A stretch of 64,000 bases of DNA from an uncultured Sphingomonadales bacterium (lineage in GTDB: Bacteria; Pseudomonadota; Alphaproteobacteria; Sphingomonadales; Sphingomonadaceae). The DNA lies in the NCBI GenBank assembly GCA_903821605.1, contig CAIJLZ010000004.1, positions 1 through 64,000 of the forward strand. Direction: 5' to 3'. Positions 1-64,000 of the stretch are shown here, piece after piece (within the stretch, counting starts at the first letter, position 1; each line of letters opens with the position of its first letter). The notes beneath the pieces are model-generated. The model was not told the DNA's origin and did not search any database. It worked only from the letters and a program-made list of their open reading frames with translations. A program made the translations under genes and the position numbers.

Positions 1-190
1 AATAACAATGTCAAAGAGCCGAAAAAACCGACGCACCAGCAACCAGTATTTCTACCGGTAATCCGGAACGCCCGCTTTTAGCTAACCGCACCTGCTTCAG
101 AACCCAGCTAAACCGTCCGTCTCCGTCCGGCCCAGCAGCTCGTCCGCTGCGGTGAACAGCCCTCTACGGATGGAGGGGGGTGCGGTCAAC
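1..190 (-). promoter_or_regulatory. Probable rRNA operon promoter and leader with boxA (operon lies outside window)
   Basis: Read on the minus strand, positions 20 to 1 give GGCTCTTTGACATTGTTATT. This matches the boxA antitermination motif (GCTCTTTgACA) that precedes 16S rRNA genes in alphaproteobacteria. About 140 nt upstream is a -35-like TTGACC (184-189) and, 17 nt on, a weak -10-like TAGAGG (161-166). No convincing ORF covers the stretch. I infer that a 16S-led rrn operon is transcribed leftwards just beyond the window edge. The rRNA itself is not visible, so this rests on boxA recognition and spacing. Confidence 0.5.
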
Positions 191-207
191 CACTTTGTTG
201 CGGAAAT

Positions 208-237
208 TTGACAGCGCGAGAAAAAATGACGTTTAAT
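208..237 (+). promoter_or_regulatory. Candidate sigma-70 promoter upstream of the GST gene
   Basis: TTGACA at 208-213 is followed after 18 nt by TTTAAT (232-237), close to the housekeeping consensus. It faces the GST gene at 471 and would give a leader of about 225 nt. It sits back-to-back with the presumed rrn promoter. The assignment is by consensus match only. Confidence 0.3.
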
Positions 238-470
238 CAGTGAGTTATTTCGCGACAGCCGATCGGGACGCTGCGACACGCCGCTGTGCCGATTGGCACC
301 GAAAGGTGATTTTGGCGGGTTTAGGCGGAGAATCACGACAGAATCGCGGCCCGATATGATTCCCCGCACCAGACTCAGGCCGAAGAATCGGCGCCATCCT
401 CTGCTGGTCACGGCCCGCGCCTTGCTGTTAGAACCGCTGCAACGCCTGAGCGGCGAGAATGGAGACGTTG

Positions 471-1169
471 ATGATTGAGCTATATTACTGGGCCACGCCC
501 AACGGACATAAGGTGACGATGTTGCTGGAGGAGACCGGCCTCCCCTATCGCGTTCATCCCGTCAACATCAGCACGGGCGAACAGTTCGACCCGGCCTTTC
601 TCGCCATCGCCCCCAATAATCGCATTCCCGCGGTCGTCGACACCGCACCACAGGATCACGGCGCGCCCTTATCGCTGTTCGAATCCGGGGCGATCCTGCT
701 GTATCTTGCCGAGAAGGCCGGCCAGTTCATCCCGAGCGACCTGCGCGGGCGGGCCGAGGTGCTGCAATGGTTGTTCTGGCAGATGGGCGGGCTTGGACCG
801 ATGGCCGGGCAGAACCATCATTTCGTCGGCTATGCGCCAGAGCAAGTCCCCTATGCGATCCGGCGCTATGTCAACGAGACAGCGCGTCTATACGGCGTCA
901 TGAACAAGCGGCTGGCGGATCGGGCCTATCTCGCGGGCGATGCCTATAGCATCGCCGATATGGCGGCCTATCCGTGGGTGGTGCCGCATGAACGCCAGCA
1001 ACAGGATCTGAACGACTTCCCCCATCTCCAGCGCTGGTTCGAAGCGATTGGCGCGCGACCGGCAACGATCCGCGCCTATGCAGTGGGCGATATCGTCAAG
1101 GACCTGCCGGAGCCGAGCGAAGAGGAGCGCCAACGCATTCTGTTCGGCAACCCGCCGGCCAAGGCTTAA
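471..1169 (+). CDS. Glutathione S-transferase family protein
   Basis: The 232-residue protein has a thioredoxin-fold GST N-terminal domain starting IELYYWATPNGHKVTMLLEETGLPY, with the cis-Pro motif in NNRIPAVVD and the ESGAILLYLAEK glutathione-binding segment. An all-alpha C-terminal domain follows. The N-terminus and overall pattern resemble the bacterial YfcG/YghU (Nu-class) proteins, which act as disulfide-bond reductases or thiol-conjugating enzymes in the cytoplasm. I chose the second ATG (471) over the ORF-track start (459) because GGAG at 461-464 is 6 nt upstream of it and the first ATG has no such site. The gene stands alone, convergent with the CYTH gene. The substrate is unknown. 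Confidence 0.85.
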   Translation: MIELYYWATPNGHKVTMLLEETGLPYRVHPVNISTGEQFDPAFLAIAPNNRIPAVVDTAPQDHGAPLSLFESGAILLYLAEKAGQFIPSDLRGRAEVLQWLFWQMGGLGPMAGQNHHFVGYAPEQVPYAIRRYVNETARLYGVMNKRLADRAYLAGDAYSIADMAAYPWVVPHERQQQDLNDFPHLQRWFEAIGARPATIRAYAVGDIVKDLPEPSEEERQRILFGNPPAKA

Positions 1170-1187
1170 GCGTCAGACCGCGCAGGC

Positions 1188-1643
1188 TTAGGCCTGTTGG
1201 AGCATGTTGGCATGGAGATAGGCCGGATTGCCGGTCACCTCCGTGCCGACCCAGCCGGGCAGTTCGATATCCTGATGGGGATAATCCAGTTCGACCTCGG
1301 CGGTGATTACGCCTTCAAGCGCGCCTTCATAGACATCGACAATCCAAACCAGTCCGCCAAAATGCAGCAGGTGACGGATGCGTTCAACCAGCAGCCCCTC
1401 ACAATGATCGGCCAACAGGATGTCCGCATCATTCAGCGGGATCTCATAGTTGAACTCACGACGCGACAGGCCGGTGCGCGGCCCTTTGAGCGTGAGAAAT
1501 GCCCGCTCCGCCTCGCGCCGGACGCGCAGCTTGGTGCCGGGCATGTGCATCACCAGCCCGTCGCGCAAATGGATGGTTTTGACGACAGACGCCTTCCAGC
1601 CTTGGCCGGATACGAGAAACTTACGCTTCGCCTCGATCTTCAT
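1188..1643 (-). CDS. CYTH domain protein (triphosphate tunnel family) with altered ExExK motif
   Basis: The 151-residue protein is a single CYTH domain. CYTH enzymes form a beta-tunnel that binds metal and triphosphates (inorganic triphosphatase, thiamine triphosphatase, class IV adenylate cyclase). The N-terminus reads MKIEAKRKFLV where the family has ExExK before FLV, so the second acidic residue is replaced by Lys. Downstream charged beta-strands are kept (LRVRREAERAFLTLKG, VDVYEG, AEVELDYP). The start at 1643 is preceded by GGAGAAGG; the ORF-track start 30 nt further upstream has no such support. The altered motif may change metal use or activity. Family assignment is firm, the reaction is not. 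Confidence 0.8.
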   Translation of the reverse strand: MKIEAKRKFLVSGQGWKASVVKTIHLRDGLVMHMPGTKLRVRREAERAFLTLKGPRTGLSRREFNYEIPLNDADILLADHCEGLLVERIRHLLHFGGLVWIVDVYEGALEGVITAEVELDYPHQDIELPGWVGTEVTGNPAYLHANMLQQA

Positions 1644-1896
1644 GGACCTTCTCCCCCCGGGCGGGCCTGTCATATGACGCTACTATGACAAGCAGCGATG
1701 GCAGGCGCAAGCCATCGACAGGGCCTTGAAAATAAGGTGGGACGCCCCAAGTCTGAAGGGCGGGCCGGGCCCCTCTGGTGATTGCAGGCGCAGTCGCGAT
1801 GTCGGACCGCATCGAGATTGCTCGATGCTGGTCCATCATGGCGACCTGTAAGCACGAGCCACTCGATCTTGTCGAACCATGAGGAGACAATGCGAG

Positions 1897-2211
1897 ATGA
1901 CACAAGTCCAAGCGATGCCCTGCCCAGTCTGCCAAGTGCCGCTCGTGATGAGCGAGCGGCAAGGGGTCGAGATCGATTATTGCCCACAGTGTCGCGGGGT
2001 CTGGCTTGATCGTGGCGAACTGGACAAAATCCTCGAACGCAGCGCCACCGAATATGCGAGCCGCGCCGCGCCAGCGATCACACCACCACAACCACAGCCT
2101 CAACCGCCGAGCCAGCCTTGGGGCCAAGGGCAACATCCCAGCCATGGCCACGGCCATGGCCATGGCCATTACAAGCGGCGCAAGTCGTTTCTCGAAGAGC
2201 TTTTCGACTAG
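1897..2211 (+). CDS. TFIIB-type zinc-ribbon protein with His-rich tail
   Basis: This 104-residue protein begins with a zinc ribbon of the zf-TFIIB family. Two CxxC pairs (CPVC and CPQC) lie about 20 residues apart and are followed by the hallmark GVWLDRGELDKI. The middle is rich in Pro and Gln. The C-terminal part contains an HGHGHGHGH run coded by a short GGCCAT repeat (about 2141-2169), then a basic segment and FLEELFD. The ribbon should bind zinc; the His tract could bind extra metal. Start 1897 has AGGAG 10 nt upstream. Small proteins of this type are widespread in alphaproteobacteria without a settled function. The next gene (acyl-CoA ligase) follows 54 nt later on the same strand. Confidence 0.75.
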   Translation: MTQVQAMPCPVCQVPLVMSERQGVEIDYCPQCRGVWLDRGELDKILERSATEYASRAAPAITPPQPQPQPPSQPWGQGQHPSHGHGHGHGHYKRRKSFLEELFD

Positions 2212-2265
2212 CGCTAGCCTGGGGTGACTGGCAAAGTCAGCCTCGAACACAGAGGAACAAACGCT

Positions 2266-3936
2266 ATGGACGGGTCGGGGATGAATGGACATGCTGGCAG
2301 CGGCAGGCATGTGCCGCCCCGGCTGATCACCGACTTGCTTGACCATGCGATTGCCCATCATGCCGACCGTCCGGCCATCGACTTTCTTGGCCGCAAATGG
2401 ACTTATGGCAAGCTTGGCGAGATGGTCGAACATGCGGCTTGGGGCTTGCAGCAGCTTGGCGTCGGACCGGGCACCCGGGTCGGGCTGTGCCTGCCGAACA
2501 CCCCCTATTTCGTCATCTTCTATTTCGCGACGCTGCAAATCGGCGGCACGATCGTCAACTTCAACCCGCTTTATGTCGAGCGCGAGCTGGAGCATCAGAT
2601 CAAGGACAGCGGCACCACCATGATGGTGGTGCCGGACCTGCGCCTGATCCATGACAAGGTGCAGGCCGTCGCACGCCACAGCGGGCTGGAAAAGATCATC
2701 GTCTGCCCGATGGCCAACATCCTGCCATGGACCCAGTCGCTTGGTTTCCGCCTATTGCGCGCCGCCGACCGGGCAACGGTGCCGCATGACGATCTCCACC
2801 TCACTTATGATCAGTTGATCGCCCATGCCGGGGAGGCGGCACCCGTGCTGGTCGATCCTGATGATGTGGCGGTGCTGCAATATACCGGTGGCACGACTGG
2901 CGTGCCCAAAGGGGCGATGCTGACCCATGCCAATCTCAGCGCCAATAGCCGCCAGATGGTGCTGCACATTGGCGGGCCGACAGCGGCGGCCAACCGGATG
3001 CTGGGGGTCTTGCCGCTCTTTCATGTGTTCGCGCTGACGACGGTGCTCAACTTTTCGATCGATACGGCGGCGGAAATGATTCTGTTGCCGCGCTTCGAAC
3101 TGCCGCAATTGCTCAAGACCATCCGCCGCACCCGCCCGACTTGGCTCCCCGCCGTGCCGACGATCTTCTCGGCGATTGTCGAGGCGGCCGAGCAATCGGA
3201 CATGGATTTCAGTTCGCTCCAATTCTGCATTTCAGGCGGGGCACCACTGCCGCTCGACACCCGCCAGCGCTTCGAAAAGCTGACCGGTTGCCGCGTGGTC
3301 GAAGGCTATGGCCTGTCCGAATCCTCCCCCATCCTGACCTGCAACCCGGCCCAAGGCGTGGTGAAGGATAATAGCTGCGGCGTCGCCGTTACCGATACCG
3401 TGATCGAAGTGCGCGACATCAGCGACCCGCACCGCGTGCTGCCGCAAGGCGAGCGCGGTGAGGTCTGCGCGCGCGGGCCGCAGGTGATGAAAGGCTATTG
3501 GGGCAAGCCGAGCGAGACGGAAGCCGCGTTCATCGATGGCGCGCTGAGGACCGGCGATGTCGGCTATGTCGATACGGACGGCTATCTCTTCCTCGTCGAC
3601 CGGATCAAGGATGTGATCCTGTGCAGCGGCTATAATGTCTATCCGCGCGTGATCGAAGAGGCGCTCTATGAGCATCCCGATGTCACCGAGGCGGTGGTCA
3701 TCGCGGTGCCCGACGATTATCGCGGCCAAGCCCCCAAGGCGTTTGTCGCGCTCCGCTCGGGTAGCGCCTTAACGCCAGCCGCGCTGGATGATTTTCTGGC
3801 GTCTCGCTTGTCGAAGATCGAACTGCCGCGCGAGATCGAGATCAGGGCATCTTTGCCCAAAACGCTGATCGGCAAATTGTCGAAAAAGGAACTGGTTGAA
3901 GAAGAGCGCGCCAAACAGGCGGAGGCCACCGGCTGA
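2266..3936 (+). CDS. Long-chain acyl-CoA ligase (AMP-forming)
   Basis: The 556-residue protein belongs to the ANL adenylate-forming superfamily. It should activate a carboxylic acid, probably a long-chain fatty acid, to acyl-AMP and then acyl-CoA. Visible motifs in order are the P-loop-like YTGGTTGVPKGAMLTH, GYGLSESSP (A5), the RTGDVGYVDTDGYLFLVDRIKD hinge (A7/A8) and the C-terminal IGKLSKKEL lysine region (A10). The start at 2266 is preceded by GAGGAA; the ORF-track start at 2224 is a GTG without good spacing. The length fits FadD-type enzymes. Fatty acid versus aromatic acid substrate cannot be decided from sequence alone. Confidence 0.88.
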   Translation: MDGSGMNGHAGSGRHVPPRLITDLLDHAIAHHADRPAIDFLGRKWTYGKLGEMVEHAAWGLQQLGVGPGTRVGLCLPNTPYFVIFYFATLQIGGTIVNFNPLYVERELEHQIKDSGTTMMVVPDLRLIHDKVQAVARHSGLEKIIVCPMANILPWTQSLGFRLLRAADRATVPHDDLHLTYDQLIAHAGEAAPVLVDPDDVAVLQYTGGTTGVPKGAMLTHANLSANSRQMVLHIGGPTAAANRMLGVLPLFHVFALTTVLNFSIDTAAEMILLPRFELPQLLKTIRRTRPTWLPAVPTIFSAIVEAAEQSDMDFSSLQFCISGGAPLPLDTRQRFEKLTGCRVVEGYGLSESSPILTCNPAQGVVKDNSCGVAVTDTVIEVRDISDPHRVLPQGERGEVCARGPQVMKGYWGKPSETEAAFIDGALRTGDVGYVDTDGYLFLVDRIKDVILCSGYNVYPRVIEEALYEHPDVTEAVVIAVPDDYRGQAPKAFVALRSGSALTPAALDDFLASRLSKIELPREIEIRASLPKTLIGKLSKKELVEEERAKQAEATG

Positions 3937-3939
3937 GGC

Positions 3940-4236
3940 TCAGCCGATGCGATTGCCCCGGACCCGTTCAATCACGGCAGCGAGGCAAGCGCGCGCATTG
4001 CGGATATAGATCCCGGCCTCCAGCGACCACGCATGTTCGGCATCCTTGTCAGGCCCCAACTCTTCCAACAAGGCCGCCTTGGCACCGATTTCCGCCAGTT
4101 GGGGATCGCCCATGGCATCCACCGCCGCCTGCCAGCCGGCCTGCCAGCCGCCCGAGAAAAACTCCCGCTCCCGCCCATTGGCCTTGCCATGCCGGGTCGC
4201 GAAAAAGGCATCGAACCGTTCACGCATCGTGTCCAT
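3940..4236 (-). CDS. Hypothetical alpha-helical protein
   Basis: A 98-residue ORF convergent with the acyl-CoA ligase (3 nt gap). ATG 4236 has a GAAGGAAG site just upstream, and composition and third-position GC look coding. The protein is mostly helical and soluble, with a Gly/Trp patch (FFSGGWQAGWQAA) and no signal peptide or membrane segment. I do not recognise the family and assign no function. It may be a lineage-specific protein. Confidence 0.55.
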   Translation of the reverse strand: MDTMRERFDAFFATRHGKANGREREFFSGGWQAGWQAAVDAMGDPQLAEIGAKAALLEELGPDKDAEHAWSLEAGIYIRNARACLAAVIERVRGNRIG

Positions 4237-4355
4237 GGGTCGCTTCCTTCCTTCCCGCGTCTTGCGCCTTCGTAGCGCCGCCGGGCGGAGAGGGAAAGCC
4301 GCGATCCTCCATCGACAACTGCCGGGAAGCCAGCGATCCCTCTCTCATCCCATGA

Positions 4356-4940
4356 TCACGGCCGCAGGCGATAAACCGGATCTGCCGCGCCCCAAGCACC
4401 AAGCGGGCGGAGTGTCGCCATCATGCCCTCGTCAAGTATCTGTCCGGAGGGGCTGTTGTCGTTCCAGTCCATCACCACCTGACGCTGAAAAATGCGCCAT
4501 TCACCCGCGCGGCGTTCGAACTGATCGAGATAGCGGCCCGCCATGACAAACTGCTCCCGCATTGGATCGAGACCAAGGCCCGCACATAATGCCGCATAGC
4601 GTTCCCCCATGATGCCGCCCACCATCTCCGGGCGGACCTGACAGGGCGAATAGAGATAGCTCTCGGTACTGGCCCGGTCGCCATCGACCTCGATCGCGAT
4701 ATTGAGCAGGCAATGCGTGCCCATGATGAAGAAGTTCCGAATCTCGCGGATGATGAAGGGGACGAACTCCCCGGCATTGCCCGAATAGATGCCGTGAATG
4801 TCGCACCCATCCGGCCAATAGACCGTTTCCATCAGGCCAAGATCGGCACGGTCAAGCGCCCGGCAATAACGGGTGAGCACATCCTCAATGTCGCGCCGGG
4901 CGACGAGATCGGCCAAGGCGGCGGTGCGATCCAGCGTCAT
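4356..4940 (-). CDS. NTF2-like / SnoaL-like protein, second of a tandem pair
   Basis: This 194-residue protein fits the cone-shaped NTF2-like fold (SnoaL_4 type). It has an N-terminal helix RRDIEDVLTRYCRALDRADLGLMETVYWPDG, then beta strands ending in GRYLDQFERRAGEWRIFQRQVVMDWN. Such proteins are small isomerases, dehydratases or hydrolases of steroid, polyketide or aromatic catabolism. The gene overlaps the upstream paralogue by ATGA (4937-4940), so the two are probably translationally coupled. The acidic/His residues of the pocket (for example WPDGCDIHG) are conserved between the copies. No other catabolic enzyme apart from the acyl-CoA ligase lies nearby, so the substrate is unknown. Confidence 0.75.
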   Translation of the reverse strand: MTLDRTAALADLVARRDIEDVLTRYCRALDRADLGLMETVYWPDGCDIHGIYSGNAGEFVPFIIREIRNFFIMGTHCLLNIAIEVDGDRASTESYLYSPCQVRPEMVGGIMGERYAALCAGLGLDPMREQFVMAGRYLDQFERRAGEWRIFQRQVVMDWNDNSPSGQILDEGMMATLRPLGAWGAADPVYRLRP

Positions 4941-5518
4941 GGCCGGTTCGAGAAGACGAGATCGTCCCGCCCCCTCGCCCCCAATGGTCGCAAGGTCGCG
5001 AACATGCCCTGATCAAGAATTTCACCCGATGGCCGATTGTCGTTCCAATCCATCACCACCTGACGATGGAAAATGCGCCATTCGCCGTTGCGCCGCTCGA
5101 ACCGATCGAGATAACGCCCGCCGAAATAGAAATGATGATGCTCGGGATCGAGGCCCTTGCGGTCGAACATCTGCATATAGCGCGAGCCGAAAATATCCGC
5201 CGCCTTATCTGCACGCACCTTGTGATAGGCGAAGAGATAGGTCTCGGTCGCGGCGCGGTCCCCATCGATTTCCATATGCACGTTCATCAGGCCGTGCATC
5301 GTGACCTCGAACCAATTCTGAATTTCGCGCACGATGAATTCGGCGAAATCGGCGGCATTACCGTCGAACACGCCATGGCTGTCGGTGCCATCGGGCCAGT
5401 AGACGGATTTCATCAGTTCGACATCGCAGCGATCCAGCGCCCGCGAATAACGGGTCAGCACCTCATAAATATCGCGTCGGTCCAACAGGTCCTGCAATTC
5501 GGTGTCGGGGGTCTTCAT
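4937..5518 (-). CDS. NTF2-like / SnoaL-like protein, first of a tandem pair
   Basis: This 193-residue paralogue of the following gene is matched throughout, with roughly half of the residues identical by eye and the same length. It has the same NTF2-like layout: RRDIYEVLTRYSRALDRCDVELMKSVYWPDGTDSHG at the N-terminus and GRYLDRFERRNGEWRIFHRQVVMDWNDN towards the C-terminus. It is the promoter-proximal member of a two-gene operon. The pair probably arose by local duplication and may form homo- or hetero-oligomers, since NTF2-like proteins commonly dimerise or trimerise. Function is inferred only at fold level. Confidence 0.75.
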   Translation of the reverse strand: MKTPDTELQDLLDRRDIYEVLTRYSRALDRCDVELMKSVYWPDGTDSHGVFDGNAADFAEFIVREIQNWFEVTMHGLMNVHMEIDGDRAATETYLFAYHKVRADKAADIFGSRYMQMFDRKGLDPEHHHFYFGGRYLDRFERRNGEWRIFHRQVVMDWNDNRPSGEILDQGMFATLRPLGARGRDDLVFSNRP

Positions 5519-5834
5519 GCCATCCTCTCCTCGCCGGTCGGTTGATATATGCCGGTCGCATCAGCGCCCCATCAGCCAGGGCAAGGCGATGTTAGCCGTT
5601 TGGCGGCCATGCGCAACCGGCGAGGATCAACAACAACGCCCCACCCGCTTGCCCGCATCTAAGGGGATATCCCGCATTGATTTTTTACCTTGTTCATCCA
5701 AGGTTATGGCCGATGTCACCATATCGGAGCTGATGGCTGCGGCGCGCATCATCAGAGAACTACGGGGTACACAAGCGAACGAGAGCCATGCTCATCTCTT
5801 CCAGTCTGGATCAACTTGCATAGGGGAACTACCC
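5519..5834. other. Divergent intergenic region, no gene assigned
   Basis: About 316 nt separate the NTF2-like operon (minus) from the heme-binding-like gene (plus). The ORF track extends the plus gene through this region from 5502, and an in-frame ATG exists at 5706. The best ribosome-binding site (AGGGGAA) is at 5835, so I treat the region as regulatory. No clear dyad or consensus promoter was found. Confidence 0.4.
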
Positions 5835-6482
5835 ATGTCGGCATGTACCGAAGACGTTTTTACCGAGCCCTCCAACATTGATGTCGATACGCTCGCCAAT
5901 CTCGGCCCGCTGCGGGCCATGGCCGGCATTTGGGAAGGCAAGCGCGGCATCGACATCAAGCCCAAGGCCGATGGCCCAAAGACGCAGGCTTTTGTCGAGC
6001 GGCTCGAACTCCAACCAATTGATCCGCAGACCAACGGGCCGCAGCTATTCTATGGCCTGCGCTATAGCTCTCACGTCACCAAGCCGGGCCAGGTCAAGAC
6101 CTATCACGATCAGGTCGGCTATTGGCTATGGGAACCGGCAACCGGCACCGTCATCCACTCGCTCGCCATTCCACGCGCGCAGGTGGCGTTGGCGGTTGGC
6201 CAAGCGACGGCCGATGCGAAAAGCTTCACCTTAAAGGCGGAACGCGGCACCACCGGCTATGGCATTTGTTCGACGCCCTTCCTTGAACATGCCTTTCGCA
6301 CCGACAGCTTCACCATCACTGTCACCATCCATGACGATGGCAGCTGGTCCTATGACGAGGACACCGTACTGATGATCAAGGGGCAGGATGAACCCTTCCA
6401 CCATCGCGACACCAACAAGCTGCGCAAAATCGAGGAGCCCACGCCGAACCCGCTGGCCCTCGAACTGCACGCCCAGGCTTGA
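5835..6482 (+). CDS. Heme-binding-like beta-barrel protein (nitrobindin/FABP-like fold)
   Basis: This 215-residue protein resembles the THAP4/nitrobindin-type beta-barrel family. It has an N-terminal LGPLRAMAGIWEGKRG (family pattern L..l.GtW.G.G), a central YHDQVGYWLWEPATGTVIHSLAIPRAQV, and a C-terminal SYDEDTVLMIKGQDEPFHHRDTNKLRKI. Nitrobindins bind ferric heme through a C-terminal His; the HH in EPFHHRDTNKL is a candidate but not proven. The start is set at 5835 after AGGGGAACTACCC; a longer in-frame start at 5706 is possible. It is divergent from the NTF2-like operon and may share a promoter region with it. Confidence 0.65.
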   Translation: MSACTEDVFTEPSNIDVDTLANLGPLRAMAGIWEGKRGIDIKPKADGPKTQAFVERLELQPIDPQTNGPQLFYGLRYSSHVTKPGQVKTYHDQVGYWLWEPATGTVIHSLAIPRAQVALAVGQATADAKSFTLKAERGTTGYGICSTPFLEHAFRTDSFTITVTIHDDGSWSYDEDTVLMIKGQDEPFHHRDTNKLRKIEEPTPNPLALELHAQA

Positions 6483-6494
6483 CGCCCAAATGGA

Positions 6495-6950
6495 TCAGCC
6501 GGTTGCCAATGAGGCAGTCGGCTGGTCTGCGGGCTTCGCCTTATAGGTGCGGGCAAAGCAATAGGGACCCGCCGGGTGCACCGCAAAGGCGCCCCAATAG
6601 CCATCATCACCGCCCATCTGTGGCCGATGATGCGCCGCGTGGAAGGTCGCGCACAAACGATAATGCTGCTTATCCTGCGCCGTATAGCCATAGGCCACGC
6701 CGCTTTCAGGATCGACCGGCAGCGTGTCATCGCGCAGGCGGCCGGCCTCCTCCAGCGACGATGGAAATATGCCCTTGTCCGCGCGATAACGGGTGACCGC
6801 GCGATCAAGTTGCTGAAGATGTTGCTCACGCGTGCGGTCGGCCCGCACCGCCCGCGCCTCACCCGGACTGCCGGCCTTCCACAGCGCCGCCGCAATGGCG
6901 ATCACGCTCAACGCGATCATCGCCCCGGTCATCAGCCCGCGCGGGCTCAT
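6495..6950 (-). CDS. Single-pass membrane protein with prepilin-like periplasmic domain
   Basis: The 151-residue protein has one N-terminal membrane segment (GAMIALSVIAIAAALW) followed by a soluble domain. Its pattern LQQLDRAVTRYRADKGIFPSSLEEA..LPVDPESGVAYGYTAQDKQHYRLCATF resembles the globular domain of type II secretion pseudopilins, though the prepilin-peptidase motif (G followed by FTLIE) is absent. It overlaps the upstream DUF5671 gene by ATGA (6947-6950), so the two proteins are probably made together. Function is unknown; a membrane partner of the DUF5671 protein is the most economical reading. Confidence 0.6.
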   Translation of the reverse strand: MSPRGLMTGAMIALSVIAIAAALWKAGSPGEARAVRADRTREQHLQQLDRAVTRYRADKGIFPSSLEEAGRLRDDTLPVDPESGVAYGYTAQDKQHYRLCATFHAAHHRPQMGGDDGYWGAFAVHPAGPYCFARTYKAKPADQPTASLATG

Positions 6951-7603
6951 TGCGCCGCGCCCTTCATCGCCTCGTCGGCGCGCATTTCATGGAGATAGCG
7001 CCACAAGATGACCCCGGCGAGCCCGCCCAACACCAGCCCCTTGAGCAGGATGCGCGCGACCAGTTCGCCATTCAACAGCACATAAAGCAGATAGCCGACA
7101 TCCATCAGCATGATCGTCGCCGCCACATAGAGGGTGAGATAGGTCAACGTCCGCCGCACGCGCGACCGCCCATGGGTCGGATCGGTCAGCTTCAAGCGTT
7201 CGATCATGCGGTCGAGCAGCAGATAGCAAGGCAGGAACACGATCAGCATCGACACCCCCCAGCGCAAGCTCTCCAAGGCGGAAGTCGCGGCATATTCACC
7301 GGCCAATTTATCGGGCAAGGCAAGGTTGATCAGCTGATACAGGATCGTGCCCAAGCCGCTTGTCGTCATGTACAGCGTCGTAAACAGCAGCAGATACAGA
7401 AAAGACTCGCGCGCCGAGGGCGAGATCACCGGGCGCGGCACCGGCACCGGAAAAGCGATATCGGCATAGCTATCGAGCGCGGCCTGCACTTGCTTCGGTG
7501 GCCACCCCGCCTGTTCAAGCACCTCGCCAATGCGCCCCCGGCTTTCACCCGCCGCCAGCGCCGCCGCGACGAATTCCTGCAATTCTTCTCGCTTGACCGT
7601 CAT
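6947..7603 (-). CDS. DUF5671 multi-pass membrane protein
   Basis: This 218-residue protein has a soluble N-terminal helical module (MTVKREELQEFVAAALAAGESRGRIGEVLEQAGWPPKQVQAALDSY, resembling a UBA/SHOCT-like helical hairpin). Four or five membrane segments of the DUF5671 type follow (ESFLYLLLFTTLYMTTSGLGTILYQLINLALPD; SLRWGVSMLIVFLPCYLLLDRMI; LTYLTLYVAATIMLMDVGYLLYVLLNG; LLKGLVLGGLAGVILWRYL). The start at 7603 has GAGAGGGG upstream; the 50-residue extension in the ORF track looks non-coding. No function is established for DUF5671. Confidence 0.7.
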   Translation of the reverse strand: MTVKREELQEFVAAALAAGESRGRIGEVLEQAGWPPKQVQAALDSYADIAFPVPVPRPVISPSARESFLYLLLFTTLYMTTSGLGTILYQLINLALPDKLAGEYAATSALESLRWGVSMLIVFLPCYLLLDRMIERLKLTDPTHGRSRVRRTLTYLTLYVAATIMLMDVGYLLYVLLNGELVARILLKGLVLGGLAGVILWRYLHEMRADEAMKGAAQ

Positions 7604-7759
7604 GCTAACCCCTCTCGACTGCAGTCCGTTGATATCACCTGCATGATGCGCGGCCAATTTCCTATCCGGGTAGCTACGGACGACGGCCGCCACCGCCACC
7701 GCCCCCTTGCCGCACCGCTTTGAATTTGACCTCGCGACCGGCACGACTAACATGGCGTC

Positions 7760-9052
7760 ATGTCATCACCGCCCCGATCCACACCGCCCTTGCCGTCTCT
7801 CACACCGATCGTTCCGCGCCGGGGCATCATGATGGCGATGCTGTTACTTGCCTATACGCTTAATTTTCTCGACCGGCAGATCATCGGCATTCTCGCCGTG
7901 CCAATCAAGGCCGATCTCCACCTGTCCGATGCGCAGCTTGGGCTGATGGGCGGGCTGGCCTTTGCGATGTTCTATACCGCGCTGGGTATCCCCGTGGCGA
8001 TGCTGGCAGACCGGCGCGACCGTGGCCTGATCATGGCTGTCTCGCTATTCGTCTGGAGCCTGATGACCGCCGTCTGCGGCCTTGCCCAGAATTTCACGCA
8101 GTTGTTCCTCGCCCGGCTTGGCGTCGGCATTGGCGAAGCCGGGGGCACCGCGCCCGCCTATTCACTGGTATCCGACCTCTATCCAGCACAAGAACGGGCG
8201 CGCGCGCTTGCACTCTATTCCTTCGGCATCCCGATTGGCAGCGCCAGCGGCATCGTCTTTGGCGGCGTGATCGCGACGATGATCGACTGGCGCTATGCCT
8301 TTTTCATCGTCGGACTGGCGGGCGTCCTGCTCGCCCCGCTGTTCCACCGCGTCGTCCGCGACCCGCGCCGGGCCAGCGCCGCCGATCCGTCCCCCCCGAT
8401 CGGGCTGCGTCGGGTGCTGGCGATCCTGTTTGCCAAGCGCAGCTTCTGGCTGCTCGCGCTTGGCTCCGCCTGTTCATCGATGATGGGCTATGGCCTGTTC
8501 TTCTGGTTGCCGAGCTTCTTCGTCCGCAGCTTTCATGTCACGCTGTTGCAGGCCTCGCTCGGTTATGGCGCGATCCTGCTGAGCGGCGGGCTGTTCGGCA
8601 TCTGGCTTGGCGGGCGGATATCGGACCTGCTCAGCCATCGCGGCAAGTCATGGTACGCCATCATCCCGGCCATCGCCTTTCTCGCGACTATTCCCTGCTA
8701 TTATCTTGGCGTGTCATCGACCGCCATGTCGCTTACGCTTGGGTTGATGCTGGTCCCGACGGCACTTGGCCTCGTCTGGGTCGGGCCGGTGCTGGCCGCC
8801 GTGCAGGGATTGGTCGCGCCCCAGATGCGGGCGACAACCTCGGCCATTTATCTGTTCATCAACAATCTGATCGGTATCGGCATCGGCACCCCGGCGATTG
8901 GTTGGCTGTCAGACCATTTCACCGCCAGCCATGGCGACGATGCGCTGCGCTACGCGATTTTGGCTGGCACCGGGGCCTATGCGCTGGCGGCGATCCTGCT
9001 GTTACTCGCGTCGCGTCGGCTGGAAACCGACTGGCACCATGATCCGGCCTGA
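7760..9052 (+). CDS. MFS transporter (spinster-like)
   Basis: The 430-residue integral membrane protein has about 12 predicted membrane helices and the MFS signature between helices 2 and 3. The segment ILAVPIKADLHLSDAQLGLMGGLAFAMFYTALGIPVAMLADRRDRGLIMAVSLFVWSLMTAVCGLAQNFTQLFLARLGVGIGEAG is typical of the spinster-like family that is abundant in sphingomonads. TM1 reads MAMLLLAYTLNFLDRQIIGIL, where the NxxDR motif is a family mark. The substrate is unknown; relatives are often near catabolic or siderophore genes, but none is adjacent here. It ends 2 nt before the stop of the convergent second MFS gene. Confidence 0.85.
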   Translation: MSSPPRSTPPLPSLTPIVPRRGIMMAMLLLAYTLNFLDRQIIGILAVPIKADLHLSDAQLGLMGGLAFAMFYTALGIPVAMLADRRDRGLIMAVSLFVWSLMTAVCGLAQNFTQLFLARLGVGIGEAGGTAPAYSLVSDLYPAQERARALALYSFGIPIGSASGIVFGGVIATMIDWRYAFFIVGLAGVLLAPLFHRVVRDPRRASAADPSPPIGLRRVLAILFAKRSFWLLALGSACSSMMGYGLFFWLPSFFVRSFHVTLLQASLGYGAILLSGGLFGIWLGGRISDLLSHRGKSWYAIIPAIAFLATIPCYYLGVSSTAMSLTLGLMLVPTALGLVWVGPVLAAVQGLVAPQMRATTSAIYLFINNLIGIGIGTPAIGWLSDHFTASHGDDALRYAILAGTGAYALAAILLLLASRRLETDWHHDPA

Positions 9053-9054
9053 TC

Positions 9055-10377
9055 TTATGCGGCGGGCGCGGGCCTTGTCCGCGACGACAGGCTGATCGCG
9101 CCAAAAGCAAGGCCGACCAGCAGCGCCGCCAGCCCGGCCATGACAAAGGCGGGCAGATAACTGCCGCTCACCTGCCGGATAACACCCGCGCCATAGGCTG
9201 CGCTCGCCGCCCCCAATTGGTGCCCCACCATGACCCAGCCGAACACAACGGGCGCATCCCGCTCCCCGAAACTGCGGTTGCACAGCTTGAGCGTCGGCGG
9301 CACCGTCGCGATCCAGTCGAGACCATAGACCAGCGCGAAAATCCCAAGATTGGTCGGGTTGGGGGCGATCAACGGCAAGGCCATCAACGCCAGGCCGCGC
9401 AGGCTGTAATAGATGAACAACAAGCGGCGCGGATCATGCCGGTCGGTCAGCCAGCCCGACCCGGTCGTGCCCAGCAGATCAAACAGCCCCATCACCGAAA
9501 CCAGCCCGGCCGCCGCCACCGGCGCGATGCCCAGGTCGCCGCAAAAAGCGATCATATGCGTGCCGATCAACCCGTTGGTGGTGAGACCGCAAACGAAAAA
9601 GCTGCCGAACAATAGCCAGAACATCGGCTGGCGTCCCGCCGCCACCAGCGCCGTCAGCGCCAGACCCGGCGCAGCAGCGGCGCGCATCTGATGGCGCGCG
9701 GCACTTTCCGGTGTTTCCCCGACACGGCTGAAGCCATGATCTTCCGGGCGTTCGGGCACCAGCAGCAGAACCAATGGGATCAGCGCGGCGCAGCCAAGGC
9801 TGACCACCAGCACCACCGGCCGCCATGAACCGTCGCGGCTCAGCCATGCCAGCACCGGCAGAAAAACCAGCGCGCCGGTGGCAGTGCTCGCGCTCAACAG
9901 GCCCATCACCAGCCCCTGATGGCGCGCGAACCACCGATTGACGATCGCCGCCCCCAGCACCGATGCAATCGCCCCGCTACCGATGCCGGAAATCACCCCC
10001 CAAGTGGCGATATAATGCCACGGCATAGTCATCCACTGGCTGGCAAAGGTCGCCCCGGACATCAAGATCAGCCCCATGACCATGGTCCGCCGAATCCCTA
10101 TCGACTGCATCAGCGCCGCCGCAAACGGGCCGGTCAAGCCATAGAGCAGGATGCCAATGGCCGCCGCCAGCGAGATCGTCGCCCGGTCCCAATGAAAGCC
10201 AATTGAGAGCGGCACCATCAACACACTGGGCGTGGCACGCAGCCCGGCCGACACCAGCAGGGCGATAAAGGTCACCGCCACCACCGTCACCGCCATCCGC
10301 CGTGATGCGCGGTCGCGGGCTGGTCCGCCCGTCACGGGATCGGGATCTATCTGGTTGTCATGCCCCTGCAACGCCAC
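9055..10377 (-). CDS. MFS transporter (oxalate/formate antiporter / monocarboxylate-like)
   Basis: Twelve membrane helices are apparent. The opening segment (AVTVVAVTFIALLVSAGLRATPSVLMVPLSIGFHWDRATISLAAAIGILLYGLTGPFAAALMQSIGIRRTMVMG) is typical of OFA/monocarboxylate-type MFS carriers, and the GTTGSGWLTDRHDPRRLL loop is the second MFS motif. The start is uncertain. The ORF-track ATG (10482) adds an unlikely Arg/Gln-rich leader. I prefer GTG 10377 (after GAGGACAA), with ATG 10296 as alternative directly before TM1. The substrate, probably a small organic anion, is inferred from family only. Confidence 0.75.
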   Translation of the reverse strand: MALQGHDNQIDPDPVTGGPARDRASRRMAVTVVAVTFIALLVSAGLRATPSVLMVPLSIGFHWDRATISLAAAIGILLYGLTGPFAAALMQSIGIRRTMVMGLILMSGATFASQWMTMPWHYIATWGVISGIGSGAIASVLGAAIVNRWFARHQGLVMGLLSASTATGALVFLPVLAWLSRDGSWRPVVLVVSLGCAALIPLVLLLVPERPEDHGFSRVGETPESAARHQMRAAAAPGLALTALVAAGRQPMFWLLFGSFFVCGLTTNGLIGTHMIAFCGDLGIAPVAAAGLVSVMGLFDLLGTTGSGWLTDRHDPRRLLFIYYSLRGLALMALPLIAPNPTNLGIFALVYGLDWIATVPPTLKLCNRSFGERDAPVVFGWVMVGHQLGAASAAYGAGVIRQVSGSYLPAFVMAGLAALLVGLAFGAISLSSRTRPAPAA

Positions 10378-10623
10378 TTGTCCTCGCGACCCTCTTTGCC
10401 ACCAGTCCCGCCCCTGGCCGGAATCAAATGATCCAGCGGCGCGGCGCGACGGGCTTTGCTGCGCCGGCGAAGCGCATAGCATGAAAGGCGATCAGCGGCG
10501 ATAGGCCGGATCGACCATCGGCACGCAAGATCGGTTGCAGACAGGGGCCACCACAGTGCAATGTCCCCGACCTAGGCTCCCCAACCCCACAACTCACGCC
10601 GAACTCGTCACCGGAGATCATCC

Positions 10624-11427
10624 ATGAACAGCGAACCGCACCCCCTTGATGTTGTCGCTCCGGCACGGATCGCGCAATTGGTGGAGGAGGTGGCGATCCG
10701 CAAGGTGGGGCTCGGGTTCATGCAGACCTTGACCCTCGGGATCTTGGCTGGTGCCTTTATCGCGTTCGGCGCGATGTTTTCCACAATGGTGATCACGGGC
10801 AGTGAACTCGGTTTTGGTCCGACCCGCCTATTGGGTGGGGTGGCCTTTTCACTCGGGCTGATCTTGGTGATCATCGGTGGTGCCGAACTTTTCACCGGCA
10901 ACAGCCTGATCGTCATGGCCTGGGCCAGCCGCCGCATCACCTTGATCGCCTTGCTACGCAACTGGGGCATCGTCTATCTCGGCAATCTGATAGGGGCGGT
11001 TGCGACCGCGCTGCTCGTCCATCTGTCGGGCATTTTATCGATGGGCGATGGGTCTGTCGGCGTCACCGCCGCCGCGATCAGCGCCGCCAAACTGGCGCTG
11101 GACCCCGGCCAAGCCTTTGTTCGCGGCATGTTGTGCAATATTCTGGTGTGCCTCGCGGTCTGGATGTGCTTTGCGGCCCACAACATATCGGGCAAGGTGC
11201 TCGTCATCCTGTTTCCGATCACGGCCTTTGTGGCGCTCGGCTTTGAACATTCGGTCGCCAACATGTATCTGATCCCCGTGGGCATGCTGCATGTCGGCCA
11301 TATCGAACTCGGGGCATTCGTCTCCAGCCTGCTGATCGTCAGCGCCGGAAATATTGTCGGCGGTGGCCTGCTTGTCGCGCTCGTCTACTGGCTGGTTTAT
11401 ATCCGCTCGCCGCAGACCGGCAATTAA
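10624..11427 (+). CDS. Formate/nitrite transporter (FNT) family channel
   Basis: The 267-residue protein has six membrane helices of the FNT fold, a pentameric anion channel for formate, nitrite or hydrosulfide. After a cytosolic N-terminus come GFMQTLTLGILAGAFIAFGAMFSTMV, then GGVAFSLGLILVIIGGAELFTGNSLIVMAW. The latter holds the TM2b/3 region with the conserved GAELFTGN motif. Further on LCNILVCLAVWM and HSVANMYLIPVGML match the TM5/TM6 regions. GGAG lies 7 nt before ATG 10624. It is monocistronic; no formate dehydrogenase or nitrite reductase is nearby, so the anion cannot be named. Confidence 0.88.
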   Translation: MNSEPHPLDVVAPARIAQLVEEVAIRKVGLGFMQTLTLGILAGAFIAFGAMFSTMVITGSELGFGPTRLLGGVAFSLGLILVIIGGAELFTGNSLIVMAWASRRITLIALLRNWGIVYLGNLIGAVATALLVHLSGILSMGDGSVGVTAAAISAAKLALDPGQAFVRGMLCNILVCLAVWMCFAAHNISGKVLVILFPITAFVALGFEHSVANMYLIPVGMLHVGHIELGAFVSSLLIVSAGNIVGGGLLVALVYWLVYIRSPQTGN

Positions 11428-11462
11428 GATCACAGCCGATGCAGCGCGGCGCGCGTCATCGC

Positions 11463-11804
11463 TTAGCGTTGCTTCTTGACCATCGGTGCGGTGAAATCGG
11501 GGTCTTTGTTCGCCACCCAATCAACAAATTTGCGGATTGTCGGGGTCGCCAACAGGCCCTCGACATCCATGCCATGGCGTTGCAATTCCGAATTGGTAAA
11601 GTTCGAGATCAGCGTCTGCTGGCAAATCGGGTGCATCGGCACCACATCGCGCCCACCCCGGCTTTTGGGCACGGGATGGTGCCAGACAATGGTCTTGCCC
11701 GTCGGCCGACCACATAGCCAGCACGGCACCACAGCCGCCGGCGCATCCTCCTCCTCGCGCTGCAGATCGCCATAGGGGTCGTGTTTTGAACGTTTGCGCG
11801 CCAT
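11463..11804 (-). CDS. HNH endonuclease family protein
   Basis: This 113-residue protein has a CWLCG zinc-knuckle-like pair followed by the HNH core VWHHPVPKSRGGRDVVPMHPICQQTLISNFTNSEL, giving the His-His and distal Asn/His pattern of beta-beta-alpha-metal nucleases. The tail is basic (PMVKKQR). Free-standing HNH proteins of this size occur in many sphingomonads and are not tied to a known restriction or phage system. It converges with the FNT gene and lies close to a hypothetical gene and a WYL regulator, but no methylase or helicase partner is present. Nuclease activity is inferred. Confidence 0.75.
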   Translation of the reverse strand: MARKRSKHDPYGDLQREEEDAPAAVVPCWLCGRPTGKTIVWHHPVPKSRGGRDVVPMHPICQQTLISNFTNSELQRHGMDVEGLLATPTIRKFVDWVANKDPDFTAPMVKKQR

Positions 11805-11855
11805 GGTTTTCCCTGAATTGCCTTTGCTTGCGCTACACCACCGATAGAGGCGCGG

Positions 11856-12236
11856 CTAGGCCATTTCCCGCGAGACCAAGATGCCCGGCTCCGTGCCGCG
11901 CAAATAGGCACCGGGCGGATGGCTCGACCAAAGTAACCAGTCACATGGCAATGTCGCAGACCCGAAAATGGCGACGCAAACGTCAATCCATATCGATGGG
12001 CTGCCGTCGGCATTTTCCGCATGAGTCGTTAAGCCGTGGTCTCGCCAGAAGGCCAACCGCTTTTCCAGTTCGTTGGGCGACGCAGCGCCCTCACGGTAGA
12101 GATTGCCATCATGCCATGCCTTTGACCCAATCGAATCTGCCGCATGTTGCAAGAAACCAGCCCAACCGCCCGGATACTTACGCTCGATTATGCGAACAGG
12201 GACAAATATATCGATGAACTCGGATGCGACAACCAT
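11856..12236 (-). CDS. Hypothetical protein
   Basis: A 126-residue ORF on the HNH strand. I use ATG 12236 because a purine-rich GGAGAGGGGG lies about 9 nt upstream; the track start at 12293 adds 19 residues. The protein is soluble, with aromatic-rich segments (ERKYPGGWAGFLQHA, IWIDVCVAIFG, CDWLLWSSHPPGAYLRGTEPG) and no signal peptide. I do not recognise a family. It borders an AT-rich stretch and may belong to the same accessory patch as the HNH and WYL genes. Confidence 0.5.
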   Translation of the reverse strand: MVVASEFIDIFVPVRIIERKYPGGWAGFLQHAADSIGSKAWHDGNLYREGAASPNELEKRLAFWRDHGLTTHAENADGSPSIWIDVCVAIFGSATLPCDWLLWSSHPPGAYLRGTEPGILVSREMA

Positions 12237-12289
12237 ATAACGACGCCCCCTCTCCACATCCCTCCCGGACACGGGAAGATGGTGCAAAG

Positions 12290-12420
12290 ACATTCAAAAA
12301 ATTCTTTGACAAAATCGTACTTAATTCAAAATTCTAGCTATTCTTATATATTTTAAAATAAATTACATCAAACCATATTTTGATTTTTGTCGGAATAACA
12401 TCGCATTTTTATTTTATGTC
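12290..12420. other. AT-rich intergenic stretch before WYL regulator
   Basis: About 130 nt here (ATTTTAAAATAAATTACATC and similar) are far more AT-rich than the rest of the window. The stretch lies between the divergent hypothetical and WYL genes and probably carries their promoters. A TTGACA occurs at 12305-12310 but has no well-spaced -10. Such islands of low GC often mark xenogeneic DNA or strong bendable promoters. Confidence 0.5.
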
Positions 12421-12485
12421 TGCCTATATGTCCCCAACTGGCACTCTCCCATGTCTTTAGAGTGGGGAGACAGGGGTTGCAGTTT

Positions 12486-13466
12486 ATGCGTTACGCACGT
12501 GCCGAAAGATTGATCCAGCTCGCGCTCGAAATGCAGGCCGCGCGCACCGGGCTGACGATCAGCGATATCATGGAAAAATTTACCGTCAGCCGACGCACCG
12601 CCATCCGTATGCGGGACGCGGTCATTCGCGCTTTTCCGCAGGCGGACGAAGTGCCATCCGACGACCGGACCAAACGCTGGCGGCTGACCGGTGGCAATGG
12701 TCAATGGCTGGCCGGCGTCACGGCAGACGACCTTTCGGCCGTCGAAACCGCGATTCAGGTGCTCGAACGGGATAATCTCCAAATTCAAGCCGGAAGCTTG
12801 CGCACCATCAGCGCGAAATTGCGCAGTCAGTTGCAGGATAATGCGCTTCGCCGGATCGACCCAGATCTGGAAGCACTACTGGAGGCGGAGGGCATCGCCC
12901 ATCGCCCCGGCCCGCGCCCCCTGATCCCGGCGGGCGTATTCGAAACCTTGCGCCAGGCGATCAAATCATGTCGCAAGGTATCATTCGCCTATGAATCGCG
13001 CTCGGGCAACGGCGCGGCGCGGCGCACGGTTTGCCCGCTCGGCCTACTCTACGGGCACCGTCATTATCTTGTTGGCGATCAGGAGGATGGCAAGGGCATT
13101 CGACATTTTAGCCTGCCTGCCATATCGGAACTCCAGATCGAAGCCGACGGATTCTCGCGCGAGCCGGGGGTCAATCTCCGTGACATCGTCGGCCAATGTT
13201 TCGGTGTGTATCATGAGGCCCCGGTCGAAGTGATCTGGCGTTTCAGCCCGACCGCCGCGCCGCTTGCGCGCCAATTCATCTTCCACCCGTCGCAATCGTC
13301 GCAGAGCGAGCCAGATGGTAGCCTGCTCGTCCGCTTCCACGCCGGGGGATTGCTGGAAATGGCTTGGCACCTGATGAGCTGGGGCACGGAGGTCGAAGTT
13401 GTCGCACCTGCCGAATTACATCGGATGCTTCCCGTCGAGCGGCCAACTTGGCCTGCGCTACCCTAA
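12486..13466 (+). CDS. WYL-domain transcriptional regulator
   Basis: This 326-residue protein has an N-terminal winged helix-turn-helix (LTISDIMEKFTVSRRTAIRMRDAVIRAFP), a central WYL domain (KVSFAYESRSGNGAARRTVCPLGLLYGHRHYLVGDQEDGKGIRHFSLPAISELQI) and a C-terminal WCX-like region (VEVIWRFSPTAAPLARQFIFHP..LEMAWHLMSWGTEVEVVAP). The domain order matches BrxR/CapW/PafBC-type regulators, which sense nucleic acid or nucleotide ligands and often repress defence or DNA-damage genes. No defence module is adjacent, so the targets are unknown. The start is set at MRYARAERL (12486); eight extra residues are possible. Confidence 0.82.
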   Translation: MRYARAERLIQLALEMQAARTGLTISDIMEKFTVSRRTAIRMRDAVIRAFPQADEVPSDDRTKRWRLTGGNGQWLAGVTADDLSAVETAIQVLERDNLQIQAGSLRTISAKLRSQLQDNALRRIDPDLEALLEAEGIAHRPGPRPLIPAGVFETLRQAIKSCRKVSFAYESRSGNGAARRTVCPLGLLYGHRHYLVGDQEDGKGIRHFSLPAISELQIEADGFSREPGVNLRDIVGQCFGVYHEAPVEVIWRFSPTAAPLARQFIFHPSQSSQSEPDGSLLVRFHAGGLLEMAWHLMSWGTEVEVVAPAELHRMLPVERPTWPALP

Positions 13467-13965
13467 GCGCGCGCGCCCAACCCGCATCATGAGGCGCGCT
13501 ACAACTGGCACCGACCCATGGACTTAATCACGGCATGGCGTCGCCGACAGCGAGTGAAACACAGTGCTTCCAACGTGTAAGCCATGAGCGCATGGCAGGG
13601 GCCATTCGTCTGACTGGATCAGAAATCGCAAAGTCCGCACTTTAATTTAGTGCCTCACCCAGCGAAGCTGAACATTACAAAATTCGCGGCCATAGCCTGC
13701 ACACTGCCGATCATCGTTGCACTGCTGCATCACGGCTGGCGCCTGCGACGAAACTAAATCGCTTCAACCCAGCCATCACCGCGAAGAGATCGACCCTGCC
13801 CCTTGTGCAAGTCAGCCAAAGGCGATGTTTGGGGGATTGGGGAGCGGTCTGGAATGTCCGGTTTTATGCAGCGATTGGCTTCATCTACCTGTTTGCGCAT
13901 GATCCCCACTGAAAGAATAGCCAAATTTCACCGTAAAAATGCTATCTGGTCTGAATTCACATGCC
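13467..13965. other. Intergenic region of about 500 nt without assigned gene
   Basis: No convincing gene is seen. One short plus-strand reading frame (GTG 13650 to TAA 13757, 35 codons) would give a basic peptide with one hydrophobic segment (FAAIACTLPIIVALL). It has no good ribosome-binding site and is left unannotated. The region presumably holds the 3' end of the WYL transcript and the promoter of the next GST gene. Confidence 0.4.
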
Positions 13966-14613
13966 ATGATCAACGATACCGCACCCATCCTCTATAGCTT
14001 CCGGCGCTGTCCCTATGCGATGCGCGCGCGGCTTGCGTTGGCGATCAGCGAGACCCCATGCGAACTGCGAGAGGTAAAACTCTCGCACAAGCCCGAAGCC
14101 ATGTTAGCCGCATCACCCAAGGGCACCGTGCCGGTTCTCGTCCTCCCAAGCGGAAGGGTCATTGACCAGAGCATCGACATTATGCGCTGGGCACTTGCGC
14201 AGCACGATCCAGAAAATTGGCTGGATCGGGACGATCGGGAGTTGCTTCATGCCAACGATAGCGCGTTCAAGCATCATCTCGACCGGTACAAATATCCTGA
14301 ACGCTTTGGCTCTGACCCCGATCAGCATCAAAACGAAGCCCTCATTTTCCTGCATGAACTTGACGCGCGCATTGCTCGTGCCGGTCAATTATGCGGACCG
14401 AAACGGGGATTGACTGACCTTGCGATGGCCCCCTTCGTTCGACAGTTTGCGGCTGTGGATCGTGAATGGTTCGACGAGCAACCGCTGCCCCATCTTAAGT
14501 TGTGGCTAGAGCACCATCTCGCTTCGGACCTGTTTGCTACGATCATGGTCCGGCATGCACCTTGGACGCCTGGCGATCCGCCCATCCGATTTCCAACCTC
14601 TCACACAGCTTGA
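13966..14613 (+). CDS. Glutathione S-transferase family protein (Grx2-like active site)
   Basis: This 215-residue protein opens with ILYSFRRCPYAMRARLALAISETPCELREVKLSHKPEAML, a thioredoxin-like GST N-domain with the CPYAMRAR motif typical of glutaredoxin-2/omega-like GSTs. The cis-Pro segment KGTVPVLVLPSGRVIDQSIDIMRW follows, and a helical C-domain completes the protein. A lone active-site Cys suggests thioltransferase rather than conjugation chemistry. The start is uncertain: ATG 13966 is chosen, but no clear ribosome-binding site precedes it or the upstream ATG at 13939. It is a single gene. Confidence 0.8.
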   Translation: MINDTAPILYSFRRCPYAMRARLALAISETPCELREVKLSHKPEAMLAASPKGTVPVLVLPSGRVIDQSIDIMRWALAQHDPENWLDRDDRELLHANDSAFKHHLDRYKYPERFGSDPDQHQNEALIFLHELDARIARAGQLCGPKRGLTDLAMAPFVRQFAAVDREWFDEQPLPHLKLWLEHHLASDLFATIMVRHAPWTPGDPPIRFPTSHTA

Positions 14614-14743
14614 TATCTTAGAGTTCTCCGCCCGATTGCGAATCCGTCGCTGCAGCATGCGCCGCCGCATCATGGGGCAACCGCCAGAAACTTCGGGATA
14701 GGCTCCCATGCCGCACGTCTTTGATCGAATGTGATGAAATATT

Positions 14744-14817
14744 TGGAGGCCCGAGCCGGAATCGAACCGGCGTGCACGGATTTGCAGTCCGCTACGTCAC
14801 CACTCCGCCATCGGGCC
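14744..14817 (-). tRNA. tRNA-Cys (GCA)
   Basis: The minus strand reads GGCCCGATGGCGGAGTGGTG...GACTGCAAATC...GGTTCGATTCC...TCGGGCC-T-CCA. The acceptor stem is a perfect 7 bp, the anticodon is GCA, the discriminator is U73 as required for cysteine, and CCA is encoded. The length is 74 nt including CCA. It lies between the second GST gene and flhB. Confidence 0.95.
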
Positions 14818-14908
14818 TCGCGCATGCAGCATGGCATGGTGTGCCCGCCCAATGCGGGAACAGGCGACCGATGTCAACGGTGGAAGCGGGGGATCGGGCG
14901 AATCTGCT

Positions 14909-16048
14909 TCAACCTTGTGGCCGCCCATGTTCGTCGAACCGGCGCGCCGGGGGCACGGTGACGGCGGGCGGGGGCGTGCCATCCGCCAGCATCGCATCAA
15001 GCCGGAAGACAAAGGCGAGAACCGTCGCCACCGCCAGAAACAGATCCTCCGCCACCATCTGCCCCGCCCGCGAGGTGAAATAAATGGCGCGGGCCAATTG
15101 CGGATAGTCCAGCGTCGGGACGCGATGGGCCGCCGCGAGTTCGCGAATCGCCAGCGCGACCTCACCCCGCCCCCGCGCCACCACCACCGGGGCCGCATCC
15201 TGACCGGGACGATAACGCAGCGCCACCGCGAAATGGGTCGGGTTGGTCAAGATCACCGCTGCCTCGGTCACCGCCTTGCGCGCCGAGCCGGAAAGCAAGG
15301 CGTGCCGCCGCTGGCGCTGCGCCTGTTTCAGTTCGGGCGCGCCTTCGGACTGGCGCATTTCTTCCTTCACCTGCTGGCGCGTCATGCGCAGCCGGGCCTG
15401 TCGCCGGACATATTGGATCGGGACATCAAGCCCGGCAATCAACGCCATGCCCAGCACCAGCGCCATCACCGCGCGCACCATGATTTCGCCCATCAAGCGA
15501 GTGGCCGCGGGCAAATCCTGTTGTGCCAGCGCGGGAAAATGGCGCAGCTCGCCCGCCACCAGCCACCAGCCGATGCCGCCGAGCAGCGCGACCTTGGCCA
15601 GCGCCTTGCCCAATTCGGCAAGCCCGTTCAGGCTGAAGATACGGCCCAGCCCGCGCAACGGATCAAGCCGACCCGGCTTGAAACCAAGCGCACCGGGCCG
15701 GAAACCGGCGGACCCCAGCACCGCCGGACCCGCCAGCGCCGCCACCAACGCCAGCCCGAATAAACCCGCAAGCGGCAGCGCCAAGGGCAGCACCATCTGG
15801 CCCAGTCGCGACATCGGATCAAACTGCGCCAGATCGCCGGGATCAAGCTGTAACCCCTGACCCAATAATTGCGTGCAGGCGCGGACAAAAGCTGGCCCCC
15901 CTATCGCCAGCCAACCAGCCCCCGCCGCCATCACCAGCGCCACCGCCAGTTCGCGTGACTGCAACACATCGCCATCGCGCGCGGCATCAGCCTTGCGCTT
16001 GGCGGTCGGGGCTTCGCTCTGCTGGTCCTTATCGGGGGTGTCGGCCAT
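14909..16048 (-). CDS. flhB: Flagellar type III secretion switch protein FlhB
   Basis: This 379-residue inner-membrane protein of the flagellar export gate switches substrate class from rod/hook to filament proteins. The cytosolic N-terminus is TAKRKADAARDGDVLQSRELA (family: T..R..dAR..G.v..S.el). Four membrane segments follow, then a linker (RMTRQQVKEEMRQSEGAPELKQ) and the autocleavage motif NPTH in ILTNPTHFAVALRY. It is the last gene of the fliE-to-flhB operon, 3 nt after fliR. The C-terminal tail after the cleavage domain is moderately long and Pro-rich. Confidence 0.95.
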   Translation of the reverse strand: MADTPDKDQQSEAPTAKRKADAARDGDVLQSRELAVALVMAAGAGWLAIGGPAFVRACTQLLGQGLQLDPGDLAQFDPMSRLGQMVLPLALPLAGLFGLALVAALAGPAVLGSAGFRPGALGFKPGRLDPLRGLGRIFSLNGLAELGKALAKVALLGGIGWWLVAGELRHFPALAQQDLPAATRLMGEIMVRAVMALVLGMALIAGLDVPIQYVRRQARLRMTRQQVKEEMRQSEGAPELKQAQRQRRHALLSGSARKAVTEAAVILTNPTHFAVALRYRPGQDAAPVVVARGRGEVALAIRELAAAHRVPTLDYPQLARAIYFTSRAGQMVAEDLFLAVATVLAFVFRLDAMLADGTPPPAVTVPPARRFDEHGRPQG

Positions 16049-16051
16049 GGT

Positions 16052-16831
16052 TCAACCTGCCCCCAGTAAGGCCGCCTGATCGAGCGCACGGCCAAGCGCC
16101 GGCGAAATGCCTTCGGCCATCACCGGCAAGGCCAGCGCCAACAACACCATGCCCGCCAACAGCGCTGCCGGCATGCCCACCGCAAACAAATTGAGCGTGG
16201 GGGCAGAGCGGCCGATCATGCCCATGATGAGCTGCACCAAGACCAGCGCAAAACCGACCGGCAGCGCGATCGACAAGCCGGCGGAAAAAACCAGCCCGCC
16301 AAAGCGCACCAGCGCATGCAACGCCGCCCACGAAGGCCAAGCCCCGCCCGGCGGCATGGCGGCATAGCTTTCCACCACCAGCCGGAAGAAATGGAGATGG
16401 CCATCGCTCGCGAAGAATAAAAAGGTCGCCAGCACCGACAGCAATTGCCCGAAAGCCGGGCTGGCATGGCCCCCCGCCGGGTCGTTCATCGTCGCAAAGC
16501 CAAGGCCCATCGCATTGCTCACCACCTCGCCCGCCACCAGCGCAGCGGCAAAGCCGATCTGCAACGCAAAGCCCATCGCCAGGCCGCACAACAACTCGCC
16601 CGCGATGAACAACAGGCCGGCGAATGACACCACCCCTTCAGGCGGCGGCGCGACGCCCGCCAGTGCCATGCCCGGCAACCCGATGGCGGTGGCGATCACA
16701 AGGCGCAACTGTACCGGCACGGCGGGCATGCTGAACACCGGGGCCGCCAACAACGCCGCGCCGGGCCGGAGCAGGGCCAGCATCAGCGCCAGCAAGCTCG
16801 GTTCAAGCGCGGCGAACCCGGCGGGGATCAT
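16052..16831 (-). CDS. fliR: Flagellar export gate protein FliR
   Basis: The 259-residue multi-pass membrane protein forms the FliPQR export gate core. Hydrophobic segments include LLALMLALLRPGAALLAAPVFSM near the N-terminus and the conserved GLGFATMNDPAGGHASPAFGQLLSVLATFLFFASDGHLHFFRLVVESY. I set the start at ATG 16831, 6 nt after GAGAGG, rather than GTG 16837. It follows fliQ with a short spacer and precedes flhB by 3 nt. Gene order and helix pattern make the assignment firm. Confidence 0.93.
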   Translation of the reverse strand: MIPAGFAALEPSLLALMLALLRPGAALLAAPVFSMPAVPVQLRLVIATAIGLPGMALAGVAPPPEGVVSFAGLLFIAGELLCGLAMGFALQIGFAAALVAGEVVSNAMGLGFATMNDPAGGHASPAFGQLLSVLATFLFFASDGHLHFFRLVVESYAAMPPGGAWPSWAALHALVRFGGLVFSAGLSIALPVGFALVLVQLIMGMIGRSAPTLNLFAVGMPAALLAGMVLLALALPVMAEGISPALGRALDQAALLGAG

Positions 16832-16841
16832 CGCCACCCTC

Positions 16842-17111
16842 TCATCGCGCCATATCGGGGATGCGGCTAAACATTTCGCGGGTGAAATCGATCAGCAGCG
16901 CCATCATGCTGCCGCCAAAAATCGCGAGGCACAGCGCCACGATGATCAGCTTGGGGATGAAGCTCAACGTCGTCTCATTGATCGAGGTCGCCGCCTGCAA
17001 CATGCCCAACACAACCCCCGCGACCAGTGCCGGGATCAGCACCGGCACCGCGACCAGCGCCAAGACCCAGAGCGCATGCTGGGCAAGGCCGATGAAATAG
17101 CTCGCGTCCAT
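16842..17111 (-). CDS. fliQ: Flagellar export gate protein FliQ
   Basis: The 89-residue protein has two transmembrane hairpin helices (ALWVLALVAVPVLIPALVAGVVLGMLQAATSINETTLSFIPKLIIVALCLAIFGGSMMALLIDFT). The QAATSINETTLSFIPK loop is diagnostic for FliQ/SctS. It assembles with FliP and FliR in the export gate. It lies 1 nt after fliP. Confidence 0.95.
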   Translation of the reverse strand: MDASYFIGLAQHALWVLALVAVPVLIPALVAGVVLGMLQAATSINETTLSFIPKLIIVALCLAIFGGSMMALLIDFTREMFSRIPDMAR

Positions 17112-17112
17112 C

Positions 17113-17901
17113 TCAACTCACCTGAAACGAGCCAGCGAGCGAGCCCATGGTCAGCGCCCAGCCATCAACCAGCACGAACAACAGCAGCTTGAACGGCATC
17201 GAGATGATCGTCGGCGACAACATCATCATCCCGAGCGACATCAACGCCGAGGCCACAACAAGGTCGATCACAAGAAACGGCAAGAAGATCAGAAAGCCGA
17301 TCTGGAACGCGGTCTTTAATTCACTGGTGACAAAAGCGGGAACAAGCACCGAAAACGGCACATCCTTGGCGTTGGCAAACGGCTTGGCATGGCTGATATT
17401 GGCGAACAAGGCGAGGTCGGTCCGGCGCGTTTGGGCCAGCATGAAGCCATGCAATTCGTGCCCCCCGAGCGCCACCGCCTGTTCGATCCCGACCTGTCCG
17501 GCCTGATAGGGGCCGATCGCCTGTGCGTTGATCCGGCCGATCACCGGCTGCATCACAAACATCGACAGAAACAGCGACAACCCGACCAGCACCTGATTGG
17601 GCGGCGTCTGTTGCAGCCCCAGCGCCTGACGCAAAATCGACAAGACGATCAGGATACGCGTGAAGCTGGTCATCATCAGCACCAGCGACGGCAAGATCGT
17701 CAACAGCCCCATCAGCAGCAGCAACTGCAACGACAGGTTCAACGGCTTGCCATCCCCCGAAAGCGCGGCAAGCGCCTTGCCCAGCGTCGGTTCGGGCGCG
17801 GCGGGGAGGGCGACCGGCGCGGCGATCTGGGCCAGCGCCGGGCTGGCCAGCAACAGAGCCGCCGCCATGGCCGCGACCAGCAACACGATACGCCTAGTCA
17901 T
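17113..17901 (-). CDS. fliP: Flagellar export gate protein FliP
   Basis: The 262-residue protein has a cleavable signal peptide (MTRRIVLLVAAMAAALLLASPALA), as is usual for FliP. The conserved core follows: LLLLMGLLTILPSLVLMMTSFTRILIVLSILRQALGLQQTPPNQVLVGLSLFLSMFVM and, near the end, FLPFLVIDLVVASALMSLGMMMLSPTIISMPFKLLLFVLVDGW. It forms the pentameric part of the FliPQR gate. It overlaps fliO by 8 nt. Confidence 0.96.
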   Translation of the reverse strand: MTRRIVLLVAAMAAALLLASPALAQIAAPVALPAAPEPTLGKALAALSGDGKPLNLSLQLLLLMGLLTILPSLVLMMTSFTRILIVLSILRQALGLQQTPPNQVLVGLSLFLSMFVMQPVIGRINAQAIGPYQAGQVGIEQAVALGGHELHGFMLAQTRRTDLALFANISHAKPFANAKDVPFSVLVPAFVTSELKTAFQIGFLIFLPFLVIDLVVASALMSLGMMMLSPTIISMPFKLLLFVLVDGWALTMGSLAGSFQVS

Positions 17902-18166
17902 GAAAATCGCCCAATGGCTGTTCCGCCAGCAAGGTCACCTGCCCACGCCCGACCGCGACCAGCAATTCGCGACCGCGAAAATCAATCACCGCAAGCCGGG
18001 TCTGCGGCCCCATCGGCAGCACCCCGATCAGGCGCGCCGGGCGGTCATCCTGCCCGCCGGCTGGCAACCCGATCTGCACCCGCCGCCACAGCCAGAGCGA
18101 CCCCCAAGCAAGACCGCCGACCAATGGCAACAGGAACAACAGGCGCAACAGATAATCGAGCATCAT
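17894..18166 (-). CDS. fliO: Flagellar biosynthesis protein FliO
   Basis: This 90-residue protein has one N-terminal membrane helix (MMLDYLLRLLFLLPLVGGLAWGSLWLW) and a small cytosolic domain with the FliO pattern IGVLPMGPQTRLAVIDFRGRELLVAVGRGQVTLLAE. FliO is a chaperone for assembly of the FliP ring. Sequence conservation in the family is low; position between fliN and fliP supports the call. It overlaps fliN by 4 nt and fliP by 8 nt. Confidence 0.88.
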   Translation of the reverse strand: MMLDYLLRLLFLLPLVGGLAWGSLWLWRRVQIGLPAGGQDDRPARLIGVLPMGPQTRLAVIDFRGRELLVAVGRGQVTLLAEQPLGDFHD

Positions 18167-18492
18167 GCGCGGCGCTCCATGCCAAGCATGCGGCGATCGG
18201 GATTGACGACATCGATCACCCGAATGCCATAACGCCCATTGGTCTCGACCACCTCGCCCCGTGCGATCAGCGTGCCATTGGCAAAGATATCGAGCAACGC
18301 CTCGGCCTCGCGGTCGAGTTGCAGCACGCTGCCCTCGGTCAGCGCCAATAGCTCGACCAGTCGGATCGAGGCTGAACCAACCTCGACCGACAAGCGCATC
18401 GATACCCCGGCCAGCAATTCGAGATTATGGTCGGGGACCGGGATCGCAGCGGCCATGGCGGCAGCACTAGGGGCTTCACGCATATCACTCAT
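18163..18492 (-). CDS. fliN: Flagellar switch protein FliN
   Basis: The 109-residue protein consists of a short variable N-terminus and a C-terminal SpoA domain (LLAGVSMRLSVEVGSASIRLVELLALTEGSVLQLDREAEALLDIFANGTLIARGEVVETNGRYGIRVIDVV). FliN forms the bottom of the C-ring and docks the FliH-FliI export ATPase. I start it at MSDMREAPS (18492), which overlaps the end of fliM by 8 nt; the ORF-track extension lies inside fliM. Confidence 0.93.
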   Translation of the reverse strand: MSDMREAPSAAAMAAAIPVPDHNLELLAGVSMRLSVEVGSASIRLVELLALTEGSVLQLDREAEALLDIFANGTLIARGEVVETNGRYGIRVIDVVNPDRRMLGMERRA

Positions 18493-19405
18493 GGGGAAAA
18501 TTTCCTGATTGTTCGGGTGGAAGAAGATGCGGTTCGATCCGGCTGATCCGGATCGCCGCGCGGCCATCGGCCTCGCCCAACGTGCCATGGGCAAACAGCC
18601 GCCCCGCGACGGTGAGCGGGATGTGTTGCGGCAGGCTGATCGGGATCACGTCGCCCGGCCGCAGCGCCAGCAAGCGGGCAATCGGCATTTCGGGGCGGAC
18701 GAACACGCTGCGCACCGGCAGGCAGACCTGCATCAAGGCGGCGATCATACGATCACGCGCGTCCGGGTCGATACCGCCGGGTTCGGGATCACCCGGCACC
18801 ACCGCCAGCGCCGGGAAAGTCGACAGTTGCGACACCGCGAACAGGATCTCGATCGCATGGCTGCCGAGCGTCGGATGCGCCAGTTCGAACGGCTGGACCC
18901 GCACCGGTTCATCGGCGCGGAAGACCGTCAATCGACCCGGGTGGGCTTCGACCGTCGCGCCGTCCATGCCGATTTCGGCAATCGGGCGCCACGCCGCGGC
19001 GAAGACGCGTCCTGCTTCTTGGCTGATGCGTTCGGCCAGTCGGCGTTCGGCGGCGGTCAGTTGCGCCCGCGCCGCATGGGCCGACCCATCGCCGCCGTAA
19101 AACAGATCGACCAGCCCGATCACCAGCGTCACCGGCATCAAGACAATCGCGGCCAAGCGGCTATGGCCAAGTCGGCAATGCAGCGCCACCTGACCGGCAG
19201 GCAGGCCCGCCCGCCATTGTTCGAAACGCTGCTGACGGCGTTCGAGCGGTAGCAATGCCAATGGCGCGCCGACAAGCGACGACCATTGGTTGCGCAGCCC
19301 TTGGCCGATCCGTTCGACCACCGGCTCCAACCCCGGAAAGGTCGCCGGCTGGCCGGTGTCACGCACCAGCGAGAACGGCTTGGAAGAGAGCGACGCCGCC
19401 GTCAT
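18485..19405 (-). CDS. fliM: Flagellar switch protein FliM lacking the N-terminal CheY-binding segment
   Basis: The 306-residue protein has the FliM middle domain, including the FYGGDG turn (family FGGDG), and a C-terminal SpoA domain (ARLLALRPGDVIPISLPQHIPLTVAGRLFAHGTLGEADGRAAIRISRI). FliM is the rotor protein that binds phospho-CheY. The usual N-terminal LSQ(D/E)EIDALL motif is missing. The start is fixed by the ATGA overlap with fliL (19402-19405), and the protein begins MTAASLSSKPFSLVRD. Sequence around the SpoA domain is diverged from enterobacterial FliM. Identity rests on the middle domain plus position between fliL and fliN. Confidence 0.85.
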   Translation of the reverse strand: MTAASLSSKPFSLVRDTGQPATFPGLEPVVERIGQGLRNQWSSLVGAPLALLPLERRQQRFEQWRAGLPAGQVALHCRLGHSRLAAIVLMPVTLVIGLVDLFYGGDGSAHAARAQLTAAERRLAERISQEAGRVFAAAWRPIAEIGMDGATVEAHPGRLTVFRADEPVRVQPFELAHPTLGSHAIEILFAVSQLSTFPALAVVPGDPEPGGIDPDARDRMIAALMQVCLPVRSVFVRPEMPIARLLALRPGDVIPISLPQHIPLTVAGRLFAHGTLGEADGRAAIRISRIEPHLLPPEQSGNFPHE

Positions 19406-20007
19406 TGCACCACGAAGCTCGTGAAATAGACATTGTCGATGCCGCCAAAACCTTCCTTGTCACGCAGCACCCGGTTGATCGCATCGGTCAACTGACGCTG
19501 GAGCCGCTGCTTGCCGAGCGATGTGCCCAGCGTCGCCGAGTCCTGTTCAGACAGCACCATCAACACGGCAGAACGGATCGGCACGATCTGGCGCTCGACA
19601 TTGGCAATCGCCCGCCGGTCGAAATAAGTGGCAAGGCTCAGACCGACCTGAACAAAGCCACTGCCGTCCGCGAGATTGGCGGTGAAATTCTGCTCGATCT
19701 CGTGATAGGTCACCTCATAACGCGCCGCATCGCGCGGCGAGGCATCGGTGCGAGTCAAGATCGTGCCGTCCTTGAGCGCCGCTTCACTACCTTCGGCCGG
19801 GCCGACCGTTGGTTCATCGGCCCGCTCCACCAGCCGGGGCCGGTTCGGGTTGGCGGCAATGGGGTCGATCGGCGTACGCTGGCCACTGGTATAAAGCGCG
19901 ATCAGCGCGCCGATCAGCGCCAGCAGCAAACCGCCCCCCGCCATTAGCCACCACCGTTTCAGCCGACCCGGGCTGACCCGCGCATTGTCGTTGGTCTTCC
20001 TGCTCAT
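19402..20007 (-). CDS. fliL: Flagellar basal body protein FliL
   Basis: The 201-residue protein has a short cytosolic N-terminus, one membrane helix (WWLMAGGGLLLALIGALIALYTSG) and a periplasmic FliL domain. The domain ends in LGKQRLQRQLTDAINRVLRDKEGFGGIDNVYFTSFVVQ, the typical terminal pattern of this stomatin-like stator-associated protein. It overlaps fliM by 4 nt and begins 24 nt after fliK. Confidence 0.92.
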   Translation of the reverse strand: MSRKTNDNARVSPGRLKRWWLMAGGGLLLALIGALIALYTSGQRTPIDPIAANPNRPRLVERADEPTVGPAEGSEAALKDGTILTRTDASPRDAARYEVTYHEIEQNFTANLADGSGFVQVGLSLATYFDRRAIANVERQIVPIRSAVLMVLSEQDSATLGTSLGKQRLQRQLTDAINRVLRDKEGFGGIDNVYFTSFVVQ

Positions 20008-20031
20008 CCCGCTTCATTCCTCGATTGCTCG

Positions 20032-21006
20032 TCACGCCACACGCCAGGCCGGATCGGCCGCGGTGGCGGGTTCATCACTGTTGATCCGCACGATCCCGGC
20101 GCGATCATCGGGCGGCCAGTCGGGCGACGGTTCCTGACGGCGGGTGCCGTGCTGGTGCGGCTGCGCGCCGCTGTCTGGCCCGGATTGGGATAGGCCCGAA
20201 CCTTGATTCTGGCCCTGATTTTGGCCCTGATTTGGTTGCTGGCCGGTCTGCCAACCCAAGGCGGCATCGGCGACGCGCAGGCCCTGCTGGCGCAGTTCCT
20301 GCACCAGCCCCGGCTGGGCGGCGGCAATCAATTGGCGGGCTTCCGCGCCTTCGGCCTCCAGCCGGATCGCCAGCCCCGCCTCATGCGGCCGCAACGTCAC
20401 ATCGAGCCGACCAAGATGCGCCGGATCAAGCCGAAAGGAGAGTTGGCCCGGGCTGGCCGACGCGGTCGCGATATCGCGCGCCAAACCCGCCACCCAGCGA
20501 TCATCCCGTGCGAGATCAAGTTGACGTTCGACCATGGCGGTCCCCAGCGATGCCGCGCTGGGGGCAGGCATCTCGACCCCGTCCCCCGATCCGGGCGTGG
20601 CGAGTGTCGCCGCCGGCAGCGCCATGGCCGACGCAAGCGAGGGTGAAGGCGGAGATGAGGGCGCGGCCATCGGGCTGGCCAACGGATCTGCCGATGCCGC
20701 CGCAGCGCCCGCACCGGACGCCGCTGCGCCGCTTGACGTCATGACGCTGGCCAATAATTGCGACAGGGCCAGGAACGGCAACGCCGCCCCATCGGTTGCC
20801 GCGTCCGGCATCTCGCGCGCCACCACCTCGGCGGCAAGCGGTTCATCCGCATCCCGCACCGGGGATCGGCCACCGGCCATCACCGGGGCAGCGGCCGTCA
20901 TCATCGCTGCAAAGCCGGGGCGCGACGGGTCCATTGCATCAGCAGCGGGAGGCGCGGCCTTGGGTGCGGCGGCCACAACCGATGGGGTAGGCATGATATC
21001 GATCAT
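20032..21006 (-). CDS. fliK: Flagellar hook-length control protein FliK
   Basis: The 324-residue protein has a long Ala/Pro-rich, low-complexity N-terminal ruler and a C-terminal Flg_hook domain (GQLSFRLDPAHLGRLDVTLRPHEAGLAIRLEAEGAEARQLIAAAQPGLVQELRQQGLRVADAAL). That domain matches the substrate-switch core of FliK, which contacts FlhB. After it comes a disordered tail with a small Asn-Gln-Gly repeat (NQGQNQGQNQGSG, coded near 20203-20234). The length is on the short side for FliK. It overlaps fliJ by 4 nt. Confidence 0.88.
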   Translation of the reverse strand: MIDIMPTPSVVAAAPKAAPPAADAMDPSRPGFAAMMTAAAPVMAGGRSPVRDADEPLAAEVVAREMPDAATDGAALPFLALSQLLASVMTSSGAAASGAGAAAASADPLASPMAAPSSPPSPSLASAMALPAATLATPGSGDGVEMPAPSAASLGTAMVERQLDLARDDRWVAGLARDIATASASPGQLSFRLDPAHLGRLDVTLRPHEAGLAIRLEAEGAEARQLIAAAQPGLVQELRQQGLRVADAALGWQTGQQPNQGQNQGQNQGSGLSQSGPDSGAQPHQHGTRRQEPSPDWPPDDRAGIVRINSDEPATAADPAWRVA

Positions 21007-21428
21007 GGTTCCATCCTTTTGGGGGTGCGCGGGGCGGGGCGCTGGGCATCGGCCCGCTGTTCGGCATGTCGATCAGCCAGCACCACCAACCGGGCGAGGC
21101 GTTCGCCTGCCTTGTCCTCGCGCTGGCGGGCGGCGGCCTGGCGGTCGCGTTCATGGGCGCGTTCAGCCCGTGCCGCATCCAGCGACGCCCCGAGATGGAG
21201 CGCCGCCTGATCCAGCCGACGCTGCATGTCGGCCAGCGTGCATAAGGTCAGCCCCGGCTGCACATCGGCGCGTGGCACCATGTCGTCGCGCAACTGCTCC
21301 AGTCGCGCGGCAATCGCCTCTAGCCCGAACAGTGCCTGATGGGCGCGCGCCAGCCGGAGTTCGGCCTTGCGCCGCTCCATCGTCCGCAGCCGCAACAGCC
21401 GCGCGCCTTGTTCCTGCTGCCGGGTCAT
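21003..21428 (-). CDS. fliJ: FliJ-like flagellar export chaperone
   Basis: A 141-residue coiled-coil-forming protein rich in Arg, Ala, Glu and Gln (for example LRLRTMERRKAELRLARAHQALFGLEAIAARLEQL and RAERAHERDRQAAARQREDKAGERLARLV). FliJ proteins share only this antiparallel coiled-coil nature. Position between fliI and fliK, with 4-nt overlaps on both sides, is the main evidence. It would be the central stalk of the FliHI ATPase. Confidence 0.75.
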   Translation of the reverse strand: MTRQQEQGARLLRLRTMERRKAELRLARAHQALFGLEAIAARLEQLRDDMVPRADVQPGLTLCTLADMQRRLDQAALHLGASLDAARAERAHERDRQAAARQREDKAGERLARLVVLADRHAEQRADAQRPAPRTPKRMEP

Positions 21429-22753
21429 GCGGCAAAGCCTTGGACCAAGGCCGCCCGCGCGGCGGCGAGATCAACCCGCGCCGCGCGCGGCTGGCGCACA
21501 AAGGCGAGCATCTCCTCACGCCGCGCCATGGCGGCATCAACCAGCGGATCATGGCCGGGCGCATAAGCGCCCATCAGCACAAGATCGCGATTTTCCTCAT
21601 AGCTGCTCCACAATTGGCGAAAGCGTGCGGCGGCAAGCGCATGATCGTCATCGATCACATCCGCCATGGTGCGCGACAGCGAGCGGGCAACGTCAATCGC
21701 CGGATAGACCCCTTGTTCCGCCAAGGACCGGGACAGAATGACATGGCCGTCGACAATCGCCCGCGTCGCATCGACCACGGGATCATCGGTGTCGCCACCA
21801 TCGGCCAGCACCGTATAGACCGCCGTGATCGACCCACCGCTGGCGCGGTCATTGCCCGCCCGTTCGACAAGGCGCGGGATCAGCCCGAGCGCAGACGGCG
21901 GATAGCCCTTCATCGTCGGCGGTTCGCCGAGCGAAAGGCCAATTTCACGCTGCGCATGGGCCACCCGGGTCAGGCTGTCGATCAACAGAAAGACGCGCTT
22001 GCCCTGCTGGCGGAAAAATTCGGCAATCGCGGTCGCCCGCATCGCGGCCCGGATCCGCAGCAATGGCGGGTGATCCGCCGGCACCGCCACCACGACCGAG
22101 CGCGCGCGCAGCCGGTCGTCGAGCTTGGTCTCGACAAAATCGCTGACCTCCCGGCTTCGTTCGCCGACCAGCCCGACCACGACCACATCGCAATCGACCC
22201 CGGCCAGCATCTGGCCCATCAACACCGATTTGCCGACCCCCGACCCGGCGATCAGCGCGACGCGCTGACCCTCGCCCATCGTCAGCAGGGCATTAATCGC
22301 CCGCACCCCAACATCGAATGACTGCGTCACCCGCCCGCGCGTCAGCGGATTGGCGCGCTTGCCGACCAATGGCCAGCTATAGCGGCTGACAATTGGCGGG
22401 CGGCCATCGAGCGGAGCCCCATGGGCGTCGATCACCCGACCCAATAGCCCATGGCCGCATGCCGCCAGCCCGCCTTGGCCCAATGGCGTCACCCGGCCAC
22501 CAGCGGCAAAGGGCGCATCAAGATCAAAACATTGGATCAGGCTGCGCCGCCCGCGAAAGCCGACCACCTCGCCACGCGCCCCGACCGGCCCGGCGGCAAT
22601 GCGCACCTGCGTGCCCAGCGGCTGATCCAGCCCTTCGGCCTCCAGCACCTGCCCCTCATGCGCAACCAGCACGCCCACCCGGCGCGGCGCGGCGCGGGAC
22701 AGATCGACACCGCCCAGCAACATCTCGCCCGACATCATCAGCCGCTTGGTCAT
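21425..22753 (-). CDS. fliI: Flagellar export ATPase FliI
   Basis: The 442-residue protein is an F1-beta-like AAA ATPase. Walker A AGSGVGKS sits at residues 169-176, then VVVGLVGERSREVSDFVE, Walker B FLLIDSLTR, and the ATP synthase alpha/beta signature PPSALGLIPRLVERAG. It energises unfolding and delivery of flagellar export substrates. The N-terminal beta-barrel region is divergent. Overlaps of 4 nt with both fliH and fliJ indicate coupled translation. Confidence 0.96.
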   Translation of the reverse strand: MTKRLMMSGEMLLGGVDLSRAAPRRVGVLVAHEGQVLEAEGLDQPLGTQVRIAAGPVGARGEVVGFRGRRSLIQCFDLDAPFAAGGRVTPLGQGGLAACGHGLLGRVIDAHGAPLDGRPPIVSRYSWPLVGKRANPLTRGRVTQSFDVGVRAINALLTMGEGQRVALIAGSGVGKSVLMGQMLAGVDCDVVVVGLVGERSREVSDFVETKLDDRLRARSVVVAVPADHPPLLRIRAAMRATAIAEFFRQQGKRVFLLIDSLTRVAHAQREIGLSLGEPPTMKGYPPSALGLIPRLVERAGNDRASGGSITAVYTVLADGGDTDDPVVDATRAIVDGHVILSRSLAEQGVYPAIDVARSLSRTMADVIDDDHALAAARFRQLWSSYEENRDLVLMGAYAPGHDPLVDAAMARREEMLAFVRQPRAARVDLAAARAALVQGFAA

Positions 22754-23346
22754 GCGTCGCGACCCTCCAGCCCAAGTTCAGCCCGCAGCGCATCAAGGTG
22801 CAAGGCGGTGCCATGTTCGATCCAGCCCGCCGAACAATCGATCCGGATCGATCCTCGTTCGGCGGCCGGATCATCCCGCAGTGCAAGCCCGAGCGGGGCC
22901 TCGCCCAGCAGCATCTTGTCATCCGGGTGCAGCCACATCGTCCGCGCGCCATCCGCCTCGACGATCAGCGCGGCACAGGCCGCCGCGCGCCGCCGCAACA
23001 TGTCGCGATCAAGCGCCACCTCGCCCAGAATGCGGCGCACCAGCCCGTCGACCGTCTCGGCGATCAACTGTGCCAGTTCCTCACTTGGTTCATTGCGGAT
23101 CGCCTCGGCGCTCGCGATAAGGCCAAACAGTTGCTGCTTCTCGGCTGCGGCAGTGGCAAGGCCGACGGCATGGCCATCGTCATAGCCCCGGCGATACTCC
23201 TGCCCGGTGGGCGGCGAGGGAGCAGCCGCCGCCAGCGCCGCCGCCTTGTACCCCTTGGTCGCCACTTGCGGGCGGAACGCGCCCGGCAGGCGCATCAGCC
23301 GATCAAGCGGGAGGCGCACCGTCATCTGGTCGCTGCCATCAGACAT
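22750..23346 (-). CDS. fliH: Flagellar export ATPase regulator FliH
   Basis: A 198-residue protein with a central stretch EYRRGYDDGHAVGLATAAAEK (Gx3G-like pattern of FliH) followed by a C-terminal V-ATPase-E/FliH domain (LAQLIAETVDGLVRRILGEVALDRDMLRRRAAACAALI). FliH holds FliI at the C-ring. The start is set at MSDGSDQM (23346), overlapping the end of fliG by 8 nt; the longer ORF in the track is read from within fliG. Sequence similarity is weak as usual for FliH, so gene order carries weight. Confidence 0.83.
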   Translation of the reverse strand: MSDGSDQMTVRLPLDRLMRLPGAFRPQVATKGYKAAALAAAAPSPPTGQEYRRGYDDGHAVGLATAAAEKQQLFGLIASAEAIRNEPSEELAQLIAETVDGLVRRILGEVALDRDMLRRRAAACAALIVEADGARTMWLHPDDKMLLGEAPLGLALRDDPAAERGSIRIDCSAGWIEHGTALHLDALRAELGLEGRDA

Positions 23347-24397
23347 AATCCTCATCTCCCTGCGCGAGCATGATCTCACCACTGGCCGCCAATTGACGGG
23401 CAATCGCCACCGCCGCTTTCTGGGCCTCTTCGACATCGCCCCGGCGCGCCGGCCCGCGTTCGGTCATTTCGTCGCGGATCGTCTCGGCGGCGCGGGCCGA
23501 AATGGTGCCCAGCAACCGGTCCAGCAGCGGCGAGGCCGCACCGCGCAGCGCCAGTGCCAGCGTCGGCGCGTCGATGGCCTGCATCACCGTGCCAAGCGAG
23601 CGATCGTCGAGCTTGTCGAGATCCTCGAACACGAACATTTCGTCCTCAATCGCCTGCCCAAGCAGCTTGTCCCGCTTCTTCAAGGTCCGCAGCATGCGTT
23701 CACCAACGGGGCGTTTCATCGTGTTGAAGATGCGCGCGACATCGTTTTTGCCGCCCAAGCGCATCCCCAGCTTGCGGCGCGGACGGTCGGCGGCATGGGC
23801 CAGCACCGCCTGCAATTCAGCCACGGCTTCAGCCGACACGCTTTCCAGCCGGGCGGCGCGCCAGATCAGATCGGTCTGCCGTGCCTCGTCGAGCTGCTCC
23901 AGCGCAGCCGCCGCAGCCTCGGGCGTCAACACCGCAACGATGATGGCCCCGACCTGCGGGTGCTCCTCGGCAAGCAATTCGGCAATCGCGCTCGGCTCCA
24001 TCCAGCGCAGCGTATCGAGCGCCACCGCACTGGAACGCGGCGCAATGCTGGCCAGAATATTGTCCGCCCGCACCGCGCCCAAAGCGGCGCTCATCACACT
24101 GCGCACCCGGGGTTCCGCCTTGGCGGCGAGATCAGTCACGCCACGGCTCGCTTCGACAAACCGGCCCAGCGCCGTCTGGATCGCGCCTTCATCGGCCTGG
24201 GCAATGCCCAGCATCGCCGCGCCAAGATCGCGCACGGTCACGGGATCAAGCTGGCGCAAGATCGCGGCGGCATCCTCCTCGTCGAGCAGCATCATCAAGA
24301 TCGCCGCGACGTCCCGGCCATGAACCGCCGCCGCCGGAGATCGAGTGAAAGCCGGCACGCTGAAAGCGGGGACAGGGGAAGTATCGGCGTCAGCCAT
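23339..24397 (-). CDS. fliG: Flagellar motor switch protein FliG
   Basis: The 352-residue protein has the three FliG domains. These include the EHPQ motif (LLAEEHPQVGAIIVAVL) in the middle domain and the C-terminal torque helix region MFVFEDLDKLDDRSLGTVMQAID, in which the charged DDRS that interacts with MotA is kept. The N-terminal 25 residues are variable. It forms the rotor ring on FliF. It overlaps fliF and fliH by 8 nt each. Confidence 0.95.
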   Translation of the reverse strand: MADADTSPVPAFSVPAFTRSPAAAVHGRDVAAILMMLLDEEDAAAILRQLDPVTVRDLGAAMLGIAQADEGAIQTALGRFVEASRGVTDLAAKAEPRVRSVMSAALGAVRADNILASIAPRSSAVALDTLRWMEPSAIAELLAEEHPQVGAIIVAVLTPEAAAAALEQLDEARQTDLIWRAARLESVSAEAVAELQAVLAHAADRPRRKLGMRLGGKNDVARIFNTMKRPVGERMLRTLKKRDKLLGQAIEDEMFVFEDLDKLDDRSLGTVMQAIDAPTLALALRGAASPLLDRLLGTISARAAETIRDEMTERGPARRGDVEEAQKAAVAIARQLAASGEIMLAQGDEDYV

Positions 24398-26048
24398 GCC
24401 GACGCTCCTGCATCAACTGGCGCACGACGATCGCGGCGCGTTCCGGATTTTGGCGCACGAATTGGCGCACCAACGCGGCGCGCTCTTCATAACCCGGCGC
24501 TTCGGCGATCATCTCAACCGTAATATCCGGCGCAGCAAGTCGCCCATGGGCGGCGGCCGTCAGCAATTCGCGCTCCGCCTCAAAGGTGCGCGCGCGTTCG
24601 CCAGCACGCGCCTTGAGCGCCCGCACCAGCGGGCGACCGATCAGCAGCAGCACCAGCAACGCCACCACCGCCGCCCCCGCCTGTCGGACAAGCGGCAACA
24701 GCCATGGTTCGTCATACCAACGCCGCACCGGTTCAACCACGGGTTCGAACACGCGCGCGCTGATCGCGACGACATCGCCCCGGTCGGCATTAAAGCCCAC
24801 GGCACCCTTGACGAGTTTTTCCAACGCGGCGATTTCGCCAACGGTGCGGGGCTTGGTCGTCGGCCCGTCGCGCAACGCCACCGCGACCGTCAACCGGGCG
24901 AGCCGACCTTCCGGCAGGCGGGTCACGGAAATCTCGCGCCCGACATTGAAGGTGCGGTCATAGGTTTCAGCCGTTTGGCCATCGCCAGTGCTGGTGGGCG
25001 TGGCCGGACCAGCACCCGCCACCGGCGCACCCGTCGGCTTATTGGTCAACTGTGTCGCCTGGGGCGGCTGATTGGCCAGCGTGCCGGGAATGCCCCCGGC
25101 TGGCGTCATGGCGGATGTCGTGCTGCGATTGCCCTCTTCGCGCAACAAGGCCCGATCATCCTTCGGATAGGTTTCGCGCGTCGACTGGCTTTCGGTGCGG
25201 TCGAGATCGACATGCACTTCGGTCGTGAAATTATTCTGGCCCAAGACCGGGCCCAGCAGCGCCAGCACCGCCTGACGATAACGTTCTTCCATCCGTAGCT
25301 GGAGCTGGAACGACGGATCATCCGTGCCTTCATCCTGCGACAATAAGGCACCCGACTGGTCGATCACCGACACCTGATCCGCCGCCAGACCCGGCACTGA
25401 AGAGCCGACCAGATGGCGGATCGCCCGCACCTGTGCCCCGGTCAGGGCGCGGCCGGGCTGCAATGTCAGCATCACCGACGCGGCAGGCGCGGCCTGATCG
25501 CGGACAAAAACCGATGGTTCGGGCACCGCCAAATGAATGCGGGCGGATTTCACTGAATCGATAGCCTCGATGGTGCGGGCAAGATCCATCTCGCGCGCGC
25601 CGCGCAAGGTTTCATCCTCGACCGCGCGGCTCGACCCCATCGGCAGCTTGGCCAACAGCGCATCGCCACTGGGGGCGGCCTTGGGCAGTCCTTGCGCCGC
25701 CAGCATCATCCGGGCGCGATGGACATTATCCTCGGCGACCTCAATCGCCCCCGAACCGGGGTCGAGATCATAAGATATGCCCGCGCCTTGCAATGCTTCC
25801 GCCACGGCAGCCTTGTCGGCATCGGCCAAGCCCTGGAACACCGGCGTGCGCACCGGGCTTTGCAGGCCCCAATAGGCCAGCGCAGCCAATGCGGTCGCAC
25901 CCAATAGCCCGATCGCGGGCAAGGCGCGTTGCACCGCAGGCTGGCGTGCCATGGCGGAGACCATCGCCAGCGGCTCACCCATCGCCTTAGCAGGCGCGCG
26001 TGACGCCCCGGCATGGCCCAGCGGCGGCAGAATTTCGCCCTCGGCCAT
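24390..26048 (-). CDS. fliF: Flagellar MS-ring protein FliF
   Basis: The 552-residue protein has a first membrane helix near residues 43-62 (LPAIGLLGATALAALAYWGL). YscJ/FliF ring-building domains follow (VFQGLADADKAAVAEALQGAGISYDL; MDLARTIEAIDSVKSARIHLAVPEPSVFVRDQAAPAASVMLTL), then a periplasmic loop, a second membrane helix (QAGAAVVALLVLLLIGRPLVRAL) and a cytosolic C-terminus that would bind FliG. It is preceded by fliE with a 3-nt gap. Confidence 0.95.
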   Translation of the reverse strand: MAEGEILPPLGHAGASRAPAKAMGEPLAMVSAMARQPAVQRALPAIGLLGATALAALAYWGLQSPVRTPVFQGLADADKAAVAEALQGAGISYDLDPGSGAIEVAEDNVHRARMMLAAQGLPKAAPSGDALLAKLPMGSSRAVEDETLRGAREMDLARTIEAIDSVKSARIHLAVPEPSVFVRDQAAPAASVMLTLQPGRALTGAQVRAIRHLVGSSVPGLAADQVSVIDQSGALLSQDEGTDDPSFQLQLRMEERYRQAVLALLGPVLGQNNFTTEVHVDLDRTESQSTRETYPKDDRALLREEGNRSTTSAMTPAGGIPGTLANQPPQATQLTNKPTGAPVAGAGPATPTSTGDGQTAETYDRTFNVGREISVTRLPEGRLARLTVAVALRDGPTTKPRTVGEIAALEKLVKGAVGFNADRGDVVAISARVFEPVVEPVRRWYDEPWLLPLVRQAGAAVVALLVLLLIGRPLVRALKARAGERARTFEAERELLTAAAHGRLAAPDITVEMIAEAPGYEERAALVRQFVRQNPERAAIVVRQLMQERRHG

Positions 26049-26051
26049 CGG

Positions 26052-26375
26052 TTAGACCGGCATGTTCATGATGTCGCGATAAGCCGAGAGCAGCTTGTTG
26101 CGCACCTGCAAGGTGGTTTCGAAGCCGATTGCCGCTTTCTGCCGTTCGACCATCACCTGTACCAGATCATGGCTATCGCCACGCTGATAGGCCTCGGTCA
26201 ATGCCGTGGCACGCTGCTGCTGGCCGTTCACGGTCGCGAGCGCCTGGCCCATGGCTTCGGTAAAGGATAATTCGGCAGTCGCCGCGCCATGGCCAGCGGC
26301 ACGCTGCAGCGCATTATTCTGATGGAGGATCGTGCTGCGCATCTGCAGCAGGCGGGTCTGGTCTGTGCTCGACAT
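26052..26375 (-). CDS. fliE: Flagellar hook-basal body protein FliE
   Basis: A 107-residue protein whose C-terminal half (FTEAMGQALATVNGQQQRATALTEAYQRGDSHDLVQVMVERQKAAIGFETTLQVRNKLLSAYRDIMNMPV) matches the family pattern, ending in the conserved R.K...AY.dIM.MPV. FliE joins the MS ring to the rod. It is the first gene of the 15-gene operon and lies about 50 nt downstream of a sigma-54 promoter. Confidence 0.95.
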   Translation of the reverse strand: MSSTDQTRLLQMRSTILHQNNALQRAAGHGAATAELSFTEAMGQALATVNGQQQRATALTEAYQRGDSHDLVQVMVERQKAAIGFETTLQVRNKLLSAYRDIMNMPV

Positions 26376-26426
26376 GGCGTTCCGGACTGTTGCTTTTCGT
26401 CGGGCGGGATTGCCCGTGGCGATAAA

Positions 26427-26443
26427 AGCAAGGCCTGTGCCAA
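26427..26443 (-). promoter_or_regulatory. Sigma-54 promoter of the fliE-flhB operon
   Basis: The minus strand reads TTGGCACAGGCCTTGCT. This fits the -24/-12 consensus TGGCAC-N5-TTGC with exactly 10 nt between the GG and GC. The start would fall near 26416, giving a leader of about 40 nt before fliE. Class II flagellar operons in many proteobacteria use RpoN with a FleQ/FlbD-type activator; neither gene is in the window. Confidence 0.75.
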
Positions 26444-26509
26444 TTGCCGCCCGGCCCCCGGATTCCGATGCCGCGCCACGGCCCCATCGCGATCATCGAG
26501 CAGCGCCGC

Positions 26510-26537
26510 CAAATTCCCGACACGGCGACGCCGATAT
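26510..26537 (+). promoter_or_regulatory. Candidate sigma-28 (FliA-type) promoter of flagellin gene
   Basis: CAAATTCC (26510-26517) and GCCGATAT (26530-26537) resemble TAAAGTTT and GCCGATAA. The -10 matches at 7 of 8 positions, and the spacer is one nucleotide longer than optimal. It would leave a leader of about 100 nt before the flagellin start. This is a consensus comparison only. Confidence 0.45.
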
Positions 26538-26641
26538 TCCGACGTTAAATCAACCGCACCATGCGCCGTTACTGCTGCCGAGGCGGCTCAACATCAACGC
26601 TGGGCTGCCCGCTCGTGACCCCCTTCGTGAAAGGAACAACC

Positions 26642-27475
26642 ATGACCGTCATCACCACCAATGTGAACGCACTCCGCGCCCAGAACAGCACACGCGTCGC
26701 CGACAAGATGCTCGGCTCCGCCATGGAACGCCTGTCCAGCGGCAAGCGTATCAACAGCGCCAAGGACGACGCCGCCGGCCTTGCCAATGTCAACCGCATG
26801 GACGCCAAGGTCCGTGGCCTTAATCAGGCCATTCGCAACGCCAATGACGGCACCTCGCTGGCGCAGACCGCCGAAGGCGCGATGGGCGAAGTGTCCAACA
26901 TCCTGATCCGGATGCGTGAACTGTCGGTTCAGGCCGCGAACGGCACGGCGACCGACGAAGATCGTGCCGCGCTGCAGCTCGAAGTCGATCAGTTGAAGTC
27001 GCAGATTGGCGATATCTCGACCCGCACCGACTTCAACGGCAAGGCCCTGCTCGACGGCAGCGGCGACCTCGTCAACAAGACGGTGTCGGTCAGCATCCAG
27101 ACCGGCCTCAACGATGGCGAAACCGTGGACTTCACGATCAAGAGCATGGGCGCCGCCGATCTCGGCGTCGATACCGTCGATATTTCGACCGCTGCGGGCG
27201 CATCAAGCGCGCTGGCCGATCTCGACGCGGCGATTGAAACGGTCGCTTCTGAACGCGCCAATCTCGGTGCCGTGCAGAACCGCTTCGACACCACGGTCAA
27301 CACCCTGACCTCGACCGTCACCAATCTGACGGAAGCCAAGTCGCGCATCGAAGACGCCGATTTCTCGGTGGAATCGACCAAGCTGGCAGCGGCTCAGATC
27401 CTGTCCCAGGCTTCGACCGCGATGCTGGCGCAGGCCAATCAGAGCCAGCAGGGCGTGATGAACCTGCTGCGTTAA
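26642..27475 (+). CDS. fliC: Flagellin (short)
   Basis: The 277-residue protein has intact D0/D1 ends, [47 protein letters not shown] at the N-terminus and [44 protein letters not shown] at the C-terminus. The central domain is only about 60 residues, so the outer D2/D3 domains are almost missing, as in many alphaproteobacteria. It is exported by the type III apparatus to form the filament. Start 26642 follows AAGGAA; the track ORF extends upstream through the leader. It is the only flagellin in the window, transcribed away from the fli operon. Confidence 0.95.
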
Positions 27476-27515
27476 GCCAGGCTTTTCATCTTGAATTCCT
27501 GATACGCACCACCTG

Positions 27516-27552
27516 GCGGCCCGGCACCTTGGTTCCGGGCCGCTTCTTTCTC
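27516..27552 (+). terminator. Rho-independent terminator of flagellin gene
   Basis: GCGGCCCGG (27516-27524) and CCGGGCCGC (27535-27543) form a perfect 9-bp stem with a 10-nt loop. A T-rich tail TTCTTTCTC follows. It sits 40 nt after the flagellin stop and just before the convergent entericidin gene. Confidence 0.75.
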
Positions 27553-27559
27553 ACAACGT

Positions 27560-27688
27560 TCAGTTGCTCGTTTTCTCGACGGTCTTGCCAACCGACTGCA
27601 CGTCGCGGCCAATGCCGCGCACCGTGTTGCAGGCGGTCGCCAGCAAGGCAGTTGCCAGCAGGGTCACAAGAGCAGCTTTACTTTTCAT
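27560..27688 (-). CDS. Entericidin A/B family lipoprotein
   Basis: A 42-residue small lipoprotein: signal peptide MKSKAALVTLLATALLATAC with lipobox LATAC, then the family pattern NTVRGIGRDVQSVGKTVEKTS. Entericidins are tiny envelope lipoproteins linked to stationary-phase stress and lysis in Escherichia coli; in alphaproteobacteria they are common stress-induced proteins without a proven role. GAGGAAAA precedes the start. The longer ORF in the track is an upstream extension without support. Confidence 0.85.
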   Translation of the reverse strand: MKSKAALVTLLATALLATACNTVRGIGRDVQSVGKTVEKTSN

Positions 27689-27761
27689 GTCGTTTTCCTC
27701 GATCATTCGGTCGGTGGCGGCAGTTGGACTTAAGGGCCAAGCCGATCGCGGCAATATCTTC

Positions 27762-28484
27762 CTATTCCAGTTCGAACGCAACCGACACGCTGGCGGATAG
27801 CGCCTGTTCGCCGGGCCGGATCACGGTTTCCGCCTTGTCGGCGCGCGCCATGGCCAGCATCGGCATCGGATAGGCCGGGCTGATGCCGCCCTCGCTGATC
27901 GACAAGATGCGCCGGACCTTCATCCCAGCAGCGCGGGCATAGATATTGGCGCGCGCCCGCGCTTTTTCCACCGCCTTGGCCCGCGCTTCATCAAGCGCTG
28001 CATCGCTATCGGCAACGCCAAAGGCCGGGCCCTGGATCTGGTTCGCCCCATTGGCCACCAGCGCATCAAGAATTGGCCCTGCCCGCGCAATATCGCGGAA
28101 CACAAGGCTGAGCTGGTTGCTCGCCTGATAGCCAGTAATTTCCGGCGCGCGATTATCGACATAACGATATTGCGGGCTGAGATTGATCGACGCGGTGCGG
28201 ATATCCTTATCGGCGATCCCCGCCTTGCGCAGCGCCGTTATCACCCGATCCATCTGTTGGGCATTGGTGGCCAGCGCCTGTTGCGCGCTGGGGGCGTCGG
28301 TGGTGACCCCGGCGGTAATCGTCACCTGATCCGGCGTGCGCGATACGCTCGCTTCCGCACTGAGTTCCAGCCGGGTGCCGAGATGCGACCCCTCACCGCC
28401 CGAAGGCTGGGCAACGGCCGTTCCTGCCACCGCCATGCCCATGGTCGCCAGCATCGTCGCCGCCATGATCTTGTGCTTGTCCAT
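27762..28484 (-). CDS. SIMPL domain (DUF541) periplasmic protein
   Basis: This 240-residue protein has a signal peptide (MDKHKIMAATMLATMGMAVAGTAVAQ) and a SIMPL/DUF541 domain. The domain shows LELSAEASVSRTPDQVTITAGVTTDAPSAQQALATNAQQMDRVITALRKAGIADKDIRTASINLSPQYRY, then TGYQASNQLSLVFRDIARAGPILDALVANGANQIQGPAFGV and a C-terminal KARARANIYARAAG. Relatives (Escherichia coli YggE, Brucella BP26) form oligomeric periplasmic or surface rings tied to oxidative stress. Start 28484 is preferred over the track start. It is divergent from the RND operon. Confidence 0.88.
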   Translation of the reverse strand: MDKHKIMAATMLATMGMAVAGTAVAQPSGGEGSHLGTRLELSAEASVSRTPDQVTITAGVTTDAPSAQQALATNAQQMDRVITALRKAGIADKDIRTASINLSPQYRYVDNRAPEITGYQASNQLSLVFRDIARAGPILDALVANGANQIQGPAFGVADSDAALDEARAKAVEKARARANIYARAAGMKVRRILSISEGGISPAYPMPMLAMARADKAETVIRPGEQALSASVSVAFELE

Positions 28485-28729
28485 GCTTGCCTCCGCTTCA
28501 TGCACCACCGGCGAAACCGCCGCGCGGCGCCTCCCATCATGGCCCAGCCGCCATGTCTCGCCAAGTCACTGGACTGATCAAGATCAACCAGAGATGAACA
28601 GGCCGGAATTCGCACACGCAGCATTGCAGGTGCGAAATAACTGCTCTATGTTTGCAATACAGCTGATGTACCAGATGCGGCGGCACGGCATCAGACATTA
28701 TTTTCAGTTCCGACAGGCAGTACCGAGTG

Positions 28730-29896
28730 ATGAAATTTGATTCCGGCTTTCCCACCCCTGAAACCGATGAAGATCGGGCAGACCTGCACCGCCGCTATAA
28801 AAAGCTGGGCCTGATCACGCTCGGGCTGGTTGTGGTCGCACTCATCATCGTCAAGCTCGTCAACCATAATTGGGATGCCCCCGCCGCGCCGATGCCGCAA
28901 ACCGTGACCGTCATGGTGCCGGGGCGCCAGCCGGTTGACCTCGCCATCAGCACCACCGGCACATTGGCCGCCCGCCGCGAAATGCCGGTCGGCGTTGCAG
29001 GCGAGGGCGGCATGGTCGCCCGCGTGCTGGTGGAACCGGGCGACTGGGTCGCAGCCGGCCAGACGCTCGCCATCATTGATCGCGCGGTGCAGACGCAACA
29101 GGCGGGCCAGCTTTCCGCCCAAATCAACGCCGCCCGCGCCAATGCCGCCCTTGCGGAATCCGAGCTGGTGCGCGCGCAGACATTGAAGGAACGCGGTTTT
29201 GTCTCGCAGGCCGATATCGACCGCAAGACCGCGACTCGCGATGCCGCCCGGGCGCAGGTGCGCGTGGCCCAAGCCCAATTGGGTGAAGTCAACGCCCGCA
29301 TCGGTCGGCTCGATATCCGCGCGCCCGCTGCCGGGCTGGTGCTGGAACGCAAGGTTGAGCCGGGCGAAGTCGTCAGCTCGGGTTCGGGCATGTTGTTCCG
29401 GCTCGCCAAGGGCGGCGAGATTGAATTGCTGGCCCGGCTGGCGGAAACGGATCTCGCCCGGTTAACAATCGGCAATAGTGCGGATGTCACGCCCGTTGGT
29501 TCCGCGCGTAGCTTTACCGGCAAGGTCTGGCAGATTTCCCCCGTGATCGATCCGCAGACCCGCCAAGGCGTGGTGCGCATCGCGCTTGGCTATGATCCGC
29601 AGCTCCGCCCCGGCGGCTTCGCCACAGCGAAGCTGGTATCGGGCACGGCATCGCTCCCCGTGGTGCCGGAGTCGGCGGTCCAAGGCGATGCGAAGGCAAG
29701 CTATGTCTATATCATCGGTCCCAACAACAAGGCCGAGCGGCGTTCGATCACCATCGGCACCGTCAGCGAAAAGGGCGTGGCCATTACCAGCGGGATCGAC
29801 GGTCACGAACAGGTCGTCGTGCTGGCCGGCGCGTTCCTCAATCCCGGCGAGGAGGTCATGCCGGTCCGCCTGAAAGGCAAGGGCGCGGGGCAATGA
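28730..29896 (+). CDS. RND efflux periplasmic adaptor (membrane fusion protein)
   Basis: The 388-residue protein has an N-terminal membrane anchor (LGLITLGLVVVALIIVKLV), an HlyD-type barrel-sandwich lipoyl half (VAGEGGMVARVLVEPGDWVAAGQTLAIID), an alpha-hairpin (SAQINAARANAALAESELVRAQTLKERGFVSQADIDRKTATRDAARAQVRVAQAQLGEVNARIG), the second lipoyl half (LDIRAPAAGLVLERKVEPGEVVSSG) and beta-barrel/MP domains. It links an RND pump to an outer-membrane channel. ATG 28730 is chosen over GTG 28727. It overlaps the pump gene by ATGA. No lipobox is seen, so it is held by its uncleaved helix. Confidence 0.92.
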   Translation: MKFDSGFPTPETDEDRADLHRRYKKLGLITLGLVVVALIIVKLVNHNWDAPAAPMPQTVTVMVPGRQPVDLAISTTGTLAARREMPVGVAGEGGMVARVLVEPGDWVAAGQTLAIIDRAVQTQQAGQLSAQINAARANAALAESELVRAQTLKERGFVSQADIDRKTATRDAARAQVRVAQAQLGEVNARIGRLDIRAPAAGLVLERKVEPGEVVSSGSGMLFRLAKGGEIELLARLAETDLARLTIGNSADVTPVGSARSFTGKVWQISPVIDPQTRQGVVRIALGYDPQLRPGGFATAKLVSGTASLPVVPESAVQGDAKASYVYIIGPNNKAERRSITIGTVSEKGVAITSGIDGHEQVVVLAGAFLNPGEEVMPVRLKGKGAGQ

Positions 29897-32800
29897 GTTT
29901 CCGCAACATCTCGGCCTGGTCGATCCGCAACCCGATCCCGCCGCTTATCATGTTCATCGCGCTGATCGCGCTCGGCGTGTCGGCCTTTCTGCGCATGGAC
30001 GTCAATCAAGACCCAGATATCGAATTTCCGGTAGCGCTCATCACCGTCGTCCAGCCGGGCGCAGCCCCGACCGAGCTTGAAACCCAGGTCACGCAAAAAG
30101 TCGAGGCCGCAGTCCGCAGCCTGCAAGGGGTGGATGAAATCAACTCCACCGCGCGCGAAGGATCGTCGACGACCTTCGTCCAGTTCGCGATCGGCACGCC
30201 AATTGACCGCGCGGTCAATGATGTCCGCGATGCGATTTCCAACATCCGCGCTGAATTGCCCGATGGCATTCTCGAACCGCAAATCACCCGGATGGACATG
30301 GCTGATCAGCCCATTGCCTATTTTTCGGTCGAAGCGACGGACATGACGCTCGAACAGTTGAGCTGGTTCGTCGACAATAACGTCTCCAAACGGCTGCGTA
30401 ACATTTCGGGCCTGTCCAATATCATGCGCGGCGGCGGCGTCAGCCGCGAGATCCGGGTCATGCTCGACCCCGCGAAATTGCAGGCGCTCGGCGTCACCGC
30501 CGCCCAGGTCAATGCCCAATTGCGGCAGGTCAATGTCAACGCCGCTGGCGGTCGAACCGAAATCGCCGGGGCGGAACAGTCGGTCCGCGTGCTTGGCAAT
30601 GCCCGCAATGCGCATGATCTGGGCAACACCCAAATCGCGATCGGCAATGGCCGGATGGTCAAGCTCGCCGATCTCGCCGAGGTGCGCGACCTTTATGCCG
30701 AACAGCGCGCCGTGTCGTTGATGAACAATCGGCAAGTGCTGTCCTTCGGCATCCAGCGCGCCAAAGGTGCCTCCGACGTGACGGTGTTCGATGAGGTCAG
30801 CAAGGAACTGGCGCTCATCCAGCAGCAATATCCCAAGATCCGGATCAAATGCCTCTATACCAGCGTCAATTATACCAAGGCGCAGTTCCACTCCGCCATG
30901 ACGTCGATGGTGGAAGGCGCGATACTCGCCGTGCTGGTGGTGTTCCTGTTCCTGCGCGACTGGCGCGCCACGATTATCGCCGCCATCGCCATCCCGCTGT
31001 CCGCCATTCCGACCTTCTGGTTCATGGACCTGATGGGCTTCACCCTCAACACCATCAGCCTGTTGGCCTTAAGCCTTGTTGCGGGCGTGCTGGTTGATGA
31101 CGCGATCGTCGAAATTGAAAATATCGTGCGCCACATGCGCATGGGCAAATCCGCCTATCAGGCGTCAATCGACGCCGCCGACGAGATTGGCCTCGCCGTG
31201 CTGGCGACGACCATGGCGATTGTCGCTGTTTTCTTGCCCGTTGGCCTGATGCCCGGCATTTCGGGCCAGTTCTTCAAGAATTTCGGTTTTACCGTCGTGT
31301 TCGCAGTGCTGCTCAGCCTTGCCGTGGCGCGCACCATCACCCCGATGATTGCCGCTTATTTCCTGAAGGCCCAAGGCGCGAAACAGCATGGCGAAGGGCC
31401 GTTGATGGACCTGTATATGGACGTGCTGAAATGGTCGCTGGCGCATCGCTGGAAGACCGTGGCACTTGGCGTGCTCGCGCTTGTCCTGACCGTTGTCAGC
31501 TTCGCCACGCTGCCCTTTACCTTCCAGCCGAAAATGGACCTCGACAATAGCCAGGTCAATATCGATCTGGTGCCGGGCGCGACGCTGCAACAAACCCGCG
31601 ACATCGCCGAGACGGTCGCCAATCTGCTCCAGACGGGCGCGCCAGACGTGGTCGATGCGGCTTTTGCCGATGTCGAGACGGGCAAGGCCACGCTCTATCT
31701 CACGCTCAAAAAAGACCGCCCGATCGAATCCACCGAATTTGAACGGCGCTGGGCCGCCCGTCTCAATCAAGTGGCCGATGCGCGTATCTCCTTCGCCTCG
31801 CAATCGGGTGGTTTCACCGGGCGCGATCTGACGATCACGCTTGGCGGCGACAATCCGGAATTGCTCGAAGCCACCGCACATCAACTGGTGGAGGAACTCT
31901 CGACGCTGCCGGAATTGCGTGCGCCGCGCTATAATGGCGACCTCAAGCGGCCAGAAATCACGATCACGCCACGGCTTGATCTGGCCGCATCCATGGGCGT
32001 GACAACCGCCGCATTGAGCCAGACCATCCGCATCGCGACCCTGGGTGAAATCGATCAGAACACCGCCAAATTCTCGCTATCCGACCGCCAGATTCCGATC
32101 CGCGTCTCGCTGACGGAACAATCGCGTGAAAGTCTGGCGACCATCGAGAACCTCCCCGTGCCCACCGCAAGCGGTGGCTCAGTCCCGCTCAAAACCGTCG
32201 CGCAGATTGGCTTCGGCGAAGGACCAACCGTGATCCAGCGTAGCGGCCAGAGCCGCCGCGCCACCATTGGGGCCGACTATGCGCCGGGCGTCGTGAGTTC
32301 CGATGCCGAAAAGAAAATCGCCGAACTGCCGACAATCAAGAATCTGCCGGAAGGCGTGCAACGCATCAAGCTCGGCGAATCGAAATGGCAGGCGGAGCTG
32401 GTGGCGAATTTCGTCACCGCCGTGGTGTCGGGCGTGCTGATGCTGTTTGGTGTGCTGATCCTGCTTTATCACCGGGTGATGCCGCCCTTTGTGAACATGG
32501 GCTCGTTGCTGCTGGCACCGCTCGGGGCCGGGATTGCGCTGCACCTGACCAACAACCCCATTTCGATGCCGGTGCTGATTGGCCTGTTGATGTTGCTCGG
32601 CATTGTGGCCAAAAACTCGATTCTGGTGATCGATTTCGCGCTCGATGAAATGAGCAAAGGGGTCGAACGCACCGCTGCGATCATCGACGCCGGACACAAG
32701 CGGGCCCAGCCGATCGTCATGACCACCGTCGCGATGATTGCGGGCATGGTTCCCACCTCGCTCTCGCTGGCCGGGGACGGCAGTTTCCGCGCCCCGCTCG

Positions 32801-32919
32801 GCATCGCGGTGATCGGTGGCTTGATCGTTTCGACTTTGCTGACATTGGTCATTGTGCCCGCCGGTTTCAGCCTGTCGATAGGCTTTGAACGCCGCATCGG
32901 GCCAAGGCTCGCCCGCTAG
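29893..32919 (+). CDS. RND efflux pump inner-membrane subunit (AcrB/HAE1-like)
   Basis: The 1008-residue proton-driven exporter has 12 membrane helices and two large periplasmic loops. Key features are the N-terminal [27 protein letters not shown], the TM4 proton-relay acids in [21 protein letters not shown] (equivalent to AcrB D407/D408), and the TM10 Lys in [16 protein letters not shown]. Length and motifs fit HAE1-type pumps for hydrophobic or amphiphilic compounds. No TolC-type channel gene lies next to it, so it probably uses one encoded elsewhere. The substrate is unknown. Confidence 0.93.
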
Positions 32920-32972
32920 CTCACCCATAAATCGGGGGCGGTACACAACGCCCCGCACGCGGCGGAGTAGCC

Positions 32973-34235
32973 ATGCGCTTCTGGCGCAGTCCGGCATTGA
33001 CCGCGTCTGGCCTGACCGATCCCGGCCGCCGTATGCGCGCGGTGGCGACCGGGTTGCTGCTGGCCATGGCCACGCTCTACCTTGTGTCGCGCCTGTTGAT
33101 CGACAGCTATCCGTTGTTCGGTTGGACCCGCGCCTTTGCGGAAGCCGCGATGGTCGGTGGCCTCGCCGATTGGTTCGCGGTGACGGCGCTGTTTCGTCGT
33201 CCGATGGGGCTGCCCATCCCGCACACCGCGATCATTCCCGAAAACAAGGACCGGATCGGCAGTGCGCTCGCGCAATTTGTGCGGGACAATTTCCTGACGC
33301 CCTCGGTCGTGGCGCGGCGCATGCGTCAGGCGGATATTGCCACTGCCGTCGGTGGTTTTCTCGCCCGCCCCGCCGCCGCCGGACGAATGCGCCAAGGGGC
33401 TTCCCGCCTGTTCGCCTCTGTGTTCGAGGGGCTTGATCAAGAGCGCCTCGGCGGCATGGTCCGCTCGCTGGTGGCCGAACGGCTTGACCGGCTCGATATT
33501 GCCCCATTGGTTGGCCGGGGGCTGCAAGCCGCGATTGCCGAGGACCGGCATGTGCCGCTGCTCTCGGGCATCATCATCTGGGCCGGTCGCACGCTGGATG
33601 CCAATGAGCAGCTCATCCGCGACATGATCCACGAGCGGGCCAATGCGCTGCTCCGCCTGACCGGGCTGGACGAGACCATCGCCAATGCCATTCTCAAGGG
33701 GTTGCAAAAGATGCTCGCCGATATGGCCGCCGACCCGCACCACCAACTGCGGGCCAAGGGCGAGGAGGCGCTGGCGCAACTGGCCCATGACCTGCAACAT
33801 GATCCGGCAACACGCGCCAAGGCCGAGGCATTCAAACAATCAATTCTCGCCAATCCGGCGATTAGCCAATGGATCGACAGCATCTGGGAACAGGGTCGCC
33901 GTGCCCTGCTCGCGGCGGCGCACGATCCGGATGCCGCCGTCGCCGGACGCATGGGCGACATGCTGCGCCAGCTCGGTCTCGCCATTGGCAGCAATGGGTC
34001 GCTCAAATCCGCGATCAATCGTTTCGCCCGGCGCGCCGTGGTGGGGCTGGCGGCAAGCTATGGCGATGGCATTGTCCGGCTGATTTCCGACACCGTCGCC
34101 GGCTGGGATGCCCGCACCGTCAGTGGCCGGATCGAACAGGCCGTGGGACGAGACCTGCAATTCATCCGCATTAATGGCACATTGGTCGGCGGGCTGGTCG
34201 GCCTTGCGCTGCACGCGATCGACCGCTTGCTCTAG
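32973..34235 (+). CDS. DUF445 membrane protein
   Basis: The 420-residue protein has an N-terminal helix (AVATGLLLAMATLYLVSRLL) and the DUF445 core (AFAEAAMVGGLADWFAVTALFRRPMGLPIPHTAIIPENKDRIGSALAQFVRDNFLT). A long helical region and a C-terminal membrane helix (NGTLVGGLVGLALHAIDRLL) follow. DUF445 proteins (E. coli YjiN type) have no defined function; the shape suggests an envelope protein anchored at both ends. It follows the RND pump on the same strand after 53 nt. Confidence 0.85.
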   Translation: MRFWRSPALTASGLTDPGRRMRAVATGLLLAMATLYLVSRLLIDSYPLFGWTRAFAEAAMVGGLADWFAVTALFRRPMGLPIPHTAIIPENKDRIGSALAQFVRDNFLTPSVVARRMRQADIATAVGGFLARPAAAGRMRQGASRLFASVFEGLDQERLGGMVRSLVAERLDRLDIAPLVGRGLQAAIAEDRHVPLLSGIIIWAGRTLDANEQLIRDMIHERANALLRLTGLDETIANAILKGLQKMLADMAADPHHQLRAKGEEALAQLAHDLQHDPATRAKAEAFKQSILANPAISQWIDSIWEQGRRALLAAAHDPDAAVAGRMGDMLRQLGLAIGSNGSLKSAINRFARRAVVGLAASYGDGIVRLISDTVAGWDARTVSGRIEQAVGRDLQFIRINGTLVGGLVGLALHAIDRLL

Positions 34236-34382
34236 CCCCCGCACCCATGGCGGGGCCTCGCTTTCGTATGCGGATCGGCGCACAGACCCCATCTGCTCCA
34301 CAAAAGGCTTTTGGAAACCGTCGGCGGTTGTTAAAGGCGGGGCCAAATCCAATCACCCGCAACTGTTTCGAAAAGACGAGCC

Positions 34383-35126
34383 ATGGCCGGTCATTCCAAA
34401 TTTAAGAACATCATGCATCGCAAGGGCGCGCAGGATAAGAAGCGTTCCGCCCTGTTTTCCAAGCTGAGCCGCGAAATCACCATCGCGGCCAAAATGGGTA
34501 CCCCCGATCCCGACATGAACCCGCGCCTGCGCGCTGCCGTACTGGCCGCGCGCGCCCAGTCCATGCCGAAGGACAATATCGAGCGCGCGATCAACAAGGC
34601 GAGCATGGGCGATGCCGATAATTACGAAGAAATCCGCTATGAGGGCTTCGGCCCGGCCGGTGTCTCGCTGATCATCGAGGCGCTCACCGACAACCGCAAC
34701 CGCACCGCCACCAACGTCCGCACCGCCGTGTCGAAAAATGGCGGCAATCTGGGTGCATCAGGGTCGGTCAGCCATGGTTTCGACCGCATGGGCCTGATCA
34801 CCTATCCGGCGAGCGCTGGCGATGCCGACAAGGTGTTCGAGGCCGCATTGGAAGCCGGTGCGGAAGATGTATCCTCGTCCGAGGATGGCCACGAAATCTG
34901 GACCGCCATCGATGGGCTGCATGAAGTGGCCAAGCTGCTCGAAGCCACGCTCGGCGAATCCGAGGGCGCGAAGCTGGCTTGGCGACCGCAGAATATGATA
35001 TCCGTGGGTGAAGGCGATGCCGCCACCTTGTTCAAGCTACTGGACGCGCTCGATGACGATGATGACGTCCAGACGGTCTGGGGCAATTACGACATCCCCG
35101 ATGAGGTGATGGCGAAGCTCGGCTGA
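34383..35126 (+). CDS. yebC: YebC/PmpR family translation or transcription factor
   Basis: The 247-residue protein starts with the hallmark [39 protein letters not shown] and continues with [28 protein letters not shown] and [39 protein letters not shown]. Members bind DNA as regulators, or, as shown more recently for YebC/TACO1, relieve ribosome stalling at proline tracts. It is the first gene of a yebC-lipoprotein-ruvC run, matching the common yebC-ruvC linkage. Confidence 0.95.
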
Positions 35127-35152
35127 TTTTAGTCCGGGCAGGAGACAGGCTG

Positions 35153-35755
35153 ATGGCAATGAAGACCATGTTCATCCTCGCAACGGCACTGGCGCTCGCT
35201 GGTTGCACGCAGGAGGTCGACAGCGCCAAACGCGGGGATGCGCCCTTTGGGCTGGCGCGCGGCGATCTCATCCCGGACATTCAAATCGGCAGCACGCCCG
35301 ATGCCAATGGCTATGCGGTGATGCGCGAAGTCCCCGCGCCGGAAGCCCCGTTCGTCAATTATGCCGTGATCGTCCGCGAAAATATCGGCGTTTGCCAAAT
35401 CATGGCGGCGTCCGGCAATTTCGCCCGGAGCAATGACGAAGCCGCGCGCGGCCGCGCCGCCATGGCGCGTGAGTCGATCGAAAAGAAATATGGCCCGCCG
35501 CATGTCGTGCTCAACAGCTGCAAGGGCGACAGCCTGTGCAAGCCAGACGTCTGGGCCGAAGGCATCGCCCGCGGGGCGCGGCAATATGGCTTTACCTGGG
35601 GCAGCATGGACAAGCCGCTCAATGCCTATATCAAGCAGATCCGGCTTGAAGTCCGCACCAATGAGGTGATGGAACCTTATGTCCGCGCCGATTATATCTT
35701 CACCAACGAGGCGGCGTGCAAGGCCGTCACCCCCGCTGCCAAGCCCAAGGGTTGA
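35153..35755 (+). CDS. Predicted lipoprotein, unknown function
   Basis: A 200-residue protein with a lipoprotein signal (MAMKTMFILATALALAGC; lipobox LALAGC). The mature part has CRISPR-free ordinary composition, with a conserved-looking centre (SIEKKYGPPHVVLNSCKGDSLCKPDVWAEGIARGARQYGFTWGS) with a Cys pair and no domain I recognise. CAGGAGACAG before ATG 35153 is a strong ribosome-binding site. It sits between yebC and ruvC on the same strand, so it is probably cotranscribed. Confidence 0.7.
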   Translation: MAMKTMFILATALALAGCTQEVDSAKRGDAPFGLARGDLIPDIQIGSTPDANGYAVMREVPAPEAPFVNYAVIVRENIGVCQIMAASGNFARSNDEAARGRAAMARESIEKKYGPPHVVLNSCKGDSLCKPDVWAEGIARGARQYGFTWGSMDKPLNAYIKQIRLEVRTNEVMEPYVRADYIFTNEAACKAVTPAAKPKG

Positions 35756-35860
35756 GGCGGGCCCGTTGGCGCTCTTGCTGCTTTCGGCGATGACGGGTGC
35801 GCCAGCAAGCGCGGCGCTCCCCCTCACCCTCAACACCCTCACCCATCAGCCGACACCGAT

Positions 35861-36352
35861 ATGCTGCTGATCGGTATCGACCCCGGGCTTGGCACAACCG
35901 GCTGGGGCGTGATTGCAGTGCATGGCAATCGCATCTCGCATATCGCCAATGGCCAGATCTCGACCGATCCCAAGGCCAAGCTGCCGCAGCGGCTGGTCAC
36001 GCTTGATGCGGTGCTGACCGACCTGCTGCTGACCCACAAGCCCGATCATGGGGCGGTTGAGGAAGTGTTCGTCAACGCCAATCCGCAATCGACGCTGAAA
36101 CTGGGCCAAGCGCGCGGTGTGGCCCTGCTGGCATTGGCGCGGTCCGGTCTTGATGTCGGCGAATATGCCGCACGGCTCGTCAAAAAAGCAGTCGTCGGTG
36201 TCGGCAATGCCGAAAAGGCGCAGGTTCATGCGATGGTTTCCCGGCTGTTGCCCGGGGTGAAGATTGCAGGCCCGGATGCGGCGGATGCGCTCGCCGTGGC
36301 CATCACCCATGCCCATCATCTGGCCAGCGCGCGGGCCTTGTCCCGCATCTGA
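35861..36352 (+). CDS. ruvC: Holliday junction resolvase RuvC
   Basis: The 163-residue RNase H-fold endonuclease cuts Holliday junctions. The four catalytic acids are visible: D7 ([13 protein letters not shown]), E67/E68 (GAVEEVFVN), and D139 and D142 ([18 protein letters not shown]). The length is typical. Its usual partners ruvA and ruvB do not follow; instead a cobalamin riboswitch and btuB do, so in this genome ruvC is separated from ruvAB. ATG 35861 overlaps a short upstream reading frame. Confidence 0.95.
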
Positions 36353-36404
36353 CCGCGCCATTATGGCTTGACCGATGGCCAGCCCCTCCCTTACAGCCCG
36401 GCCC

Positions 36405-36595
36405 AGATGAGCGGTTCCCCGTAACGGGGGATGAAAAGGGAAGTTCGGTGCGTGGGGTCCGCCCCATAAATCCGGCGCTGTTCCCGCAACTGTAACCGGC
36501 GAGGACCGGTCCCAATATCCCACTGGTGGCTTGCTGCCGGGAAGGGGGGATCGGAACAATGACCCGGAAGCCAGGAGACCTGCCACTGATCGTCG
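36405..36595 (+). promoter_or_regulatory. Cobalamin (AdoCbl) riboswitch
   Basis: The leader before btuB contains the conserved cobalamin riboswitch elements in order. These are GGTTCCCC...GATGAAAAGGGAAGTTCGGTG, then GCTGTTCCCGCAACTGTAA (a core), then AAGCCAGGAGACCTGCC (B12 box). Ends are approximate. About 90 nt separate it from the TTG start of btuB, enough for an expression platform. Vitamin B12 binding would shut off receptor synthesis. Confidence 0.93.
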
Positions 36596-36687
36596 TCCTT
36601 CACGCGGGCGGGATAACCGGGTGATCGAGGCCGCCTTTGGGTGCTCGCCGTGACGACAAGTCGTGTGTCGTTACGGGAGAATCAACC

Positions 36688-38739
36688 TTGAAGAATATTG
36701 TGACCCTGCTCGCTGGCGCGACGACGCTGGCCCTGTCCGCGCATGCGCGCGCTGAAACCACCGAAACCGGGATGGATGAAATTATCGTTACCGCGACACG
36801 CGGCGGCGACGGCATTTCGATTGCCGAACTCGGGGGGTCGGTCAGCGTCATTGATCCGGATGCGCTGCTCCAACGCCAGACCCGCTTTGTAGCCGACATT
36901 CTGCGCGATGTTCCCGGCATTGCTGTCAGCGGGACAGACGGCCCGGCCGGCCGCACCCAGATCCGCCTGCGCGGTAGTGAGGCCAATCATGTGATGGTGA
37001 TGATCGACGGCATCAAAGCCAGCGATCCCTCCGCTGGGGAGTTCGACTTTGGTCAGCTCGTCGCCGATGATGCGGCGCGGATCGAGGTGCTGCGCGGCCA
37101 GCAGAGTGCGCTCTATGGCTCGGAAGCCATTGGCGGCGTCGTCAACTACATCACGCTCGATGGCCGTCAGGCCCCCGGCCTCCGCTTCCGGCTGGAAGGC
37201 GGCTCGTTCGGGACCGCTTCGGGCAACGCCCGGATCGCCGGGGTCGCGGGCGAGATCGACTATGCCATCAGCGGCGCTTATGCCCATATCGGCGGCGCAC
37301 CGACCGCACGTGGCGGCGAACGCCATATCGGATCAGACACGGGCGGGGCATCGGTCAAGATCAACTGGACCCCAAGCGACAATATCAAACTGACCACAAT
37401 CCTGCGCTACAACGGGAACGATACGGATTCGAACCGCGCCAATGAAGTCTATACGATGGACTGGCTTTCCGGTGAGACCAGCTATGTCAGCCCGAATTTC
37501 GGCTATGCGGAAGATAGCTGGGGGCTCCACAGCCGTGCCGCCGCCTTTTACGGCATGATCCGCGCCGAACTGACGTCGCTCGACGACCATTGGGTCAACA
37601 GTATTTCCGCGCAATTGGTCGACACCGAACGCAAGACATATGACGTGGCAGATAATAACAGCCCACGCGCAGACCAGACGGTCGCGCTGCGTTATGGCTA
37701 TCAGGGTCGGCGATATCGCGGCAGCTATGAAAGCAGCTTCCGGATCGAAACCGGGGCCATCCGCCACCGCCTGACCCTCGCCATTGATAGCGAGCGGGAG
37801 GAATATACCAATATCTCACCGCCGGAGGTAAACCCCGGCGTCTTTGCCGGCCGTCACCATAAGGATACATTGGGGCTGGTCGGGCAATATGACCTGGTGG
37901 TGCGTGATCGCCTCGCGCTCGGCGCCTCCTACCGCCATGACGCCAACACGCTGTTCAGCAATGCCGATACCTGGCGGCTGCATGGCAGTGTCGCCATCAT
38001 CGCCGGATTGCGCCTGCGTGCCGCGGCTGGATCGGGTGTGAAAGCGCCGGGCTTTGATGAACTGTTCGGCTATTATAGCGGTGAATATACCGGCAACCCG
38101 AACCTGAAACCGGAAAAATCAAAGGGCTGGGAAGCCGGTTTTGATCAGGTTTTCGCGGATGGTGCGCTCACCCTTGGGGCCAGCTATTTCCGCAACAGCT
38201 TCTCGAACGAGATTTATTCCACCTATCAACAAATTGATGGCGTTTGGCTCACCGTGCCCCAGAACCGCGACACCCGCTCGCACCAGCAAGGGGTAGAGGC
38301 CTATGCCGAAGCGCGATTCGGCCATGGCTGGCGGATCGACCTCGCCTATAGCCATCTCCGGGCGCAGGAAGATCGCACCGTCCTGCCGCAGCTCTGGTAC
38401 GTCGGCACGCCATGGCGCGGTCAGGCGGTCCGCCGACCGAAGAATATCGCAAGCGCCAATCTTGCTTGGGCCACATCGGATTGCCCATTCAGCGGTGCCT
38501 TGACGGTCCGCTATACCGGCGCGCAAAATGATCTCGCGTTCACCGACCCTTCCTATATTCCGGCACTGGTACGGCTCAAATCCTTCACCACCGTCAATCT
38601 GAACGCCGCATATCAATTGAGCGCGCAGGTCGCCATCACGGCACGCATCGATAATCTGTTCGACCGGCGCTACGAACAGGTCTTCAGCTTCACCTCCTGG
38701 GGTCGCGCCGCTTATGCGGGTGTCCGCGTGGCTTTTTGA
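36688..38739 (+). CDS. btuB: TonB-dependent cobalamin receptor BtuB-like
   Basis: The 683-residue outer-membrane protein has a signal peptide (MKNIVTLLAGATTLALSAHARA), a TonB box (MDEIIVTATR), and a plug domain (VADILRDVPGIAVSGTDGPAGRTQIRLRGSEANHVMVMIDGIKASDP..ARIEVLRGQQSALYGSEAIGGVVNYIT). A 22-strand barrel ends in GVRVAF with terminal Phe. The cobalamin riboswitch upstream makes vitamin B12 the likely ligand. I choose TTG 36688 as start because GGGAG lies 9 nt upstream and the signal peptide then begins at residue 1; the ATG-type start in the track lies in the leader. No B12 ABC transporter gene follows. Confidence 0.9.
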   Translation: MKNIVTLLAGATTLALSAHARAETTETGMDEIIVTATRGGDGISIAELGGSVSVIDPDALLQRQTRFVADILRDVPGIAVSGTDGPAGRTQIRLRGSEANHVMVMIDGIKASDPSAGEFDFGQLVADDAARIEVLRGQQSALYGSEAIGGVVNYITLDGRQAPGLRFRLEGGSFGTASGNARIAGVAGEIDYAISGAYAHIGGAPTARGGERHIGSDTGGASVKINWTPSDNIKLTTILRYNGNDTDSNRANEVYTMDWLSGETSYVSPNFGYAEDSWGLHSRAAAFYGMIRAELTSLDDHWVNSISAQLVDTERKTYDVADNNSPRADQTVALRYGYQGRRYRGSYESSFRIETGAIRHRLTLAIDSEREEYTNISPPEVNPGVFAGRHHKDTLGLVGQYDLVVRDRLALGASYRHDANTLFSNADTWRLHGSVAIIAGLRLRAAAGSGVKAPGFDELFGYYSGEYTGNPNLKPEKSKGWEAGFDQVFADGALTLGASYFRNSFSNEIYSTYQQIDGVWLTVPQNRDTRSHQQGVEAYAEARFGHGWRIDLAYSHLRAQEDRTVLPQLWYVGTPWRGQAVRRPKNIASANLAWATSDCPFSGALTVRYTGAQNDLAFTDPSYIPALVRLKSFTTVNLNAAYQLSAQVAITARIDNLFDRRYEQVFSFTSWGRAAYAGVRVAF

Positions 38740-38828
38740 GCTGACAGGACAAAAGACTGGCGGCTTGGCCATGCCAAGCCCTTGCTCCGTACCGGGGAAT
38801 CAGGCATAGGCCATCCCCGATACGCGAG

Positions 38829-38902
38829 GCGGGTGTAGCTCAATGGTAGAGCAGAAGCTTCCCAAGCTTACGACGAGGGTTCGATTCCCTTCACCCGCTC
38901 CA
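38829..38902 (+). tRNA. tRNA-Gly (CCC)
   Basis: GCGGGTGTAGCTCAATGGTAGAGC...CTTCCCAAG...GGTTCGATTCC...CACCCGC-T-CCA folds as a standard tRNA with a 7-bp acceptor stem, anticodon CCC and encoded CCA. The length is 74 nt. The sequence closely follows known bacterial glycine CCC tRNAs. Confidence 0.95.
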
Positions 38903-38959
38903 ATTGCCTGATCGTCATCGCCCGATAGGGCCAACCGCCTTGGCCCATCGGCGGGCAAC

Positions 38960-39460
38960 TCAGCGTAGCCGATAGAAATCCGCCAGCCGGTCAAGCGCCA
39001 GCCCCAACACCAACCGGCCTGAGCGTGCGGGCCAGCTTAAGGCGCGTTCGGCCGTGGTCATGCCCTCGCCCGCACAAATGATCCGCCACGCAATGTCGCG
39101 CAGCCCGGTGCCCAGATGATCCAGCGCCGCATCAAAGCGCGCCTTGGCCGCCAACTGCCGCGTCGTCGCGTCATGCATCGCCCCGCCGCCCAATCCGCCT
39201 CGCCCCGGCATCACATCCCAGCGCATCGTCACGCGCGGGCCGAGTTGGGCCTGTTCAAAATCTTGGCGCAGCACCTCGCCTGCGGCTAATTGGCAATCGG
39301 ACACCAGCCCCCGGCCATGGAGCCAGCCCAGCGCCGACTCCGCCCGATTCACTATCGCGCGCGTGCGCCGGACGCCGTCCGGTGCGGCCGCATCCGGCAC
39401 GAGAAACGCGCATTCGGTCAATTCAGTGGGCGCGGATCGAATCGATGATGTCCCGGTCAT
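38960..39460 (-). CDS. DUF6456 domain protein
   Basis: The 166-residue protein ends with the DUF6456 region (AAKARFDAALDHLGTGLRDIAWRIICAGEGMTTAERALSWPARSGRLVLGLALDRLADFY). That is a helical module with a helix-turn-helix-like ERALSWPARSGRLVLGLALDRL, common in sphingomonads and rhodobacteria as a putative DNA-binding protein. GGAG 7 nt upstream supports ATG 39460. It is divergent from an XRE regulator across a 95-nt region with a strong dyad, so the two genes are probably coregulated. Confidence 0.75.
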   Translation of the reverse strand: MTGTSSIRSAPTELTECAFLVPDAAAPDGVRRTRAIVNRAESALGWLHGRGLVSDCQLAAGEVLRQDFEQAQLGPRVTMRWDVMPGRGGLGGGAMHDATTRQLAAKARFDAALDHLGTGLRDIAWRIICAGEGMTTAERALSWPARSGRLVLGLALDRLADFYRLR

Positions 39461-39508
39461 GGCCATTCTCCTGCTGCACATCCGAATCAGCTATTGCCAT
39501 AAGGGTTC

Positions 39509-39535
39509 ATTTGTTGGAAAGTTTTTTCACCAAAT
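39509..39535. promoter_or_regulatory. Operator-like dyad between DUF6456 and XRE genes
   Basis: ATTTGTTGGAAAGTTTTTTCACCAAAT is an interrupted palindrome with 10 of 13 half-site positions symmetric (ATTTGnTGnAAA). It lies in the middle of the short divergent region, about 20 nt before the XRE start. It is a likely binding site for the XRE protein, the DUF6456 protein, or both. Confidence 0.5.
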
Positions 39536-39555
39536 AGGTTCAAAAAGGATGAGAC

Positions 39556-40122
39556 ATGATCACCGCCATCCGTGAGGTCCGGCAGGCCAAAGGCCTGACC
39601 CTTGCCGACGTCGCCGCCCGATGCGTGCCGCCCACCACCGCCCAGACCATCGGCCGACTGGAAACCGGCACCCGCACCGTATCGGTCGACTGGCTCAACC
39701 GCATTGCAACTGCACTTGGCGTCGGCGCAAGCGATCTTGTCACCTTGCCCGATCAATCGCATCTGGCCGTGGTCGCCCGGATCGAAGCCGATGGGCCAAC
39801 CGCACCCGAACGCGCACTCCACGTGCCGCCACCACAGCCCGCACCCGCCGATGTCGCGGTTCAGGTGATGGTGACCATCGGGGACTATCGCGCGGGCGAT
39901 GTGCTATGGTGCCGACGGGTGGCACCGGATCATTTCAATGAAGGGCTACATCGCGACGTACTGGTGCCGGGCCGGGTTGGGCAGTTCGCATTCGGACGCC
40001 TGATCCGGATCGAGGAGGGGCAGCTTGAAATTCTGCCCCCCGGCCCCGGCCAGCGGCCGCAAGCGATCCACAATCCGCCATGGCTGGCAGTCGTGCGGCA
40101 ATTGGTGCGGCCCTTCGACTAG
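39556..40122 (+). CDS. XRE-family transcriptional regulator
   Basis: This 188-residue protein has an N-terminal HTH_XRE domain (IREVRQAKGLTLADVAARCVPPTTAQTIGRLETGTRTVSVDWLNRIATALGVGASDLVTL). An extended beta-rich C-terminal half (VMVTIGDYRAGDVLWCRRVAPDHFNEGLHRDVLVPGRVGQFAFGRLIRIEEGQLEILPPGPGQRPQAIHNPPWLAVVRQLV) resembles the peptidase S24/LexA-like fold without an obvious catalytic Ser/Lys dyad. ATG 39556 follows AAGGATGAG. It converges with dnaJ and is divergent from the DUF6456 gene. Confidence 0.8.
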   Translation: MITAIREVRQAKGLTLADVAARCVPPTTAQTIGRLETGTRTVSVDWLNRIATALGVGASDLVTLPDQSHLAVVARIEADGPTAPERALHVPPPQPAPADVAVQVMVTIGDYRAGDVLWCRRVAPDHFNEGLHRDVLVPGRVGQFAFGRLIRIEEGQLEILPPGPGQRPQAIHNPPWLAVVRQLVRPFD

Positions 40123-40142
40123 GCCCCACACGGTCGGCGTGT

Positions 40143-41264
40143 TTAGGTCAGGTCTTCCCACATGCCCTTGATCTTGGTGAAGAATCCCGCGCTTTGGGGG
40201 GATTCTTCGCCGGTCTCGGTCTCGCGAAACTGTTCAAGCAATTCGCGTTGGCGCGCCGTCAGCTTGGTCGGGGTTTCCACCTCGATCTGCACGACCATGT
40301 CGCCAGCCCCCCGGCCTTGCAGCACCGGCATGCCTGCCCCGCGCTGGCGGAGTTGCTTGCCCGACTGAATGCCCGCCGGAATGCGGATTTCATGTTTCGC
40401 GCCATCCAGCCCCGGAATATGGATCACCCCGCCCAGTGCTGCTGTGGTGAAGCTGATCGGTGCCCGGGTGAACAGGGTCGTGCCGTCACGCTGGAACAGC
40501 GCGTGGCGCTGCAGATGGATGAAGATATACAGGTCGCCCGATGGGCCGCCCTTCGCGCCCGCTTCGCCCTCACCAGACAGCCGGATCCGCGTGCCGTCAT
40601 CGACGCCCGACGGAATATTGACCTGCAACGTCTTGTCGCGATCGATCCGCCCTTCGCCACGGCATGTGTCGCAAGGATCGGCGATGATCTGGCCGGTGCC
40701 TCGGCAGGCACCGCAGGGGCGTTCCACCATGAAGAAGCCCTGCTGGGCACGGACGCTGCCATGGCCGCCACAGGTGCCACAGGTCTTGGCCCCGGTGCCC
40801 GGTTTGGCCCCGGTGCCGCCGCACGGGTCGCAGCGGGTCGAGACAGACACCTCAATTTCGGTGGCCTTGCCGTGAAACGCATCCTCCAGCGAAATTTCTA
40901 GATCATAACGCAGGTCGGCGCCGCGCTGCGGCCCCTGATGCGAACGGCCACGGCCGCCCATGAACTCGCCAAAGATATTTTCGAATATATCCGAGAAACC
41001 GCCAAAATCCTGCGGCCCTGCGCCGGCCCCATTATTTTGGAACGCGGCCTTGCCATACCGGTCATAGGCCGCGCGCTTTTGCGGGTCCTTGAGACATTCA
41101 TAGGCTTCGCTGATCGCCTTGAACTTGGCCTCGGATTCATCGCAGCCCGGGTTGCGATCCGGATGATAGCGCATCGCCAGCTTGCGATAGGATGACTTGA
41201 TCGTCCCATCGTCAGCCGAGCGCTCGATTTCCAGCAGTTCATAATAGTCGTCAGTGTCGGCCAT
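40143..41264 (-). CDS. dnaJ: Chaperone protein DnaJ
   Basis: The 373-residue type I Hsp40 has a J-domain with the HPD motif ([12 protein letters not shown]), a G-rich linker, a zinc-finger region of four CxxCxGxG repeats ([32 protein letters not shown]) and C-terminal substrate-binding domains. It stimulates the ATPase of DnaK. It lies 104 nt downstream of dnaK on the same strand and may be read from the dnaK heat-shock promoter. Confidence 0.97.
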
Positions 41265-41368
41265 CTAAGCCCCCGTCAACACGGGTCGGCCCCGTCAGAC
41301 CCAGCCACACGCTGCGGATGTCCGCACATGCTGCCGGATACTGACGAGGCCGAACCATGTTTATCGCC

Positions 41369-43267
<1,899 letters not shown>

Positions 43268-43348
43268 GTGTCTCATACCCCATATGATCAGGATGATGCG
43301 AAGTCCGATCCGACGGACCGGTGCCCCTCCACATCAACTTTGAGGCCG

Positions 43349-43376
43349 ATATAGGTGCCAATTCGCTTGTCGCAAG
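43349..43376 (-). promoter_or_regulatory. Heat-shock (sigma-32, RpoH) promoter of dnaK
   Basis: The minus strand has CTTG (43376-43373), a 17-nt spacer and CCTATATCGG (from 43355). This agrees well with the alphaproteobacterial RpoH consensus CTTG-N17-CYTATNTNNG. It gives a dnaK leader of about 75 nt. Confidence 0.65.
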
Positions 43377-43454
43377 GGCTGCCCCGCGTTTATCTGGGCG
43401 GCATTCAATCCTGCGGCACCAAGACCTTGCCCGCCCCCGAAACGGAGATTTGCC

Positions 43455-43922
43455 ATGCGTATCCTGTCGTCGATGCTTGTCCCGGCCCTTGCGCTTGCCC
43501 TAACGGGCTGCGGCGCGAAGTCGCATGAAGAGGGCCCGGTGACCGATGCATGGATGCGCCTCTCGCCGATCGAGGGCAATCCGGCGGCGGGCTATTTCAC
43601 GATAAAGGGCGGGGAAGAGGACAATCGCCTGCTCTCCGTCACCAGCCCGAAGGTCGCCAGCATCGAGCTCCACGACATGTCGATCAAAGATGGCATGATG
43701 GAAATGAAGCGGATCGATGACGGCGTCATGATCCCGGCACATGGAACGGTTTCATTCTCCCCTGCCGGCATGCATGCGATGATGTTCGGCGTGGCTTCCG
43801 AGGTCAAACCGGGCCGCAAGATTCTTCTCACCTTCCAGTTCGCCAAGGGTGAACCGGCCAATGTTGAGGCACTGGTCCGGGGCGCGGGTGAAGACGATGG
43901 CAGCCATGGCATGATGCACTGA
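43455..43922 (+). CDS. Copper chaperone PCu(A)C lipoprotein
   Basis: A 155-residue protein with lipoprotein signal MRILSSMLVPALALALTGC and a PCu(A)C (DUF461) domain. The copper-binding pattern H-x-M...M...H-x-M is present: ELHDMSIKDGMMEMKRID...SPAGMHAMMFG. A short His/Met tail (DDGSHGMMH) may add metal ligands. These periplasmic proteins deliver Cu(I) to the CuA centre of cytochrome oxidase together with Sco. It is divergent from dnaK; no sco gene is adjacent. Confidence 0.9.
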   Translation: MRILSSMLVPALALALTGCGAKSHEEGPVTDAWMRLSPIEGNPAAGYFTIKGGEEDNRLLSVTSPKVASIELHDMSIKDGMMEMKRIDDGVMIPAHGTVSFSPAGMHAMMFGVASEVKPGRKILLTFQFAKGEPANVEALVRGAGEDDGSHGMMH

Positions 43923-43959
43923 TCAAGCGGGAGGGGACCATCAGCCGGTCCCCAACGCA

Positions 43960-43990
43960 AAACGGGCGGCCAATGGCCGCCCGTTTCGTT
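43960..43990. terminator. Bidirectional terminator between copper chaperone and rpoZ
   Basis: AAACGGGCGGCC-AAT-GGCCGCCCGTTT is a perfect 12-bp hairpin with a 3-nt loop (43960-43986). It has A-rich sequence before and T-rich sequence after, so it can terminate both convergent genes. Confidence 0.85.
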
Positions 43991-44011
43991 TCGCTTGGGT
44001 CGCGCCGGCGA

Positions 44012-44353
44012 TCAGTCGTAATCGCCGCCCAGATTCTGGTTGCGCGGCGGCGCGGCGGCGGTGAGCCGCAGCGCTTCCGACTGCTGCGAGAGCGAACCCA
44101 TTTCATCGACGACGTCATCGTCATCGACGCGGACCTTCTGCATGCCGCTGATCGCCGCTTCACGCAGTTCTTCCGGGGTAACAGTTTCTTCGGCGATCTC
44201 GCGCAGGGCGACGACCGGGTTTTTATCGCGGTCGCGATCAAGGGTCAGCTCGGCACCGCTGCTGATTTCGCGCGCCCGTTGGGCGGCCAGCAACACGAGA
44301 TCGAACCGGTTGGTGATCTTGTCGACGCAATCTTCAACGGTGACGCGCGCCAT
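44012..44353 (-). CDS. rpoZ: RNA polymerase omega subunit
   Basis: A 113-residue protein beginning [58 protein letters not shown], a full match to RpoZ. Omega helps assemble the beta-prime subunit and forms part of the ppGpp site in proteobacteria. The C-terminal extension after residue 70 is acidic, then low complexity, as usual in alphaproteobacteria. It is monocistronic here; spoT/relA, often linked, is not in the window on this side. Confidence 0.96.
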
Positions 44354-44430
44354 GGACAGGCTCCGATCTAGTCAAATTCCGGGAAGCGCGCGGGCTAGCA
44401 GGCCCTTGCGCCGCTGTCAACAAACAGGGC

Positions 44431-45654
44431 ATGGTTGATCGCATGGCACAACAAAGCAAGGCAGCGGAGATGCCGGGGACAGTGGTAGATGGCCACCGGC
44501 TCGACCTGTTGCCGTGCGGGCCGGACCGTTTCAACGCGCTCTTGGCCCTGATCGATAGCGCCACGCGCGAACTGCAACTGTTCTTCTACATTGTCACCGA
44601 TGACGATCACGGGGCGATGCTTCGCGATTCGCTGGTCCGCGCCTGTGAGCGCCATGTCGCAGTTACGCTGCTGGTCGACGGCTTTGGCAGTGAACAACTG
44701 CCCGACAGTTGGTTCACCCCATTGCGGGCAAGCGGCGCGCGCTGCGCCCGGTTCCTGCCCGGCTGGGGACGTAAATATGTACTACGCAACCACCAGAAAC
44801 TGGCGATAGCCGACCGCGCCCGGGTGATACTCGGCGGCTGTAATATCGCCAGCCCCTATTTCACCGAATCGAGCGATGGCGATAATTGGACCGATTTGAT
44901 GGTCAGGGTCGAAGGGCCCCGGGTCGCGGCACTGGCCGCTTATTTCGACGATCTCGACCGCTGGATCCACAGCCCAAGCTCCGGCCTGCGCTCCTTTCGG
45001 GCACTGCTGCTGCACCATAGCCATCAGCCGCCCGAAGGCCGGGTGCGCTGGCTGTTTTCCGGCCCATTCGCCCGGATCAGTCCGTTCAGCCTTGACCTGC
45101 GCCATCTGGTATCGACCGCCCGGACGATGGACATCGTCGCCGCCTATTTCGCCCCGACGCCGGGCATGATTCGCCGCATGGGCCGCATGGCGCAGCGCGG
45201 GCTGATGCGGATCATCACACCCTCGCGCTCCGATAATCGTATCACCATTCAAGCTGCGCGCCATTGCTATGGCCGCCTGTTGCGCCAGGGGGTGCGGATC
45301 GCGGAATATCAACCGGCGCGCCTGCATATGAAGCTGATCGTGGCCGATGAGCATGTCTATATCGGCTCGGCCAATTTCGACGTGCGCAGCCAGTTCATCA
45401 ATGCCGAACTGATGCTGCGGGTATCGGATGCCGGCTTTGCCGCGCAGGTGCGAAGCCTGATCGATCGGCTGGAAATCGATTCCCGGCCCATCACCCAGGC
45501 AAAGCTCGACCGGGCGAACGGCTTCTGGGGTCGATTGCTTTGGCGGTTAAGCTATTATGTCGTGGTCACGCTCGACCCGACGGTGACGCGGCGCTTGCTT
45601 AGCCGCGTGCTTCAGGCCGAACGCGAACTCGAATCGTCTTTCCACGCCCAGTAA
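44431..45654 (+). CDS. Phospholipase D-like / cardiolipin synthase-like protein
   Basis: The 407-residue protein has two PLD domains with complete HKD motifs: HQKLAIAD (followed by ILGGCNIASPY) and HMKLIVADEHVYIGSANFDVRS. The N-terminus lacks the membrane helices of ClsA and resembles ClsB-type soluble synthases (ALIDSATRELQLFFYIVTDDDHGAMLRDSLVRACERHVAVTLLVDGFGS). The likely role is making cardiolipin or transferring phosphatidyl groups. ATG 44431 is used; 44443 is possible. Its 3' end overlaps that of the convergent phospholipid methyltransferase-like gene by 43 nt. Confidence 0.85.
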   Translation: MVDRMAQQSKAAEMPGTVVDGHRLDLLPCGPDRFNALLALIDSATRELQLFFYIVTDDDHGAMLRDSLVRACERHVAVTLLVDGFGSEQLPDSWFTPLRASGARCARFLPGWGRKYVLRNHQKLAIADRARVILGGCNIASPYFTESSDGDNWTDLMVRVEGPRVAALAAYFDDLDRWIHSPSSGLRSFRALLLHHSHQPPEGRVRWLFSGPFARISPFSLDLRHLVSTARTMDIVAAYFAPTPGMIRRMGRMAQRGLMRIITPSRSDNRITIQAARHCYGRLLRQGVRIAEYQPARLHMKLIVADEHVYIGSANFDVRSQFINAELMLRVSDAGFAAQVRSLIDRLEIDSRPITQAKLDRANGFWGRLLWRLSYYVVVTLDPTVTRRLLSRVLQAERELESSFHAQ

Positions 45655-46268
45655 AGCTGCGCGGGCGGGATATTCCACCACACCATTTCATGATCGATGT
45701 CGGTGAAATGCGGGGCGATAAAGTCCCGCACCTTGGGCGAAAATTGATAGACCAAAAACGCCCCGCCAGACCTGAGCGCCGCCGCCGTATTGGCAGCGAT
45801 GGCCGGGCCGATCCCGGCGGGCAGGGTCGAAAAGGGCAGGCCTGACAACACATAATCAGCATGATCAAAGCCATGCTGGCGAATGATGTCGAGCACATCG
45901 GCGGCGGAACCGAGCACGGGAACAAAACGGCTATCGGCAATATCGCTGGCCAGATAGTCGATGAAATCCGGATTGGTGTCGATTGCGATATAGGTGGCGT
46001 CTGGCGCCATTTTTTCGAGAATCGCCCGGCTGAACGTGCCGACACCGGGACCATATTCGACAAACAGCCGACACGCCTTCCAGTCGACCGGGCCCAACAT
46101 GGTCTCAATCAGCACATCCGATGATGGGATGATCGAACCGACCATCACGGGGTGTTTGAGAAACCCCTTGAAAAACATCGCCCAAGGGCCCGTTCTCTTT
46201 TTCCGAATGCCGGCCTCTTGCAGTGCGGTCCCGTCGGAAAACGTCATTACCATTGCGCCTTGTTGCAT
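45612..46268 (-). CDS. Phospholipid N-methyltransferase-like SAM-dependent enzyme (PmtA-like)
   Basis: The 218-residue class I methyltransferase has motif I VEYGPGVGTFSRAIL, an acidic end of beta2 (YIAIDTNPDF) and the SGLPFSTLP motif IV region. The preceding FFKGFLKHPVMVGSIIPSS segment is typical of PmtA-type phosphatidylethanolamine N-methyltransferases of alphaproteobacteria, which make phosphatidylcholine from PE. Assignment against rRNA dimethyltransferase-like relatives is by this N-terminal pattern. Start MQQGAMVM (46268) is favoured; the track start adds 51 implausible residues. Two predicted sRNA units lie directly upstream on the same strand. Confidence 0.72.
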   Translation of the reverse strand: MQQGAMVMTFSDGTALQEAGIRKKRTGPWAMFFKGFLKHPVMVGSIIPSSDVLIETMLGPVDWKACRLFVEYGPGVGTFSRAILEKMAPDATYIAIDTNPDFIDYLASDIADSRFVPVLGSAADVLDIIRQHGFDHADYVLSGLPFSTLPAGIGPAIAANTAAALRSGGAFLVYQFSPKVRDFIAPHFTDIDHEMVWWNIPPAQLYWAWKDDSSSRSA

Positions 46269-46421
46269 CTTGTATCGCCTTGCGTTGGCAAATGCGGGGG
46301 GCAAAGGCAAGGACAAGACGATCAGCTCACCCCATTTTTCGATGACCGCCCGGTCCCGGGGCGGGACGCAGGACATCGAAGGGCTAGAGGATTTCCTCGA
46401 AAAGCCGCGGCGACGCAGCAC

Positions 46422-46486
46422 AAAAAAGGGCCGGTCGGAAGCCCGACCGGCCTTGAAAGTTTTATAGGAGAGGATGCCTGAAAGGC
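46422..46486 (-). ncRNA. Predicted small RNA 1 (anti-Shine-Dalgarno type), proximal to pmtA-like gene
   Basis: This unit is a near-identical copy of predicted sRNA 2: 57 of 59 nt are the same over the 3' part. From a predicted start near 46486 the minus strand gives a small hairpin GCCU-UUC-AGGC, an unpaired AUCCUCUCCUAUAAAACUUUCAA and a 10-bp terminator stem GGCCGGUCGG/CCGACCGGCC. A U6 tail follows. A -35-like TTGCAC (46521-46516) is followed after 17 nt by CATAAA. CCUCUCCU can pair with ribosome-binding sites. No coding potential is preserved between the copies. The alternative is a 5' attenuator of the methyltransferase gene. Confidence 0.65.
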
Positions 46487-46543
46487 AGGTTCTTTATGTC
46501 GCGCGACTCGATTTTGTGCAAATGCGAAGATGAACATCTCGAA

Positions 46544-46556
46544 TGCAAATTTTGCA
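46544..46556. promoter_or_regulatory. LysR-type T-N11-A box upstream of sRNA 1
   Basis: TGCAAATTTTGCA is a perfect dyad around one central base and fits the LysR-family T-N11-A rule. Its centre lies about 64 nt upstream of the predicted sRNA 1 start, the usual place of a LysR recognition site. The same element recurs 230 nt away at sRNA 2. Confidence 0.55.
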
Positions 46557-46650
46557 TCTTACTTGCGGGCGTGATTGCCCCTAGCGCAAGTCACCGACGG
46601 ACCCTTGCACCATGCGTCCGAAAGACAGGGCTTTTCCGGAACACATGAAC

Positions 46651-46716
46651 AAAAAAAGGGCCGGTCAGAAACCCGACCGGCCTTGAAAGTTTTATAGGAG
46701 AGGATGCCTGAAAGGC
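46651..46716 (-). ncRNA. Predicted small RNA 2 (anti-Shine-Dalgarno type), distal copy
   Basis: This is the tandem sibling of sRNA 1, 230 nt upstream on the same strand. It keeps the GCCUUUCAGGC hairpin, the CCUCUCCUAUAAAACUUUCAA single strand and the terminator GGCCGGUCgGGuuucUGACCGGCC followed by U7. One terminator pair is lost to an A/C mismatch next to the loop. A -35-like TTGCAC (46751-46746) is again 17-19 nt from an AT-containing -10 region (GATATC/TATCAA). Sequence between the -35 and the transcript start is diverged while both flanks are conserved, which argues for selection on two separate elements. Confidence 0.65.
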
Positions 46717-46773
46717 GATTTTGATATCGCACCAACTCGATTATTGTGCAAGTGCGAAGAGCACGTTTCGGGT

Positions 46774-46786
46774 TGCATAATTTGCA
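46774..46786. promoter_or_regulatory. LysR-type T-N11-A box upstream of sRNA 2
   Basis: TGCATAATTTGCA matches the T-N11-A pattern with 5 of 6 symmetric arm positions. It lies about 64 nt upstream of the predicted sRNA 2 start, the same geometry as at sRNA 1. It is also in the divergent promoter region of the LysR gene, 114 nt before its start. Confidence 0.5.
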
Positions 46787-46900
46787 CGCACTACCCATTT
46801 ACAGTTTTACAGTGCACAATCATCCCGTCCGCACCCGCGACCGCATGGCCAACCGCCTGCCGTCAGGGCGCCAGACAGGACGATCGAGGGGAATGCATCA

Positions 46901-47815
46901 ATGCGTCGGTTGCCGCCGCTTTCAGGGATTGAAGCCTTTATCCAGGTCGCCCGCACCGGGTCGATCAAGGCCGCCGCAGAGTCGCTCTTGCTCTCCGCAC
47001 CTGCGCTTTCCCGCCGTATTCAAGGGCTGGAACGCCAATTGGGCCGCCCGTTGTTCGACCGTGTCCATCAGGGCATTCTGCTCAATGCCGATGGCGAGGC
47101 GCTGCTTCACCGCATTGCGCCTGCGCTGGATGCGATGATCGATGCCATTGATGTGACCGTCGGCGGCACAGAAATCCTCCGCCTGCGGATCGGCATGCCG
47201 CCACTTTTTGCATCGCAGCAGATCATCCACCGCCTGCCCGACCTGCGAGAACTGCATCCGACGCTGCATCTTGATATCGACACCGCCCCCCATGCGATGG
47301 CGCGGGTCGGCGAAGGGCTGGATGCCGCGATCGTGCTCGTCCGCTCGGTTGAACCGGCGCTTTACGGTCGGCGTATCGGCGTCAACCATGTCGTCGCCCT
47401 TGCGTCGCCGGACATGGTTAATGGCCCGCATCCGATCAAATCCGTCAAGGATCTGCGTCATCACACCATCTTGATTCACCGCGATATGCCGGAAACGTTT
47501 GACGAATGGCGCGATGCGATGGGCCATCCAGAGGTTGAACCGGCTGCCGTCGATCACATGGATTCGGGCCAGTTGATGCTGGAAGCCGCCGCCCAAGGGT
47601 TGGGGATCGCCTTCATGCTCGATTCCCATCTCAGCGAATGGGATGAGCAGGAACGGTTGGTTCCCTTGTTCACCCGGAAGGTGGCCAGCCCCTATAATTA
47701 TTATTTCACCTGTCGCCGTTCGGCGATGTCGGTGCGCGCCGTCCGGTTGTTCCATGACTGGCTGTTCGATGTGCTGGAAGACGACAAACACCCCGAAACC
47801 GAGGACGCGGTCTAA
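46901..47815 (+). CDS. LysR-family transcriptional regulator
   Basis: The 304-residue protein has an N-terminal LysR HTH (PPLSGIEAFIQVARTGSIKAAAESLLLSAPALSRRIQGLERQLGRPLFDR) and a periplasmic-binding-like effector domain (LRLRIGMPPLFASQQIIHRLPDLRELHPTLHLDIDT...GEGLDAAIVL). The HTH-linker and effector pattern resembles the GcvA-like branch. AGGGGAATGCATCA precedes ATG 46901. It is divergent from two predicted sRNA genes that carry T-N11-A boxes, so they are its likely targets. The effector is unknown. A hairpin terminator follows. Confidence 0.9.
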   Translation: MRRLPPLSGIEAFIQVARTGSIKAAAESLLLSAPALSRRIQGLERQLGRPLFDRVHQGILLNADGEALLHRIAPALDAMIDAIDVTVGGTEILRLRIGMPPLFASQQIIHRLPDLRELHPTLHLDIDTAPHAMARVGEGLDAAIVLVRSVEPALYGRRIGVNHVVALASPDMVNGPHPIKSVKDLRHHTILIHRDMPETFDEWRDAMGHPEVEPAAVDHMDSGQLMLEAAAQGLGIAFMLDSHLSEWDEQERLVPLFTRKVASPYNYYFTCRRSAMSVRAVRLFHDWLFDVLEDDKHPETEDAV

Positions 47816-47822
47816 GGCCCCC

Positions 47823-47856
47823 TGCGGGCACGATCCCGCAATTTCCTTGCTTTTTT
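47823..47856 (+). terminator. Terminator after LysR gene
   Basis: TGCGGG-CACGAT-CCCGCA (47823-47840) forms a 6-bp stem. It is followed by a T-rich ATTTCCTTGCTTTTTT, a plausible rho-independent terminator a few nucleotides after the LysR stop codon. Confidence 0.6.
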
Positions 47857-48052
47857 CGGCCTGCGCCACTAAGAGCGCCGGGTTGATCGGCGGGAAAGAC
47901 CCGTCATGGCAGGGCGAGCATCATGCCCGGCCGGCAGCGTGAACCAAGGATCGGGCCGGATCGGCCTGACAGTCGGGCCGGCATTCAGATCGACATCATG
48001 CCACAGGCATCCCCATTCACGCGGGTTGTCACATGACCCCGCGCCACAGGCG

Positions 48053-48075
48053 CATGGCCGTTGACGACGGCCATG
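48053..48075 (+). promoter_or_regulatory. Hairpin in the leader of the DEAD-box helicase gene
   Basis: CATGGCCGT-TGACG-ACGGCCATG is a perfect 9-bp stem with a 5-nt loop, ending 38 nt before the helicase start codon. The preceding region (47857-48052) shows no gene. A structured leader is common for cold-induced RNA helicases; regulation is inferred. Confidence 0.4.
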
Positions 48076-48113
48076 TTGCGCCCGTCGTCGCCGATTGAAA
48101 GAAGTGACGTTTC

Positions 48114-49451
48114 ATGACCAAATTTACCGACCTCGGCCTTGCCGAACCGATCGAGCGCGCGCTCGCCGCCAAGGGCTATGAACAGCCAACGCCGATTCAG
48201 TTGCAGGCCATTCCGGTGCTGATGCAGCGCCGCGACCTATGCGGCATCGCGCAGACCGGCACCGGCAAGACCGCCGCATTCGCACTGCCGTCGCTGCACC
48301 ACCTCGCGGCCGACCTCAAGCGCCCAATCCCGGCGAGCTGCCGCATGCTGGTGCTCGCCCCGACACGCGAATTGGCCAGCCAGATCGCCGTCAGCTTCCG
48401 CGATTACGCCAAGTTTCTCCGCCTTTCGGTCGATACCGTGTTCGGCGGCGTGCCGATCGGCCGCCAGATCAAGTCGCTATCCCGCGGCATCGACATTCTG
48501 ATCGCGACGCCTGGCCGCCTGCTCGACCTGATTGACCAGAGCGCGCTCAACCTCCGCAACGTCGAGATTTTCGTGCTCGACGAGGCCGATCAGATGCTCG
48601 ATCTCGGCTTCATCCACGCGCTCAAGCGGATCGACAAGCTGCTGCCGAAAAAGCGCCAAAGCCTGTTCTTCTCGGCCACCATGCCCAAGACGATTGCGGA
48701 ACTGGGAGATCGCTTCCTGACCGATCCGGTGCGCGTCTCCGTCACCCCGCCAGCGACCACCGCCGAGCGCGTTGACCAATATGTGACCTACGTCAACCAG
48801 ACGGAAAAGCAGGCGCTGCTGACCCTGACCCTCAAGAACGAGAATATCGAACGCGCGCTGATCTTCACCCGCACCAAGCATGGCGCAGACCGCGTGGTGA
48901 AGCATCTGAACGCCGCCGGTGTTGGGGCCGAGGCGATCCATGGCAATAAAAGCCAGCCGCAGCGCGAACGCGCGCTCAGCCTGTTCCGTTCGGGTTCGAT
49001 CAAATTTCTGGTCGCCACCGATATTGCGGCGCGCGGCATCGATGTTTCGGGCGTGAGCCATGTGTTCAACTTCGAACTGCCGAATGTGGCGGAACAATAT
49101 GTCCACCGCATCGGCCGCACCGCCCGCGCGGGCGCCACCGGCATTGCGATGAGCTATGTCGCCGAGGATGAGCGCGCCTATCTGCGCGGGATTGAAAAGC
49201 TGACCAAGGTCCGCCTGACCCCGGTGCCACTGCCTGCGGATTTTCTGGATCAGGCCCGCTCGCTGCCAAAGCCCGCACAGGCCAAACCAACCGCCCAGCG
49301 TCGCCACGACGAAGCGCGCGGTCGTCCAGCGCAGGGCGCCGGGGCCGGTGCGGCCGATGGCGAACGTCCGCGTCGCCCGTTCCGCCCGAGCCGCAAGCCT
49401 GGTTCGGTGGGCAGCCATAAGGGCGCCGTCCGCAAGGCGGGCGGTCGCTGA
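48114..49451 (+). CDS. DEAD-box ATP-dependent RNA helicase, RhlE-like
   Basis: The 445-residue protein has all core helicase motifs: Q motif (GYEQPTPIQLQAIP), I AQTGTGKT, Ia APTRELA, II DEAD, III SAT, IV ALIFTRTKHGAD, V ATDIAARGIDV and VI HRIGRTARAG. A basic, Arg-rich disordered tail (RRPFRPSRKPGSVGSHKGAVRKAGGR) follows. RhlE-type helicases remodel RNA in ribosome assembly and decay, often under cold. GAAAGAAGTGACG precedes ATG 48114. It is monocistronic and ended by a strong hairpin. Confidence 0.93.
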   Translation: MTKFTDLGLAEPIERALAAKGYEQPTPIQLQAIPVLMQRRDLCGIAQTGTGKTAAFALPSLHHLAADLKRPIPASCRMLVLAPTRELASQIAVSFRDYAKFLRLSVDTVFGGVPIGRQIKSLSRGIDILIATPGRLLDLIDQSALNLRNVEIFVLDEADQMLDLGFIHALKRIDKLLPKKRQSLFFSATMPKTIAELGDRFLTDPVRVSVTPPATTAERVDQYVTYVNQTEKQALLTLTLKNENIERALIFTRTKHGADRVVKHLNAAGVGAEAIHGNKSQPQRERALSLFRSGSIKFLVATDIAARGIDVSGVSHVFNFELPNVAEQYVHRIGRTARAGATGIAMSYVAEDERAYLRGIEKLTKVRLTPVPLPADFLDQARSLPKPAQAKPTAQRRHDEARGRPAQGAGAGAADGERPRRPFRPSRKPGSVGSHKGAVRKAGGR

Positions 49452-49458
49452 ACTGACC

Positions 49459-49492
49459 CATATCCTCCCCATCCAATGATGGGGAGGATATG
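49459..49492. terminator. Strong hairpin between helicase and response regulator genes
   Basis: CATATCCTCCCCATC-CAAT-GATGGGGAGGATATG is a perfect 15-bp hairpin with a 4-nt loop. It lies between the convergent stops (49451 and 49498) and would block both transcripts, although no long T-run follows. Similar CCTCCCCAT hairpins seem common between convergent sphingomonad genes, so it may also be a dispersed repeat. Confidence 0.7.
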
Positions 49493-49497
49493 TGGGT

Positions 49498-50295
49498 TCA
49501 GTGCACGAAGCGCGCGACCACGTCGCGATAGGAGCGGCTGACCTTCACCTGGGCGCCGGACTCCAGCACCAAGAAGCATTCCCCATTGGTATGGGGGCGA
49601 ACCTCGCGCACAAGGTCGAGGTTGACGATGGTCGAACGGTGCACCCGCTGGAATTTGCGCGGATCGAGACGCTTTTCGAGATCCTTCATCGTCTCGCGCA
49701 GGATCAGGCTATTATCCGCCGTATTGATGCACATATAATCACCCGCCGCATCGATCCGTTCGATGGTATCGACATCGACGCGGAAAATCTGCCCGCGATC
49801 CTTGATATTGATAAGCTTTTCATAGCGATTAGCTGAGGGCGATTCACCGTCGGCCATGGTGTCCACGGCATCCGGCGCATGTTCAGCCAGCACTTCCTTC
49901 AGCCGCTCGACCTCCTCAACGCCGCGCTTTTCGGCCAGGCGTTGCCGCACCCGATCAAGCGTATCGGCCAGCCGGTCCACATCAACCGGCTTCATCAGAT
50001 AATCGACGGCCTGCGCCTCAAATGCGCGCAGGGCATGTTCGCCATAGGCCGTGACAAACACGAACAGCGGCGGTTCAATCTCCATCACGCCCTGCACGAC
50101 GGAAAAGCCATCAAAGCCCGGCATCTGGATATCGAGAAAAACGAGATCGGGCTTGTGCGTCTTGATCGCCCGAATCGCCTCACGGCCATTGGAACAGGCC
50201 TCGATAATGTCCACATCGTCGAAATGTTCAAGGCGCAGTCGCAACCCCTGCAAGGCCAGCGGCTCGTCATCGACGATGATCGTTCGGATCGTCAT
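49498..50295 (-). CDS. LytTR-family response regulator
   Basis: The 265-residue protein has a receiver domain with phosphoacceptor D55 (LVFLDIQMPG), acidic pocket VDDEP and KPVD lysine, then a C-terminal LytTR DNA-binding domain (INIKDRGQIFRVDVDTIERIDAAGDYMCINTADNSLILRETMKDLEKRLDPRKFQRVHRSTIVNLDLV). It overlaps the histidine kinase gene by ATGA, so the two form a classical AlgR/LytR-type pair. Target genes are unknown. Confidence 0.95.
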   Translation of the reverse strand: MTIRTIIVDDEPLALQGLRLRLEHFDDVDIIEACSNGREAIRAIKTHKPDLVFLDIQMPGFDGFSVVQGVMEIEPPLFVFVTAYGEHALRAFEAQAVDYLMKPVDVDRLADTLDRVRQRLAEKRGVEEVERLKEVLAEHAPDAVDTMADGESPSANRYEKLINIKDRGQIFRVDVDTIERIDAAGDYMCINTADNSLILRETMKDLEKRLDPRKFQRVHRSTIVNLDLVREVRPHTNGECFLVLESGAQVKVSRSYRDVVARFVH

Positions 50296-51386
50296 GCTGT
50301 TTCCTTCTGGGCTTCACGTTGGAACGGAATGGTGATGCGCACGCCGAAACCATCCGACATATCGGGCAGAATCTCGAAGCTCTGTTCATCACCATAGGCT
50401 TGTTGCAGCCGGTCCCGGATGTTGGTCAAACCGACGCCTGTAGACTCGATGGAACGCGGCGTCGGCGCATTCAAGCCCGGTCCGGTGTCGGTTACGGTGA
50501 TCTGCACCCGGTTGCCGACCAACCGAGCATCAACGCTGATATCGGCCCCTTCCTCCAACGGCGTCACCGCATATTTGATCGCATTTTCGACCAGTGGCTG
50601 GAGCAGCAAAGACGGCAAACGCGCCGTCGAGGCGGCGGGATCAAGCGTGAAATCGGGGCGGAGCCGGTCTTCGAATCGCATCTTCTCAATTTCGAGATAG
50701 AGTTTCAGCGTTTCGAACTCCTGCGCCAGCGTCACCTGCGCGGTCGGCTCATTGGCCAAGGTGTACCGCAGAAAGGAGGACAGGCGGGATAGCATCGCGT
50801 TCGCCCGCTCGGTCTGCTTGAGCAGCACCAACGTCGAAATGCTGTTCAGCGTATTGAACAGGAAATGCGGGTTGAGCTGATAGCGCAGCATCGCCAATTG
50901 CGCGCTGGACGCCTGATTTTCGAGGTGGAGCAGCTGGTCCGCCTGCTTTTCCAGCATCAGGTAGAAGTTGATACCATAATATAGCGCCGACCAACCCAGC
51001 AGCAACATCGCATCAAGCAGAAACGCGCCGAAGAACAAGGGCGCACTCATCCGTTCGCCCGGGCGGTAGAAGGTGATGAACGCCTGCGTCTCGATCATCG
51101 CATAGGCCACCGCCGCCAGCATCAGCACGAAGATCGACATCGTCCAGGTCACGATCGGCTTCTGATCGATCAACCGGCGATAGGATGCCGCCATCAGCAA
51201 GGTCAGCGAATACCCCGCCGCCGTCGAGATCGCCATCGGCACTACGAACAGTAGGTCGACGCCATTGGCAAAGCCGCTTAACGTGCGCAGCACGAAATAA
51301 GCGCCCCAACCGGCCGTCTGCAGCACCCAGAAGGCGCGGTCCTTATCCTCGAAAAAGGGCTGGCGGCGCAGCGGACCCAGGCTCAT
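50292..51386 (-). CDS. Sensor histidine kinase (LytS/HisKA_6-like, five-to-six TM)
   Basis: The 364-residue protein has about five membrane segments in the first 145 residues, a short coiled coil, then the His_kinase box RYQLNPHFLFNTLNSIS with H174. A HATPase_c domain follows (N-box PLVENAIKYAV, G-box DTGPGLN and GVGLTNIRDRL). No extracellular sensor domain is present, so the signal is probably sensed in the membrane. Start 51386 (MSLGPLRRQP) is chosen; it lies 14 nt after the tldD stop. Confidence 0.93.
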   Translation of the reverse strand: MSLGPLRRQPFFEDKDRAFWVLQTAGWGAYFVLRTLSGFANGVDLLFVVPMAISTAAGYSLTLLMAASYRRLIDQKPIVTWTMSIFVLMLAAVAYAMIETQAFITFYRPGERMSAPLFFGAFLLDAMLLLGWSALYYGINFYLMLEKQADQLLHLENQASSAQLAMLRYQLNPHFLFNTLNSISTLVLLKQTERANAMLSRLSSFLRYTLANEPTAQVTLAQEFETLKLYLEIEKMRFEDRLRPDFTLDPAASTARLPSLLLQPLVENAIKYAVTPLEEGADISVDARLVGNRVQITVTDTGPGLNAPTPRSIESTGVGLTNIRDRLQQAYGDEQSFEILPDMSDGFGVRITIPFQREAQKETA

Positions 51387-51400
51387 GGCGGGGACGCCCG

Positions 51401-52834
51401 TCAAGCCGCGGTACCGCCAACGGTCAGGCTGTCGATCAGCAAGGTCGGTTGGCCAACGCCCGCCGGGACCGACTGCCCCCCCTTGCCACACACCCCGATG
51501 CCCTCATCAAGCGCCATGTCATTTCCGATCGCCGACACGCGGGTCAGCACGCTTGGCCCGTCGCCGATCAGCGTCGCCCCCTTGACCGGCGCACCCAGCT
51601 TGCCATTCTCGATCTTATAGGCCTCGGTGCAGGAAAAGACGAACTTCCCGCTGGTGATATCCACCTGCCCACCGCCAAAGCTCTTCGCGAAAATGCCATT
51701 TTTGACGCGCGACAGGATTTCGGCGGGGTCGTCGTTGCCGCCCTTCATAAACGTGTTGGTCATGCGCGGCATCGGGGCATGGGCATAGCTTTCACGCCGC
51801 CCGTTGCCAGTCGATTCGCCACCCATCAACCGGGCATTGAGCCGGTCCATCAAATAGCCCCGCAAAATCCCATCCTCGATCAGCACGGTCTCCTGCGTCG
51901 GGGTGCCCTCATCATCAATCGTCAGCGACCCGCGACGTCCCGCAATCGAGCCATCATCCACCACGGTCACGCCCGGCGCGGCCACACGCTGGCCAATCCG
52001 ACCGGCAAAGGCGCTGGTGCCCTTGCGGTTGAAGTCACCCTCAAGGCCATGGCCAATCGCTTCATGCAGCAACACACCCGGCCAACCCGGGCCTAGCACC
52101 ACCGTCATTTCGCCGACCGGGGCATCAACCGCATCAAGATTGACCAAGGCCTGTGCCAGCGCCTCATCAATCGCCCGTTCGCGCGCGTCTGAGGTGAACA
52201 GCCGATCATACAACCAGCGCCCACCCATGCCGAACGTGCCGCTTTCGCGTCGGCCATTTTGTTCGACCACAATCGACACGTTAAGGCGGACCAGCGGCCG
52301 CACATCGGTCGCCACAAAACCGTCCGGGCGGACAATCTCGACCACGCTCCAGCTCCCAGAGAGGCCGACACTGACCTGCGCGACGCGCGGGTCGCGGGCG
52401 CGGGCGGCGGCATCAATTTCCGAACAGAGCCGCACCTTGTCCGCAAATGGGACAAGGGTGAGCGGGTTGGTGCCGGTGTAAAGTGCCTCATTGGTCCGGC
52501 GTGGCGGGGCCTGTCGGACCCCCTTGGCGGGATCGAGCAGGGTCAGGGTTTCGGCCGCCCGACGGATCGCCGCAGCGCTCAATTCATTGGCATGGGCAAA
52601 GCCCGTCATCTCACCCGACACGCCCCGCAGGCCGAACCCGGATTCACTGCTGTAATTGGCGGTTTTCAGCCGTCCGTCATCAAAGCCAAAGGTCTCTGAC
52701 ACGCCATATTGCAGATAGAGTTCGCCATCGTCACAGGTCTTGAGCGCGGTGGCGACCAGTTGCTTTGCCTCGTCGGGATCAAGGCCGTCGGGGCGATAAA
52801 GGAACTGGCGAGGGTCAGCAGAAAAATGAGTCAT
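51401..52834 (-). CDS. tldD: Metalloprotease TldD
   Basis: The 477-residue protein carries the TldD zinc motif HExxxH in LLHEAIGHGLEGDFNRKGTSAFAGRIG and the conserved C-terminal GGGQVDITSGKFVFSCTEAYKIENGKLG...VCGKGGQSVPAGVGQPTLLI. TldD with TldE (PmbA) degrades unfolded peptides and matures RiPPs such as microcin B17. No pmbA/tldE gene is nearby. Start 52834 removes a 30-residue unsupported extension. It leads a minus-strand run with the kinase and response regulator, an unusual neighbour. Confidence 0.93.
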   Translation of the reverse strand: MTHFSADPRQFLYRPDGLDPDEAKQLVATALKTCDDGELYLQYGVSETFGFDDGRLKTANYSSESGFGLRGVSGEMTGFAHANELSAAAIRRAAETLTLLDPAKGVRQAPPRRTNEALYTGTNPLTLVPFADKVRLCSEIDAAARARDPRVAQVSVGLSGSWSVVEIVRPDGFVATDVRPLVRLNVSIVVEQNGRRESGTFGMGGRWLYDRLFTSDARERAIDEALAQALVNLDAVDAPVGEMTVVLGPGWPGVLLHEAIGHGLEGDFNRKGTSAFAGRIGQRVAAPGVTVVDDGSIAGRRGSLTIDDEGTPTQETVLIEDGILRGYLMDRLNARLMGGESTGNGRRESYAHAPMPRMTNTFMKGGNDDPAEILSRVKNGIFAKSFGGGQVDITSGKFVFSCTEAYKIENGKLGAPVKGATLIGDGPSVLTRVSAIGNDMALDEGIGVCGKGGQSVPAGVGQPTLLIDSLTVGGTAA

Positions 52835-52925
52835 AAGACGGGAATATAGGGCCTTTCCGCGCCAAGGGAAGGCCTCCACCCGCTCGCTTGCATCCAGTGA
52901 ATGCCGGGTTAGGCTGGCATCCATC

Positions 52926-52966
52926 CCGAACCGGACCTGTTTCTGTGACGCAAAACAGGCCGGTTC
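52926..52966. promoter_or_regulatory. Large inverted repeat between tldD and TetR genes
   Basis: CGAACCGG-A-CCTGTTT (52926-52941) is mirrored by AAACAGG-CCGGTTCG (52952-52966), a 15-bp inverted repeat with one bulged A and a 10-nt centre. It lies in the divergent promoter region 39 nt before the TetR start. It is a likely operator for the TetR protein or a strong leader hairpin. Confidence 0.55.
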
Positions 52967-53004
52967 GTGAAAACAGTCCAGTTGCTTAAAATGAGTGAGG
53001 CGTA

Positions 53005-53655
53005 ATGGTGGTCACCAACACAAAGAGACGATTCACACCAGCAGAAGGACGCGAGCGCGCATTGGAGGCTGCACGGGCGCTGATGCTCCAGCAGGGGCCG
53101 CAAGCGGTCACACTCAAGGCGGTCGCGGCGCGAATTGGGCGAACCCATGCCAATCTCATTCATCATTTCGGTAGCGCAGCAGCCTTGCAGCGCGCGCTGG
53201 CGGTCAACATCTCACGCCGGATCGTGGCGCGGATCGGCAAGGCCGTGCTGCGGGTGCGCGACAAACAGGCCGATCCGCGCGAAGTCGTCGACGCCACCTT
53301 CGACGCCTTTCGCAAAGAGGGGGTCGGGCCACTGGCGGCATGGATGATGCTAACCGGCCAGCGCGATGTGCTGGACCCGATCTTGCAAGCGATGCAGCGC
53401 CTGATCGAAGAGCTACACGCCGAGGAAATGAACGTCCCGCTCCAGCACCATACGCTTGGTCTGGTGCTGAGCGCGCTCGGCTATTCGCTGCTGGGTCATG
53501 AGTTTGCCGCCGCGCTCGGATTGCCGCTGGAAACCAGCCGTGACATCGCGGCGGACCATCTCCGACTCAGCCTGATCCAAGCCTATGCCGCGCAAGGCGT
53601 GGTGTGGACCGGGCCGAACCGCCCCGATTCGTCGCGCCGGGCTGGACCGCACTGA
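53005..53655 (+). CDS. TetR/AcrR-family transcriptional regulator
   Basis: This 216-residue protein has the TetR HTH (ALEAARALMLQQGPQAVTLKAVAARIGRTHANLIHHFGSAAALQRALAVNISRRIV) and an all-helical ligand domain. It is divergent from tldD across a 170-nt region holding a strong inverted repeat, and 78 nt upstream of obgE on the same strand. GTGAGG precedes ATG 53005. The ligand is unknown; the sequence pattern HANLIHHFGS is typical of sphingomonad TetR proteins of unknown target. Confidence 0.88.
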   Translation: MVVTNTKRRFTPAEGRERALEAARALMLQQGPQAVTLKAVAARIGRTHANLIHHFGSAAALQRALAVNISRRIVARIGKAVLRVRDKQADPREVVDATFDAFRKEGVGPLAAWMMLTGQRDVLDPILQAMQRLIEELHAEEMNVPLQHHTLGLVLSALGYSLLGHEFAAALGLPLETSRDIAADHLRLSLIQAYAAQGVVWTGPNRPDSSRRAGPH

Positions 53656-55916
<2,261 letters not shown>

Positions 55917-55917
55917 T

Positions 55918-56826
55918 ATGACCGTGCTGGCCGTAACCGGCGCGACTGGTTTTGTCGGGGGCCATGTGCTGGATCAGGCGGCGGCCCTTGGGCTGGAATT
56001 GCGCGCTCTGACCCGCCGGGCGCAACCACCGCGCCATGGCGTGACTTGGGTCAGCGGCACGCTGGACGATGCGGACGCGCTCGATCAATGCATGGCTGGG
56101 GCGGATGCCGTGCTCCACATCGCGGGCGTGATCAACGCACCGGATGAGCAAGGCTTTATAACTGGCAATGTCACCGGCACTGCGCAGGTCATGGCCGCAG
56201 CCCAGCGTGCCAATATCCAGCGTTTTATCCATGTCTCCTCGCTCGCCGCACGCGAGCCCGCCTTGTCCGCTTATGGCCGGTCGAAAGCCCAGTCGGAAAC
56301 CTTGTTGCAGGCGTCCGCGCTCGACTGGACAATCGTACGCCCGCCCGCCGTTTATGGTCCGGGCGACCGCGAAACGCTCGAACTCTATCGCATGGCCAAG
56401 CACCGTGTCGTGATGTTACCGCCGGGTGGTCGGCTTTCGCTGATCGAGGCGGGCGACCTCGCGCGGCTGTTGCTCCGCCTCATCGACGCACCGGCCAGTA
56501 TCGGCGCGCTCTACGAACCCGATGATGGCCGATCCGGCGGCTGGGCGCATGACGAATTCGCCCACTGCCTTGGTGCGGCGCTTGATCGCCAGATACTACC
56601 GCTCGCCGTGCCGCGCCGGATCATGGAATGGGCGAGCCGGGTCGATGTCTGGCTGCGCGGCAACGCGGCCAAGCTGACCGCCGACCGAGTCGCCTATTTC
56701 TGTCATCCAGACTGGGTTTGCCGCCCGGAACATCAGCCTCCCGCCGATATCTGGGCTCCCCTCATGCCCACCGAACGCGGGACAAGGCTGGCGGCGCGCT
56801 GGTATCGCGAACAGGGCTGGCTCTAA
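55918..56826 (+). CDS. NAD(P)-dependent epimerase/dehydratase family protein
   Basis: This 302-residue extended short-chain dehydrogenase has the Rossmann motif TGATGFVGG, an NAAG-like segment, and the catalytic S/YxxxK site (VSSLAAREPALSAYGRSKAQSE). It then has WTIVRPPAVYGPGDRETLELYRM. It starts 2 nt after proB and probably belongs to the obgE-proB operon. Relatives include sugar-nucleotide epimerases and NDUFA9-like proteins; the substrate is not clear. It ends 2 nt before the convergent pgi. Confidence 0.85.
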   Translation: MTVLAVTGATGFVGGHVLDQAAALGLELRALTRRAQPPRHGVTWVSGTLDDADALDQCMAGADAVLHIAGVINAPDEQGFITGNVTGTAQVMAAAQRANIQRFIHVSSLAAREPALSAYGRSKAQSETLLQASALDWTIVRPPAVYGPGDRETLELYRMAKHRVVMLPPGGRLSLIEAGDLARLLLRLIDAPASIGALYEPDDGRSGGWAHDEFAHCLGAALDRQILPLAVPRRIMEWASRVDVWLRGNAAKLTADRVAYFCHPDWVCRPEHQPPADIWAPLMPTERGTRLAARWYREQGWL

Positions 56827-56828
56827 CC

Positions 56829-58298
56829 TTACAGCCCGATACGCTTCGCAAGCGCGACGGTGGAGGCATCCATCCCGCCCGTGCCGCCGTCGCCAATCTG
56901 CCGGGCCAGTTGCTTGCCCCATTCCACCCCGAACTGATCGAACGGGTTGTTGCCGATCAGCACCGCATTGACGAAGGTCCGGTGCTCGTAAAAGGCGATC
57001 AGCGCGCCCAGCGTCGCAGGGTCCAGCCGATCAAGTAGGATCGTCACCGATGGCCGGTTGCCCGCATAGGCCCTTGCCGGATCATCGCTCACCCGCCCGG
57101 TCATCAGCGCCGACGCCTGAGCAAGGCAGTTGGACAACAGTTGGAGATGATGATTCTCGTCCAGATCATGGCCCGGTTCAATCACCGCCAGAAATTCGAC
57201 GGGGACCATCACCCGGCCTTGATGCAGCAACTGAAACACCGCGTGTTGGGCATCGGTGCCAACCCCACCCCAGGTGATTGGCGCGGATGGCACCATCAAT
57301 GGCCGCCCCGCATGATCAACCGACTTGCCGTTGCTCTCCATTTCGAGTTGCTGGAGATAGGCGGGCAGAAAGCGCAACCGCTCATCATAAGCAAATACCG
57401 CCCGCGTCTGGCAGGCCGCTTGCTCGACATAATAACGATCGATCAAGGCCGCGATGACGGGCGCATTACGCGCCGGATCGGCGGCGATAAAATGCTGGTC
57501 CATCGCCGCGGCACCATCCAGCAACTGCTCAAACGCATCCCAGCCCAGCGCCAGCGCCACCGGAAAACCAATCGACGACCATAAGGAATAACGCCCGCCC
57601 ACTGTTTCGGTGAACGGCAGGACGCGGGTTTCATCCACGCCCCATTCCAGCGCCTTGTCAGGATCCGCCGTCACCGCGACGACTCGGCCATGCGGATCAT
57701 CGACCCCGGCCTCTTCCATCCATTCCAGCACGGAGGCGGCGTTAAGCATGGTTTCAATCGTGGTGAAGGTCTTGGACGCCACAACCAGCAAGCTGTGATG
57801 CGGATCGCAATGGGCAAAGGCTTCTTTCAGCGCGCAACCATCGACATTCGAGACGACCCAAACCGCATAACGCACGCCATCGCGCCCCAGCGCATCCACC
57901 AGCAGCTTCGGGCCTAGACCCGATCCGCCGATGCCAACATGGATGATATGGCGAATCTCGCCGAGCAGCCCCGCATTTACCGCTTCCACCAGCCCGTGCA
58001 TCCGACCCCGCAGCGCGCGCGCCAACGCCACGCTCTCGGTCGCTCCCGTGCCGCGTTCGGCAAGATGTTCAGCGGCACGCCCTTCCGTTTCGTTGACGAT
58101 TGCGCCCCGCACCAAGCGCTGCCGCCAGTCGTCAAAATCCGCGCGTTCGAGCCGGGCCACACCGTCGCCCAACAGCGACTCGGTCACATGGGTCTTGGAC
58201 CAGTCAAACCAGATACCGCCTGCCTCGACGCTCCAGCGCTCGACCCGACCGGGTTCTTGGGCGAAAAGGTCGTTAAGAACGGTCGCACTTGACGGCAT
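56829..58298 (-). CDS. pgi: Glucose-6-phosphate isomerase
   Basis: The 489-residue glycolytic/gluconeogenic enzyme has PGI signatures VGGRYSLWSSIGFPVALALG and NPFDQFGVEWGKQLA, plus the MESNGKSVD active-site segment. It interconverts glucose 6-phosphate and fructose 6-phosphate. I choose MPSSATVL (58298) over the ATG at 58304, since GGAG is 8 nt upstream of it. The promoter region overlaps that of the divergent lepB. Sphingomonads commonly use Entner-Doudoroff glycolysis, so Pgi mainly feeds sugars back. Confidence 0.96.
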   Translation of the reverse strand: MPSSATVLNDLFAQEPGRVERWSVEAGGIWFDWSKTHVTESLLGDGVARLERADFDDWRQRLVRGAIVNETEGRAAEHLAERGTGATESVALARALRGRMHGLVEAVNAGLLGEIRHIIHVGIGGSGLGPKLLVDALGRDGVRYAVWVVSNVDGCALKEAFAHCDPHHSLLVVASKTFTTIETMLNAASVLEWMEEAGVDDPHGRVVAVTADPDKALEWGVDETRVLPFTETVGGRYSLWSSIGFPVALALGWDAFEQLLDGAAAMDQHFIAADPARNAPVIAALIDRYYVEQAACQTRAVFAYDERLRFLPAYLQQLEMESNGKSVDHAGRPLMVPSAPITWGGVGTDAQHAVFQLLHQGRVMVPVEFLAVIEPGHDLDENHHLQLLSNCLAQASALMTGRVSDDPARAYAGNRPSVTILLDRLDPATLGALIAFYEHRTFVNAVLIGNNPFDQFGVEWGKQLARQIGDGGTGGMDASTVALAKRIGL

Positions 58299-58414
58299 GC
58301 ACATGTCTCCAGACGGGGAAGAAAGCCCGCTTGACCCCTATAACCATGCCCAAGCCCCACTCCAAGTTGCAAAGCGGCTTGACGCGCGTCCGGATGCACG
58401 CGAAAGCCAGCGCC

Positions 58415-59257
58415 ATGACCGACCAGAACGCCGCCGCGCAGGATGCCCCCACCCCCGCCTCCCCCAAGGATGGCTGGCGAGAAAATTTGCGCTTCTTCGG
58501 CACGGTATTGGTGATCGCCTTTGTGATCCGCAGCCTGGTCTTCGGCCTGTTCAACATTCCGTCCGAATCAATGCTGCCGCGCCTGTTGGTCGGTGATTAT
58601 CTGCTCGTGTCGAAATGGCCCTATGGCTATTCGCGCTACAGCTTCGTCTTCGGCCTGATCGATTTCGACGGCCGCGTGTTGGCCGAGCAGCCGGAACGCG
58701 GCGATGTCGTCGTGTTCCGCGCCCCGCCGGAAAACAAGGTTGATTATATCAAGCGGCTGATCGGCCTGCCGGGTGACACGGTCGAACTGCGCCATGGTCA
58801 GGTCATTCTGAACGGCAAGCCGGTGCCGCGCGTCCCGGTGGATGATTTCCTCAAGCCGGTCTCTGCCAACAGCAGCTGTGAACCACAGCCCTTTCTCGAC
58901 CAACCACAGCCGGAAACCCTGGCCGATGGGCGGGAGGTCTGCCGCTATCACCGCTTCCGCGAGACGCTGCCGAATGGCAAAAGCTATGACGTGCTCGACC
59001 TTGGAGAGATCACCAAGGATGACATGGCGCCGACCATCGTGCCGGAAGGCCATTATTTCATGATGGGCGATAATCGCGACAACAGCCTCGACAGCCGGTT
59101 CAGCCCGGCCGAGGGGGGAATCGGTCTGGTGCCGGAGGAAAATCTGATCGGCCGCGCCGCCTTTACCTATTTCTCGACCGATGGCAGCGCCAATGTGTTG
59201 CTGCCCTGGACATGGCTCACTGCCATGCGCGCCTCGCGCATCGGGGAAGGTTTCTGA
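58415..59257 (+). CDS. lepB: Signal peptidase I
   Basis: The 280-residue inner-membrane serine protease removes signal peptides. One N-terminal membrane helix (RFFGTVLVIAFVIRSLVFGLFN) is followed by the catalytic Ser in IPSESMLPRLLVGDYLLVSKW (S52), the catalytic Lys in DYIKRLIGLPGD (K113) and the box E motif MGDNRDNSLDSRF. An insertion with two Cys (SSCEPQ...REVCRYH) separates boxes D and E. Start 58415 is the best guess; 58394 is possible. It is the first gene of lepB-rnc-era, a classic arrangement. Confidence 0.95.
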   Translation: MTDQNAAAQDAPTPASPKDGWRENLRFFGTVLVIAFVIRSLVFGLFNIPSESMLPRLLVGDYLLVSKWPYGYSRYSFVFGLIDFDGRVLAEQPERGDVVVFRAPPENKVDYIKRLIGLPGDTVELRHGQVILNGKPVPRVPVDDFLKPVSANSSCEPQPFLDQPQPETLADGREVCRYHRFRETLPNGKSYDVLDLGEITKDDMAPTIVPEGHYFMMGDNRDNSLDSRFSPAEGGIGLVPEENLIGRAAFTYFSTDGSANVLLPWTWLTAMRASRIGEGF

Positions 59258-59925
59258 GCAGGCCGTCCGACCTTGGCGACTGGCTGGCGAGCGCGCTTGG
59301 CCATCGCCCTGCCGACCTTGCCGCATTCCAGCAGGCGCTGACCCATGGCAGCCATGGCGGCAACCATTATCAGCGCCTTGAATTCCTCGGCGACCGCATC
59401 CTCGGCCTGATCATGGCCGAATGGCTGTTTGAACTTTATCCGGATGAGCCCGAAGGCCATTTATCGAAACGTCTGAATGCGCAGGTGTCGGGCGAAAGCT
59501 GTGCCGGCATTGCCCGCACGCTCGGCGTGCCGACCCATTTACGGCTGGGCAAACAGGCGCGTGACGATGGCGGATCATCGTCGACCAACATTCTGGGCGA
59601 CGTCATGGAAGCGTTGATCGGTGCAATCTATCTCGATGCCGGGCTTGAGGCCGCACGCGGGCTGATCCGCCGGTTGTGGAGCGATCAGGTCACCGGCACC
59701 GCCGCCGTGCCACAGCACCCGAAATCGGCCTTGCAGGAATGGGCCGCGGCCCATCGCCGCCGCACGCCGAATTACGAAATTGTCGAACGGTCGGGCCCCG
59801 ATCATGCCCCGGTCTTTACCGTGGAGGTCACCGTCAACGGGGCCGGCAGCGCGCGGGGCAGCGGTAGCTCGAAACAAGAAGCAGAAACCGCAGCGGCCAC
59901 CGCCCTGCTGGCAGAGTTGAAATGA
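59212..59925 (+). CDS. rnc: Ribonuclease III
   Basis: The enzyme cleaves double-stranded RNA. The RIII domain has the signature RLEFLGDRILGL and the second acidic site GDVMEALIGAIYLD; a C-terminal dsRBD follows (PKSALQEWAAAHRRRTPNYEIVERSGPDHAPVFTVEVTVNGAGSARGSGSSKQEAETAAATALL). The start is unclear. ATG 59212 makes a 237-residue protein but overlaps lepB by 46 nt. An in-frame CTG at 59254, right after GGGGAAGG and overlapping the lepB stop as CTGA, gives an N-terminus closer to other RNase III proteins. No ATG, GTG or TTG lies between. Confidence 0.95.
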   Translation: MAHCHARLAHRGRFLSRPSDLGDWLASALGHRPADLAAFQQALTHGSHGGNHYQRLEFLGDRILGLIMAEWLFELYPDEPEGHLSKRLNAQVSGESCAGIARTLGVPTHLRLGKQARDDGGSSSTNILGDVMEALIGAIYLDAGLEAARGLIRRLWSDQVTGTAAVPQHPKSALQEWAAAHRRRTPNYEIVERSGPDHAPVFTVEVTVNGAGSARGSGSSKQEAETAAATALLAELK

Positions 59926-59926
59926 G

Positions 59927-60832
59927 ATGATGAATTTGAACGAACAACAATGCGGCCTTGTGGCCTTGGTGGGCGCACCTAATGCGGGCAAGTCGACGCT
60001 GGTGAATGCGCTGGTCGGCCAGAAAATCGCAATCGTCAGCCCCAAGGCACAGACGACGCGGACCAAGCTGCTAGGCGTCGCGATTGAGGGGGAGTCCCAG
60101 TTGTTGCTGGTCGACACCCCCGGCATTTTCGAACCCAAGCGCCGCCTTGATCGCGCGATGGTGCAGGCCGCTTGGGGCGGCGCCAGTGGGGCAGACGTGA
60201 TCTTGCTGGTCGTGGATGGCAAAGGCGGGCTTGGTCCCAAGGTCGACCTGATCATGGAAGCGCTGGCTGACCGCAGCGAGCCGAAGATGCTGGTGCTCAA
60301 CAAGGTCGATATCGCCGCCAAGGACCGGCTGTTGGTCCATGCCCAGAAGCTCAACGAACGGCTGGCGTTCGAAGAAACATGGTTCATCAGCGCCGAAACC
60401 GGCGATGGTGTGGCCGAACTGAAGGCGGCGCTGGCCAAGCGCATGCCGAAAAGCCCATGGCACTTCCCCGAAGATCAGGTGTCAGACGCAACCGACCGCA
60501 TGCTCGCGGCAGAAATCACCCGCGAACAGCTCTATCTCCAGCTGCACGCCGAACTGCCTTATGCCAGCGCCGTCGAAACCGAACGCTATAAGGAGCGCGA
60601 CGATGGCTCGGTGGAAATCCACCAGCAGATTCTCGTCCAGCGCCCGACCCAGCGCGCGATCATCTTGGGCAAGGGCGGTGCCCGGCTGAAAGAGATCGGC
60701 AGCCGGTCACGCACCGAACTGGCCAAGCTCCTCGGCCAGCCGGTTCACCTCTATCTGCATGTCAAGGTGAAGCCGGACTGGGAGGATGACCGCGGCCTGT
60801 ATCGTGACATCGGGCTCGACTGGGTCGATTGA
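59927..60832 (+). CDS. era: GTPase Era
   Basis: The 301-residue protein has an N-terminal G domain (P-loop GAPNAGKST at residues 16-24, G3 DTPG, G4 NKVD, switch AQTTRTK) and a C-terminal KH domain (IILGKGGARLKEIGSRSRTELAKLLGQPVHLYLHVKV). Era binds 16S rRNA and helps mature the 30S subunit. It follows rnc by 1 nt; either of two adjacent ATGs (59927, 59930) may serve. A GC-rich inverted repeat (CGTTGC/GCAACG) after the stop may end the operon. Confidence 0.97.
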   Translation: MMNLNEQQCGLVALVGAPNAGKSTLVNALVGQKIAIVSPKAQTTRTKLLGVAIEGESQLLLVDTPGIFEPKRRLDRAMVQAAWGGASGADVILLVVDGKGGLGPKVDLIMEALADRSEPKMLVLNKVDIAAKDRLLVHAQKLNERLAFEETWFISAETGDGVAELKAALAKRMPKSPWHFPEDQVSDATDRMLAAEITREQLYLQLHAELPYASAVETERYKERDDGSVEIHQQILVQRPTQRAIILGKGGARLKEIGSRSRTELAKLLGQPVHLYLHVKVKPDWEDDRGLYRDIGLDWVD

Positions 60833-60897
60833 CCCGTTGCGCGACGGAGCGCAGCAACGACTCAACCCGGTGACGATAGTTCAGGCAGCCTGGGGGT

Positions 60898-61383
60898 TCA
60901 GGCGGCCTTGGCGTCGTCCTTGACCGCAATCATCTCGCGGAACTGGGTGGCGTCTTCGATCATGATGAAATAGCCTGATTTATAGCTGACCCGGACCAGG
61001 TGGCGCATGCCGATTTTGGCGAGTGCCGAGCGCAGGTGCGACATGTACACCACGACGCTGCGCGGCGAAAAGCCGAGCCGGGCCGCGAGCACTTCATGGC
61101 TGTGGATCGTATCGGGATAGCGCAGCAGATAGGCCAGAATCCGTGCCGCCGAGAGCTGCTTGATCCCCAGCAACACCCCCAATTTCAGCGGATTGAGATC
61201 TTCATTTGCTTCTTCGGCCGCGCCAATCTTGGTCGGCAGGCGTTCAATTTCGGCGGCAACATTCAGGCATTCCTGAAAGTCGATCATGCCATCCTTGAGA
61301 TTCACCGCCGATTTGAGGCGGGAGGCCAGTTCCCGGAGATATTCGTTAACCGAAACCGGACTTGAGGCAGTCTTTTCCAACAT
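60898..61383 (-). CDS. Winged-helix (OmpR/PhoB-type) regulator without receiver domain
   Basis: This 161-residue protein has an OmpR-type winged helix in its second half (LNPLKLGVLLGIKQLSAARILAYLLRYPDTIHSHEVLAARLGFSPRSVVVYMSHLRSALAKIGMRHLVRVSYKSGYFIM). The first 65 residues are helical and do not form a receiver domain, so it is not phosphorylated in the usual way. TGGAG before ATG 61383 supports the start. It is monocistronic, with a long, fairly AT-rich upstream region containing TTGACA. The target genes are unknown. Confidence 0.75.
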   Translation of the reverse strand: MLEKTASSPVSVNEYLRELASRLKSAVNLKDGMIDFQECLNVAAEIERLPTKIGAAEEANEDLNPLKLGVLLGIKQLSAARILAYLLRYPDTIHSHEVLAARLGFSPRSVVVYMSHLRSALAKIGMRHLVRVSYKSGYFIMIEDATQFREMIAVKDDAKAA

Positions 61384-61650
61384 ATGATTACTCCAACACA
61401 ACGCGACAAACACAGGCGGTTTCTCAAACAGAGATCAATATTTAACCGCAAATCATTGATGATCCGTTGCCCGGGCGCTGTCAATTGCGAATTCAACATC
61501 GGCGATTTGACAAAAATGATCATGCGCCTAAGCGCGAACCGGCTGATTTTCCCGTGTTTTCGACATGGCGGGCAACAGCACGCGCCACCGCGCCAGATCC
61601 CATTGTGCAAAACAGGGACCAATTTGGTGAAAATCAAACCATGGCCCGAA
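61384..61650. other. Upstream region of winged-helix gene, no gene
   Basis: About 270 nt between the winged-helix regulator and the tRNA-Ala terminator hold no convincing ORF. A minus-strand TTGACA (61484-61479) could be the -35 of the regulator gene. The track ORFs here are out-of-frame extensions. Confidence 0.35.
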
Positions 61651-61657
61651 AACAAGA

Positions 61658-61680
61658 AAGGCACGCCATTGGCGTGCCTT
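61658..61680 (-). terminator. Terminator of tRNA-Ala
   Basis: AAGGCACGCC-ATT-GGCGTGCCTT is a perfect 10-bp hairpin. On the minus strand it is followed by TCTTGTTTTC, 20 nt beyond the tRNA 3' end. Confidence 0.75.
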
Positions 61681-61701
61681 CTGGTTCCCTTGGGGGAAGG
61701 A

Positions 61702-61777
61702 TGGTGGAGCCTAGCGGGATCGAACCGCTGACCTCTACACTGCCAGTGTAGCGCTCTCCCAGCTGAGCTAAGGCCCC
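61702..61777 (-). tRNA. tRNA-Ala (GGC)
   Basis: The minus strand reads GGGGCCTTAGCTCAGCTGGGAGAGCGC...ACTGGCAGT...GGTTCGATCCCGCTAGGCTCCACCA. It has a 7-bp acceptor stem with the G3-U70 alanine identity pair, anticodon GGC and encoded CCA. The length is 76 nt. Confidence 0.96.
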
Positions 61778-61854
61778 GTTACCATCGGGTGCCGGAACGT
61801 CTCCGCTCCGGCGTGACGCGGCCTATAAGTGGGGCCACGTCGAATTGCAATGCC

Positions 61855-62172
61855 TTAATTTTCGTCGTGGGTCTCGGTCGCGGCAAGGCCAAGATCGTCG
61901 TCACCGCCGAGATCAACCTCGTCGTCCGGGCTTTGTTCCTGCTCATCGATGTTGAGCACATCTTCTTCGACCAGATCGGTGTCCTTGGTCAGATCGACCT
62001 CTTCCGCCTTGACTGATTCGAAGGGCAGCGGCTGCTTCGACTTGAGCACCGGCTCCGGCATCCATGCGCCACCGCAGTTGATGCAGGTGACGGGATCGTC
62101 CTTGCCGAGGTCATAGAAGCGGGTAGCGCATTTCGGGCAAGTGCGCTTGGTGCCCCATTCTGCCTTGATCAC
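61855..62172 (-). CDS. TIGR02300 family zinc-ribbon protein
   Basis: A 105-residue protein with the family N-terminus IKAEWGTKRTCPKCATRFYDLGKDDPVTCINCG, a CxxC/CxxC zinc ribbon, and a long acidic tail (EEDVLNIDEQEQSPDDEVDLGGDDDLGLA). I start it at GTG 62172 because family members begin right before KAE-GTKR. It is found in nearly all alphaproteobacteria, often beside aroA, with unknown function; the acidic tail suggests contact with basic partners. It is divergent from aroA. Confidence 0.88.
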   Translation of the reverse strand: MIKAEWGTKRTCPKCATRFYDLGKDDPVTCINCGGAWMPEPVLKSKQPLPFESVKAEEVDLTKDTDLVEEDVLNIDEQEQSPDDEVDLGGDDDLGLAATETHDEN

Positions 62173-62231
62173 GATGTGGTGAACCTTTCGCTTCGCGATA
62201 TTTCGCGGTGAAAATGCTTGGGAGCATCTAG

Positions 62232-64000
<1,769 letters not shown>

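Follow-up and report, generated by a model that had tools for sequence, protein, structure and literature searches.

Paralogous alpha-R8 small RNA genes in a sphingomonad share a promoter module and probably a LysR-type regulator

The window, which is the whole 64,000-nucleotide stretch of DNA that we analysed, carries on its minus strand two paralogous sRNA genes of the alpha-R8 (SuhB/MmgR/Sis) family, a known family in a known clade. We consider it probable that these genes and a third copy elsewhere in the genome are alpha-R8 paralogues under the control of a LysR-type regulator, encoded divergently beside the pair. The relevant features of the window are as follows.

5521-5531, minus strand: AGGAGAGGATG, a putative pairing site for the sRNAs at the ribosome-binding site of a SnoaL-like gene (4937-5518)
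46422-46452, minus strand: terminator of copy B, a 10-pair stem (46429-46452) and a U tail
46423-46487, minus strand: alpha-R8 sRNA gene, copy B, the one farther from the LysR gene; transcript of ~65 nt predicted
46466-46476, minus strand: anti-Shine-Dalgarno core of copy B, CAUCCUCUCCU, complement of AGGAGAGGATG
46493-46498, minus strand: -10 hexamer of copy B, CATAAA, 17 nt after TTGCAC
46514-46528, minus strand: TTCGCATTTGCACAA block of copy B, forming the module's second half and containing the -35 TTGCAC (46516-46521)
46544-46556, minus strand: LysR-type T-N11-A palindrome of copy B, TGCAAAATTTGCA
46652-46682, minus strand: terminator of copy A, a 10-pair stem (46659-46682) and a U tail
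46653-46717, minus strand: alpha-R8 sRNA gene, copy A, the one adjacent to the LysR gene; transcript of ~65 nt predicted
46696-46706, minus strand: anti-Shine-Dalgarno core of copy A, assigned on the same basis as that of copy B
46723-46728, minus strand: -10 hexamer of copy A, GATATC, 17 nt after TTGCAC
46744-46758, minus strand: TTCGCACTTGCACAA block of copy A, containing the -35 TTGCAC (46746-46751)
46774-46786, minus strand: LysR-type T-N11-A palindrome of copy A, TGCAAATTATGCA, which at the same time lies 115 bp upstream of the LysR start
46901-47815, plus strand: LysR-type (GcvA-like) regulator (PF00126, PF03466), encoded divergently from the sRNA pair and proposed to regulate all three copies

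Two sibling alpha-R8 sRNA genes

The two units form a direct repeat (46422-46486 and 46652-46716, minus strand) in which 63 of 65 nucleotides are identical and the start-to-start distance is 230, as the initial annotation had described for twin units with a near-identical core. Both mismatches between copies A and B fall in the terminator; one is a loop position and the other changes a G-C pair to G-U, so the pairing is preserved in both terminators. Each copy folds into a GCCUUUCAGGC hairpin, leaves AUCCUCUCCUAUAAAAC unpaired and ends in a terminator with a 10-bp stem and U6-U7. The folding z-scores against dinucleotide shuffles are -4.7 and -4.8, which bears out the earlier description of a hairpin, an open anti-Shine-Dalgarno segment and a strong terminator in each unit. 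The -35 hexamer TTGCAC is kept in both copies and the -10 hexamers differ, also as described. The 5' ends of the sRNAs are predicted from promoter spacing and the 3' ends from the terminators. Among 39 sequences, all columns of the sRNA core but one are invariant, and a check of the terminator helix as a named helix shows that it covaries among relatives, while RNAalifold on the MAFFT alignment did not recover the terminator. A near-invariant open core with compensated changes in the terminator is what is predicted for a seed region with a free terminator. The earlier view of the units as non-coding, tandem sibling trans-acting sRNAs with an anti-Shine-Dalgarno stretch is supported.

The covariance-model search that the initial annotation had proposed places both copies in the Rfam family RF00519 (suhB/MmgR, alpha-R8). 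Copy B matches at 46414-46493 with 48.9 bits and copy A at 46644-46723 with 45.1 bits (cut-off 41), and both matches span the whole model. A third copy, with 52.5 bits, lies elsewhere in the genome (G000:C6:198382-198461), 3' of pgi and convergent with an aminotransferase gene. Two other candidate families were set aside as below threshold, ncS54 (27.8 bits, cut-off 43) and the L20 leader (22.1 bits, cut-off 58.7). Elsewhere in the window there are a cobalamin riboswitch (36395-36601, plus strand, 115.3 bits) and a terC RNA (1757-1814, plus strand, 60.3 bits). The copies show the alpha-R8 architecture of a weak 5' hairpin, a single-stranded CU-rich core and a Rho-independent terminator. At the same model positions the core reads CAUCCUCUCC here and UUUCCUCCCU in characterised members of the family, which include MmgR and SisA-D (PMC12559287); the family's name in Rfam is that of the sphingomonad RNA SuhB (PMC6563040). 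An exact UUUCCUCCCU is not an Rfam criterion, and the CAUCCUCUCC core is a sphingomonad subtype that RF00519 accepts above its cut-off.

The genus is Aquisediminimonas or very near to it, the closest named genome being that of A. sediminicola CH68-4, whose LysR protein is 91% identical. The element was expected at syntenic loci in relatives, and it is conserved within the genus: the tandem pair is present in all three members seen, with spacings of 230, 222 and 224. Tandem pairs are otherwise rare, with looser pairs in two other genomes. To the eye, the promoter of each copy, A or B, is closer to that of its counterpart in the other species than to that of its sibling, in keeping with an old duplication after which the RNAs stayed alike. 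A tandem duplication common to the genus is the best explanation for the two copies.

A shared promoter module and the facing LysR gene

All three copies carry a 40-bp upstream module that consists of TGCA-N5-TGCA, 17 bp and CGCANTTGCA. The pattern has exactly three matches in the 2.67-Mb genome, each at an sRNA gene; the reversed control has no match in the genome, and allowing three mismatches adds one weak match. The palindrome has the T-N11-A form and is centred ~64 bp before the predicted start, taking transcription to begin ~7 nt after the -10 hexamer. The LysR recognition site usually lies near -64/-65. The upstream palindrome, the third copy and the facing LysR gene are all absent from the initial annotation. 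Across 71 sRNA upstream regions from 38 sphingomonad genomes, the palindrome, the TTCGCACTTGCACAA block and the -10 region carry information and all other positions next to none, and the spacing to the hairpin is identical in 59 of the 71. The palindrome is found in 56 of these regions and both elements in 47, and the complete module, by the strict pattern, is missing in 3 of the 38 genomes. Of 19 alpha-R8 genes from other families of the order, none has the palindrome or the full pair of elements.

The protein encoded at 46901-47815 has the domains PF00126 (HTH_1, 65.6 bits) and PF03466 (substrate-binding, 108.2 bits), and its best subfamily resemblance is to GcvA, under the cut-off of that model. 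An orthologue (45-100% identity) occurs once per genome in 38 of 49 family genomes and is absent from the other 11 and from all 32 genomes of other families. The CATCCTCTC-type RNA is present in precisely the 38 genomes with the orthologue. A family-wide pattern, AGGCATCCTCTCCT, proved too strict, since it misses the many members in which the core goes on with CCCA, and this co-occurrence does not rely on it. In the 11 genomes that lack the LysR gene, even a sensitive search gave only sub-threshold alpha-R8 candidates, several of which, having a PhaR-like box and no LysR palindrome, resemble diverged relatives. The sub-threshold alpha-R8-like genes at L125, L130, L131 and L135, in LysR-less sphingomonad genomes, have in common a GCGATCCTCCCCAAGGATT-type core and a PhaR-like box just upstream and lack the LysR palindrome; they are perhaps a separate subtype missed by Rfam. 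On an rpoB tree, presence of the LysR gene changes only twice, approximately one gain and one loss, so the 38/11 co-occurrence taken alone is weak, nearly a single event, and is no statistical proof. The linkage and the footprint therefore carry the argument.

The LysR gene faces an sRNA gene directly in 14 of the 38 genomes. In 77 of 80 named genomes, among them Sphingomonas, Rhizorhabdus, Sphingobium, Stakelama, Parasphingopyxis and Zymomonas, the two genes are divergent neighbours, with 95-234 bp between the sRNA core and the LysR start. Because these 80 genomes hold the closest orthologues, the share is higher than in the even genome sample. The module is still retained at sRNA genes that are not linked to the LysR gene. 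The palindrome also occurs upstream of 4 of 16 unlinked LysR genes (200 shuffles: mean 0.1, maximum 2), and the other 12 lack a clear one. The form and position of the palindrome, the module at unlinked sRNA genes and the palindromes at these four LysR genes give the link independent support.

The module could instead be bound by another regulator of these alpha-R8 genes, such as PhaR or a global carbon regulator, with the LysR neighbour unrelated, and we regard this as unlikely. In S. meliloti PhaR controls mmgR through YGCRNYGCR sites (PMC12542648), a PhaR-like box lies at the sRNA -10 region in many relatives, and PhaR is encoded in the window's genome; some other clade-wide protein could also bind the module. 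However, the GC-to-GC distances in the module are 9 and 6, and PhaR requires 5. The -10 box is missing from all three copies in the genus although PhaR is present, and in one relative (G027) PhaR was not found, yet the palindrome is kept and the second block is altered. The close linkage to the LysR gene in the named genomes also argues against an unrelated neighbour. PhaR control of the sRNAs in the window's genus was rejected, as the box is missing from the three promoters. Upstream of the genome's own phaR gene (L217, G000:C5:19800-22400), TTGCGGTGCGG fits a PhaR site, indicating that such sites exist in this genome, though not at the sRNAs.

In the relatives with a box, a TGCTGCGGTGCACAA-like sequence over the sRNA -10 region fits YGCRNYGCR (e.g. 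L018, L041, L046 and L052). PhaR-like boxes also lie upstream of 14 of 30 LysR genes (e.g. L107, L109, L115 and L117), where shuffles average 5.4 and 0 of 200 reach 14. This suggests a PhaR input to the LysR regulator, with the limit that the enrichment is not significant for unlinked LysR genes alone.

Other readings of the repeat and the proposed circuit

We consider it very unlikely that the elements act in cis, as leaders or attenuators of the methyltransferase gene downstream (45612-46364), instead of being free sRNAs. They do lie upstream of that gene on the same strand, but each copy has its own promoter module and a strong terminator, and the third copy sits downstream of pgi and convergent with the aminotransferase gene. 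In a genome of the same genus, a transporter-like gene that is absent in the window (L037:2817-4160) separates the pair from the methyltransferase gene.

Membership of the AbcR1/AbcR2 family, which the initial annotation had suggested, is more improbable still. A tandem pair next to a LysR gene with an anti-Shine-Dalgarno stretch recalls the rhizobial arrangement (PMC8844928, PMC7486931), but neither copy matches an AbcR-type Rfam family even at E<=1, and both score above the cut-off of RF00519. In addition, the RNAs are predicted to be ~65 nt, versus 114-121 nt for AbcR1/2 of S. meliloti (PMC8844928). The covariance-model result refutes an AbcR counterpart by descent.

A small plus-strand gene, with AGGAGAGGATG as ribosome-binding site and start, is the least credible reading: AGGAG followed by ATG resembles a start site, but the frames from the shared ATG end at 19 and 6 codons and are unrelated past the repeat, as the earlier judgement that coding is unlikely had it, and conservation tracks the RNA structure with its covarying terminator helix.

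We therefore return to alpha-R8 sRNAs under a LysR-type regulator. Judging from the promoter sequences and gene arrangement, the LysR protein is likely the direct regulator of the sRNA genes; that it is an activator rather than a repressor is probable to a somewhat lesser degree, judged by the position of the site. Transcription of all three copies would start at promoters that combine a T-N11-A palindrome near -64 with a second element reaching the -35 region, and the divergently encoded LysR protein would bind this module, probably activating. Each ~65-nt RNA, with Hfq, would pair its CAUCCUCUCCU stretch with ribosome-binding sites and so block the translation of uptake and catabolic genes when a preferred carbon source is plentiful. 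Family membership, copy number, module, linkage and conservation are established here and Hfq-dependent repression at 5' UTRs is known from relatives; binding of the LysR protein to the module, the sign of regulation and the sRNA targets are what we infer.

Hfq is encoded in the genome (L244, G000:C13:201881-202309), and two adjacent Sm-domain matches in one 191-codon open frame point to a putative double-domain Hfq. Targets were predicted by duplexes in the window and genome-wide by pattern matches. Apart from the sRNA genes, the genome contains AGGAGAGGATG exactly once, at the SnoaL-like gene, and the predicted duplex there, of -23.8 kcal/mol, is the best of 609 candidate starts within the window. 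Since an 11-mer is expected to match about once per genome by chance and start sites often carry AGGAG, this target is only a lead. A TonB-receptor gene (C4:202478) carries the same candidate site with one mismatch.

We lean towards a broader proposal, in which the sphingomonad alpha-R8 siblings would all be switched together, unlike in Caulobacter, by a single dedicated LysR-type regulator whose origin coincided with that of the CAUCCUCUCC subtype. PhaR-like boxes on the sRNA and LysR promoters would, in many genera, tie the circuit to carbon storage. The open literature searched, outside which lie the original SuhB and alpha-R8 papers, holds no report of a LysR regulator for alpha-R8 RNAs and names no transcriptional regulator of SuhB. 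The shared module and its probable dedicated LysR regulator appear to be the novel element. In a pollutant-degrading sphingomonad, catabolite repression is under the control of SuhB; a single conserved LysR switch, if real, would offer direct genetic access to carbon preference in Sphingomonas, Sphingobium and Zymomonas.

Comparison with known systems

The closest counterpart is SuhB of Sphingopyxis granuli TFA, a related sphingomonad, which belongs to the same family and has 61 nt versus ~65 predicted here. SuhB is expressed at high growth rate and, with Hfq, blocks translation of thnR, repressing the catabolic regulator ThnR (PMC6563040). That review (PMC6563040) describes a single RNA and does not name its transcriptional regulator, whereas here a tandem pair and a third copy carry a LysR module. 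MmgR of Sinorhizobium meliloti also belongs to RF00519, is associated with Hfq and acts in carbon-storage control (PMC12542648, PMC12559287). In contrast to the three genes here, mmgR is a single copy, repressed by PhaR/AniA at a promoter site that is missing from the three promoters.

Caulobacter crescentus has four alpha-R8 siblings in one genome, SisA-SisD, with an anti-Shine-Dalgarno 10-mer (PMC12559287). The Sis RNAs repress TonB receptors and metabolic genes, SisA by pairing its core with the 5' UTRs of TonB receptors and others (PMC12559287). Their core is UUUCCUCCCU and that of the window's copies CAUCCUCUCCU, and the Sis promoters have no common motif, whereas the three promoters here share the 40-bp module.

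AbcR1/AbcR2 with LsrB/VtlR are likewise tandem sRNAs beside a LysR gene, with AbcR1 activated directly (PMC8844928, PMC7486931), and differ from the pair here in RNA family. By inspection, the VtlR box GCAT-N3-TG-N3-T (PMC7486931) was not found in the three promoters. trxB, whose adjacency is a trait of VtlR/LsrB, was not found next to the LysR gene, which is flanked by the sRNA pair and by a DEAD-box helicase frame (48114-49451). The comparison is nevertheless apt as an analogy of working, since the rhizobial RNAs too lie in tandem beside a LysR gene whose product activates AbcR1. If the proposed circuit is correct, it would be a second alphaproteobacterial case, besides VtlR/LsrB with AbcR, of a LysR protein commanding tandem anti-Shine-Dalgarno RNAs, through another RNA family.
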